From positions 1 through 38,606 of the IMG/VR virus record IMGVR_UViG_3300028837_001247: a DNA stretch of 38,606 nt. One strand, given 5' to 3'. Under the pieces are notes generated by a model, which was given only the letters and a program-made list of their open reading frames with translations, was not told the DNA's origin and ran no database searches. This document shows, one piece after another, positions 1-38,606 of this stretch (the first letter of the stretch is position 1; each line of letters begins with the position of its first letter). Both the position numbers and the translations under genes were made by a program. The DNA comes from a virus.

Positions 1-116
1 TTACCCACTCGCTCCTCAATTTGATTAATCCTTGCCTTTAAACCGAACCACCCCAAAACCATGCCAAGGATACCCGCCCCTCCCGGTATGCCTATTTTAG
101 TCGCAAGATCGTCCAC
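1..116 (-). CDS. Partial small membrane protein, holin-like (cut by window edge)
   Basis: A GTG start at 116-114 overlaps the TAG stop of the upstream gene (TAGTG), and AGGAGAAGG lies about a dozen bases upstream as a ribosome site. The 38 visible residues begin VDDLATKIGIPGGAGILGMV, then carry a glycine-rich hydrophobic segment ending in WFGL, followed by a charged helix (KARINQIEERVG). A short N-terminus, one membrane span and a coiled-coil-like tail fit small phage holins or XhlA-type membrane proteins, and the position after the tail genes suits lysis. The C-terminus lies outside the window, so the function is inferred only from size, hydrophobicity and place. Confidence 0.55.
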   Translation of the reverse strand, partial: MDDLATKIGIPGGAGILGMVLGWFGLKARINQIEERVG

Positions 117-1168
117 TACCTACGCCTTCTCCTAATAAACCCCCTGTGTCGAACTGCCTCCACATACGCCCACCCCCACATATCAGGGATATATTTTTTT
201 CTCCAATTTATATTCCTTGGAACAATGATGGACTTTATGTAATCGGGCTGTGAAGGATATTTGGCATAGTGCTGACCCCCGTCAGTAATCGTTCCCCACA
301 CGGCGTCAATAAGAGCGCGAGCGTCCGTACTTGCCCCTTTGAGATATTTTGCAGTCCCAAAATGTGCGTCTGTGCCCGCTTGTAACGATAGCCTGCTCCA
401 GGCAACCAGCATCTTGCTGTAGATTTCATTGGAAAGTGCAGGGCAGTCATACCAGCAGGAGGAAAAAGTCGTCACGCTGGAAACGTCCCAGTTGCTGAGG
501 TCACCCAGGGTCGTAAGCGACGAACAGCCATGCCAGCAGGTGGAAAAAGTCGTCACGCTGGAAACGTCCCAGTTGCTGAGGTCACCCAGGGTCGTAAGCG
601 ACGAACAGCTATGCCAGCAGGTGGAAAAAGTCGTCACGCCGGAAACGTCCCAGTTGCTGAGGTCACCCAGGGTCGTAAGCGACGAACAGCTATGCCAGCA
701 GGTGGAAAAATTCGTCACGCCGGAAACGTCCCAACCCGCCAGGTCCAGACTAACTAACGATAAGCAATTTCTGAAACTATCTTGTAATGATATCGTTCCG
801 GTAATATCGGGGGCGTTCCCCGCCGAGGAGGTCATGTTGGCGCAACCGTAGAAATGCCCGGTTGTAGCCCCCATTGGGAAGTTATCTGGGCGGAACACAC
901 CGGCACCCCAGTCAGTGACATCACGCATCATGGCGCAGTCGCCGGCATTGTTGAATTGCCAGCCGTACAAGGTGCCAGTTACAGAAATCGTATAGAGATC
1001 TTCAGTAGTATACGTATGAATTCTGTCCGGGTCATCATAGGTAGTAATAGCACTGGTTGGCCCGCCATCACCCCAATCAACAACACAATCGTATGTGCCA
1101 CCGCTAATTAGCGGAAGCGTGAACGTGTCGTCTGTGCCAACCGTCTGGACTTTGAAAATGAAGGCCAT
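116..1168 (-). CDS. BspA/DUF285-type repeat protein, probable tail fibre or adhesin
   Basis: A 350-residue protein. Residues 1-100 are beta-rich (FTLPLISGGTYDCVVDWGDG, reminiscent of a PKD-like or Ig-like fold). Next come BspA-type leucine-rich repeats with the signature WDVSxVTxFSxCW..CxxL in a 27-residue period, several copies nearly identical. The C-terminus is basic and ends in five arginines. The DUF285/BspA repeat family is known from surface adhesins and phage fibres, so host binding at the virion tip is a reasonable inference. The ATG overlaps the stop of the preceding gene (TAATG), which implies coupled translation. The arginine codons at the end also form the ribosome site of the next gene. 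Weaker alternative: a secreted host-surface-like protein. Confidence 0.75.
   Translation of the reverse strand: MAFIFKVQTVGTDDTFTLPLISGGTYDCVVDWGDGGPTSAITTYDDPDRIHTYTTEDLYTISVTGTLYGWQFNNAGDCAMMRDVTDWGAGVFRPDNFPMGATTGHFYGCANMTSSAGNAPDITGTISLQDSFRNCLSLVSLDLAGWDVSGVTNFSTCWHSCSSLTTLGDLSNWDVSGVTTFSTCWHSCSSLTTLGDLSNWDVSSVTTFSTCWHGCSSLTTLGDLSNWDVSSVTTFSSCWYDCPALSNEIYSKMLVAWSRLSLQAGTDAHFGTAKYLKGASTDARALIDAVWGTITDGGQHYAKYPSQPDYIKSIIVPRNINWRKKYIPDMWGWAYVEAVRHRGFIRRRRR
463..735 (-). repeat. 81-bp in-frame tandem repeats in the BspA-type gene
   Basis: Three nearly identical 81-bp units (about 481-561, 562-642, 643-723) with diverged partial copies on both sides. Each unit encodes 27 residues. The units differ at only a handful of positions, so the expansion is recent. 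Confidence 0.9.
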
Positions 1169-1542
1169 TAATTGAACCCTATGTAATAAACAGTGCTGAT
1201 GTCATGCGAGTCGGTACTTCCACTCTGGACAAAGCCGACCTGCACATACGCCGGGGGGTTCCAGATCATAATAGTCAACTGCTCCGGGTCTGCTATGGGT
1301 GTATCGTCAAAATTAGTACCATCCACACTACCACGAATATTTATCGTGACACTGTCCGTAGGGCCGACGTCATAGTCAATGTCGGCGGTTATCTGCAATC
1401 CCCAATACGTCCTGGCATCGATCGCGCCGGTTACAGACTCGGTTGTGCCGCTTAACGTTTCAGCGGGAGTTGTTGGAGCGCCGGTTGTCCAGGAATCATC
1501 ATTCCAGTCATGCTGATATTTACTGCCTGCGGTTCTTGCCAT
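1168..1542 (-). CDS. Small beta-rich structural protein, unknown
   Basis: 124 residues, not recognised. After a polar N-terminus it is dominated by alternating hydrophobic beta strands (TYWGLQITADIDYDV, VTINIRGSVDGTNFDD, QLTIMIWNPPAYVQVGF). There is no signal peptide, membrane span or catalytic motif. The Shine-Dalgarno site ATTAGGAGG lies eight bases before the ATG, and the TAA stop overlaps the ATG of the repeat protein downstream. This composition and the position in the late block suggest a tail or fibre-base component. The NIRGSVDGTNFDD stretch resembles small virion proteins with a discoidin- or Ig-like beta sandwich, but that is a resemblance only. Confidence 0.7.
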   Translation of the reverse strand: MARTAGSKYQHDWNDDSWTTGAPTTPAETLSGTTESVTGAIDARTYWGLQITADIDYDVGPTDSVTINIRGSVDGTNFDDTPIADPEQLTIMIWNPPAYVQVGFVQSGSTDSHDISTVYYIGFN

Positions 1543-1551
1543 GATTGCCTC

Positions 1552-1848
1552 CTAATAAATCCAGCGGATACGATCTATAGCCTCAGAGGGCGCAATAGCG
1601 GGTTGCGCCACGGCATTTCCGTCCCACAAAGAAAGTATTTGACCGATAGCGTCCTTAAATGCCATCAAATCAGTGCGAACTTGGCCTATTGCAACTCCCA
1701 TTGCATCTAGGTCGGCCGTATCCATGCGTGAGATAAACTCCTGGATGCGGCGATATTCGTCCATCATTTTATCCAGCTTGTTAGCTGCATCTTGTAACTT
1801 TGCGTAAAAATTGTCTTTAATTGGTAGTTGAATCTCTGTTAGTGCCAT
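1552..1848 (-). CDS. Small helical protein, unknown
   Basis: 98 residues, predicted almost wholly helical, with regularly spaced hydrophobic residues from about 15 to 75 (LQDAANKLDKMMDEYRRIQ, VRTDLMAFKDAIGQIL). The tail is short and aromatic (IRWIY). The start is secure: TAAGGAGGATTGAG precedes the ATG, and this ribosome site overlaps the end of the giant internal-protein gene. No family is recognised. It could be an assembly partner or chaperone for the fibre proteins on either side, which is inferred only from position and coiled-coil character. Confidence 0.7.
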   Translation of the reverse strand: MALTEIQLPIKDNFYAKLQDAANKLDKMMDEYRRIQEFISRMDTADLDAMGVAIGQVRTDLMAFKDAIGQILSLWDGNAVAQPAIAPSEAIDRIRWIY

Positions 1849-1849
1849 C

Positions 1850-4800
1850 TCAATCCTCCTTACGCTGCTTGGCTGTGGGGCGGGTCATAATGTGATATGC
1901 TTTCTTAACCATCTCATTTTTTCGGTCTATCAGTTTATTGATTTTTTCTTTCTTTTCTTTAGCCGTTAAGTCTGTACGGTAATGAATCTGTTTAATGCTA
2001 CCATTAAATAAACTTATATTTTTTCTGATTTTATTCACGCCACGCTTATATCTTAGGGTGCTTCTGTTTGCACTTACCAACTCAACAGCTTTTTCTCTGT
2101 CTCCTGTTCTTTTATAGTGATTAATGGTGCCAACAAGAGTGTCCATCTCCTTAGCCATTTCATAAAACCTGGTTATATATTTTGTATGCCTTGCGGGAGC
2201 TGCCCGCACAAATCGACCAACCAGTGGATAATCATCAACGCGACCCTTAGGCGGCACCGGAAAATCAAATGCCCACTGTGTTATAATATCCGTGCCACCA
2301 AGAATAAACATGCCCAGGGTAGCCAAATAGCCCCGCACAAGAGCCTCTGCCCGCATTGGCGAAACATGGAGTTTTTCACCAAGAACTCTGAGGGATTCAC
2401 TTGTCCATGGTTGGGCCTGCTCCCCTGGCTTAACACGCTTCATTGATTCGGATATAATCGGCCTCCCGGTAAACCCTATTTCGTTTTTCGCCTGCTCGTA
2501 CAAAGGCTTGACTAACTGAGGAACATCAAGGGCAAAGGTGTCTCTCATGGTTTGTCCTATAAAATTCATGATATGCTTGCCTTCTTCGTTTCCTGATAAA
2601 ACATCAGCTATTGTCTCAACCGATGAACTGAATATGGCATCAACCTCAAAAGCTCGGGGAAGCCTGAAGTGTGTATCCCCGATCCAGAAATGCCGGTATG
2701 TCCATTTCTCCCAATCCTCGAGCTCCTTATACCTCTCATCGTCTTTTACGCCTGCCCACCAAGCAAGGCTGAGCCCAGCCAAGATGGCGCCTTTTAGAAG
2801 GAACGCACTTTTGTTCTCGCCGTAAGCCCTGCCCATCTTATATAGACCCTGCATCCTGGCTCCAAGGAAAGGCATTGTTCGGATCATAGTCTGGACAACT
2901 TGAGAATCGCCTGAAAGACTAAAGTCAAGTATGTCTCGTGCTTTGAATCCTGCGACAAGATGAGTTTCACCTTTCTTTCTTAGATTTGCGTAAAGCTGAA
3001 CCCTTGCGGCATTTTCCGAGGCGCTGCCTACTTTTTCCCACCATTCCAGCAAGTTCAAAGGGGACAAAGTATTGCCCTTTTTATAGGCTTTTCTTACAAC
3101 TTTTCTAATATGTCTTCCCATGGCCCTGGGATCATCACCTCTGACATATCCCAAAGAAAAACCACCACCACCAGACATCATGGCCACATAGTCTGGGTGC
3201 TCTGTGTATGCTTTATAGGCTCCCTTAAGAGAATCCCAAACAGGCAGAAACGATTTGTTCACCATGGCTGTTTGTAATGTATCTCTCATCATATTTGCTA
3301 CTCGAAAAGCGGGCCCGAAAGTAGCTCCATATGTAAGCCAGCGTTTTGATCGCCCAAACATCTTCATAAGGATACCATCAAATTTCTGGATATTTACCCC
3401 ACTCAAAGCATTGAAAAGCTCAAGATCCTTGACCTTAAAATATTTGCGCTTCCCTTTTACCATGTAAGACAATATGGCTTCTTTTTCTGGTTTCCCTATA
3501 TATTTTGGTGGTTTAGACGGTTCGGCATAACCCAATTTTTGCATGTATTTGTATGACGTGGTTCTTGATCGATTGCGAATAGATTCAGTAATCAGGTGTG
3601 ACCAATTGCGCAAAATATTCTCAAACGGATCTCCTAGCTTCTGCTCGCCTCCGGTAAGCTTTCTGATTTGCGAATCTATGAATTTTCGGGTCTTGAAAGG
3701 AGCCCGCAGAAACTCTTCACCTAAAAGTTCGTCTTCCAATATCCGATAGAATGGAATATATTCATCATGTTCCCACACATTACGCATAGCAGGGTCAATG
3801 ATTCCTATTTCTTGTGCAAAATCCAAAATGTTTTTGTTGAAATCAACGTATTGTTTATCAAGGGCGGTTCCTGTCCAATCCTTATCAGCTATTTTTTTAA
3901 GCAAACCAATATCAGCTTTCGTAAAGAGATGTTCTCTGCCCTCCTTTGTAAGTTTTTCGGCTCGGCTGGCTACCTTCCAAAAAAGATATCTGTCAATGTC
4001 CCTGATATTTTTGGGCTTATACCCAATCTTATTCTTAAGAAGTCCCTGTATTTCAGCATCATATGAATCAACCGCTTTCCGATTCGTTCCATGCTTCTCA
4101 ACTAATGGCAAAAAGCCCTTATCTTTTGTCCCGACAAACGGTGCATTCTGTAGCCATTTCAATTTGCCGTGTTGAAAAAACGTAGCCATAACCGTGGGAG
4201 CGCTGGCATCCATCCGACCCTGAATATAGGCTTGTGCGTCCGGATCTGTAATATCAAGACCTCGATCAAGTTTTTGCATTAATGGATATAATCGATCAAC
4301 TGTCCGTGTGCGCCAATTGGCCGCCACGCTGTTATAGATTGTTCCAACTTTGCCTGTAGGAGTTTCCATTTTATGTACTGGAGCTGGTCTATCGGTTTTC
4401 AAGGCTTCAAGCTCATCAAGAAGCTTCTGGGCACTCGGAGATAATGGTTTTGTGCCGTAGGGGATCTCGGGTCCCCTCCCTGTTATCGTCACAGCCCCCC
4501 GCTCGCTTTTCAAAATCTTAGTAGCATCCCGGAAAAGCCCTATTACTGCATTCTTTACTTTAGCCCACGTATCACCCATTGTGGCCTTCAACTGCTTGGA
4601 AAACTGCGAGAACTTAGTATGGCCCTGACGGAGGATATGCGTACCGACCGTCAAGAGGTCTTTATAGATGGCGGGGCCTTCCTTTTGTTTCATAGAGAAA
4701 GAGCCGCGCTGGTCTTTGAGGGCATCCTTGATGCGGGTTTTGGCTTGGTCAAGAATTTGGAATTCTTTAACATCTCTTTTGAGATGAGCGATCCTTTTTG

Positions 4801-7624
4801 TTTCACCACTAAAAATCTTGTTATCTTTTGCATCAAAAATATCATATTCAAACGTTCCCCCAGTGATTCTTTGGGTTTGCGCAAGTCTTTCCCATTGTGC
4901 CTTAGTAATATTCTGCGTTTCAATGAAAGAAACATTTAAGTACTCACCGTTATTGGTAGCTGAAAATCTGATAGCATTGCTTTCTGTCTCAAAACGAATC
5001 ATAGCTTTGCCACCAGACATAGCTTCTTTTATCGGCCCGAATATCTCCTCAATCTCAAGTTCTCTATGATCTACTGCGCGTTGTCCTTTTAAATAGTCTG
5101 GCTGTCCAACTAATGGTTTTTTATTTTTATATCCACTTGCATAATGCCTGCCACTAAAATCCAGCATTGAGCCATCGCTGAGTATGTAGCCAGCTTCTAA
5201 AGGATCATGGGTTGTACCATACACTTTTTTGGCTCGCCGTTGAATTTCGTCAACCCGATGTATCGTTCCCCCCGCCATAGGCTGTTCACCAGGCTTCAGC
5301 ATCTGGCCCCTGAGCTTCGACAGCTCCCCCTCGTACACCGTGACCTGCTTGCCGTCCTGAAGACGGATCTTGCCCTCGCCCATATCGTAGGCGGTGTACT
5401 CCTCGTCTTTGGGCAAAGTGACAGCCTTGCCCTGAGTGTTTGTAACCTTAGTAGACTCACTTATGCGGAAAGTTTGGCGAGAGGCTTTGGCTTGGTCAAT
5501 AACCCCAGCCTTGGGCTTTTTGGGCTCGGTGGAGGTGAGGGCGAGGGGCTCTTTCTTCAGTCCTATGGCTTCAACAAAATCTGCCTTTTTCCAATTCATT
5601 GTTCGCTGGAAATTGCCAGGACCCATAGTAATATCAGCAAACAGCGAATCCAGTTCTTCTATATCCATCATTTCAAGGTCGGATTTGAATAATTTGGATA
5701 ATTTCTTTTGCGCTGTTTCTTGTGCCTTTCCTTTTATTTGTCGTGCTTTTGTTACAAGCTCTCCAAGTTCTTCCTTCCCTTTGGCTGCAAAGGGACCTTG
5801 TATGGCAGCAGCCGGGGGCGTGAAGGTGGGTTTTGTAGGCTTTATCTTCTCATATCTTTCACGGACTTTCTCAAGCCCTGCCTGAACTTCTCCCTTTTCA
5901 AGAGACCTTACCGTGAATGTGCTTTTGGTCTTAGGGTCGGTAAACAGGTGTCCCGTCTTACCCCCCACAATTTCCTGGGGACCATTGTAGATAAGATTCA
6001 AGTCTTTGGCTATGGATTCGGGGAATACTTCAGTAGGTTTTTCAATCAGGATTTCTTCAAGGAACTTTAATTTAGGCGTTAAAGCAGGCGGGGCTGGCTC
6101 TATTAACCCTTCTGGCCTCTTCAATTCTTGCAATAACAGTCGATCCTCAGCAGTCCCCAGAAAGTCAGGCTTAGCTTCTGCGGTACGTATTTCTTCCTCA
6201 CGCTTTTCAAGGCTAACAGGTCTCCCGGCAGGCGTAACAAGTTCTGGTGCCATAGACGGAGCCTCTTCGCCTATCACAATACCCGGACCCGCTGCTTGTC
6301 CTGGTCCTCTCATTCGCACTAAAGCCGCTGTGCGACGACCTAGATCTTCACGCCATTTTTCTATATCAATCTCTGCTCCCTCTTTTACCTCCACCTCGGG
6401 AAAAGCCTTTACGATAACCGCTTGCCGTTCCTCGGCTGTTAGTCGACGTGGGGCTCCCTCTTCAGCTTCGACACGGGCTTCTTCCTGTGCCCATAGCTTC
6501 TTGATCTCTGCTTGACGTTTTTGGGCTACGGTCTCGGGGGGCTTCGCCGTGGCTTGCTTTTCGGCAATAACCTGATCAAGCTCTGTGGCAAACTGAGCGC
6601 TCTGGGGAGATTGACGGATGGCAATCAGGTCTTCAAGGGAAGCTTGGCGGAGGTTGTCGAGGGCGGCTTGGTCGGCTACGGGGGATCTCGGGGTCTCAGC
6701 ACGAGGCTTTGGGGCAAGTCGCATGGCCGCTCCAGGAGCACCAATAAGGCCAGTGACAAGAGCCATTGATAAACCACCATACCCAGCCCCTACAGCTTCA
6801 TTAAAACTCACCCTGGCTTTAGGGTCGTACAGCAACCTTTTCGATGCCTGCCCGCCAAGGTAAGCGGCTACTTCTTGTCCGGTCTCAAGAGCCAGGCCCT
6901 TACCATAAAGCCCCATACCTTTGAGCAGCCTTTTTGTAAAAGTCGTTGCAGCCTTATCGCCAACACCAGATTTTTTCAGATATTTCCAAAGCTTTCCTAC
7001 AGCACTAAAAACAGGCAGTTCGGTTAAGACTTCCACCTCTGCCGAGGTAATGCCATGCAAAACTTGCTGAACCTCGCTTGCCCCCTCGGCCTTTGCTTCT
7101 TCTGCTGCTGGACCGTAGGCAATCGTGGCTAACATTGTGGCCGCTCCCCCGGGGCCTCCCATAATACCGCCGCCCGCCATTGCTGCAACCTGTGGCAAAG
7201 CCTGCACTCCAGTTCCTACAATGCGCTTTGGGTGATAAGCAGGGAGTTCTCCGAGTCTCTCCGATATATCGGCCTTGGCTCGTAGCTTTTCCTGATTAGC
7301 CTTATAACCCTCGATAGCTTTTAAAACAGGATCTTCCTGCTCTATATCCTCAAATCCTAATGCCTTACCTAACCAAACGCCTGGCTTGCGATGCAGTTTC
7401 CAAACATCTTCCGCCGTTCGAGCAAGGCCAACATTGACAGATCGCAAACCTGCAATTGCAGGACGCTTTACCGTTTTCCACCAAGACGGGGCTTTTGGTT
7501 GCGCTTGTCCAAAATGGGCATTGATTTCGTCATCTGAAAAGCCAGCCTGTCTTAACTCAGGACCATAATGATCCCTTATTTCTGTATCTGAAAAGCCAGC
7601 CTGTCTTAATTGGTCAATATTCAC
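1850..7624 (-). CDS. Giant internal virion protein with LPD38-like C-terminal domain
   Basis: 1924 residues, the largest gene here. The N-terminus has two 18-residue repeats (LRQAGFSDTEI / LRQAGFSDDEI). Small-residue hydrophobic stretches lie near residues 140-175 and 278-305, and a Pro/Glu-rich charged linker runs to about 780. A compact segment at about 800-940 contains AGYILSDGSMLDFSG and a DHRE motif. Long helical regions follow, and the C-terminal third (about 1440-1780) resembles large polyvalent protein associated domain 38, with a membrane-like stretch AILAGLSLAWWAGV. Such giant proteins are known as podovirus internal core or ejection proteins that enter the host with the DNA. No lysozyme or protease motif was seen. 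The GTG start overlaps the TAG of the upstream gene (TAGTG). The LPD38 match is from memory of the family, not a search. Confidence 0.8.
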   Translation of the reverse strand: MNIDQLRQAGFSDTEIRDHYGPELRQAGFSDDEINAHFGQAQPKAPSWWKTVKRPAIAGLRSVNVGLARTAEDVWKLHRKPGVWLGKALGFEDIEQEDPVLKAIEGYKANQEKLRAKADISERLGELPAYHPKRIVGTGVQALPQVAAMAGGGIMGGPGGAATMLATIAYGPAAEEAKAEGASEVQQVLHGITSAEVEVLTELPVFSAVGKLWKYLKKSGVGDKAATTFTKRLLKGMGLYGKGLALETGQEVAAYLGGQASKRLLYDPKARVSFNEAVGAGYGGLSMALVTGLIGAPGAAMRLAPKPRAETPRSPVADQAALDNLRQASLEDLIAIRQSPQSAQFATELDQVIAEKQATAKPPETVAQKRQAEIKKLWAQEEARVEAEEGAPRRLTAEERQAVIVKAFPEVEVKEGAEIDIEKWREDLGRRTAALVRMRGPGQAAGPGIVIGEEAPSMAPELVTPAGRPVSLEKREEEIRTAEAKPDFLGTAEDRLLLQELKRPEGLIEPAPPALTPKLKFLEEILIEKPTEVFPESIAKDLNLIYNGPQEIVGGKTGHLFTDPKTKSTFTVRSLEKGEVQAGLEKVRERYEKIKPTKPTFTPPAAAIQGPFAAKGKEELGELVTKARQIKGKAQETAQKKLSKLFKSDLEMMDIEELDSLFADITMGPGNFQRTMNWKKADFVEAIGLKKEPLALTSTEPKKPKAGVIDQAKASRQTFRISESTKVTNTQGKAVTLPKDEEYTAYDMGEGKIRLQDGKQVTVYEGELSKLRGQMLKPGEQPMAGGTIHRVDEIQRRAKKVYGTTHDPLEAGYILSDGSMLDFSGRHYASGYKNKKPLVGQPDYLKGQRAVDHRELEIEEIFGPIKEAMSGGKAMIRFETESNAIRFSATNNGEYLNVSFIETQNITKAQWERLAQTQRITGGTFEYDIFDAKDNKIFSGETKRIAHLKRDVKEFQILDQAKTRIKDALKDQRGSFSMKQKEGPAIYKDLLTVGTHILRQGHTKFSQFSKQLKATMGDTWAKVKNAVIGLFRDATKILKSERGAVTITGRGPEIPYGTKPLSPSAQKLLDELEALKTDRPAPVHKMETPTGKVGTIYNSVAANWRTRTVDRLYPLMQKLDRGLDITDPDAQAYIQGRMDASAPTVMATFFQHGKLKWLQNAPFVGTKDKGFLPLVEKHGTNRKAVDSYDAEIQGLLKNKIGYKPKNIRDIDRYLFWKVASRAEKLTKEGREHLFTKADIGLLKKIADKDWTGTALDKQYVDFNKNILDFAQEIGIIDPAMRNVWEHDEYIPFYRILEDELLGEEFLRAPFKTRKFIDSQIRKLTGGEQKLGDPFENILRNWSHLITESIRNRSRTTSYKYMQKLGYAEPSKPPKYIGKPEKEAILSYMVKGKRKYFKVKDLELFNALSGVNIQKFDGILMKMFGRSKRWLTYGATFGPAFRVANMMRDTLQTAMVNKSFLPVWDSLKGAYKAYTEHPDYVAMMSGGGGFSLGYVRGDDPRAMGRHIRKVVRKAYKKGNTLSPLNLLEWWEKVGSASENAARVQLYANLRKKGETHLVAGFKARDILDFSLSGDSQVVQTMIRTMPFLGARMQGLYKMGRAYGENKSAFLLKGAILAGLSLAWWAGVKDDERYKELEDWEKWTYRHFWIGDTHFRLPRAFEVDAIFSSSVETIADVLSGNEEGKHIMNFIGQTMRDTFALDVPQLVKPLYEQAKNEIGFTGRPIISESMKRVKPGEQAQPWTSESLRVLGEKLHVSPMRAEALVRGYLATLGMFILGGTDIITQWAFDFPVPPKGRVDDYPLVGRFVRAAPARHTKYITRFYEMAKEMDTLVGTINHYKRTGDREKAVELVSANRSTLRYKRGVNKIRKNISLFNGSIKQIHYRTDLTAKEKKEKINKLIDRKNEMVKKAYHIMTRPTAKQRKED
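7532..7609 (-). repeat. 54-bp period repeat at the N-terminus of the giant protein
   Basis: A 24-base stretch (7532-7555) recurs without mismatch at 7586-7609. The offset is 54 bases, or 18 codons, and encodes the repeated LRQAGFSD motif. Confidence 0.85.
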
Positions 7625-8661
7625 TATGGGACCCTATGCTTTTTGGGTTTTGTCCGTTTCAGGTATTCCGCCAAAGTTTCACCCGGACGTCTCGGTTTTA
7701 CCTGTGGTCCACCAGTTACCTTTAGGCCGCCCTGCGTTACCCCGCCCATGACTTGTCGTTCGTAATCTGCGATAAATGGTTCAATCGGAGGCGCGTCTGG
7801 GGTAAGCATCCCCATGCCGGCAGAATATGTTTCGTAGTATCGTTTAAGGCCCTCCTGGCGTATTTCTTGCTTGGGGGACAGCTTTAACGTTCCCGCCTTT
7901 TTCGCCACTATCGCTTTTTTATAAGCATCAACCAACTGACGATCTTTGTCTTTTAAGGCTCCCTCCCCGTAAAGCATACTAATTGCTGTCAGGCCCGCTG
8001 CGGGACCCTCGACCAGCGCCTTAATCAGGACTTCTATGCGATCTGCTTCCCTTCCGGCAGCTTTCCATTGCGCATCTACTTTTCTGTTACCGTCTTTCGT
8101 TGCACCAAATTCAGTAGCGAGCTTGTCCTGAAGTCCGCGATAGCTTCGCAATCTATCAGGAAGACTTGTCGGATCACCCCGAGCAGTGAGGCCCAAAACA
8201 CGGTTCGCTATGCCCCCCACCTCGCCTTTGGTAGCTTTGAAGCCGACTAGCCTTGAAGCGGGATCGGCTGGATCCTCGCGGATATGTTTTTCCCCTGGAA
8301 TAGCTTTCTCGGCAAACGGGATCCAATATTCGTTTCCTTGTCCCTCTGGGGGCGGACCGAAAACCTCGGATAGCTTGTTAATGTCGCCCAGCGTAGGAGA
8401 AGGTTCCTGCATACGCGCCCTCTCGGCGTCCCGCTTCAGCTTGAGCCTCTCAGCTTCTCCAACTGCCAACTCCTTGGCTCGCACATCAAGCCCATGGGTT
8501 TCCTCTGCCATGCCAAGGCGTTTCTGCTCCATCCCGAGGCGCCGGCCCGCAAGCCCCAACTCGCCCATACGGGTAAGGTGCTGCGATTCTCGCTCTGCGC
8601 CACGCTCAAGAACGCCGCTTATACCTGAAACACCGCGTTGAATAGGTCCATACCAGTTCAT
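7624..8661 (-). CDS. Coiled-coil virion protein, possible ejection protein
   Basis: 345 residues. The first 80 residues form a continuous charged helix with a seven-residue pattern (RRLGMEQ, KRLGMAE), like the three genes upstream of it. The rest is mainly helical with a Pro/Gly-containing segment near 90-150 and a basic C-terminus (RTKPKKHRVP). The start ATG has AGGAGAAAATT before it, and the TAG stop overlaps the GTG of the giant internal protein, so the two are translationally coupled. In podoviruses the giant ejection protein is normally encoded next to one or two smaller helical ejection proteins, and this gene sits in that place. Function is inferred from context. Confidence 0.7.
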   Translation of the reverse strand: MNWYGPIQRGVSGISGVLERGAERESQHLTRMGELGLAGRRLGMEQKRLGMAEETHGLDVRAKELAVGEAERLKLKRDAERARMQEPSPTLGDINKLSEVFGPPPEGQGNEYWIPFAEKAIPGEKHIREDPADPASRLVGFKATKGEVGGIANRVLGLTARGDPTSLPDRLRSYRGLQDKLATEFGATKDGNRKVDAQWKAAGREADRIEVLIKALVEGPAAGLTAISMLYGEGALKDKDRQLVDAYKKAIVAKKAGTLKLSPKQEIRQEGLKRYYETYSAGMGMLTPDAPPIEPFIADYERQVMGGVTQGGLKVTGGPQVKPRRPGETLAEYLKRTKPKKHRVP

Positions 8662-8670
8662 AATTTTCTC

Positions 8671-9204
8671 CTACCACGATCCACTATATGATATGTATCC
8701 ACCACCGTCGCTAGCACCACCGCCCCAGCCGTCTCCGCCCCAGTCATCCCAGCCGCCATCATAGCCATAGTTTGTTGTATAATCCCACGGATCTTTCTTC
8801 CCCCAGGTACTCTGATAAGCCTGAAGGGCCAGTCCCGCCGCCTGAAGCCAGGTGCCATATTCGGCCTGCTTCTCGGCCTCTTCCTGGCTTCTTTTTTGTA
8901 TTCTAAGTCCCTCTCTTGCTATATCCGCCGATTCTTTCTGGGCTTGTTTCTGAGCTTCTATACGGGTTTTATCAAGCGCCATTGTTTCTTTATCAAGCGC
9001 CATTGTTTCTGCGTGCCGAGAAGCTATTTGTTCCTGCTCCGCCTGATACAACTCCAGGTCTCTTTTCCGCTTTTGTGCAGCACGCATGGCAGGGACCTGC
9101 GCCTGAAGATAGGTCCGCATTTCTCGCTCCCGCCCGGGTAGATTTCTTTTTTTGCCGTATAGGTCTCGCTGTCCCAATCTTCGTGGTGGCATATAGACTG
9201 CCAT
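8671..9204 (-). CDS. Coiled-coil protein with Gly/Trp/Tyr-rich tail
   Basis: 177 residues. Residues 30-115 are a highly charged Gln/Glu/Lys/Arg helix with an exact seven-residue duplication (MALDKET MALDKTR). A short hydrophobic helix (WLQAAGLALQAYQ) follows, then a C-terminal 45 residues rich in Gly, Trp, Tyr and Asp. AGAGGTTATC precedes the ATG. It shares its plan (basic start, heptad helix, small apolar helix, aromatic tail) with the genes at 9220-10056 and 10069-10584, suggesting descent from one ancestor. Likely an internal virion or tail-tip component; no family recognised. Confidence 0.65.
   Translation of the reverse strand: MAVYMPPRRLGQRDLYGKKRNLPGREREMRTYLQAQVPAMRAAQKRKRDLELYQAEQEQIASRHAETMALDKETMALDKTRIEAQKQAQKESADIAREGLRIQKRSQEEAEKQAEYGTWLQAAGLALQAYQSTWGKKDPWDYTTNYGYDGGWDDWGGDGWGGGASDGGGYISYSGSW
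8970..9011 (-). repeat. 21-bp tandem duplication (two copies)
   Basis: Units 8970-8990 and 8991-9011 agree at 20 of 21 positions and encode the two MALDKxx heptads. Confidence 0.9.
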
Positions 9205-9219
9205 GATAACCTCTCTTAA

Positions 9220-10056
9220 TTATAGTTCCCAGCCAAGATATCCACCGCCGTGCGATTCGTGCATGTCAAATTCTCTTGCCCGATCAATATTTTTCCTGGC
9301 TTTCGCTTGTAATGCAAGATAACTTTCTTCCTGTTTACCGGCTAGTTCCCCGTGTTGTTCCGCTAAACCCAGGCGTGTCTGTATTGCTCCCAGGCGTGTC
9401 TGTATTGCCTCGTTTTGGAATGCACGCACTGGCTGCGTAGCCTTATAAAACGCCTGTCGTTCCTCTAATATGTCAGTAAGCCCGGACTCGCTGTGCGGCC
9501 TCCCCGCTCTTCCCGTGGTCGCCTTTATCTGCGGACTTGATTCGGATCTTAAACCAGTTGCGAATAATATCGAGGGTACCCCGGGTGCCCCGGGAGCGGC
9601 CTGCATCTCAGGCGGCTGCGCTTTTATCTTTTGGAAAGAAGTGCTTGCATACAAACGCTCGGCTTTATCTAAAGCCCTTTCAGTTTCTTTTCTAGCCGCT
9701 CTATACTTTTTTTTGTCACTTCTTACTTTTTTGTATTCCCACGTATCGCGATGCCTTGATTTCTGTTTATATTTGACGTATTTATTGTACTGCCTCTTAA
9801 ACTTATTCAAATGACCCAACATTTCAGTGCTATACGAACCCATGACTCCTGACTGAGCTTGCAAGGCCGCTGAAAACCCACTCTGATATTTCTGAAGTAC
9901 CTGTCGCTCTTCTTCGTTGTAGTCTTTCCATTGACCCATGTAGCCTTCCTGTTGACCTAAATACCTTCGTATCCGGGGGGAAAGGCCCGCCTCGCCTTCT
10001 ATGCCTGCATCAACGGCCCCTGGCCTACCAGCTACGGTCTCTTCCTGAATTGGCAT
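9220..10056 (-). CDS. Coiled-coil virion protein, unknown
   Basis: 278 residues. The N-terminal half is helical and polar. A very basic helix lies near 95-150 (many Lys/Arg, including KSRHRD and KKYRAARKETE), then a Pro/Ala linker (PPEMQAAPGAPGVPS). The C-terminal helix carries an exact heptad duplication (IQTRLGA IQTRLGL) before AEQHGELAGKQ. The tail is aromatic (HGGGYLGWEL), like that of its neighbours. AGAGGATATGTT precedes the ATG. The basic helix could bind packaged DNA. No family is recognised; it is grouped with the putative ejection proteins by position and by the shared repeat. Confidence 0.65.
   Translation of the reverse strand: MPIQEETVAGRPGAVDAGIEGEAGLSPRIRRYLGQQEGYMGQWKDYNEEERQVLQKYQSGFSAALQAQSGVMGSYSTEMLGHLNKFKRQYNKYVKYKQKSRHRDTWEYKKVRSDKKKYRAARKETERALDKAERLYASTSFQKIKAQPPEMQAAPGAPGVPSILFATGLRSESSPQIKATTGRAGRPHSESGLTDILEERQAFYKATQPVRAFQNEAIQTRLGAIQTRLGLAEQHGELAGKQEESYLALQAKARKNIDRAREFDMHESHGGGYLGWEL
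9368..9409 (-). repeat. 21-bp tandem duplication (two copies)
   Basis: Units 9368-9388 and 9389-9409 agree at 20 of 21 positions and encode the two IQTRLGx heptads. The sequence is unrelated to the 21-bp unit in the neighbouring gene. Confidence 0.9.
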
Positions 10057-10068
10057 AACATATCCTCT

Positions 10069-10584
10069 TTAATAATTCCCGGTTGCAGCAGGGTCCCAAT
10101 CGTAGTCGAAGTCGGAGGGCATCCTTTCGCGCAGGAGCCGCCAGTACGCTTCATCCCGCTTTTGTTGTTTCGCCCGCTCCATTCCGGCCAGGGTTAGCTC
10201 TGTCGCTCCCAGCCCTATTGCCCATGGCCCCATGCTTTTCATGTGCTCGTATTCTTTCTCCGCAAGCCCGAGTCGCCCCCTGCCAAGCTCTGCCTCTATG
10301 CCGGCTCGTTCTGCCTCTATGCCGACTCGTTCCTTACCGAGGGCAAGACCGGTTCGTGCCAGGCCTAGCCGGCCCGCGAACCGTTCGGCTCCTGTCGCAA
10401 GCTCTTCGCGCTCTAATCTGCGGCCTTCCTCTGCCGCAAGGCCGCTTTCCTCGGCCATAGTTGTTGCCGCCACTGGAGCCGCTGCCCCCGCTAATTCGCT
10501 AGCCGAAAGGACTTGCCTGCCACTCGCTCTTGCCGCCTGCTTCTTTCTTTCAATATCACGAAAGTACTCAGTCCATAAAGCCAT
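10069..10584 (-). CDS. Ala/Glu-rich coiled-coil virion protein, unknown
   Basis: 171 residues, rich in Ala, Glu, Gly and Arg. After WTEYFRDIERKKQAARA the chain is a long helix with a heptad duplication (VGIEAER AGIEAEL) followed by GRLGLAEKEYEH. That last motif is nearly the same as the RLGLAEQHGEL of the next gene and the RLGMAEETHGL of the 345-residue protein. Then comes a short apolar helix (WAIGLGATELTLAG), a charged helix and an acidic, aromatic tail (DFDYDWDPAATGNY). GGAGAAATATC precedes the ATG. Likely a paralogue of the neighbouring coiled-coil proteins, with a structural role by position. Confidence 0.65.
   Translation of the reverse strand: MALWTEYFRDIERKKQAARASGRQVLSASELAGAAAPVAATTMAEESGLAAEEGRRLEREELATGAERFAGRLGLARTGLALGKERVGIEAERAGIEAELGRGRLGLAEKEYEHMKSMGPWAIGLGATELTLAGMERAKQQKRDEAYWRLLRERMPSDFDYDWDPAATGNY
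10289..10330 (-). repeat. 21-bp tandem duplication (two copies)
   Basis: Units 10289-10309 and 10310-10330 agree at 20 of 21 positions and encode the VGIEAER/AGIEAEL heptads. Confidence 0.9.
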
Positions 10585-10596
10585 GATATTTCTCCA

Positions 10597-10848
10597 CTAT
10601 CTTCTAACAGCCCCTGTCGCCTGCATTTGCAGGCGGCGTCTTGCGTTTATATGGTTTGCCATGGCCCGCGAATCCGCATTGTCCCTGGATAGCCGCCTAA
10701 CACCTTTCTTGATCTTATCCTTGCCACACACAGGGCACGGAGAGGCTATATAAGACACGTCTTTGCCTGTATTGGGCGTTAACCAGCCGCCTCGACAAGT
10801 CCACACAAGGCCATTCTGTTTTTCGGAATATCCGCAGCTACTCTTCAT
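10597..10848 (-). CDS. Small zinc-ribbon-like protein
   Basis: 83 residues. Two cysteines (C5, C18) precede a CPVCGK knuckle near residue 38, giving a plausible Cys4 zinc site. The C-terminal third is strongly basic (RRLSRDNADSR, NARRRLQMQ). AAGGACTTT precedes the ATG. The gene lies between the large appendage gene and the coiled-coil group. Nothing more specific than a small metal-binding, possibly nucleic-acid-binding protein can be said. Confidence 0.6.
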   Translation of the reverse strand: MKSSCGYSEKQNGLVWTCRGGWLTPNTGKDVSYIASPCPVCGKDKIKKGVRRLSRDNADSRAMANHINARRRLQMQATGAVRR

Positions 10849-10860
10849 AAAGTCCTTTTA

Positions 10861-13800
10861 CTATCCTAAAGTCGTATCCGTCCTTATTATGCTGTACAAT
10901 ATACCCAGTGCGATTGGAGAAAAGCCATCCACTTTATCACTCGTCGAGCAACTCAGCTTCAGTTCGTGACTCACCCCCTGCTTATTTACCCGCTGCACAT
11001 GCTTGCTGTATCGCTTGCCCGTGGCGTACATTGGCACACTGGTCAATGACGTCCAGGATTCGTCCCCGTCTGCACGATACTCTATTGCGACTAGGTCACG
11101 TACCAGAACCGAAACATCATCGACATACCAGGTGCCTGCCTGGCTGGATGTAACAACAATAGTAGCTGAACTCCCACCGGCAGCCTCAATGCAAGAAAAA
11201 GCAATTCTGTTCCAGGTATTTTGGGTAAGTCCTGTATGTTGTTTAAGATGGTTATATTGATAACCACCAATTCCTTTTTGTACAAAAATATAAACATCTG
11301 TTGTACTGACCGGATATACCCACACCACGTAGGAATATTCAACATCCGTAATAGTTGTAAATGAATCACTTTCAATACCTTTAACTACTCCATCAGCAAC
11401 AAACTTTCTACTATAAGTTCCACCATGAGCTTGTTCGTTTGATCTTTCATTTGTCGTAGGGGTGTTATAATCATTCCAATTATCATCAATTTCCATGTCA
11501 CCGTTAGGACAAAGCTCGTTAAACTTCGCCTTCACCATCAACTTCAGAAAATCTATCTGCGTAACATCCCACATAGACTTAGTAGGCAGGACATCCCTTA
11601 GCGTGACTGATTGATCTATGGCCGTGCCGTCAAATGTGGTGCCATTCTCGTTATGCCGCACATAGCCGTCGTTAAAGCCGATAAACCCGTATTGCGCCCC
11701 GTTCGTATCCTCCGCCCTGAATATGCACTGCGGATATGTCGGGGGCTCCTTCTTGAACCATTTCATCCTTATTAGATCACAGACCAGCCATACATTCGGG
11801 GTTGTCTGCCCAACTCCGGACGGAATGAGAAGATTGTACTCTTTGAGCAATGGGTCAACCTTGCCGATTGAGCTATCAATTGCGGAATAATTCACGCACC
11901 GACTGTCATTCGGATCAAAATAGGGCTCTATGCCTTCCATCGACATAATCACGCCGCCATCGAAAACTACGGGGCCGGCATAGGGAAGCCAGATAGTAAT
12001 ATTGCGATTGCCCACCTTGCCAAGCTGATAGCCGACTTCGCATGTATCCATAGTCAGGGGAGCAGCATTGCCTATAATGCCGGAAATCTTATTTTTCTCA
12101 AAAGTATCGGGCGAGAATCCAGTTAAAATCCATGTCTCGGTGTTCTTGCATAGGGCGGCCATGTTGTATATTGAGGAACCATGCCGATTATACAGACCGA
12201 TACCGGATATAAGGTTTTCTGCCTCGCCAAAGTACAGAGTTGTTGAATCATCGCCATTATAGACGTCCGGTGCGTTCTCCGCGCTTACAAGAACAGCTTC
12301 CGGGGATTCGTCGGGACTGCATAGCAGCGTCCGTGTCTGAAAGCTGACCGCGAACTTATGGGCAGATATTTTCGGAGGATTCGGAATGCCGGTGATATAG
12401 TAGATCTGAGCCTCGGCATCGAGTGTTGCCGATACCGTGAATTCATAATAATAGTACGGCCCTTCCTTGCTGATAGTCGTCGGGAACTCGGTGCCACGGG
12501 CAGGCGGGGTAAAATTTATGACTCCGGAACCGGCAATCGTAGCCCCGCCCTCTGCCGTGCCGTCATGCATAGTGCTGACCGCCTCAAAGCTATCGCCGTC
12601 ATTATACTTTATCGTAAGCACGGAGGCCGTGCCGTTTCCTTTACCTGCTGGCACGAATACCTCAAAGCCCTGTTGCGGGGATAAAAAGCCAAGCAATAGT
12701 TTATGAGTGGTGGCCACCAGCCCGCTGACATCTGCTATGGTGGTGGTAATGGCATCGTTTACCTCGATCGTGTAGTCATGATAAACTGAGGTATCGTATT
12801 TCTTGCAGGCTGCAACCACGCTCGGGTCGCCGCTCCAGATATTCTTGATCGTTTGGAACGAGGCGTCTACGGTGATGTGCGAGATTTCCGCACTGCCGGC
12901 TGACAGCACGAATTGATAGAAATAGACTATCCGTCCCTCGAGGTACTTTGGTTTCGATGTGGCTTTGGTATCGCCCCACGTGATTGTGCCGGTTTTGGCA
13001 AGGGATATGTCCCCCGCTGCCGTGTTGTCTGCCTCGGTCAAATCGGACCATGCCGTGCCCGTCCATTCCTTGAACTGGATATTTGATGCCGTATCGTTAG
13101 CCGTCTTGATATAGATTTTAACGCCCTTCACTGGCCTAGTCGAACCGATAACACCACGCATATAGCTACCGCCGAGGGCCGCGATTTCGTCGCTGTCGTC
13201 CAGTGTGTTCTGAATTTGCTCGGTGAAATCCCTGGCGTTCGTGACAGTGTTTGTAATAGCCGCTGTGGACAGAATAAAAGCCGCACAGCGCAACTCGTCC
13301 CCGCCCCAAATCAGGGATTCCTTGCCATTGCAGTAGACGACATTACCCTGTGGAGCCGCTACGAACTGGCCCCTGGATGCGCCGGAGGGTTCCGTGTAGA
13401 GCGTGCTGCTTTCAAAGTTGCCCTGGTCGGGAATGGCGGTCTTGTTGTCGAGAATGGCCGTTGTGCCCGCACTGTTTGCTGCCTGGATTAAAACATGACT
13501 CTCTGCGGGCTGGTCTTTGTTGAAATGGTAGCCACTTAAAATATTATCATGAATAGCCCCTGTCAGGTTTGAGATCGTGCCGGACCAGGAGTTGCCACCG
13601 CTAGCGCTATCCCACGAAATCATAGCATAGATGTATCGGAAATCCTGCTTTTCCGTCAAAGACAGGGTCAGGGTTTCGATAAGGGTTGCCCGTGCTTCGT
13701 CTGAGTAAATACGGGCATATAAAGTGCCATTGGCCCCAACGGCCTCATCGCGCTCTATCGTTAAGTAATAATCGGTGCTGAGAGAAAGCAGAGCCGACTC

Positions 13801-15321
13801 GACTTCTGTATCTACTGCCCCGTTTGTCTCCCTGAGCACAAGCCATTGTCCCGTGGAAAGTACAAGATTTGAGATCGTGCCAGACCAGGCATTATTGCCC
13901 GTAGCGCTGTCATAAGAAATCATGCCGAACAGATATCGAAAATCCTGCTTTTCAGTGAGAGTGACGGTGAGAGTGTCTACCAGAGTAGTCCTTGCACTAT
14001 CCGAATAAATATAAGCGTATAAGGTGCCATAAGTGCCTATTGCTTCGTCTCGTTTGAGGGTAAGATAGTAATCGGTATTTTGAGATAACGAAGTGTACGA
14101 GTCGATTGTATCGGTTGCCCCATTCGTTTCTTTAAGTGTTAGGTGTGAATAAATACCATTGTAGATCGTGACATACGGACTGGTGCCGTGCGCTACCGCC
14201 AGCAGCGAGCCGTCATGGTTGAAGGCGGCACCATTGCTAAGGCCGGTCGGCAGCGTGCCGGGATCCGCGACCTTACTCCAGTCGGACGTGTTGTAGATCG
14301 TGACATACGGACTGGTGCTGTGCGCTACCGCCAGCAGCGAGCCGTCATGGTTGAAGGCGGCACCATAGCCAGAGCTGGCCGGCAGCGTGCCGGGATCCGC
14401 GACCTTACTCCAGTCGGACGTGTTGTAGATCGTGACATACGGACTGGTGCTGTGCGCTACCGCCAGCAGCGAGCCGTCATGGTTGAAGGCGGCACCATTG
14501 CCAGAGCTGGCCGGCAGCGTGCCGGGATCCGCGACTTTATCAAAACTATCATTTGATTCATTAAACAAGGCAAGATGATCCAAATCATTATCTGCCAGTC
14601 CGTACAATCCATTTCCATTCGCAGGATCATCATTTGATATAGCCCACAGGCCGCAGATACCATTTGTCGAGGAAGTACATTTGAATTGCAACTTATGTTC
14701 AAAGCTCCCGTCAAGATCGGCATTCCCGGCTCCCATATCCCTGTGAACGTAGACATCTTCGTCAGTATCAAGGTTCGCCACGGTGATGGTGTTCTCTGCC
14801 GCCGTGACCCGAGCAGGTACATCGGTCTCGGTAAAAGCCGTGTAGTCGTAGAGGTCTTTCAGATAGAGGGCAAGATGGTCGGTATCGGCTCCGGCAAGGC
14901 CCGTCAGGTCGTCAACACCATTCGCCAGCGCCCATAATCCGCAGATACCACCCGGGTCAGTACACTTGAACTGAAGTTGATGCTCAAAATCGCCGTCGAA
15001 GTGCCCCGCCCCTTCGTCATAATAAACCTGGGCATCTTCGTCCGTATCAAGGTCGGCAACGGTGATGGTGTGTGCTGCTATACCTACCCGTGTATCTGTG
15101 TCTACCTCCGTAAAACTAGTGTAGTTGTAGCTGGAATAGAATGGCGCAGTATTGACCTTCGTATATCCGTTCACGCCCTTGATAGACTTGTCCGTAGGCC
15201 GCATATTCTTGATGTCGGAAAACGAGTTTTCGTCAAGAAGCAACGGGTCATCCGTGATTTGCCACTTTCCGTTGAAGGGAATCTCAAGGCGTTGGGGCTG
15301 TCGCTGTCGCTGGTCGGCCAC
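10861..15321 (-). CDS. Large multidomain tail/appendage protein (ConA-like halves, WD-like propeller blades, carbohydrate-binding-like domain)
   Basis: 1486 residues. The N-terminus (1-60) resembles phage stabilisation/tail-hub proteins. Then come two tandem copies of a beta-rich half domain (A1 about 67-155, A2 about 159-255, each with TITVAxLDTDED and GICGLWA). Three 44-residue WD/YVTN-like blades follow (about 259-390, AAFNHDGSLLAVAH). Two copies of a second half domain come next (B1 about 391-488, B2 about 490-588, each with LTEKQDFRY and SGTISNL). The middle is beta-rich, and residues near 1250-1400 resemble a CBM4/9-type galactose-binding fold (NGDMEIDDNW to WYVDDVSV). GTG is the start, with GAGGT seven bases upstream. 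Probably a receptor-binding or tail hub component; the domain names are by eye. Confidence 0.7.
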   Translation of the reverse strand: MADQRQRQPQRLEIPFNGKWQITDDPLLLDENSFSDIKNMRPTDKSIKGVNGYTKVNTAPFYSSYNYTSFTEVDTDTRVGIAAHTITVADLDTDEDAQVYYDEGAGHFDGDFEHQLQFKCTDPGGICGLWALANGVDDLTGLAGADTDHLALYLKDLYDYTAFTETDVPARVTAAENTITVANLDTDEDVYVHRDMGAGNADLDGSFEHKLQFKCTSSTNGICGLWAISNDDPANGNGLYGLADNDLDHLALFNESNDSFDKVADPGTLPASSGNGAAFNHDGSLLAVAHSTSPYVTIYNTSDWSKVADPGTLPASSGYGAAFNHDGSLLAVAHSTSPYVTIYNTSDWSKVADPGTLPTGLSNGAAFNHDGSLLAVAHGTSPYVTIYNGIYSHLTLKETNGATDTIDSYTSLSQNTDYYLTLKRDEAIGTYGTLYAYIYSDSARTTLVDTLTVTLTEKQDFRYLFGMISYDSATGNNAWSGTISNLVLSTGQWLVLRETNGAVDTEVESALLSLSTDYYLTIERDEAVGANGTLYARIYSDEARATLIETLTLSLTEKQDFRYIYAMISWDSASGGNSWSGTISNLTGAIHDNILSGYHFNKDQPAESHVLIQAANSAGTTAILDNKTAIPDQGNFESSTLYTEPSGASRGQFVAAPQGNVVYCNGKESLIWGGDELRCAAFILSTAAITNTVTNARDFTEQIQNTLDDSDEIAALGGSYMRGVIGSTRPVKGVKIYIKTANDTASNIQFKEWTGTAWSDLTEADNTAAGDISLAKTGTITWGDTKATSKPKYLEGRIVYFYQFVLSAGSAEISHITVDASFQTIKNIWSGDPSVVAACKKYDTSVYHDYTIEVNDAITTTIADVSGLVATTHKLLLGFLSPQQGFEVFVPAGKGNGTASVLTIKYNDGDSFEAVSTMHDGTAEGGATIAGSGVINFTPPARGTEFPTTISKEGPYYYYEFTVSATLDAEAQIYYITGIPNPPKISAHKFAVSFQTRTLLCSPDESPEAVLVSAENAPDVYNGDDSTTLYFGEAENLISGIGLYNRHGSSIYNMAALCKNTETWILTGFSPDTFEKNKISGIIGNAAPLTMDTCEVGYQLGKVGNRNITIWLPYAGPVVFDGGVIMSMEGIEPYFDPNDSRCVNYSAIDSSIGKVDPLLKEYNLLIPSGVGQTTPNVWLVCDLIRMKWFKKEPPTYPQCIFRAEDTNGAQYGFIGFNDGYVRHNENGTTFDGTAIDQSVTLRDVLPTKSMWDVTQIDFLKLMVKAKFNELCPNGDMEIDDNWNDYNTPTTNERSNEQAHGGTYSRKFVADGVVKGIESDSFTTITDVEYSYVVWVYPVSTTDVYIFVQKGIGGYQYNHLKQHTGLTQNTWNRIAFSCIEAAGGSSATIVVTSSQAGTWYVDDVSVLVRDLVAIEYRADGDESWTSLTSVPMYATGKRYSKHVQRVNKQGVSHELKLSCSTSDKVDGFSPIALGILYSIIRTDTTLG
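14161..14540 (-). repeat. 132-bp tandem repeats encoding propeller blades
   Basis: Units starting at 14161, 14293 and 14425 (offset 132, 44 codons) are nearly identical at the DNA level. The third is cut at about 14540. Confidence 0.92.
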
Positions 15322-15325
15322 AATA

Positions 15326-16228
15326 TTACCTCAATTTTACCATTAGTCTGGGTTGTTCCTTCGCAAACCCCTTGGAAGCCATTTGTTTTGCGTTGTCAAT
15401 CTGCATACGCCAATGTTGATAAAACGCATCACCAAAATCAGGTACCTGGTCCCTGTACTTGTAAAGCCAGGCTGCATATTTCGCGAACGCATCTGCATAG
15501 TCATAGGAAATGCTGTACACATCATAATCTGAATACACGGGAGCCGGTTTTTGCAAATAATAAACCGTTACTGTATGGCCATCCGTATCCGGGGGTGGAT
15601 CGAGTATCAGCTTCATTCTTTTCTTGGGCTGAATAATAAAGGCGTCACTGGTGTCTATCTCGTTATCCGTGCCGCCGAACAAACAAACCTCCAGTATTTT
15701 GGTGGATGCCACCTTGACTACCACGCCGTCAGAGCCATCAGTGGTATTATGTATGATATCCCCGGGTGTTACATCAGCAAACACCTCAGTATCCATGGTT
15801 AGCGTAGCCTTACTGCCCACGGCACTGCCACCATCATTATCTGCGGTATCGCTTATAAGATCGTCAAGCGTCTGATCGTCTGAGATTGTGAAGCTGGCAG
15901 GAGTTGCGGAGGTCGTGTTATTATCGACGATCACATCCTCATAAGGTCTGAAGGGTATGAAGGTGTAATCGGACGCGTCGTAGTACTTAAGAAAAAAGTC
16001 ATCATCCTGCTCAAGATACAGAGCCAGAAAATCGCCACTGAGCGCATAGCCCGCCTGATTTTTAGCCGTGGTAATGGATTGCTCGGCGGTCAGGCATTCC
16101 GTCTCGATAACCCATCGACAGGCTGCCGCATACAGGAAATCATACGAGGATCGGGTGTCCAGGAACGGATCGCCCTCAACTGTATTGAGCAAATGTCTCA
16201 AGCGCCTGCGGAGGTCTTTTCCGTCCAT
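15326..16228 (-). CDS. Putative head-tail connector/adaptor protein
   Basis: 300 residues. The N-terminal helical part (KDLRRRLRHLLNTVEGDPFL, then a tyrosine-rich helix with SYDFLYAAACRWV) and the C-terminal helices (YADAFAKYAAWLYKYRD, YQHWRMQIDNAKQM) match the layout of small podovirus and siphovirus adaptor proteins that bind below the portal. Between them, at about residues 103-207, sits a beta-rich acidic insertion (low-complexity Asp/Thr/Ser). AAGGAATAGAG precedes the ATG, and the stop lies just before the GTG of the 1486-residue gene. The adaptor role is inferred from helix pattern and location between capsid and tail genes. Confidence 0.6.
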   Translation of the reverse strand: MDGKDLRRRLRHLLNTVEGDPFLDTRSSYDFLYAAACRWVIETECLTAEQSITTAKNQAGYALSGDFLALYLEQDDDFFLKYYDASDYTFIPFRPYEDVIVDNNTTSATPASFTISDDQTLDDLISDTADNDGGSAVGSKATLTMDTEVFADVTPGDIIHNTTDGSDGVVVKVASTKILEVCLFGGTDNEIDTSDAFIIQPKKRMKLILDPPPDTDGHTVTVYYLQKPAPVYSDYDVYSISYDYADAFAKYAAWLYKYRDQVPDFGDAFYQHWRMQIDNAKQMASKGFAKEQPRLMVKLR

Positions 16229-16233
16229 GGGCT

Positions 16234-16494
16234 CTATTCCTTATCACGGCATTCTTTACAACGATTAAACCCCTTAATTCTTGTCAGGTCCGCCTTTTTT
16301 TTTACCGGCACGCCACAGCAGTCGCAGACCAGCGTAACTGACAGCACTGCGTTAAGAGCCGCTAGTTCTGCCCCTGTTTCCGCGTCCAGACCTAATTCAC
16401 GCTCACCAGCGGACGGATACGTGCAATCAGTATGGCCTGCCAGGTCAGTGTAAGTGCCACTTGATATCAGACTGTTCTTATGGATGTCGTACAT
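16234..16494 (-). CDS. Small zinc-ribbon protein
   Basis: 86 residues. The C-terminal 35 residues carry CDCCGVPVKKKAD and CKECRDKE, a clear CxxC...CxxC zinc ribbon. The N-terminal half is polar with an Ala/Glu helix (ELGLDAETGAELAALNAVL). The stop lies a few bases before the adaptor start. The ribosome site is weak (GAAAGAAAAAG). Unknown role; perhaps assembly or DNA contact, judging by the ribbon. Confidence 0.65.
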   Translation of the reverse strand: MYDIHKNSLISSGTYTDLAGHTDCTYPSAGERELGLDAETGAELAALNAVLSVTLVCDCCGVPVKKKADLTRIKGFNRCKECRDKE

Positions 16495-16534
16495 CTACTT
16501 TTTCTTTCTATGTCTCTGGTACAATTCAATTCAA

Positions 16535-16603
16535 GACGAAAGCCACATTGGCGACAAAACGACTCAACAGTTTTGAATAAAGGTTCACTCTTTCGTCGTT
16601 TTG
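16535..16603. promoter_or_regulatory. Two mutually exclusive inverted repeats in a 128-bp gap
   Basis: GACGAAAG (16535-16542) can pair with CTTTCGTC (16590-16597), and CAAAACGAC (16555-16563) with GTCGTTTTG (16595-16603). The two right arms share GTC at 16595-16597, so only one full stem can form. Together with its flanks this fills the gap between the zinc-ribbon gene and the Cys-rich gene. Confidence 0.45.
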
Positions 16604-16622
16604 GCATTTAGCGCCTCCGCCC

Positions 16623-17375
16623 CTAATAAGTCAGTGGTTGCGGAAAAAGTAATATGTTTTCTTCCGCTTTGCCGCTGAAATAGTCAGCATACACGGCCTT
16701 CCAGGTATCGTCGCTAATGCTATGCGCCTGCTCTATCCAACCACGCACGCGCTGATCAATCAGCCAATCCACCTGGTCAATATCCTGCCAATCCGCAGGA
16801 TCGATCAGCCTTTTAACCTCAGCCTCGACCTCCGCTTGATAATCCGTTACGCTCCACTTATCTGACGGACCGTGCTTGTTCTCCATCTCCGTACAGCCGC
16901 GTTTCAGAATGACGTCAGGCTGACCCGAAATGTTTTGCTGGATCAGATTAATTATTTGCAGCTTGCGCTCCTGACCTTCCTTTTTGTTGGTGCAATAGCA
17001 AAACGCCACGTAGCAGCCACGGGTGTATGACCTGGGATCGAATCCCACTTTCCCGGCGATCTTTAGCCTGTCCATCATGGTCCAGCATTTATACATCTCC
17101 GCCACGTTCCGAAACTTAGCCACAACTTTCCAGCAATGTTGCTGACAGTAACTGGGCACCATATTGAAACGCATAAATAAGATATCGTAATCATAATGAC
17201 ATCTATGCAGGCCCTCGTATGGACCGGTGAATACATAATAGGTGTCTTTCGGCACGGTCCCGATTAAACCCATGCGCTTTTTGCCAGGCCGTAAAATAAG
17301 CCTACCGTCCTGAATCCATGGCTCAAGCGTTTTATAGACATACCGGGAAATGTCGAAATCTTGTTTTCGATACAT
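16623..17375 (-). CDS. Cys/Trp/Tyr-rich protein of unknown function
   Basis: 250 residues, not recognised. It is unusually rich in Cys, Tyr and Trp: CHYDYD, YCQQHCWKVV, MYKCWTMM and GCYVAFCYC are spread between residues 60 and 135. These could build one or more metal sites. The C-terminal half is acidic and helical (YQAEVEAEVKRLIDPADWQDID). I take the ATG at 17375. A TTG at 17402 is in frame but lies inside the loop of the hairpin at 17391-17422 and lacks a ribosome site. The gene sits between the beta-helix protein and the connector, so a virion role is likely, although the Cys-rich core would be unusual for one. Confidence 0.65.
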   Translation of the reverse strand: MYRKQDFDISRYVYKTLEPWIQDGRLILRPGKKRMGLIGTVPKDTYYVFTGPYEGLHRCHYDYDILFMRFNMVPSYCQQHCWKVVAKFRNVAEMYKCWTMMDRLKIAGKVGFDPRSYTRGCYVAFCYCTNKKEGQERKLQIINLIQQNISGQPDVILKRGCTEMENKHGPSDKWSVTDYQAEVEAEVKRLIDPADWQDIDQVDWLIDQRVRGWIEQAHSISDDTWKAVYADYFSGKAEENILLFPQPLTY

Positions 17376-17390
17376 AAGCTTTTTGATAAT

Positions 17391-17422
17391 AACTACCCCC
17401 AAAGCACTTTCTGGGGGTAGTT
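17391..17422. terminator. Perfect 10-bp GC-rich hairpin, possible terminator
   Basis: AACTACCCCC (17391-17400) is the exact complement of GGGGGTAGTT (17413-17422), with a 12-base loop that itself holds AAAG/CTTT. It follows the beta-helix gene stop. No clear U-tract follows on the minus strand, so termination or message protection is only a suggestion. Confidence 0.45.
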
Positions 17423-17444
17423 GCTCAAATAGTTACTCAAAGGG

Positions 17445-18362
17445 TTAGGCCGCAACTGTCGGATCAAGCAGACCACTCTTGTCCTCATCATCCTTGGCAT
17501 AGTTTTCGAAGAAATTCAGCTTCGCCCCAACAAAAGCGTTTGTAATCATCGAAGCGGCGGCCATGTCCGCAAAGTTATGTGCTACAAGGCCAGTTGCGCT
17601 GGCGTGACCCTTTACCGCATTCATGCTGGCCGCGACCTCGATAAAGTTATGTTTGATTACAACATGGGTAACCGCAGCATTAGATAAATCAATGCCGCTG
17701 GCAATGGCCCCGTAAAATTCGTTATGCTCAATTCTTATCCCGGCCACGGCACCTGTTGATACGACATATTCATCGCTGTCCGTACCGTCGCCTACCAGCC
17801 GGTTGTGATGGATGTTAGGTCGATGGGAGGTCGCAGCTAGAGTGAAGAATTCGTCATAGCCATCAAGCCCCGCCGCTACGTTTGATTGCATGCCAAACAC
17901 CTCACAGTCAGCAGCCAGCGCCGCAAATTCTACAATAGTGGCGGTGGTGCTGCCTGTCTCACAGCTCGCAACTTGGATCTGACTACCTTCCATTACACCA
18001 AGAGTAACTTGTGTAGCATTCATCTTGAAAATGCTATCGTTGGCACCAATAGCTCGAACTATGTTGTTGCGGCCCTGGAAAAGGATCGTTACGCTGTTCT
18101 TATTCAAATCAATCGGCGTATCGTCTCCATTAGTCTCCGTGTCTGTGTTGGTGTTGTTGTAGCCATTCAGCACAATGATGAGATCATCTTCGTCGTCTAC
18201 ACACTTGGTTAGCGCATACGTGATGGATCTCAATGGTTGGTGGGGCAGATTGCCCTGGTAGGCATTGCTACCATAGGTACTGTCCACGAAAAAGATGCGC
18301 CCGCCATAAAACCGGGGCAAGGCGTACACAAATTGCAATACGTTTGTAAATGGTCGTGCCAT
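17445..18362 (-). CDS. Parallel beta-helix-like virion protein
   Basis: 305 residues. After a short N-terminus (FYGGRIFFVDSTYGSNAYQG) the chain shows repeated short beta strands with Asn turns (HNRLVGDG, IRIEHNEFYG, VVIKHNFIEV, LVAHNFADM), typical of right-handed parallel beta-helix proteins of the pectate-lyase-like fold. The segment FVDSTYGSNAYQGNLPHQPL resembles the start of many such phage proteins. No catalytic triad is evident. AGGAGGGTATTATT precedes the ATG. It directly follows the capsid gene, so it may be a head fibre or decoration rather than a tail spike; this is inferred from gene order. Confidence 0.65.
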   Translation of the reverse strand: MARPFTNVLQFVYALPRFYGGRIFFVDSTYGSNAYQGNLPHQPLRSITYALTKCVDDEDDLIIVLNGYNNTNTDTETNGDDTPIDLNKNSVTILFQGRNNIVRAIGANDSIFKMNATQVTLGVMEGSQIQVASCETGSTTATIVEFAALAADCEVFGMQSNVAAGLDGYDEFFTLAATSHRPNIHHNRLVGDGTDSDEYVVSTGAVAGIRIEHNEFYGAIASGIDLSNAAVTHVVIKHNFIEVAASMNAVKGHASATGLVAHNFADMAAASMITNAFVGAKLNFFENYAKDDEDKSGLLDPTVAA

Positions 18363-18382
18363 AATAATACCCTCCTGTAGTG

Positions 18383-18417
18383 TTAAGCTGGTAACTCCAC
18401 CTGGAACCAGCCGTTAA
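18383..18417. terminator. Nested inverted repeat between capsid and beta-helix genes
   Basis: GCTGGT (18387-18392) pairs with ACCAGC (18406-18411), flanked by TTAA on both sides, and the loop contains TCCA/TGGA. It could reduce read-through after the capsid gene. No U-tract. Confidence 0.4.
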
Positions 18418-18449
18418 AGTTGTGGAATTAACCTAACCCATTGATATGT

Positions 18450-19358
18450 CTATGAAAAGGGCGGAATCCCGTAAAATTGCCTAGGATCGTTCGCCTCGTT
18501 GCTGCACCGCATACGAATAATGAACTTCGCATCGCCCGTGTCGGGATCGCCGTGCCTGGACAGTGTAGGCTTAATCCGATCAAACCAGATTAAGCCAACA
18601 TCCTCGTCTTTGCGGCCCAACAGACCCCATCGATTATCCGTAATCTCCGGATCTACAATCATGCTCAGTTTCCGTCTGCGTCGCACCGCGTTCACTGCAT
18701 TGTTGGGCGTTTCAGGCTCAAGCGTGCTTCGAAGCAACTTCTCGAACGTAAACTCCCAGGCAGGCCCGCACCATACCGCCCTAGCTTTCTGGTCGTACTT
18801 TTTGCCACGGTGGTCCTCAATCGCCTCAAAGTTCTTGACTGCGGCGGTCAAAGATGCCTCCGTGGGATCTGCCGCGCTTCCGACATTGCTCCATGTACCT
18901 CCACCTAATTTGACATGGCTAGCGCTGGCAATGCAAAACGCGTCCCCTGCCGCATGATAAGTGGTATTGGTCATGTTCATGATCATGCGGATTGCAAGCA
19001 GGTGACGGGTTGCTGCCGCGGATACACCGAGGTCCTTCATGGCCGTGCGCATAATACCGTACAGCACGTCCTCGATTGCTTCTTGCGAGACCCGGCAAGC
19101 CAGTGCCCAGGTGTCATGATACCACCTTTTCACCGGCCCCTGGATACGGCTATCGTACGTAACTTTTGCGCTCTCCGGTTTCTTGATCAAGTAGCCGAAC
19201 CCGGAAACGTACCCGCTCTCCTCATACGCACGCTTTGAGGTACGCATTGCGTAAAACTCTTTCCAGGTTTCGGGATACCGCTTGAAATTCTCCTTTGCAA
19301 CGGCGAACAACCCAGGTGCTATGTAGTTGTTAAACCGTGCGCGTGTTTCAGTTGCCAT
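18450..19358 (-). CDS. Major capsid protein (HK97-fold type)
   Basis: 302 residues starting at MATETRARFNNYIAPGLF. This ATG is chosen because AAAGGAGGTGAATCGACA sits right before it; an upstream in-frame extension of 32 residues is low-complexity and lacks a site. The order fits HK97-like heads: N-terminal arm, E-loop-like SGYVSGFGYLIKKPES, a spine helix (SQEAIEDVLYGIMRTAMKDL), the conserved HVKLGGGTWSN region, and the C-terminal ARAVWCGPAWEFTFEKLL segment. The neighbours (decoration protein upstream, scaffold further up) agree. No processed prodomain or fused protease is visible. Resembles Mu gpT-like or podovirus heads. Confidence 0.85.
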   Translation of the reverse strand: MATETRARFNNYIAPGLFAVAKENFKRYPETWKEFYAMRTSKRAYEESGYVSGFGYLIKKPESAKVTYDSRIQGPVKRWYHDTWALACRVSQEAIEDVLYGIMRTAMKDLGVSAAATRHLLAIRMIMNMTNTTYHAAGDAFCIASASHVKLGGGTWSNVGSAADPTEASLTAAVKNFEAIEDHRGKKYDQKARAVWCGPAWEFTFEKLLRSTLEPETPNNAVNAVRRRRKLSMIVDPEITDNRWGLLGRKDEDVGLIWFDRIKPTLSRHGDPDTGDAKFIIRMRCSNEANDPRQFYGIPPFS

Positions 19359-19384
19359 TGTCGATTCACCTCCTTTAGTGTTTC

Positions 19385-19951
19385 TTAGACCTGAGCTGCT
19401 ACCGCAAATGGTCCGTTTTGATGGTTTGCGATCTTCACAATCCAGCGACACCAATCACCCAGGGCGTTGTCTACAGCATCAACCTTGTCAATCACTACCA
19501 CCTGGCTGGTTGCGCCGTGCCCCGTAGAACTGGAATCCAGCTCCATACCGCTCCGGCCTGTAGTAGTGTCACCGGAATCCGTATAAATCAGGTCGAAGCC
19601 AGCGCCACGATCAGCCAGAGCCACATCGCTAGTGTCACCATCCTCCGTGATCTCAAACTCCTGATCCGGATCATCGGCTACTAAGACTTTCCAGGTTCCT
19701 GTGGATGAAGCAGGGAAATAATGTTTTGGGCCTCTATCGCTCGCAGTGGTCTTCTCGAAAGCAACGGCCGCGCCACACGATTGTTCGCCTGCCGCCGATC
19801 TTTCGACCGTACCGCCTGCTACTTTTTTGATAGCGTCCCCGATAAACAGCGCGGTTCCGTAGGTGTCAGTAATCGTATACGGGCGCAGCTTCATGTCGCT
19901 ACCCGTAGCATTGATCGGTATCAAGCCACCGTGTCTGTCATCATTTGCCAT
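19385..19951 (-). CDS. Probable capsid decoration/stabilisation protein
   Basis: 188 residues from the ATG at 19951, which has a full TCAAAGGAGGTGA ribosome site; an in-frame GTG three codons earlier does not. The chain is beta-rich with acidic loops (PYTITDTYGTALFIGDAIKK, then a DPDQEFEITEDGD segment) and ends WCRWIVKIANHQNGPFAVAAQV. This resembles small head stabilisation or decoration proteins encoded directly before the capsid gene in many podoviruses. Assignment is from size, start and position. Confidence 0.65.
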   Translation of the reverse strand: MANDDRHGGLIPINATGSDMKLRPYTITDTYGTALFIGDAIKKVAGGTVERSAAGEQSCGAAVAFEKTTASDRGPKHYFPASSTGTWKVLVADDPDQEFEITEDGDTSDVALADRGAGFDLIYTDSGDTTTGRSGMELDSSSTGHGATSQVVVIDKVDAVDNALGDWCRWIVKIANHQNGPFAVAAQV

Positions 19952-19990
19952 GTCGTTCACCTCCTTTGAAACTGTTAAGGGTTAAAAAAA

Positions 19991-20626
19991 TTAAACTCCC
20001 GCGGACGCATCCGAACCCGTGTCGGGAAAATCATACTTGTCCTCGGGAATTGTATCGCCATCTGACGTTTTTGTGGCCCCCGTCAGATCTACCGTGCCGC
20101 TACCTCCGTCCCCGGGATCATCAACCCGCTCGACATTCACCACGGCTTTACCCCCGCCCGTGTGATATTGCTGAGATAGCTTGTCCGTCTCGCGTTCCAC
20201 CTTGAGATTGAAATCACGGATAGTCGCAGCGTTAATTTGGTCGGTAATCTTGCGTCGGGTAAAAACCAAGATGTTTTGGCCCATATAGGTAATAGCGCCA
20301 TTGATGCCGAATAACCCACGCGGAATAAACGAGTGGTTGACCTGGGTAACAATTTCCCAAATGCCGCCAAACTTGGTTAAATCCTGCTCTAACTGGTTAA
20401 TCGCAGCCCACTTAAAAGAATGCTCTGGCCTGGTCTTTGTGATGGTTGGCGGAATCACCATCTCCAGCTTAACCCCCAGCTCTTTTATGTCTTCAATGAC
20501 GGGCGCTTCCTTAGAAGCCGAGTCAACCAGGGCTTGAATGCGCTGTTGTTCGGGGGTCAGCAATACTTTCGGAACGGGATTTTCGGGCTCAAGCGATTCC
20601 TTTCTTGGTCGTCCAGGTCCTGCCAT
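19991..20626 (-). CDS. Phage protein of unknown function between scaffold and head genes
   Basis: 211 residues, not recognised. The N-terminus is basic and disordered (MAGPGRPRKESLEPENP). A central region of about 55-165 is well ordered (KWAAINQLEQDLTKFGGIWE, IPRGLFGINGAITYMGQN, then a helix TDQINAATIRDFNLKVERE). The acidic tail is rich in Gly and Asp. AGGAGGATCTTCTT precedes the ATG. The gene sits between scaffold and decoration genes. A head-assembly role is likely, but nothing in the sequence names it. Confidence 0.6.
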   Translation of the reverse strand: MAGPGRPRKESLEPENPVPKVLLTPEQQRIQALVDSASKEAPVIEDIKELGVKLEMVIPPTITKTRPEHSFKWAAINQLEQDLTKFGGIWEIVTQVNHSFIPRGLFGINGAITYMGQNILVFTRRKITDQINAATIRDFNLKVERETDKLSQQYHTGGGKAVVNVERVDDPGDGGSGTVDLTGATKTSDGDTIPEDKYDFPDTGSDASAGV

Positions 20627-20638
20627 AAGAAGATCCTC

Positions 20639-21616
20639 CTATTTCAAATTTAATTGATCCTTGGCTTGCCTATAGCTTTCCTCTGTTATGCCCATACGCG
20701 TAATCCACTGCTTGTCTTCAGGAGTTAACTCAATCGCTTTTTTGGTGGTATCCTTGCGCCCGCCGTGCATAATGCCTTGGTTCACACGTTCCTGGCGTGA
20801 TCTTTCCAATTCCGCACCTGTTTTCTCGCCCTTATTTTCTGCTTCTTTTCTCATATGGGCGGGAACGTACCCTGTCAGGTACATTGCAGCGCACGTGGCC
20901 AGGAAGGGGCCATCCGGTCTCTCTGATAGGCCATTTTCTTTATCAAAGTAGATTTTAGTCATTTGATTTCGTAAATCGCTGCCTTCTTGCCCTATTTCTG
21001 GGGCTAGCCCTGCAGCTATTTCATAGCTTTTGTCTTGTTGCGTTTCTAACGCCCTGCTATTCGCCTGTTCGAGGCGCTGTGTTTCCATGGTTTCATTAAT
21101 TTTAGTCTGTGTTTTACCGGCTTCGTTCTCGGCGATAAGCCGGACCGCTTCGGTTGGATTATCCTCCCAGAGGGCATTAATTGCATCAGTATCAATCTTG
21201 GCCGGGATGTCCGGCTCTTTGGGTGCTACGTCAATTTTTGACTTTTGGCTCTCCCGGAGTTCGCCCTGCAAACCCCGAACGGTATACATAAGCTCGCTAA
21301 TCTGAGTCTGTTGCCGCAAAATTTGGTCATTGAATTTCTTGAAAGAGTCTTCTGGCCCGGGCTCAGGTTCCTCCTCTGCCTTCTTCTCTAGATCCCCGGG
21401 TGGTTTTTCGTCTAGATCCCCGGGTGGTTTCTTATCCTTGTCATCCTCTTCTGGCCCGGGCTCGCCCTCCTTTTTTTCGGGAGGCGTCTCAATTGCTTCA
21501 GCCTGCTCAGGCGGCTCAGGCGGTAAATCGCTCGGGTCGCTAAACCCACCCGGCACATCCTTATCGTCATCTGCGCCAAGGTCAAACTCGGTCAACGGTA
21601 TTATTTCTTCTGGCAT
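20639..21616 (-). CDS. Scaffold-like head assembly protein
   Basis: 325 residues. The first 90 residues are Pro/Glu/Asp/Lys low-complexity with a duplicated KPPGDLxx unit. A coiled coil (ILRQQTQISELMYTVRGLQ) at about 100-130 follows, then a helical C-terminus with basic patches (ending LNLK). An acidic flexible start, a coiled coil and a basic C-terminus are typical of podovirus scaffolding proteins that are removed from the mature head. Its place between portal and capsid genes fits well. AAAGGAGAATAAC precedes the ATG. Confidence 0.75.
   Translation of the reverse strand: MPEEIIPLTEFDLGADDDKDVPGGFSDPSDLPPEPPEQAEAIETPPEKKEGEPGPEEDDKDKKPPGDLDEKPPGDLEKKAEEEPEPGPEDSFKKFNDQILRQQTQISELMYTVRGLQGELRESQKSKIDVAPKEPDIPAKIDTDAINALWEDNPTEAVRLIAENEAGKTQTKINETMETQRLEQANSRALETQQDKSYEIAAGLAPEIGQEGSDLRNQMTKIYFDKENGLSERPDGPFLATCAAMYLTGYVPAHMRKEAENKGEKTGAELERSRQERVNQGIMHGGRKDTTKKAIELTPEDKQWITRMGITEESYRQAKDQLNLK
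21387..21434 (-). repeat. 24-bp tandem duplication in the scaffold gene
   Basis: Units at 21387-21410 and 21411-21434 share their first 20 bases exactly and encode the two KPPGDL motifs. Confidence 0.8.
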
Positions 21617-21617
21617 G

Positions 21618-21890
21618 TTATTCTCCTTTAGTTATCTCTGCATTAGTCCATAGCCTCTTATAGAAAAACAGTGCATCCAGGGCCGCCTTGTATTTGCGGT
21701 TTAGCTGTTCTTGCATTGCCTCTTGTTCTTTTTCGGCTAAGCAAGTAGACAGCCTTCCCACTATCTCCCTGGCCGCCTCTGCCTTATTTGTAGCAGAACT
21801 GTCTGTCCCTGTACAGATATTTTTCATTTGCCCGAAGTGGTACTCAAGGATTTCGTCTATTACCGTTCGTAGGTCTACTAGAAGCTCCAT
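21618..21890 (-). CDS. Small helical protein, unknown
   Basis: 90 residues, almost entirely helical, with two cysteines (GQMKNICTG, RLSTCLAEKEQE) and a charged coiled-coil section (EKEQEAMQEQLNRKYKAALDAL). It lies between the portal and scaffold genes, with the scaffold ATG one base beyond its stop. AAAGGCTTTAGC precedes its ATG. Many podoviruses carry a small helical gene here, sometimes a portal or scaffold partner. No family recognised. Confidence 0.6.
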   Translation of the reverse strand: MELLVDLRTVIDEILEYHFGQMKNICTGTDSSATNKAEAAREIVGRLSTCLAEKEQEAMQEQLNRKYKAALDALFFYKRLWTNAEITKGE

Positions 21891-21906
21891 GCTAAAGCCT
21901 TTCTAT

Positions 21907-24030
21907 TTAACTTCTCGTTCCTGTTCTCATTGCGCTTGCAATTTGTTCCTTAACTAATTTTTCCTGCGCCTTCTCAACCTCTTTTGCCAGTTTTTCGCGT
22001 TCCTTTAAAGCTGTAACACCCAACTCCACAGACATTTTTTCCTTAATGAGACCCCTCTTGAGACCTTCCCTGACCTGATCTTGCAATTTGCGGTTTTCCT
22101 CGCCTGCATTTGCTTCAACTTCCCTCTGGATAGCTTGTCGCCTGATATTTTGCTGTGCCTGCTTGGTGGTCTCTTGATCCATGCCTTGCTGTTGTTTCTG
22201 TTGTAAATATTGCTGTATGATCTGGGGTAGTTCAGGGTTTTCTTTCATGGCCTGCACGATCATCGCAAATTCCGGCTTAATATATTCCCGCGTGTCTTTA
22301 ATGCCGAACGCCTTATAGAGATCCTCTGTGGATTTTACCAGGTTGGAAACCGGATTTTCGCGATTAGCGTTAAAGAGTTCGATTTTTTCGCGTCGATTGA
22401 GCGATTTATTAGCACTCGCATCAGACACTTTCAGCCGTAGGTCGTAATTACCCTGCAGGCTCATTACGTCAATCGGCTGAAATACCCATTTGTTATCCTG
22501 AAATACTCGTTTTTTGGCATCAAGCGGCAGGTATTGCGCGTATAAGGTTAAAATGTCCGTTAATAGTTTACTAAATTGATCCTGAAGTGTCTCACCCCTA
22601 TAGCTGTGCGAAATATTGCCTTCCTGAATGATCATGGACATACCCCGTGCGGTTTGGCCGCCTTTTGCGCTGGTCTCACTTTCCCGGCCCAGCGTGTAAT
22701 CGCTCAGGTTAATCATTTTCTCGAAGAAGGCCAATAACAGGTTTATGAACGAGATAAATTGCGGGCTTTTAACCCCCCCGGATTGATTCGGGAACGTTAC
22801 GTTAGAATCTTTTGGTATTGGAATACCGGCACCCGGAAAAATCTTGAGCTTTACTTTTTCAAAGCCTCCTGTTTCGTTATAGAAAAAATAGCTCAGGATT
22901 TCTACAGTGCCCGAATCCACCATCTGGTTGTAAAGATCGTCTACTCCGGTTGCGAAGTGCTCGACTTTTTTCGGTATTCCAGTCCCCATAGATTCTTTGG
23001 TTTCGCTGAATAATCGAAATCGTCGCACCGGTTTTCGGCTATGCCAATATACCTCTGAAATAGGTTGCCTGCGCACTTCCTGCCAGGCTGAGTCAACGGC
23101 AAACGTAACTATCACCCAGTCGCCTTGCCATTTTACGTAGCACTCAAGGAGCTTCACTTCCCTGGTGTATTCGCTATGCTTAACGCCCTTGTCCTGCTTG
23201 ACCTCGTCTTGATTCTCGGCCCCTTGCCTAGCCGGGTCTATTACCAAATCGTCAGTGATATTCTTATATGGCCCCTTGTCCCCCGATAATTCCTTCAGTT
23301 CGTATAGCGTAGGATAAATAAACCGAAGGTAGGGCTGTTCCTCAAAATCATCTCCGGTATCCGGGAAAAAGGAATCGTTGAGATCAATCAGCTCTAAGGC
23401 AACCTTGAAATCGCTTTCCTCGCGTTTTGAAAACGCATCTGCCATGCCAGCTTGTCGTATGCCCATTTGCATTAATTGCTCAGGATGCAATTGTTGGAAT
23501 TCAGGCGGGATTTCTATTGGCTGTCCCTCGGGGCCTACAAAAACAGGCTTCATTTCCCGGATAAAATTAATTCTTTGCTTTTCTTCCCAGAGCGGGATCA
23601 CGTCTTTGGTACCATCCAATAACAGATCGTGAATAAATGGCCTGATTAATTCCTCGATGTGCATGTTGTTGAGTAGCGCCCAGTGCATGAATTCTTTTAC
23701 GGCATCCACGTACTGCACGTCCTCCGCGCCAACGGGCTGCGGGAAAATAAAATCGTCATCAGCTATCAGACCAGCTTTAATCCTCGGCTCCAGGTTATCC
23801 ACTGCAATAGCCGTTAGCATCATAGATTTGTTCGAGCAACCCTCCCAGGGGAAGCTCTTGGGGTCACGCGTGCCTGCGTATCTTTTCCTGCCCTCGCTTA
23901 TTTCTTCTAGCTTGTCTTTACGATATTGGCTGTTGGAATACTCCTGATAGAGATCCTGACAATACGCCGCTAGGCCGGATAAACTACCGGGCTGTTTATG
24001 GTCGTCTATGAGTTGCACTTCGTTAGGCAT
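21907..24030 (-). CDS. Portal protein
   Basis: 707 residues, the usual length for podovirus-type portals. Recognisable are the N-terminal EGRKRYAGTRDPKSFPWEG region, the conserved middle (ESMGTGIPKKVEHFATGVDD, followed by LYNQMVDSG), the apolar FFEKMINLSDYTLGR segment with the SETSAKGGQTARGM stretch, and a long Gln/Glu-rich helical C-terminus (about 610-705) corresponding to a barrel/crown. The portal forms the ring at the head vertex through which terminase packages DNA. The ATG overlaps the TAA of the LamG gene (TAATG). Assignment rests on motif memory plus order terminase-portal-scaffold-capsid. Confidence 0.85.
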   Translation of the reverse strand: MPNEVQLIDDHKQPGSLSGLAAYCQDLYQEYSNSQYRKDKLEEISEGRKRYAGTRDPKSFPWEGCSNKSMMLTAIAVDNLEPRIKAGLIADDDFIFPQPVGAEDVQYVDAVKEFMHWALLNNMHIEELIRPFIHDLLLDGTKDVIPLWEEKQRINFIREMKPVFVGPEGQPIEIPPEFQQLHPEQLMQMGIRQAGMADAFSKREESDFKVALELIDLNDSFFPDTGDDFEEQPYLRFIYPTLYELKELSGDKGPYKNITDDLVIDPARQGAENQDEVKQDKGVKHSEYTREVKLLECYVKWQGDWVIVTFAVDSAWQEVRRQPISEVYWHSRKPVRRFRLFSETKESMGTGIPKKVEHFATGVDDLYNQMVDSGTVEILSYFFYNETGGFEKVKLKIFPGAGIPIPKDSNVTFPNQSGGVKSPQFISFINLLLAFFEKMINLSDYTLGRESETSAKGGQTARGMSMIIQEGNISHSYRGETLQDQFSKLLTDILTLYAQYLPLDAKKRVFQDNKWVFQPIDVMSLQGNYDLRLKVSDASANKSLNRREKIELFNANRENPVSNLVKSTEDLYKAFGIKDTREYIKPEFAMIVQAMKENPELPQIIQQYLQQKQQQGMDQETTKQAQQNIRRQAIQREVEANAGEENRKLQDQVREGLKRGLIKEKMSVELGVTALKEREKLAKEVEKAQEKLVKEQIASAMRTGTRS

Positions 24031-25097
24031 TACTCAAATACCCATGCAAAATCGAGATCCGTTGCAGTGGTAGTCTGCTCGACACTGCATCTAGCCCGGA
24101 ATGCCAGTGGCTTTAACATCATGTATTCTGTTAAATCGAAAAAACCGGGATCAGAGGCGGATTTGCAGGCTATCAAATCGGTGCCATCAACAGGGTCCAG
24201 AAGAGGCACCCAGCCCGGATAACCCTTATCCATTAGAATCCTGTAGTTTTCCAGGGCTTCAGCAGCGGGCAACGCCTTATTGTAGAGACGCACAAAGGCC
24301 ACATCGCCATAAAGACAGTCTCCCGCAGTGGTTACTGCATCGCCGCCTATAACAAGCCGATTATTGGCCCCAGCCGCAGGCAACACAGTTTTTTCAGCTG
24401 CTGAAATGTCCGTAGTAGAATCGGCAGTGCCGTTAATGTATAGCACGGCATTACCATCCCTGTCCGCAGACAGCACCAGGTGCACATAAGCCCCGGTCGC
24501 CACATCTACGCTACCCACGGACGCTACTTGCTGATCCGTGTCCTCAATATGGAAATCCAGGTGTTGATTGGCGTCAAGTTGTAACTGCCAGCCTATGCCG
24601 TCAGCCCCGGTCCGGCACGCTATCAGCGTATCCCCGTCGCCGCTATTGACGTTATCCAAATTACAGACAATCTCAATGCTAAAATCCCCGGTTGTGGGCA
24701 ATATGCCATCTGCGATACCGGAAGTCACAAGCTCATACGTGTCGCCAGTCCCGTCAAAACAGGCTGCATTACCTAGGCCCGCTGTGGCTGTCGTGGTCTG
24801 GAGGGTAGGATTTCCCACGGGAGCCAGTGTTACCCCGTGCACTTTATCAACAATACTCGCGGCAAGCGCATCATCAAAACAATATTCCAGCACTACGTTG
24901 TTGGCCAAATAGCCCCCGGGAACAGCCGGATAATTAAACCGATGGTTCCGTGTCGCAACCTCAATTGTTACGTCAGCATCATCATCCAATTCCGGGATTA
25001 TCAGGCCATTCACTTTCGCCGCCGGCATATTACCAAACGTAACCGTAGGGCTTACAAACCTGTCCGCATCCGTGTCCATTACTGTTTTGTGAATCAC
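24030..25097 (-). CDS. LamG/concanavalin A-like domain protein
   Basis: 355 residues. After about 70 residues of polar sequence the chain carries a LamG-type jelly roll: LEYCFDDALAASIVDKVHG, AACFDGTGDTYEL, FSIEIVCNLDNVNSGDGDTL, YVHLVLSADRDGNAVLYING and YGDVAFVRLYNKALPAAEAL, in the expected order. Such domains bind glycans or proteins and are common on phage heads and fibres. GTG is the start, with GGAGGGATAAATC upstream. The place between terminase and portal is unusual for a surface domain. A capsid-bound glycan binder is the most likely role, by inference. Confidence 0.75.
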   Translation of the reverse strand: MIHKTVMDTDADRFVSPTVTFGNMPAAKVNGLIIPELDDDADVTIEVATRNHRFNYPAVPGGYLANNVVLEYCFDDALAASIVDKVHGVTLAPVGNPTLQTTTATAGLGNAACFDGTGDTYELVTSGIADGILPTTGDFSIEIVCNLDNVNSGDGDTLIACRTGADGIGWQLQLDANQHLDFHIEDTDQQVASVGSVDVATGAYVHLVLSADRDGNAVLYINGTADSTTDISAAEKTVLPAAGANNRLVIGGDAVTTAGDCLYGDVAFVRLYNKALPAAEALENYRILMDKGYPGWVPLLDPVDGTDLIACKSASDPGFFDLTEYMMLKPLAFRARCSVEQTTTATDLDFAWVFE

Positions 25098-25114
25098 GAT
25101 TTATCCCTCCTTTA

Positions 25115-25789
25115 TCAGCGATACCCTTCCCCGTCGCCAGTAAATGGTTCGTCTCTTGAAGGTTTTATCCAAGGGAACATTTCCCAGGACATTAAAACAT
25201 AATTTAACGCAGCTACCGCGTAGAAACGCTGCTCCGGGTGCCCCTGAAAGTCCGCAGGCGTCATAGTCGATAGTTGCTTTTGTTGTATCGTGTCGGCGAA
25301 CTTAAACGCTATGGAATTACATCTTAAGGCACCCTGTTTTTCGTCTTCGTGCTTTTTGGCGTACTTGCGGATAACCGGCCTGGCCTGCTCGAAATCACCG
25401 AATTCAACAGCGTTTTGCACCTCAAGGCCCCTGACGCCCCGCTTGCGGCCAAATGCATATAACGCCGCCTCGTGAGCGGCCCACCGGTTTGACAAATCCC
25501 CAAACAACCGCTTGCAACCCCACTTTTTACATTGGGCTAACATTTGCTCGAAGAATTGATCCTGGACTACGCTCTCGGCCTCGGCCAATAATATCCGGGG
25601 AACCCTGCCGTCCATGGTGGGCTCATCCAGTAGGCCAAGAATACAAAAATAGCCGGGGTTCTCCACGGTCGGCCACTGAAATCCGCAACGACGGTCGAAT
25701 AACACCTTAATCACGGGTGGGCCACTATTGCGAGGTAGTTTCCAGCATAGACGATAATCATCGGAATAGATCTCTGGGTTCAGGTTCAT
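25115..25789 (-). CDS. Protein coupled to the large terminase, unknown
   Basis: 224 residues, not recognised. The ATG overlaps the TGA of the terminase gene (ATGA), so translation is coupled. The chain is mixed alpha/beta with Cys-containing segments (AQCKKWGCKRLFGDL, RRCGFQW), a conserved-looking EVQNAVEFGDFEQARPVIRK helix and a C-terminal VAALNYVLMSWEMFPW. No nuclease signature is clear. Packaging or head completion are possible because of the coupling, but the sequence itself does not decide. Confidence 0.6.
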   Translation of the reverse strand: MNLNPEIYSDDYRLCWKLPRNSGPPVIKVLFDRRCGFQWPTVENPGYFCILGLLDEPTMDGRVPRILLAEAESVVQDQFFEQMLAQCKKWGCKRLFGDLSNRWAAHEAALYAFGRKRGVRGLEVQNAVEFGDFEQARPVIRKYAKKHEDEKQGALRCNSIAFKFADTIQQKQLSTMTPADFQGHPEQRFYAVAALNYVLMSWEMFPWIKPSRDEPFTGDGEGYR

Positions 25790-27321
25790 CCAAACTCCGG
25801 GTAGGCCAGATTAACATAGTCATGACTAATAGCCATAGTCTCAAACGCCTTAGCCCCATGGCTGGCCCAATTGTGGAGGGGTCGTTCCCTAAATGATCCT
25901 AGTTTTTCGTCCCATTTTTTCCGGTAACCCTCCAGGGATGGCAAACCGACGCTCTGTTTGCCGACCTTTACGGTCGTGTTTTCTTCGTCAAAGAAGCACT
26001 GAGGCAAAATATTACGCACAGCTTCCCAGCCGTCCTTTTCGCTCTCAATCCGGGGTGCTACCTCAAACGGGATGGAGTAAATCTTACCATCAGATGGGTC
26101 GACCAGCTTCTGTGCCTGCTCTAATCGACTAATACCGGGACCCAACTCTCGTACTTTAATGTCATGAGGGGCTACGTGTCGACCGTACAGCCAACCTTTT
26201 GCATGGGCCTTCTGGTTAAGTTCTTTAGCGTAATGCAGGAGTCCTTCCCCGTAGTTTTCGTAATAGTCAACCAGGTGGATTTCTCGGCCTACGTCCTGGG
26301 AAAACCAAATGCTGGTACTGTCAGACATGCCGAGGTCCCACCAGGTGTCGACCTGGACACCCTCCTGATGGGGAACCGCACAGATTCGCCCTTCCTCTCT
26401 GATTTTAATAAATTGAGCAGAGTAGTACGCCCCCTCAATGGCCGCCTCAAACGCTTCTTCCGGGGTGGAAGGGTGCTCACGTTTAATAAGGTCTCCAAGT
26501 AGTTGGGCTTTTTTTACATACCACGCTTTCTGTTCAGGGCTCAGTTTGTAACCGATTTCGGCTTCAACCTTCTTGAAATATTGCCGATCCCTAAATGTTA
26601 TGGCAACCCCTTTTGGATCTAAAACATTCTCTGGTTTCTGCATCCATGCGAAAAAGAAAAACTTAAAATCCAGTTTTGACAGTTGTCTGCCTGAGCGCTT
26701 CATGTCCTGGGCAGTTTTACAGTAATCACAAAAATATCCCTCCTGACCCTCCGCAGTAGACTCAACGAACGTAATTTGGCCTACCTGTTGCGCTTCGAAA
26801 CAGCCGGTTACGATCTCCTTGGCCTTCTCGGGGTACTTGGCACAAATTTTCCCGAACTCTGAAACGTGAAGAATATTGACATCACCGGACCGGATAGAAG
26901 TAGCCACCCGGATAGTAGAGCCATTGGCAAAACTGAGCTTATTGGCTCTATCTGTTGTGGCGGGAACGACGGTTTTTAGGCCATCAGGAAGGCAGTCGTA
27001 TGGAAACTTAACTTTTTCTGCAAATATTTCGTTGACATCGGTCAGTGTGTGGGCGACGATACCCGCCCGGGTGTCAGAGTTGAACAAACAAGAATCTAAA
27101 GCAAAAAGGTCGAAAAATGTGGTACAACCATGCTTGCGTGACTTCAATATAATGTTCATCCACCACATTTCGTTGTACAGATCATATTGAATTGGTTTCA
27201 TATTAAACAGAATACGCGGTCCATCTGCTGGTTTGATCCAATAGATATTATTCAGTCGCCACAATTGATCAGACCAACGCTCAATAATCTCGACTCGCAG
27301 GAATGTCTCGGCTTTTACCAT
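25786..27321 (-). CDS. terL: Terminase large subunit
   Basis: 511 residues. ATPase half: Walker A-like SRKHGCTT (about 61-68), Walker B NILHVSEFG (149-157) with the acidic residue E155, and coupling motif TFVESTAEG (184-192). Nuclease half (RNase H-like): WWDLGMSD with D329/D334, and the APHD motif near 384-387. These are the expected elements of the packaging motor that translocates DNA and cuts concatemers. A CDYC pair near 198-201 is an extra. The ATG at 27321 lies inside the small-subunit gene, with GAGG seven bases upstream, a 41-base overlap. Confidence 0.9.
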   Translation of the reverse strand: MVKAETFLRVEIIERWSDQLWRLNNIYWIKPADGPRILFNMKPIQYDLYNEMWWMNIILKSRKHGCTTFFDLFALDSCLFNSDTRAGIVAHTLTDVNEIFAEKVKFPYDCLPDGLKTVVPATTDRANKLSFANGSTIRVATSIRSGDVNILHVSEFGKICAKYPEKAKEIVTGCFEAQQVGQITFVESTAEGQEGYFCDYCKTAQDMKRSGRQLSKLDFKFFFFAWMQKPENVLDPKGVAITFRDRQYFKKVEAEIGYKLSPEQKAWYVKKAQLLGDLIKREHPSTPEEAFEAAIEGAYYSAQFIKIREEGRICAVPHQEGVQVDTWWDLGMSDSTSIWFSQDVGREIHLVDYYENYGEGLLHYAKELNQKAHAKGWLYGRHVAPHDIKVRELGPGISRLEQAQKLVDPSDGKIYSIPFEVAPRIESEKDGWEAVRNILPQCFFDEENTTVKVGKQSVGLPSLEGYRKKWDEKLGSFRERPLHNWASHGAKAFETMAISHDYVNLAYPEFG

Positions 27322-27847
27322 CTATTGCCTCAAAAAATGCCTCAATAATACCCTGACCCTTTTGGCGGTTGTCCCTCTCGTACATTCCCAAATGCTTCGA
27401 AATCCGCTCCAGCGATTTTCCTTTGTCCGCCAATTTAATTTTTGTCTTTACCGTCTTGTGCTCACGCCCGAAAATTTCATCAACCTGGACACCACATATA
27501 CACCGCCTAAGGGCCTCTGGAATGTCATGGATATTCCTCATCGTGCCGTCAAATTCAAAAATGCCAACCAGGTCATAAAATGCCAGACACTTCTCTTCCT
27601 GGAGGATGCGATCCACTGAAATATCGTTTCGTTTCGCGGCTTTAGCCCGGAGCCCTGCCATTCTTACCTTCATCTTACCTTTTTCAAACAACTCAAAAGC
27701 CCGAATATTAACCACCTCGGGCTTCATGTTTTTAGTGCTATAAACAGCCCGGTAGGCCGCCGATTTATCCCTCAATTTCATCAGCGCCCGGCAGGCTGCT
27801 TCTTGTTTTGCTGTCAACTCATTTTTTTGTCCTTTTGGCATAGCCAT
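27281..27847 (-). CDS. terS: Terminase small subunit
   Basis: 188 residues from the ATG at 27847; an earlier in-frame GTG at 27868 is less likely. The N-terminal half matches Terminase_2-type small subunits: LTAKQEAACRALMKLRDKSA with AAYRAVYS, then a second helix pair (FELFEKGKMKVRMAGL) for DNA binding. The middle (SVDRILQEEKCLAFYDLVGI) is the family's usual continuation. It recognises phage DNA and loads the large subunit. It is the first gene of the late block, after a hairpin-rich gap, and its end overlaps the large-subunit gene. Confidence 0.82.
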   Translation of the reverse strand: MAMPKGQKNELTAKQEAACRALMKLRDKSAAYRAVYSTKNMKPEVVNIRAFELFEKGKMKVRMAGLRAKAAKRNDISVDRILQEEKCLAFYDLVGIFEFDGTMRNIHDIPEALRRCICGVQVDEIFGREHKTVKTKIKLADKGKSLERISKHLGMYERDNRQKGQGIIEAFFEAIDGKSRDIPASRDY

Positions 27848-27868
27848 GAGCCTGCCACGTCTAGACAC

Positions 27869-27895
27869 GCATTGTCAAGCGAATAATCACAATGC
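27869..27895. promoter_or_regulatory. 7-bp inverted repeat upstream of terS
   Basis: GCATTGT (27869-27875) and ACAATGC (27889-27895) are exact complements with a 13-base spacer, just before the late block. This spacing is operator-like; no matching promoter boxes could be placed with confidence. Confidence 0.35.
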
Positions 27896-27913
27896 TTTAC
27901 GGTTTAACCTATA

Positions 27914-27949
27914 GCTGGGGCCATACATAACCACATTAATGGCCCCAGC
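27914..27949. terminator. Perfect 11-bp GC-rich hairpin at the early/late border
   Basis: GCTGGGGCCAT (27914-27924) pairs exactly with ATGGCCCCAGC (27939-27949), with a 14-base loop. It follows the ruvC stop and precedes the terminase gene, so it probably ends or attenuates the early transcript. The following minus-strand bases (TATAGGTTAAACC) hold no strong U-tract. Confidence 0.55.
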
Positions 27950-27969
27950 CTATCTCTTTGGCTTCAGAA

Positions 27970-28473
27970 TCACCTGTTTTGCTCTATTCCCCACGTAAAA
28001 ATTCCAAGAGCATCGGATGTGGCGAGAGTAATTTTCAGATCAGGATATAATCCCTGTGCTTTTGCCTTGATCTTGTTTTTCCGCTCCTGCTTTCTCTTCG
28101 CCAGTATTTTCTTTCTTTCTTTCCCCTGAATTTCCTTGGGAATTTTGGGATAGTCTGGCTTTCCGATAAAATAGTGCTGCCATTTTGAGGGAGGTGCTTT
28201 GTCGTGCGGTATCCTAAGCGCAATTAAAAGACCCTTCAGGCAGCCGCAATGCTCCGCAAACTTCACCGCGGCAGGTCCGGAGTTTCCGGTCCTATATTGT
28301 CCGACGTTTTCGATATAGCAGAATAGACCCCCCCCGCGTTCGGCTTGCAGGTTTTCCAAAAAATCACAGATGTCTCTCGGGGTCCCAGGCATTTTTTCTG
28401 CTTTAACCCAATCTCGATTTCCATACGCGATTCCACCCGATTGACCGGGATCTATAGCTATTATTAATGACAT
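27970..28473 (-). CDS. RuvC-like Holliday junction resolvase
   Basis: 167 residues of the RNase H-like RuvC type. Acidic residues are in the expected places: D8 in IIAIDPGQSGG, E55 in CYIENVG, and D154 in ATSDALGI. The NSGPAAVKFAEHCGCLKG helix and the KAPPSKWQHYF stretch match phage RuvC proteins, and a lysine-rich segment (about 115-140) is typical too. Phage members resolve branched DNA before packaging, which suits its place just ahead of the terminase genes. The ATG overlaps the end of the upstream HNH-remnant gene by 10 bases, with GGGAGG about 15 bases upstream. Confidence 0.85.
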   Translation of the reverse strand: MSLIIAIDPGQSGGIAYGNRDWVKAEKMPGTPRDICDFLENLQAERGGGLFCYIENVGQYRTGNSGPAAVKFAEHCGCLKGLLIALRIPHDKAPPSKWQHYFIGKPDYPKIPKEIQGKERKKILAKRKQERKNKIKAKAQGLYPDLKITLATSDALGIFTWGIEQNR

Positions 28474-28679
28474 TTTTTTCTATTTATACCTCCCTTTGAA
28501 AGATTTTCTTTAGCCCAAAGTGGTTGTAAATTATTCAATGCCCAGCTTGGATTCTTTCTTTGACATTTGTAAAACGAAAATTCTTTATCACAAGTTTCAC
28601 AAATTTTAATACCCCATAAACCTGAATTTTTTTGTTTCTGATTATTTATTTCAGGATCGATGGCAATTAAACATTTCAT
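28464..28679 (-). CDS. HNH endonuclease remnant with a RuvC-like start
   Basis: 71 residues. The C-terminal part LNNLQPLWAKENLSKGG is the typical closing segment of HNH homing-type nucleases, and the CETCDKEFSFYKC part resembles their zinc finger. The central stretch that should contain the catalytic His/Asn/His is missing, so it cannot be active as an HNH enzyme. The first ten residues, MKCLIAIDPE, resemble the start of the next gene (MSLIIAIDPG). A nuclease may therefore have inserted near the start of ruvC and then lost its core. The frame is intact and may still be translated. Confidence 0.6.
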   Translation of the reverse strand: MKCLIAIDPEINNQKQKNSGLWGIKICETCDKEFSFYKCQRKNPSWALNNLQPLWAKENLSKGGINRKKCH

Positions 28680-28708
28680 TTCATTTCATTGTCTCCGCTG
28701 GTTTCATA

Positions 28709-29074
28709 TTAGGGCAAGAATCGGAGTAAGCAAGGTTTCCCTGGCGGAACCTTCAGCCGAACCTCATTCGAATTATTACTCTCATTACCATCCACGTCAT
28801 AGGCCCTGGCCACGAACTGATAGTCCCTGACGCCATCAACGGTTATGGTACAGGTGGTAGCCGTGCCTTCCCACGCCGGAACCTCATAGTTATAATCCTG
28901 GCCCACCTGGCGGCAAAACATCCGGTAACCCGCCAGGTCCTCTTCAACGTTGGCATCCCAGACCAGCGAGACATCCCTGGCCTGTGCCGCTGCCACCCAC
29001 ACAAGCACAAAACATACAATTCCCACCACTAACATTGCCGTGACTACCCGTAACACCCTACCTGCTGCGGTCAT
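28709..29074 (-). CDS. Secreted fibronectin type III-like protein
   Basis: 121 residues. Residues 1-32 form a signal peptide or membrane anchor (basic start, then TAMLVVGIVCFVLVWVAAA, ending AQA as a cleavage-like site). The rest is an Fn3-type beta sandwich: VSLVWDANVEEDLAGYRMF, TTCTITVDGVRDYQFVARAY and DVDGNESNNSNEV are standard for the fold. AGGAGGTACTAA precedes the ATG. An exported single-domain protein amid replication genes is not a structural protein by location. It could act at the host envelope, for example in superinfection exclusion; that is inference. Confidence 0.65.
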   Translation of the reverse strand: MTAAGRVLRVVTAMLVVGIVCFVLVWVAAAQARDVSLVWDANVEEDLAGYRMFCRQVGQDYNYEVPAWEGTATTCTITVDGVRDYQFVARAYDVDGNESNNSNEVRLKVPPGKPCLLRFLP

Positions 29075-29276
29075 TTAGTACCTCCTTTCTGTGGTAAAAA
29101 CAACGATCTCCATCACCATGCACAGTATTCGCACATTGCCCGTACTCGTTCTTGTGCTGGCACCTTACACCCCGCACCACCGCTAATTTTTTCCCGTTTA
29201 ACCGCGCCTTCCAGTCCGGGCCGTATTGTTTGTGCAACTGGACCTTAAGTTTTCGGGTGAGCTTGCGTCGTTTCAT
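29058..29276 (-). CDS. Small basic protein with Cys/His knuckle
   Basis: 72 residues, very basic at the start (MKRRKLTRKLKVQLHKQYG). The central CQHKNEYGQCANTVHGDGDR is followed by CFYH, giving a C-x-H...C...C-x-x-H set that could hold zinc. The ATG overlaps the stop of the preceding gene (GGATGA). The end overlaps the Fn3 gene by 17 bases. Nucleic-acid binding is plausible from charge and zinc-like motif; no family recognised. Confidence 0.6.
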   Translation of the reverse strand: MKRRKLTRKLKVQLHKQYGPDWKARLNGKKLAVVRGVRCQHKNEYGQCANTVHGDGDRCFYHRKEVLNDRSR

Positions 29277-29431
29277 CCTCCCAGCATCTCTTCTTTCTTT
29301 TGAGCCTTCTCCAGGTCTCTAATTTCCTCTGTCAACTTGCGTTGCTCGTGGGCCAACTTATTAATCTCCACTGCGATGGCCTGCTTCTTTTTTAAGAGAT
29401 TCCTCAGTTTTAATAACGATTTTGGTTTCAT
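29273..29431 (-). CDS. Small coiled-coil protein
   Basis: 52 residues from MKPKSLLKLRNLLKKK. This ATG is chosen because GCGGAAAGGAGGCGACAC precedes it; longer in-frame starts upstream have no such site. The rest is a charged coiled coil (INKLAHEQRKLTEEIRDLE). The first 71 bases are shared with the 3' end of the upstream gene in another frame. Function unknown. Confidence 0.55.
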   Translation of the reverse strand: MKPKSLLKLRNLLKKKQAIAVEINKLAHEQRKLTEEIRDLEKAQKKEEMLGG

Positions 29432-29654
29432 GTGTCGCCTCCTTTCCGCTTTTTGCCAATTCTTTATCCACCTCTTCAAGGTAGAGTTTTCCATATTCCA
29501 AATCTTGCCAGCTCTGAGCAACTTGTGCCAGCTTCTCTTCCCAGGTCATATCCGCCAATTTTTTGTTTCTCGGTGCACCAGGCGGTATAGCCATGGCCCT
29601 CCCACCAAGAGGTATATTCATTTTTTTTAATATTCGCTCTCGTATTGTTTCCAT
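29361..29654 (-). CDS. Small hypothetical protein
   Basis: 97 residues from METIRERILKKMNIPLGGRA, with AAAGGGGTGCT directly before the ATG; a TTG seven codons upstream is less likely. The middle has PPGAPRNKKLADMTWEEKLA and a helix (VAQSWQDLEYGKLYLEEVDKE). The tail is charged. It overlaps the next small gene by 71 bases, which is long for a phage pair but both have strong ribosome sites. Not recognised. Confidence 0.6.
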   Translation of the reverse strand: METIRERILKKMNIPLGGRAMAIPPGAPRNKKLADMTWEEKLAQVAQSWQDLEYGKLYLEEVDKELAKSGKEATHETKIVIKTEESLKKEAGHRSGD

Positions 29655-29664
29655 AGCACCCCTT

Positions 29665-30459
29665 TTACTTAACAATATCTGGTAGGGCCAGCCAATGAGC
29701 TGGAGGCCCTCCCTGTTTTTGTGAATCTGGTTGTTTAGCCTCCATTTTAGATTTTAATTGCGTATATTTTTCGCGAAGTTTAGCAGTCGACATAATATTG
29801 CTGTGCCAGAAATTATCAGCTTGACACCATCGAATTACTTTTTCGATTTCAACAGGGTCTCTTTTGTTGATACGAATTAATCGATCTATGTGTAAAGCCC
29901 AGGATTGGATATTTGGTTTTGTGGCTTTTGGATCTCGCTCTAAAATTAAAGAGAACAAAGATTCACTCAGTCGGACTTCGTCAGAAGTTCCGACATAGGT
30001 TCTTTTCTTCTTCTTATATACTAGGGTGTTATTTTGCACTTTACGGGGTTCATTTTGCACTTTACGGGGTTCATTTTGCACTTTAGAGCCTTCTTTGTGT
30101 TCGTCATATCTAAATAATTTAGCGATCCAAATACCAGATTTTCCGATTTTTCTAATCCAACCACGTTTTAATAAATGCCGTTTTGAGTACATAATTGTTC
30201 TTCGACACATAGGAATTATTTTCACTAATTCATCGATTTGTATCCAACATTCCCAAGTCTCTTTGTTGGCTAATAACAAATAAACGTCAAAAAGAACAAT
30301 TTCGCCAAGTGTCATGTTTTTGTAGTGCTCGACAATTCCAACTCGTTTTGCAACCCAGTGACCAGCAAGTTTTGACATACAAAGAGGTGGCCTTCCGAAT
30401 TTACTCAATGCTTGTGAAATTATTCGTAAATCTAAATATATTTTTTCCTGTGGCGCCAT
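29665..30459 (-). CDS. Replication initiator/helicase-loader-like protein (O/DnaD type)
   Basis: 264 residues from MAPQEKIYLDLRIISQALSK; a TTG 19 codons upstream (30516) is also possible. Residues 30-130 form a winged-helix-like region (LVKIIPMCRRTIMYSKRHLL, then WIRKIGKSGIWIAKLF). A linker with the duplicated EPRKVQN unit follows. The C-terminal region (SWALHIDRLIRINKRDPVEI, VIRWCQADNFWHSNIMS, KLREKYTQL) is the motif seen at the end of many phage replication proteins that recruit the helicase. It overlaps the DnaB gene end by 59 bases, supporting that partnership. Confidence 0.7.
   Translation of the reverse strand: MAPQEKIYLDLRIISQALSKFGRPPLCMSKLAGHWVAKRVGIVEHYKNMTLGEIVLFDVYLLLANKETWECWIQIDELVKIIPMCRRTIMYSKRHLLKRGWIRKIGKSGIWIAKLFRYDEHKEGSKVQNEPRKVQNEPRKVQNNTLVYKKKKRTYVGTSDEVRLSESLFSLILERDPKATKPNIQSWALHIDRLIRINKRDPVEIEKVIRWCQADNFWHSNIMSTAKLREKYTQLKSKMEAKQPDSQKQGGPPAHWLALPDIVK
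30031..30085 (-). repeat. 21-bp tandem repeat, about 2.6 copies
   Basis: Units 30031-30051 and 30052-30072 are identical, followed by a 13-base partial unit to 30085. They encode KVQNEPR repeats in the linker of the replication protein. Confidence 0.92.
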
Positions 30460-31645
30460 GTCTGTTCTTGCGGATAGAGCAAAAAAGGATTTCGGGGTCT
30501 TTTTTATCCCTATCAAGCCATAACCCTAAATCACAGGCCGCCGCAATCTCGCCTGCACCCTTGAAGGTTATAATTTTAGAATCAGCGCGGGCTGCTTCAT
30601 TTGATATTTGAGACATCGCCGTAAGACAAATATCTAAATCTTTTGCCATTTTTTGCAATCGAACCGGAAGAACAGACATCCGATCATAAATTGTGCCTCG
30701 CCCTTCCATGTTTTGTAAAAAGTCAACAAACACTAAATCAAGATTCTGTGTTATTTTAAGCTGTTTGCACTGCAAAAAGACTTTCTCAAAAGCGTAAATG
30801 TCATCAAAAAGCCAAATGTTTTTCGTGTGAAAATAATTAAAGGCCTCATCAATTCGATGCTGAATTTCAGGAATCGAATTACCACCCAGGATTGCCATAG
30901 TTGGTATTTTTGCCCTGTTAGCAATTAAACGAAGAAGGACACCCTCAGAACTCATTTCAGTACTGAATATGGCAATTTTTATGTTAGGTTTTTGCTGAAG
31001 AGCATTAACAACAAGCTGTGTCATAAAAGCTGTTTTGCCAATAGAAGTATACGCACCTATAATCCAAAGATGGGTACGAACAAACCCTCCTATGGCTCGG
31101 TCTAAAAATCCCCACCCAGTAGAGCACCCAATTTCTCCAGCAATTTTATTAATATTGATTTGTTCACTTAGGCGGAATGCAACTTTTTGAATAATTGATG
31201 ATTTTTTTTCTTGAATTTGTTGCTTTAGGATTTCTGCCTGAATTTTTACAGATATTTTTCCAGCATTATCCCATTTTTCATCAAGAGTACGCCCTAGGAA
31301 CATGCGCAATTGCCTTTGTCGAGCAATTTCTTGAATTAACGCTGCATCCCTAGGTATGTCAATAGACACAAAATCATCTGTTAGGTTTGAAATATAGGCT
31401 GCAGTTCCATTCCTCTGTTCAAAATGGTCTTTGTAGTATTGTAAGATGGACACATAGGAAGGAGTTTCGTTGTTGGTAAGAAGGGCTATAATAGCTTGGT
31501 AAATATTACGATTACGTGTATCTCCGAAATCGGCCGGTTCTAAGTCTAGGCCAAAAACTCCACTCGAATCTAAAATCAACGAGCCCAATAAAGCTTTTTC
31601 AGCTTCCCTGTTTATTGGCAATTTTTCGGCTGGATTTTTTCCCAT
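30401..31645 (-). CDS. dnaB: DnaB-like replicative helicase
   Basis: 414 residues, slightly short for DnaB. The N-terminal helical domain is present (NREAEKALLGSLILDSSGVF, residues 12-31; also IYQAIIALL and ALIQEIARQRQLRMF). The RecA-like domain has Walker A GAYTSIGKT (197-205), the STEMSSEGVLLRLIA helix (228-242), Walker B LVFVDFLQ (304-311) and the C-terminal IRKNRHGATG with the expected arginine finger (391-400). It unwinds phage DNA at the fork as a hexamer. GGGGAACGACC precedes the ATG, and the interleaved inverted repeats at 31663-31774 lie directly upstream. Confidence 0.88.
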   Translation of the reverse strand: MGKNPAEKLPINREAEKALLGSLILDSSGVFGLDLEPADFGDTRNRNIYQAIIALLTNNETPSYVSILQYYKDHFEQRNGTAAYISNLTDDFVSIDIPRDAALIQEIARQRQLRMFLGRTLDEKWDNAGKISVKIQAEILKQQIQEKKSSIIQKVAFRLSEQININKIAGEIGCSTGWGFLDRAIGGFVRTHLWIIGAYTSIGKTAFMTQLVVNALQQKPNIKIAIFSTEMSSEGVLLRLIANRAKIPTMAILGGNSIPEIQHRIDEAFNYFHTKNIWLFDDIYAFEKVFLQCKQLKITQNLDLVFVDFLQNMEGRGTIYDRMSVLPVRLQKMAKDLDICLTAMSQISNEAARADSKIITFKGAGEIAAACDLGLWLDRDKKDPEILFCSIRKNRHGATGKNIFRFTNNFTSIE

Positions 31646-31662
31646 GGTCGTTCCCCAAAAAA

Positions 31663-31774
31663 CAAAAAGCGCTCTGGAATATGCAGGCCGTTACGAGCCC
31701 CCGAGACGTTGCCGCCTTCAGTATCCAGAACGCTTTTTGGAATTTGCGAATTTACAGGTCGTAACGTTTGCATA
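31663..31774 (-). promoter_or_regulatory. Interleaved inverted repeats (A-B-A'-B') in the dnaB leader
   Basis: Arm A (31663-31678, CAAAAAGCGCTCTGGA) matches the complement of A' (31724-31739) at 15 of 16 bases. Arm B (31680-31696, TATGCA...CGTTACGA) matches the complement of B' (31759-31774) in 14 bases around a 2-3 base core. The order is interlocked, as in a pseudoknot or two competing stems. On the minus strand the A'/A stem is followed by UUUUUGUUUUUUGGGG, so it could act as an attenuator just before dnaB. Confidence 0.55.
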
Positions 31775-31935
31775 CATCCCCACAAAGCATATCCAGGCCC
31801 CTCCCCTTTGTCAACAAAAAAATTCAGAGGCTCCGAGACTGAGGCCCTGGGACTTAATCCCTGTTTTAGCGCAAATAAGGCTTTTTCCCGGTATTATTAC
31901 ATTCTGGTACCCCCCCCCTCTGAGTATACGTAGTA

Positions 31936-32068
31936 CTCCCTAAATTTATAGGGGGGTCCCTCTCTCTCAAATTATCAAATTCCACAATATGTGGGGTATT
32001 AAGATATTTAATAGCACAAGAGGCCCCCTAAGTTTTTAGGGGGCACCCCCCTATTTTCTTAGGGAGGG
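31936..32068. promoter_or_regulatory. Cluster of similar GC-rich hairpins, candidate origin or terminators
   Basis: Three hairpins share a C-run-TA/TA-G-run stem: 31936-31955, 32023-32044 (9-bp stem GCCCCCTAA, loop GTTT) and 32046-32068 (one bulge). A CCACA-ATA-TGTGG hairpin (31982-31994) and an AT-rich stretch (31996-32013) lie between. A run of nine C sits at 31910-31918. The whole 31646-32146 interval has no convincing gene. The place next to dnaB and an O-like gene makes a replication origin or bidirectional terminator plausible. Confidence 0.45.
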
Positions 32069-32146
32069 GTTTGAAGTTTTCAGGACGTCCATTTTGCCTT
32101 GTGGCTTTCCTGCGAGCATGTTTCACAAACCCTGTGCCCCCCTTAA

Positions 32147-32356
32147 TCATACTTTTCTCTCTGTGTATTCCACGCTCCAAACCACCTTGTCAGACCGGAA
32201 CGATAAAAGGCTGCACCGACGCTCAATTTCTGAGTACTGTTTTGGCAGCGGGAATTCATTATCCAGCCGATTATAGAGCTCTTGGCCGAAATGCGATAGG
32301 TGGTGGCCGTGGCTCTGGCACTTTGGGAATCTAACGACAAATTTACCTGGTTTCAT
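32147..32356 (-). CDS. Small hypothetical protein
   Basis: 69 residues, MKPGKFVVRFPKCQSHGHHL at the start, with a His-rich stretch and a strand-like end (DKVVWSVEYTERKV). AAGGATCGG lies about ten bases before the ATG. Composition is protein-like and codon use matches its neighbours, but no family is recognised. It is the last gene before the hairpin cluster in the leftward operon. Confidence 0.5.
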   Translation of the reverse strand: MKPGKFVVRFPKCQSHGHHLSHFGQELYNRLDNEFPLPKQYSEIERRCSLLSFRSDKVVWSVEYTERKV

Positions 32357-32416
32357 TTTTCCGATCCTTTCTCTATTTTTGCCCGCTCAATCTTGCACCT
32401 GGGGCATTAGCGGGTT

Positions 32417-32454
32417 CATCACAATTCAGGCAAGGAGACTGTCTGCTTTAGCTG
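32417..32454. repeat. Direct repeat, copy 1 (left of the Cro-like gene)
   Basis: 38 bases matching 32761-32798 at 33 positions, including ATTCAGGCAAGGAGAC and TGCTTTAGCTG. The minus strand reads ...PSAKADSLLA followed by a stop, resembling the end PTAKALGLLA of the 50-residue gene. This suggests a truncated copy of that gene's 3' end. Confidence 0.6.
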
Positions 32455-32528
32455 ACGGCTTGCCGTGCTTGAGCTGAAGGGCGCGAATACAGATTCGCGT
32501 CGTGGGCTAAGGGGTTGGGGCTGGCCCG

Positions 32529-32726
32529 TCATTTCCCTAGCATCAACTTAACCGCGCTAATTTCCCCACGGGTCCCTTTCTCCAACAAGAGCGCCAAGGG
32601 GGCAGGCACGTACCTAGTCCCTCTGTTGATATGATACTGAATTCGTTGCCGTGACGTACCGCACAAATCAGCCAGGGCAGATACAGAGAACTTGTGCTTT
32701 TTAAGGTAGCGTTCGAGTTGGTTCAT
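32529..32726 (-). CDS. Cro/C1-type helix-turn-helix protein
   Basis: 65 residues. FSVSALADLCGTSRQRIQYH is a helix-turn-helix of the small Cro/YdaS type, preceded by NQLERYLKKH and followed by a basic turn (NRGTRYVPAPLALLLEK). It is the second gene of the leftward transcript and lies between two copies of a 38-base direct repeat. It is the best candidate for binding the TTGTC/GACAA inverted repeats in the promoter region. No clear ribosome site precedes the ATG. The regulator role is a family-based inference. Confidence 0.75.
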   Translation of the reverse strand: MNQLERYLKKHKFSVSALADLCGTSRQRIQYHINRGTRYVPAPLALLLEKGTRGEISAVKLMLGK

Positions 32727-32760
32727 AATAAAGAAGCTTGTTGTAATATTTCGATCTTAT

Positions 32761-32798
32761 CATCAAAATTCAGGCAAGGAGACCCAATGCTTTAGCTG
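32761..32798. repeat. Direct repeat, copy 2 (right of the Cro-like gene)
   Basis: Partner of 32417-32454 at an offset of 344 bases. It overlaps the 3' end of the 50-residue gene. Confidence 0.6.
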
Positions 32799-32922
32799 TG
32801 GGTAGTTGACCTTCCATAATGCGAGCAGCTTCGCGTTGTGTTCTACCTTCACTTTTTAGGGCATCCATGCGAACACAAAGACCAGCATCACAAATTTCAC
32901 ATTCTTTTAACCAAATAACCAT
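32770..32922 (-). CDS. Tiny Cys/helix-turn-helix-like protein, apparently leaderless
   Basis: 50 residues, beginning MVIWLKECEICDAGLCVRMD and continuing with ALKSEGRTQREAARIMEGQL, then PTAKALGLLA. The CxxCxxxxC at 8-16 may bind metal, and SEGRTQREAARIM has a helix-turn-helix look. The minus-strand promoter at 32930-32959 places the transcript start within a few bases of this ATG, and no Shine-Dalgarno site is present. The message may therefore be leaderless, as for lambda cI from its maintenance promoter. It is the first leftward gene from the switch region. Reading frame and function are inferred; there is no database support here. Confidence 0.55.
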   Translation of the reverse strand: MVIWLKECEICDAGLCVRMDALKSEGRTQREAARIMEGQLPTAKALGLLA

Positions 32923-32929
32923 GCCAGCC

Positions 32930-32959
32930 CATATACCACCTGACAAATATCCCTGTCAA
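32930..32959 (-). promoter_or_regulatory. Leftward sigma70-like promoter
   Basis: On the minus strand, TTGACA (32959-32954), an 18-base spacer, then TATATG (32935-32930). The start point would fall at about 32921-32925, at the ATG of the 50-residue gene. Confidence 0.55.
32941..32958. promoter_or_regulatory. Operator-like inverted repeat 1
   Basis: TGACA (32941-32945) and TGTCA (32954-32958) with an 8-base spacer. It overlaps the -35 box of the leftward promoter. Confidence 0.5.
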
Positions 32960-32976
32960 GAAAAAAACGAAAAATA

Positions 32977-33000
32977 GTTTGTCGAATTTCCTTGACAAAC
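32977..33000. promoter_or_regulatory. Operator-like inverted repeat 2
   Basis: GTTTGTC (32977-32983) and GACAAAC (32994-33000), a perfect 7-bp repeat with a 10-base spacer. It overlaps the -35 box of the rightward promoter and shares the TGTC/GACA core with repeat 1. Confidence 0.55.
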
Positions 33001-33020
33001 GACTTTGCCTGTGCAATAAG
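32992..33020 (+). promoter_or_regulatory. Rightward sigma70-like promoter
   Basis: TTGACA (32992-32997), a 17-base spacer, then AATAAG (33015-33020, four of six consensus bases). Transcription would begin near 33027, ahead of the structured leader. Confidence 0.55.
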
Positions 33021-33042
33021 GCCAAACATGCAATCAATTTTT

Positions 33043-33269
33043 GGAGGGATGGCGGAAAGCAGGCAAGCACAAAGAGTATCACGAAGCTGTTGAAAGAGAC
33101 AGAGCTTGTCATGACGGGAGACGTAGCGCCTTAATGAAGTGGTCTCGGCAGAAATAATAGAACTTGGTCCGTGGCGATTCGCCCGCAAGAGCTATGGCGC
33201 TTAACCACCTCGGATGTTCCGAGTAAAAAACGAAGAAAGCCGTTGTAGGTTCAAATCCTACTCCCTCCA
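33043..33269 (+). ncRNA. Structured non-coding leader enclosed by tRNA-like acceptor and T-arm
   Basis: At the 3' end is a textbook tRNA T-arm and acceptor: GTAGG-TTCAAAT-CCTAC (33245-33261), TCCCTCC (33262-33268) and a discriminator A. The matching 5' acceptor strand GGAGGGA occurs at 33043-33049, followed by a D-arm-like TGGCGGAAAGCAGGCAAGC. The 195 bases between hold hairpins (33084-33107, 33118-33146, 33209-33223) but no recognisable anticodon arm. No coding frame of note occurs. It could be a degenerate or interrupted tRNA, a tRNA-like regulatory RNA, or a tRNA-derived attachment core at its 3' end. The interval 32923-33291 otherwise holds only promoters and operators. Confidence 0.5.
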
Positions 33270-33291
33270 ACAGATTTTGGGGGTCCGTGAA

Positions 33292-33558
33292 ATGAAAGCA
33301 GTTATACAAATTGCGGTTGTCATTGAAAGGCAGGGTGACCAGAGCGGTAACGGTATCGCTCGAAGCCAGGCCAAATTTCATATCGACACCGATGTTTTTT
33401 TCGCAGAAAATCAAGTGGCGCACTTGGTAAAATGCGTTATTCCCTTAATAACCTCAGCGGCAATGGATTTCGATGAAGAAAATGCACCTGCTGCTAAAAA
33501 TCCCAATAATCGCGGTAGCGATAGTTTGCACGGTCCTGCTCAAGCCGACAAGCCTTGA
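33292..33558 (+). CDS. Small hypothetical protein
   Basis: 88 residues from MKAVIQIAVVIERQGDQSGN. A beta-strand start is followed by a helix (NQVAHLVKCVIPLITSAAMD) and an acidic, Asn/Pro-rich tail. It is the first gene of the rightward operon. Its ribosome site is poor (GGGGG nine bases upstream). The last 86 bases are shared with the next gene in another frame. Not recognised. Confidence 0.45.
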   Translation: MKAVIQIAVVIERQGDQSGNGIARSQAKFHIDTDVFFAENQVAHLVKCVIPLITSAAMDFDEENAPAAKNPNNRGSDSLHGPAQADKP

Positions 33559-33679
33559 GCCCGCAGTAGGCGAGTTTTACACGCAACCTGCGCCGTGGGT
33601 TATCCTGGCTGTTTGCGATTATGAATATGTCTTGGAAAAGCCGGGAGGCAATGTGCGAATGGAGGAACCATGGGAATAG
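33473..33679 (+). CDS. Small exported or membrane-anchored protein
   Basis: 68 residues. MKKMHLLLKIPIIAVAIVCT followed by VLLKPTSLEPA is a convincing signal peptide or membrane anchor. The remainder is short and aromatic with one cysteine (PAPWVILAVCDYEYVLEKPG). It starts inside the previous gene in another frame, and its end overlaps the next ATG. Not recognised; the cell envelope is its likely place. Confidence 0.5.
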   Translation: MKKMHLLLKIPIIAVAIVCTVLLKPTSLEPAVGEFYTQPAPWVILAVCDYEYVLEKPGGNVRMEEPWE

Positions 33680-34026
33680 GAGAGCAATTCGAACTTGAGA
33701 AAAAAGGATCGGAGTTGGATGATATGAAAAAATTGCGTGTAAAGTGCATAAAGTGCGGAAAAGAGTGGGAAAAAGAGTCCTTGGTTTCCTGGGGCCCCGA
33801 CGAATTTACATCATCACTGTGCGATCCCTGCTTTAGAGAGGTCATCTCTCCAATCATTCACAGGAAACAGTTGAGGGAAGGCAACTTTGACTGTTTTGGC
33901 AAAGCCACGGATTATTGCGATCAATTTCAATGCAAGTATAGAGAATGGTGCCTCCGTTGGGAGGAGGCAGGAGAAGAGGCAAAGCAGATCGCCGTGGCAT
34001 ATCCCTCCCCAGGCGCTGTGGCCTGA
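33670..34026 (+). CDS. Zinc-ribbon protein with second Cys cluster
   Basis: 118 residues. VKCIKCGKEWEKESLV and LCDPCF form a CxxC...CxxC ribbon at about 25-55. A second set, DCFGKATDYCDQFQCKYREW then C (about 74-94), looks like another metal site. GGAGGAACC precedes the ATG, which overlaps the end of the upstream gene. A start at MKKLRVKC (33724) is possible but has a weaker site. A small regulatory or DNA-binding role is plausible. Confidence 0.65.
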   Translation: MGIGEQFELEKKGSELDDMKKLRVKCIKCGKEWEKESLVSWGPDEFTSSLCDPCFREVISPIIHRKQLREGNFDCFGKATDYCDQFQCKYREWCLRWEEAGEEAKQIAVAYPSPGAVA

Positions 34027-34137
34027 GGGTACCAGGGCGTTTGGGGGAACGGCTGTTCAGACTCCTTTTTCAGGCCGCAACGGCGAAGGCCAAATCGTCA
34101 TCAGGCTGGAGCATACCCCGGATTTTTCGGTGAAAAG

Positions 34138-34395
34138 TTGAAACTCGCATACACAAAATTTGCGGACGGCAATATCCGCTTGGCAAATTCCGTATCCATG
34201 ACGGATGCCTCACCGGGTGATAGGGTTGCCCACTCTCCTGGCAATGAGTTCTTGGACGTAAAGCAGTTTGGCGTATTAATTAAGGAACGAGCCCTGCACG
34301 GCTTTTGCGGATGGGAAGTTATCTGGGATGAATTGGGTGAGGGGTGGGTAAACTCGGAGTTTATCCAAGTGGTGAGGACGGAGGAAAGAGGATGA
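34138..34395 (+). CDS. Small hypothetical protein (TTG start)
   Basis: 85 residues beginning KLAYTKFADGNIRLANSVSM after a TTG start, with only a partial site (GGTGA) upstream. An internal ATG (34198) would lose a convincing N-terminus. A beta-rich centre with GFCGWEVIWDELGEGWVNSE is seen. The same frame is open back to the TGA that ends the preceding gene. The stop overlaps the next ATG (ATGA). Confidence 0.5.
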   Translation: MKLAYTKFADGNIRLANSVSMTDASPGDRVAHSPGNEFLDVKQFGVLIKERALHGFCGWEVIWDELGEGWVNSEFIQVVRTEERG

Positions 34396-34613
34396 TACCT
34401 TGCGAAAAGTGTGGCCATAAAACCATATTGGCTAGTGGTGAAATAGTGGAGTTTTTTCCTGACCAAGAACCCTACGAAAATGGCAAAATTGAGGATTGTG
34501 GTTATGATGGCACGTTTACCGATGGCTTTACGACCGACCCAATCTACGTGAACATCCACTTTTGCCCAGAATGCAGGCACGTGAACAATGACGCCTCAAT
34601 TGACATCGGCTAA
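34392..34613 (+). CDS. Small zinc-ribbon protein
   Basis: 73 residues from MIPCEKCGHKTILASGEIVE, with GGAGGAAAGAGG before the ATG. The CEKC pair at 4-7 and CPEC near 57-60 give a Cys4 zinc ribbon. The acidic middle (YENGKIEDCGYDG) separates them. The ATG overlaps the previous stop. Function unknown. Confidence 0.65.
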   Translation: MIPCEKCGHKTILASGEIVEFFPDQEPYENGKIEDCGYDGTFTDGFTTDPIYVNIHFCPECRHVNNDASIDIG

Positions 34614-34633
34614 CAACGGGAAGGAGGAAGTTC

Positions 34634-34843
34634 ATGAACGAAGCCAACCGAATCAAGCTGCGTGATTTTATCCGGTCTCTGCCCCCATCGTATGTGGGTC
34701 GGGCCACAAGCATTGTGTGTGGTAGCCTCGTCATGACCTGCACGGACAGGGATCTAGACGAGGCGATTGAGGTAGCTATGGACCAGATCCACCGATACAT
34801 GGAGGACGCAAACATAACTACAGAAAAGGAGGTAGCACCATGA
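34634..34843 (+). CDS. Small hypothetical protein
   Basis: 69 residues, MNEANRIKLRDFIRSLPPSY, then a central strand pair (ATSIVCGSLVMTCTDRD) and a helix (LDEAIEVAMDQIHRYMEDA). AAGGAGGAAGTTC gives a secure start. The stop overlaps the ATPase ATG, so the two are coupled. Possibly a partner of the ATPase; this is inferred from the coupling only. Confidence 0.6.
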   Translation: MNEANRIKLRDFIRSLPPSYVGRATSIVCGSLVMTCTDRDLDEAIEVAMDQIHRYMEDANITTEKEVAP

Positions 34844-36144
34844 AGATCGGCAAAATTTTTGGCAAGAACTTTGGCAAGGTGACTGAGGTATCCGTAAATG
34901 TAAATCCAGAATTGACCATATTTATAGGCACCAACAAGAGCGGCAAAACTACCATTGGCCTAGAACTTGTCTGGTTTGTAATGGAGGGCCTCGCTCAACG
35001 GGGTGACGGATTGATAGCAGAGCGCTACAGATTTATTGGACCTGCTGGACCCAGTGCCAAGGGGGAAATTGAAATCATTGATGAAACTGAAGGCGTAACG
35101 CATTTAGCCACCCGGAAGCTTCTCAAGGACAAAACGCAATTGAAGATTGTAAGCAGTGACGGGATTGTACGTGGTCAGGAATTCCTGAGCAGTATCTTCA
35201 GTTCTATCTTTTTTGACCTTCGCAAGTTTTCCCGCATATCCAGCAAGGAACAGGCCGTGGCCCTGGGAATAGATACCAGTGTATTTGAGCAAGAACGAAA
35301 AGAACTAATGCAGATCCGGCATGATATTGGAGTGAAAGTTAAGTCACTCAAAGGTGTTGCTGAATCAAGCATGGGAACCGAGCAGGTTGAAGAGATTTCT
35401 GTTGCAGATTTACTGCAAGAACGGAAACAAATAGAAAAGTATAACATTGAAGTCAACACAATCCGAGTTGAATATCAAGATATGGTGGAAGAAAAACAGA
35501 AAGCCGAGGAAATAATACAAACATTAAAAAAAGAGATAGAAAACGCAAGGATTGCGCTTAACCAAATCAATAACGACATTGACAACACGCAGATCCCACC
35601 ACTATCTCAGGATACAACTATAATTGACGAAAAGATACAAGGAGCTGAAGAGATCAACACCAAAGCTAGGGCCTACAAACAAAGCCTAATAGATCAACAA
35701 GCTTACGAATCAGGGCAAGCCAGTTACGATGCCGAGACCTCTAAAATCCAGGACCTGGACGCGCGCCTTGCTCAATACCTCCATGATCAGAAATTGCCTT
35801 TCTCCAACATCACAATTGAGGCTGGCGAGTTTAGGCTTAACGGGAAGCCTTTTTGCGATCCTTATTTTTCAACGGGTGAATTGCTAAAATACACAGCCAA
35901 GCTTGCAGCTAAGATCATGGAGAAAAAAGATCAAAAGCTTGATTATGTTTGGATTCCCGGATCTCAGGACCTTGACGAAAAGAATCGAAACGAATTGTTT
36001 CAGGACCTGGTAAAGCAGGGTTATCAGGTTGCCGCAGAATACGTGGACACGAAAAAGATAAAAGGAAAAAACTGCATTTTACTCAAGGAATGTCGGATAA
36101 TAGATTCTTATGAGAAGAAACAAAATGGAGAAGAATTAGAATGA
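34840..36144 (+). CDS. RecF/SbcC-like AAA ATPase with short coiled coil
   Basis: 434 residues. Walker A is GTNKSGKTT at 30-38. The N-terminal half-domain has SMC/RecF-like strands (VNPELTIFIG, AKGEIEIIDE). Residues 150-315 are largely coiled coil. The C-terminal half has an ABC signature-like STGELLKYTAKLAAKI (344-359), then a position where Walker B and D-loop belong: LDYVWIPGSQDLDEKN (367-382). The usual acidic Walker B pair is not evident there, though SQDLD looks like the D-loop. Family members repair or recombine DNA ends, often with a nuclease; the exonuclease downstream fits. AAAGGAGGTAGCACC precedes the ATG. Confidence 0.75.
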   Translation: MKIGKIFGKNFGKVTEVSVNVNPELTIFIGTNKSGKTTIGLELVWFVMEGLAQRGDGLIAERYRFIGPAGPSAKGEIEIIDETEGVTHLATRKLLKDKTQLKIVSSDGIVRGQEFLSSIFSSIFFDLRKFSRISSKEQAVALGIDTSVFEQERKELMQIRHDIGVKVKSLKGVAESSMGTEQVEEISVADLLQERKQIEKYNIEVNTIRVEYQDMVEEKQKAEEIIQTLKKEIENARIALNQINNDIDNTQIPPLSQDTTIIDEKIQGAEEINTKARAYKQSLIDQQAYESGQASYDAETSKIQDLDARLAQYLHDQKLPFSNITIEAGEFRLNGKPFCDPYFSTGELLKYTAKLAAKIMEKKDQKLDYVWIPGSQDLDEKNRNELFQDLVKQGYQVAAEYVDTKKIKGKNCILLKECRIIDSYEKKQNGEELE

Positions 36145-36245
36145 GGGGAAGACTTAGAGATTTAACTGGACAGAGACTTTATAGAACGTGGACTACATAC
36201 ACCGCTGAATTTTCCAAAGAAAATGCGGATTGTCGAGAGCTATGA
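36141..36245 (+). CDS. Very short possible gene, ATGA-coupled
   Basis: 34 residues, MRGRLRDLTGQRLYRTWTTY plus a polar tail. The ATG overlaps the ATPase stop (ATGA). DLTGQR resembles the first residues of some HNH-type phage nucleases. It may be a remnant or a spurious frame. Confidence 0.25.
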   Translation: MRGRLRDLTGQRLYRTWTTYTAEFSKENADCREL

Positions 36246-36276
36246 TGATAAAAAGAAGGGAGCGGAATTGACATGA
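36166..36276 (+). pseudogene. Possible remnant duplicating the ATPase C-terminus
   Basis: A frame without a standard start reads ...PKKMRIVESYDDKKKGAELT, close to the end of the upstream ATPase (KECRIIDSYEKKQNGEELE). Its stop overlaps the next ATG (ATGA). It looks like a decayed copy of the ATPase tail or a very small gene. Confidence 0.3.
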
Positions 36277-36464
36277 GTGAATTCGCCTGCGTGAACGGCC
36301 ATCTAATGTTGTCAAGTCACGGACGGTATTGCCCAATTTGTGGGTGTCCTGTGCATACGATGGACGGGCTAACTAGCTCACAACACCGCAAGTTGGAGGA
36401 AATGCTGGAAGCGGAGGAGGGGGAAGAGGAGGTTGGTTATGTTGATAGCTGCGCTAGATTGTGA
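36273..36464 (+). CDS. Small zinc-ribbon protein
   Basis: 63 residues. FACVNGHLMLSSHGRYCPIC and GCP give C6, C20, C23 and C25 with H10 nearby, a plausible zinc ribbon. A helix with a Glu run (LEEMLEAEEGEEEVG) follows. Its end overlaps the exonuclease start. AAGAAGGGAGCGG lies upstream. It could act with the exonuclease, by position only. Confidence 0.6.
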   Translation: MSEFACVNGHLMLSSHGRYCPICGCPVHTMDGLTSSQHRKLEEMLEAEEGEEEVGYVDSCARL

Positions 36465-37164
36465 AACAATACCTTCACAGTCATTATCAGAAGGCTGTCT
36501 GCCACAATTTGACGAAAGCGATGTCAAAACCGGCAATATGGGATCGGAAAAGGCAGGAGCAAAGATTGCGGCAGAGCGAAAGAAGTTTAACGAAGGGCTT
36601 GATAAAAAAATGTCGCTTGATCCTGCGCTATGTCAGGTATGCACGTTTTGTGGAGTGCTATATGACACCCAGAAAAAAGAAATTAAGGCAAAAACAAGTA
36701 TTCAGTGGCCCCCGATAGATGGGGAATATGATGTTATTTATGAGGCGTGCCAATTTTTAAATCAATCCCACAGTAATCGTATCCCTGTGGTATCCTATAA
36801 TGGTATTGGTTTTGACTTGCCAGTTTTGCGTCATCGTGCTATGATTTTAGATGTACCGATGTCTTCTTCTATGTATGATGATTTGACAAAAAAATATACA
36901 AACAACCATCACTACGATTTAATGCAGTGGCTTGCTTCCTGGGATAAAACAAAATGGAAGTCCTTCGATTTTTACCTGAAGCTATTCGGTTTTGAGGGTA
37001 AGCCCGATGGGGTGGATGGCTCTATGGTCTATTCGATGTGGCAGGCAAAGGAATACGATAAGATACAAAAATATTGCGAAAGTGACGTAGCGAATCTTTG
37101 TAGATTGTTTGAAAGAATCGAAGCTTGGGTTGTGGATATCGTGAAAGGAGGGATTGTATTATGA
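36439..37164 (+). CDS. DEDDy-type 3'-5' exonuclease
   Basis: 241 residues from MLIAALDCETIPSQSLSEGC; the ATG at 36439 has AGAGGAGGTTGGTT before it, while a TTG two codons earlier does not. Exo I: LDCET with D7 and E9. Exo II: SYNGIGFDLPVL with N121 and D126. Exo III: KYCESD with Y212 and D216. This DEDDy arrangement is that of DNA polymerase B-type proofreading and related phage exonucleases. No polymerase domain is attached. Overlap with the next gene (ATGA) and position after the ATPase point to a recombination or repair module. Confidence 0.82.
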   Translation: MLIAALDCETIPSQSLSEGCLPQFDESDVKTGNMGSEKAGAKIAAERKKFNEGLDKKMSLDPALCQVCTFCGVLYDTQKKEIKAKTSIQWPPIDGEYDVIYEACQFLNQSHSNRIPVVSYNGIGFDLPVLRHRAMILDVPMSSSMYDDLTKKYTNNHHYDLMQWLASWDKTKWKSFDFYLKLFGFEGKPDGVDGSMVYSMWQAKEYDKIQKYCESDVANLCRLFERIEAWVVDIVKGGIVL

Positions 37165-38555
37165 AAGAAGAAAGGGCGTTAGAGGTAGTAAGGCCAACGT
37201 ATGACGTGGTGGATATTTCGGACTATGCCATGAGCGTAGATGCTGTTGTAAAGCAAGTAGCTCAAATCCAGGACATCATGGAACGTGTCTTAAAAAAAGA
37301 CGTTCATTATGGAACTATTCCTGGATGCCCAAAACCATCACTGTATAAGCCTGGCGCTGAAATATTATCAGTTACTTTCCGATTAGCTCCGGCTTACGAA
37401 ATAAAACGGACTGACTTGCCTAATGGTCACCGTGAATACGAGGTTGTTTGCACTTTGAAACATTTACCGACTGGCCAGGTTTTTGCTCAGGGCGTAGGTT
37501 CATGCACAACGATGGAGGCTAGGTATCGGTATCGGGACAATATTGTGTTTACCGGAAAACCTGTACCATCGGCATATTGGAAAGGTCGAAGTACCGCCTT
37601 GTTAGGTGGAAAGGGGTTTAAAGCGAAGAAAAATCCTGAGACCGATCAGTGGGAAATCGCTAAAGTGGAAGGGAAGGTAGAATATGACAATCCCGCAGAT
37701 TATTATAATACTGTATTGAAAGTCGGCAAGAAAAGGAGTCATATTGATGCTGTATTAACAGCAACCGCCACTTCTGATATTTTCACACAGGATCATCCTG
37801 AAGATCCTGAGCCCAACGGTCAAACCGACAAAAAAAAGACCCCTGACAAGCCCCCCGCTGATAGCCCTATGGCCCAGAGTGCTGAACTCGGCAAAAAACA
37901 GCAAATAGCCAGATTGCAAAATAAGCTCAACACCAACGGCATACCTCAATATCGGTTTGAGGAATGCATTGGCAACCCATTAAAGGACGTGAATTTGGCT
38001 GGACTCACGGCCATGCTTGATTTTTGGGAGAAGACACAAGAGAAATATGAGGCATGGTTGAGCCTGCAGGAGCCCCCACCATCCCCCCCCGAAGCCGATG
38101 CAACCCAAAAACAGGGGGTCGACATCTCTGGCGGCATTGATCCTGCCGTCGCCCAGGCCCTCTCTGAGGCTACTGGTGGCTACAATGCCGATATGTTCTG
38201 GAGACTTCACGAAAGGGGCCTCACGACATTCTTTGACACCTTTGAGCACGTCATGGCAACTTGGCCACAGCCAGTTCAGGACTTTATTTATGCGAAGTGC
38301 AAGAACATCTCGGCAAAGCACCCCGAGTTTATAGAGAGGCTCAACAAGGCCCTGGAGGACAAGCCCTCGTTGCCACTCGAGGGAAAACAGCCGCCTCCAA
38401 GCGCCCAGTACACTGTATGTCCTACGGGCGGCCCGTATGCAGGCAAGAGGGTGAGTTACATGGCAGCATGTGGGAATTGTGCCCTAAATGTTAAGTGTGA
38501 AGAATATCAAGCCTACCTGCACGCTCAAAAGCAGCAAGGCGAAACCCTAGAGTGA
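37161..38555 (+). CDS. Phage recombination-module protein, unknown (possible annealing-type)
   Basis: 464 residues from MKEERALEVVRPTYDVVDIS, with AAAGGAGGGATTG before the ATG; a frame extension of 12 codons upstream lacks a site. The N-terminal region KDVHYGTIPGCPKPSLYKPG, EYEVVCTLKHLPTG and NTVLKVGKKRSHIDAVLTAT, then SDIFTQD, is a conserved pattern in phage and plasmid proteins of uncertain function that lie near recombination genes. A Pro/Asp linker (about 215-245) follows. The C-terminus has cysteines CPTGG...CGNCALNVKC that could bind metal or an Fe-S cluster. I suspect a single-strand annealing or DNA-binding role from context, but motifs alone do not prove it. Confidence 0.6.
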   Translation: MKEERALEVVRPTYDVVDISDYAMSVDAVVKQVAQIQDIMERVLKKDVHYGTIPGCPKPSLYKPGAEILSVTFRLAPAYEIKRTDLPNGHREYEVVCTLKHLPTGQVFAQGVGSCTTMEARYRYRDNIVFTGKPVPSAYWKGRSTALLGGKGFKAKKNPETDQWEIAKVEGKVEYDNPADYYNTVLKVGKKRSHIDAVLTATATSDIFTQDHPEDPEPNGQTDKKKTPDKPPADSPMAQSAELGKKQQIARLQNKLNTNGIPQYRFEECIGNPLKDVNLAGLTAMLDFWEKTQEKYEAWLSLQEPPPSPPEADATQKQGVDISGGIDPAVAQALSEATGGYNADMFWRLHERGLTTFFDTFEHVMATWPQPVQDFIYAKCKNISAKHPEFIERLNKALEDKPSLPLEGKQPPPSAQYTVCPTGGPYAGKRVSYMAACGNCALNVKCEEYQAYLHAQKQQGETLE

Positions 38556-38577
38556 CATTGTATCAACGCTGTTGGGA

Positions 38578-38589
38578 GGAAAATTTTCC
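38578..38589. other. 12-bp palindrome in the last intergenic stretch
   Basis: GGAAAATTTTCC is self-complementary and overlaps GGGAGG, which could be a ribosome site for a gene beyond the window. No start codon is visible before the end. Confidence 0.3.
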
Positions 38590-38606
38590 ATATATAAACA
38601 CTGTTA

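Follow-up and report, generated by a model that had tools for sequence, protein, structure and literature searches.

A tRNA-like element heading a rightward early phage transcript: processing element or gutted tRNA gene?

A viral contig of 38,606 bases from IMG/VR, referred to below as the window, has at the head of its rightward transcript the two ends of a tRNA with unrelated sequence between them. The question that this locus raises is whether the ends serve to process an early leader RNA or are the relics of a tRNA gene. The leftward block of the contig encodes a DnaB-type helicase, a DnaD-like loader, a Holliday junction resolvase, the terminase and the head genes. It is headed by a Cro/YdaS-like protein (Table 1), besides which no protein repressor was recognised. 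No integrase was found among the contig ORFs scanned. The rightward block extends from approximately 33027 and consists of the tRNA-like element, an 88-aa ORF, a 118-aa protein, an SbcC-like ATPase and an exonuclease. The host of the phage is very likely a member of the Desulfobacterales, because relatives of the 118-aa protein in genomes of this group are 85–92% identical and the DNA at 33714–33998 and 33990–34131 is 96–100% identical to two Desulfobacterales contigs.

An operator-like inverted repeat overlaps the rightward promoter at its -35 box and, on the minus strand, a promoter-like site directed leftward (32998–32971) that was found by promoter scan. The rightward promoter is absent from the output of that scan, since the scan demands a final T in the -10 box. 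The tRNA-like element begins about 16 nt past the expected start of this promoter, in agreement with the original prediction, which had placed it about 16 bases after the start of the transcript. The palindrome and the divergent promoter-like sites would be as expected for a repressor-controlled divergent early region. A 39-nt direct repeat (87%) is also present on both sides of the Cro/YdaS-like gene, at 32416–32454 and 32760–32798. On the leftward transcript this repeat reads as a small hairpin around AGCUAAAGCA whose stems differ, with a constant UCUCCUUGCCUGAAUU behind it, and it is possibly a paired antitermination-type or operator site.

Table 1. Positions of the features of the early region of the window and of the interrupted tRNA genes of phage LR756500.1
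Record	Feature	Position	Strand	Basis or remark
Window	Cro/YdaS-like protein, 65 aa	32529–32726	minus	heads leftward block
Window	Perfect inverted repeat TTTGTC-N10-GACAAA, operator-like	32978–32999		sole zero-mismatch match in window
Window	Rightward promoter TTGACA-17 nt-AATAAG, 10/12	32992–33020	+	read by eye; expected start ~33027
Window	TT with AA, lengthening the acceptor helix to 9 bp	33041–33042 with 33269–33270	+	pairing probability
Window	Acceptor 5' strand GGAGGGA	33043–33049	+	motif scan and pairing probability
Window	U8, G9 and D-loop-like stretch (A14, R15, then G18 G19 one base late)	33050–33063	+	
Window	Unrelated interior	33064–33208	+	
Window	Hairpin CUCGGA-UGU-UCCGAG	33209–33223	+	p 0.95; not a valid anticodon arm
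Window	Small hairpin AACG/CGUU	33229–33244	+	p 0.87; where a long variable arm would be located
Window	T arm GTAGG-TTCAAAT-CCTAC	33245–33261	+	5/5 pairs, all loop invariants
Window	Acceptor 3' strand TCCCTCC, then discriminator A73	33262–33268, then 33269	+	
Window	First possible gene past the element, 88 aa, no family	33292–33558	+	Shine-Dalgarno-like GGGGG upstream
LR756500.1 (L158)	T arms of interrupted tRNAs	21603, 22002, 43732	minus	
LR756500.1 (L158)	Probable interrupted tRNA	23005	minus	
LR756500.1 (L160)	T arm of interrupted tRNA	15573	minus	

The pairing of the T arm and acceptor end with an upstream GGAGGGA strand, on which the original prediction was built, was confirmed at the positions in Table 1, with U8 behind the 5' strand. 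As in a tRNA, the acceptor stem and the T arm with its invariant bases are present; the acceptor (7/7) and the T stem (5/5) are Watson-Crick throughout, and U8, A14, R15, GG, A21 and Y48 are all found. Independent motif scanning returned this bracket as the only match in the window, and Markov simulation of 400 windows matched in composition produced no such acceptor/T-arm pair. GGAGGGAT, the acceptor strand plus U8, is found in 1.65% of random 350-nt stretches of the window and the D-loop signature stands behind about 1% of Ts, which gives the 5' half (acceptor partner plus D-loop signature) a combined chance of about 1.6e-4, given the T arm. The predicted pairing probability of the acceptor stem is 0.98, and the closing stem is worth 11 kcal/mol. 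In the leader context the 9-bp stem UUGGAGGGA/UCCCUCCAA has a pairing probability of 0.92; that of the closing stem decreases to 0.66 with 130 nt more of downstream sequence. Of the D-arm-like follow-up that had been described for the 5' half, the elbow bases (A14, R15, GG and A) are present; the D stem is weak (two pairs and one mismatch) and closes a loop with one extra base. CCA is not encoded, and CCAACA is found where CCGCCA is expected. Judged on these sequence features, the bracket is tRNA-derived or tRNA-shaped and not a product of chance. Sequence and pairing probability are also consistent with a coaxial acceptor/T arm with cleavable 5' and 3' flanks, as in a substrate of RNase P and RNase Z.

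The decoding middle of the tRNA is replaced by about 150–190 bases of unrelated sequence. An anticodon arm (5 bp, 7-nt loop, U33) is absent from the element, and the best candidate, the hairpin at 33209–33223, has neither U33 nor a 7-nt loop. A hidden anticodon arm was rejected after deletion of every interior segment, which yielded 398 ARAGORN tRNA calls against 7–600 with shuffled interiors. ARAGORN reported no tRNA and no tmRNA on the element itself, and the Rfam model RF00005 scored 14.3 bits, through the T arm only, against a cut-off of 29. A relaxed search, as suggested with the original prediction, brought out no family: Rfam at gathering and relaxed thresholds gave nothing over cut-off for the element and the sequence downstream. 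RNA folding of the whole element gave z values of -1.65 to -1.73. With the tRNA ends fixed and the middle shuffled the value was +0.26, and for the middle alone it was +0.73; therefore the several hairpins that had been put forward as a feature of the interior are what random sequence of the same composition yields. A candidate pseudoknot (33125–33130/33196–33201 crossing 33139–33143/33204–33208) has an energy not above chance and amounts to complementarity only. The interior had also been described as free of reading frames. This is inexact in that an ORF at 33214–33558 crosses the T arm, for which 33292 is the better start, and correct in that the short ORFs match no family. A decayed protein gene in the interior was rejected, as stop-masked three-frame translations gave no Pfam or PHROG family match. 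On the minus strand, an ORF at 33109–33423 contains GVGFEPTT, the peptide that typically results when the antisense strand of a tRNA T arm is spuriously translated, and could be mis-annotated as a gene.

Relatives of the element were sought in several collections. Searches of phage and plasmid records by blastn returned no homologue of the element and only T-arm pieces, mostly of real tRNAs. Three exact patterns run against IMG/VR matched real tRNAs, tandem tRNA-Ser genes and huge-phage tRNAs but not a second instance of the element. DNA searches of 146 genomes and of 389 genomes of the host class, and a gapped pattern run against the 389, gave T-arm pieces at most. In the collections scanned, the helicase, the ATPase, the terminase and the 33670 protein led to no phage related closely enough to be expected to have the element; the nearest one by helicase (64% identity) has only the helicase gene in common with the phage. 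No description of such an element was found in the literature.

The closest likeness of the ends is to the host tRNA-Ser(UGA). The first 11 nt of the element are identical (11/11) to the tRNA-Ser(UGA) of the likely hosts, the Desulfobacterales, and the last 24 nt, covering T arm and acceptor, agree at 22 positions with that of the nearest hosts and at 23 with that of other Desulfobacterales. The changes from the host tRNA preserve pairing or class, with G51 to A51 converting a G-U pair into A-U and G57 to A57 retaining a purine. Downstream of the element, the DNA at 33714–33998 and 33990–34131 consists of two stretches of host chromosome that lie approximately 610–830 nt apart in the Desulfobacterales contigs and are fused here at the microhomology GCCGTGGC. 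Pfam PF23166, matched on the host reading frame, marks the second piece as part of an alpha-glucan water dikinase gene. This junction indicates that illegitimate recombination has been active near the element and that the region collects debris, and it is therefore likelier that the tRNA ends are debris too. Closer to the element, the rightward transcript at 33315–33401 has a structure stronger than that of the element (z -3.25; 2 of 500 shuffles), followed by TTTTTTT and located inside the ORF at 33292–33558. It may be a terminator or attenuator, in which case the leader would be about 375 nt long.

The reading narrowly preferred here, with a rough probability of 0.40, is that of a tRNA-like element that would direct processing of the early leader by RNase P and a 3' nuclease. 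According to this proposal, a tRNA-like RNA would head the operator-controlled rightward early transcript of a Desulfobacterales phage, and its acceptor/T-arm stack and D-loop-like elbow would provide the part of a tRNA that these two enzymes, RNase P and the tRNA 3' nuclease, recognise. Cuts at 33043 and after 33269 would free a stem-closed RNA of about 227 nt, and the mRNA downstream would then begin shortly before the ribosome-binding site of 33292; the phage might benefit from the freed RNA or from the reset 5' end of the mRNA. Since the ends are tRNA-like and stand at the head of the rightward transcript, cleavage there by both enzymes is plausible. In favour of this reading, the half of the tRNA needed for processing (acceptor, T arm and elbow sites) is intact and the anticodon half unrecognisable, the changes from the host tRNA-Ser keep pairing or class, the closing stem has a high pairing probability, and the element lies close behind the expected start of an operator-controlled promoter. 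Counted against it are the lack of covariation, since no homologue was found, the interior at the level of shuffled sequence, the broken D stem, the missing CCA, the host scraps nearby and the reduced probability of the closing stem in the longer context. That the early transcript starts with a tRNA-like RNA devoid of an anticodon arm, which host tRNA-processing enzymes would excise as a separate RNA combining a tRNA end and about 190 nt of free interior, is doubtful.

Several of these points fit a gutted phage tRNA gene of the tRNA-Ser type, and this explanation, only slightly less probable than the preferred one, is the main competitor. The ancestral gene would have stood at the head of the early operon and lost its interior by illegitimate recombination, and the ends would be relics with no present role. 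The identity of the 5' 11 nt and near-identity of the 3' 24 nt with the host tRNA-Ser(UGA), the unstructured interior, the damage to D stem and CCA, the lack of relatives and the joined host pieces in the adjoining 33714–34131 all favour such an origin. Against it, a perfect acceptor, T arm and elbow combined with total loss of the anticodon half would be an unusual form of decay, as point decay would hit both halves. The tRNA-Ser-like 3' end might instead be a phage attachment site, in which the 3' end of a host tRNA is carried for integration and the 5' strand is coincidental. Fragments of tRNA 3' ends are common in phages. Such a coincidence at the 5' side has the low chance given above, the ORFs scanned include no integrase, and in the nearest host genomes the only tRNA with such an end, tRNA-Ser UGA, differs at 2 of 24 positions and continues with GCCA in place of the AACA of the phage. 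An attachment site is thus improbable. Chance pairing of unrelated sequence is the least probable explanation of all; GGAGG is a common ribosome-binding motif, but the simulated windows lacked such a pair, and the D-loop signature makes a coincidence about 100 times less likely still.

The original prediction had further named an interrupted tRNA and an immunity-type RNA. A functional tRNA with an unknown intron near the D arm would have a parallel in a 462-kb phage, LR756500.1. IMG/VR contig 3300025030_000039 represents this phage or one almost identical to it. Related inserts of about 60–70 nt split at least four of its tRNA genes, and probably a fifth, close to the D arm, so that the layout exists in phages. 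ARAGORN misses these genes. The inserts have in common TTCA..ATAACTTTTACAATA..GAACTCAAAGTTATTACAG, with GAACTCAAAGTTATTACAG as the shared 3' motif, and are possibly a new small tRNA intron. Beside a T loop, the insert motif was found only in the two records of that phage and in no further IMG/VR contig. The main text of the huge-phage paper does not mention tRNA introns or interruptions (PMC7162821). The rest of each interrupted tRNA is intact, including anticodon and T arms, whereas the element yields no anticodon arm above shuffled controls and lacks the insert motif. The interrupted-tRNA claim thus fails where it can be tested, and this reading is unlikely, if slightly less so than an attachment site. 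In a tRNA-rich viral contig, L015, an ARAGORN intron search added two intron-containing tRNAs (Arg cct and Ser cga) at 6180–6304 and 6440–6573, and further T arms there are likewise without a nearby acceptor partner. An antisense immunity RNA like that of phage P4, governing premature termination of the early leader, would suit the leader position, the Cro/YdaS-like protein as sole repressor candidate and the strong hairpin and run of seven Ts downstream. The P4-type CI RNA has complementary sequences on either side of itself, upstream and downstream, with which it pairs (PMC4825925), but the longest complementarity of the element to the flanking transcript is 8 nt, compared with 8.85 nt in shuffles. 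The immunity-type claim is not borne out by this comparison, and such an RNA is even less probable here than an attachment site.

Should the ends be cut like those of a tRNA, phages would be using the tRNA-trimming enzymes of the host to tailor their early transcripts or to produce a stable RNA, and the excised element would be a bacterial counterpart of the tRNA-like ends on long noncoding RNAs. If the element is a relic, it shows how tRNA genes lose their interior in the early regions of phages and cautions against taking orphan tRNA ends as evidence of an RNA gene.

Among known RNAs, the bacterial class II tRNA-Ser(UGA) of the Desulfobacterales shares with the element the acceptor GGAGGGA/TCCCTCC, the first 11 nt and a near-identical T arm. 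The element differs from it in having A73 instead of G73, a weak D stem, no encoded CCA and no anticodon arm, and in its length of 227 nt versus about 85. The tRNAs of LR756500.1 resemble the element in that their ends are split by an insert near the D arm, and one of them has an identical acceptor and a nearly identical T arm. They retain, unlike the element, an intact anticodon arm and the shared insert motif, and are a precedent for D-arm interruption and not relatives. The element also recalls tmRNA (RF00023 and relatives) in combining acceptor and T arm with a long interior and no anticodon arm. It has A3-U70 where tmRNA has the alanine identity pair G3-U70, and it has no P2 helix adjoining the T arm. 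A tmRNA was rejected on A3-U70, on the lack, in three-frame translation, of a tag frame with small or hydrophobic residues (usually Ala-Ala) at its end and on the lack of an Rfam or ARAGORN match. Phage P4 CI RNA and the Gifsy-1 IsrK leader RNAs likewise derive from an untranslated early leader, possibly by processing; the element differs from these in its tRNA-like ends, and no complementary targets were found for it. Elements of the mascRNA type share the tRNA-like end structure, which would direct cleavage of a longer RNA by RNase P and RNase Z. These elements retain a small cloverleaf of about 60 nt, whereas the closing stem of the phage element encloses about 210 nt.
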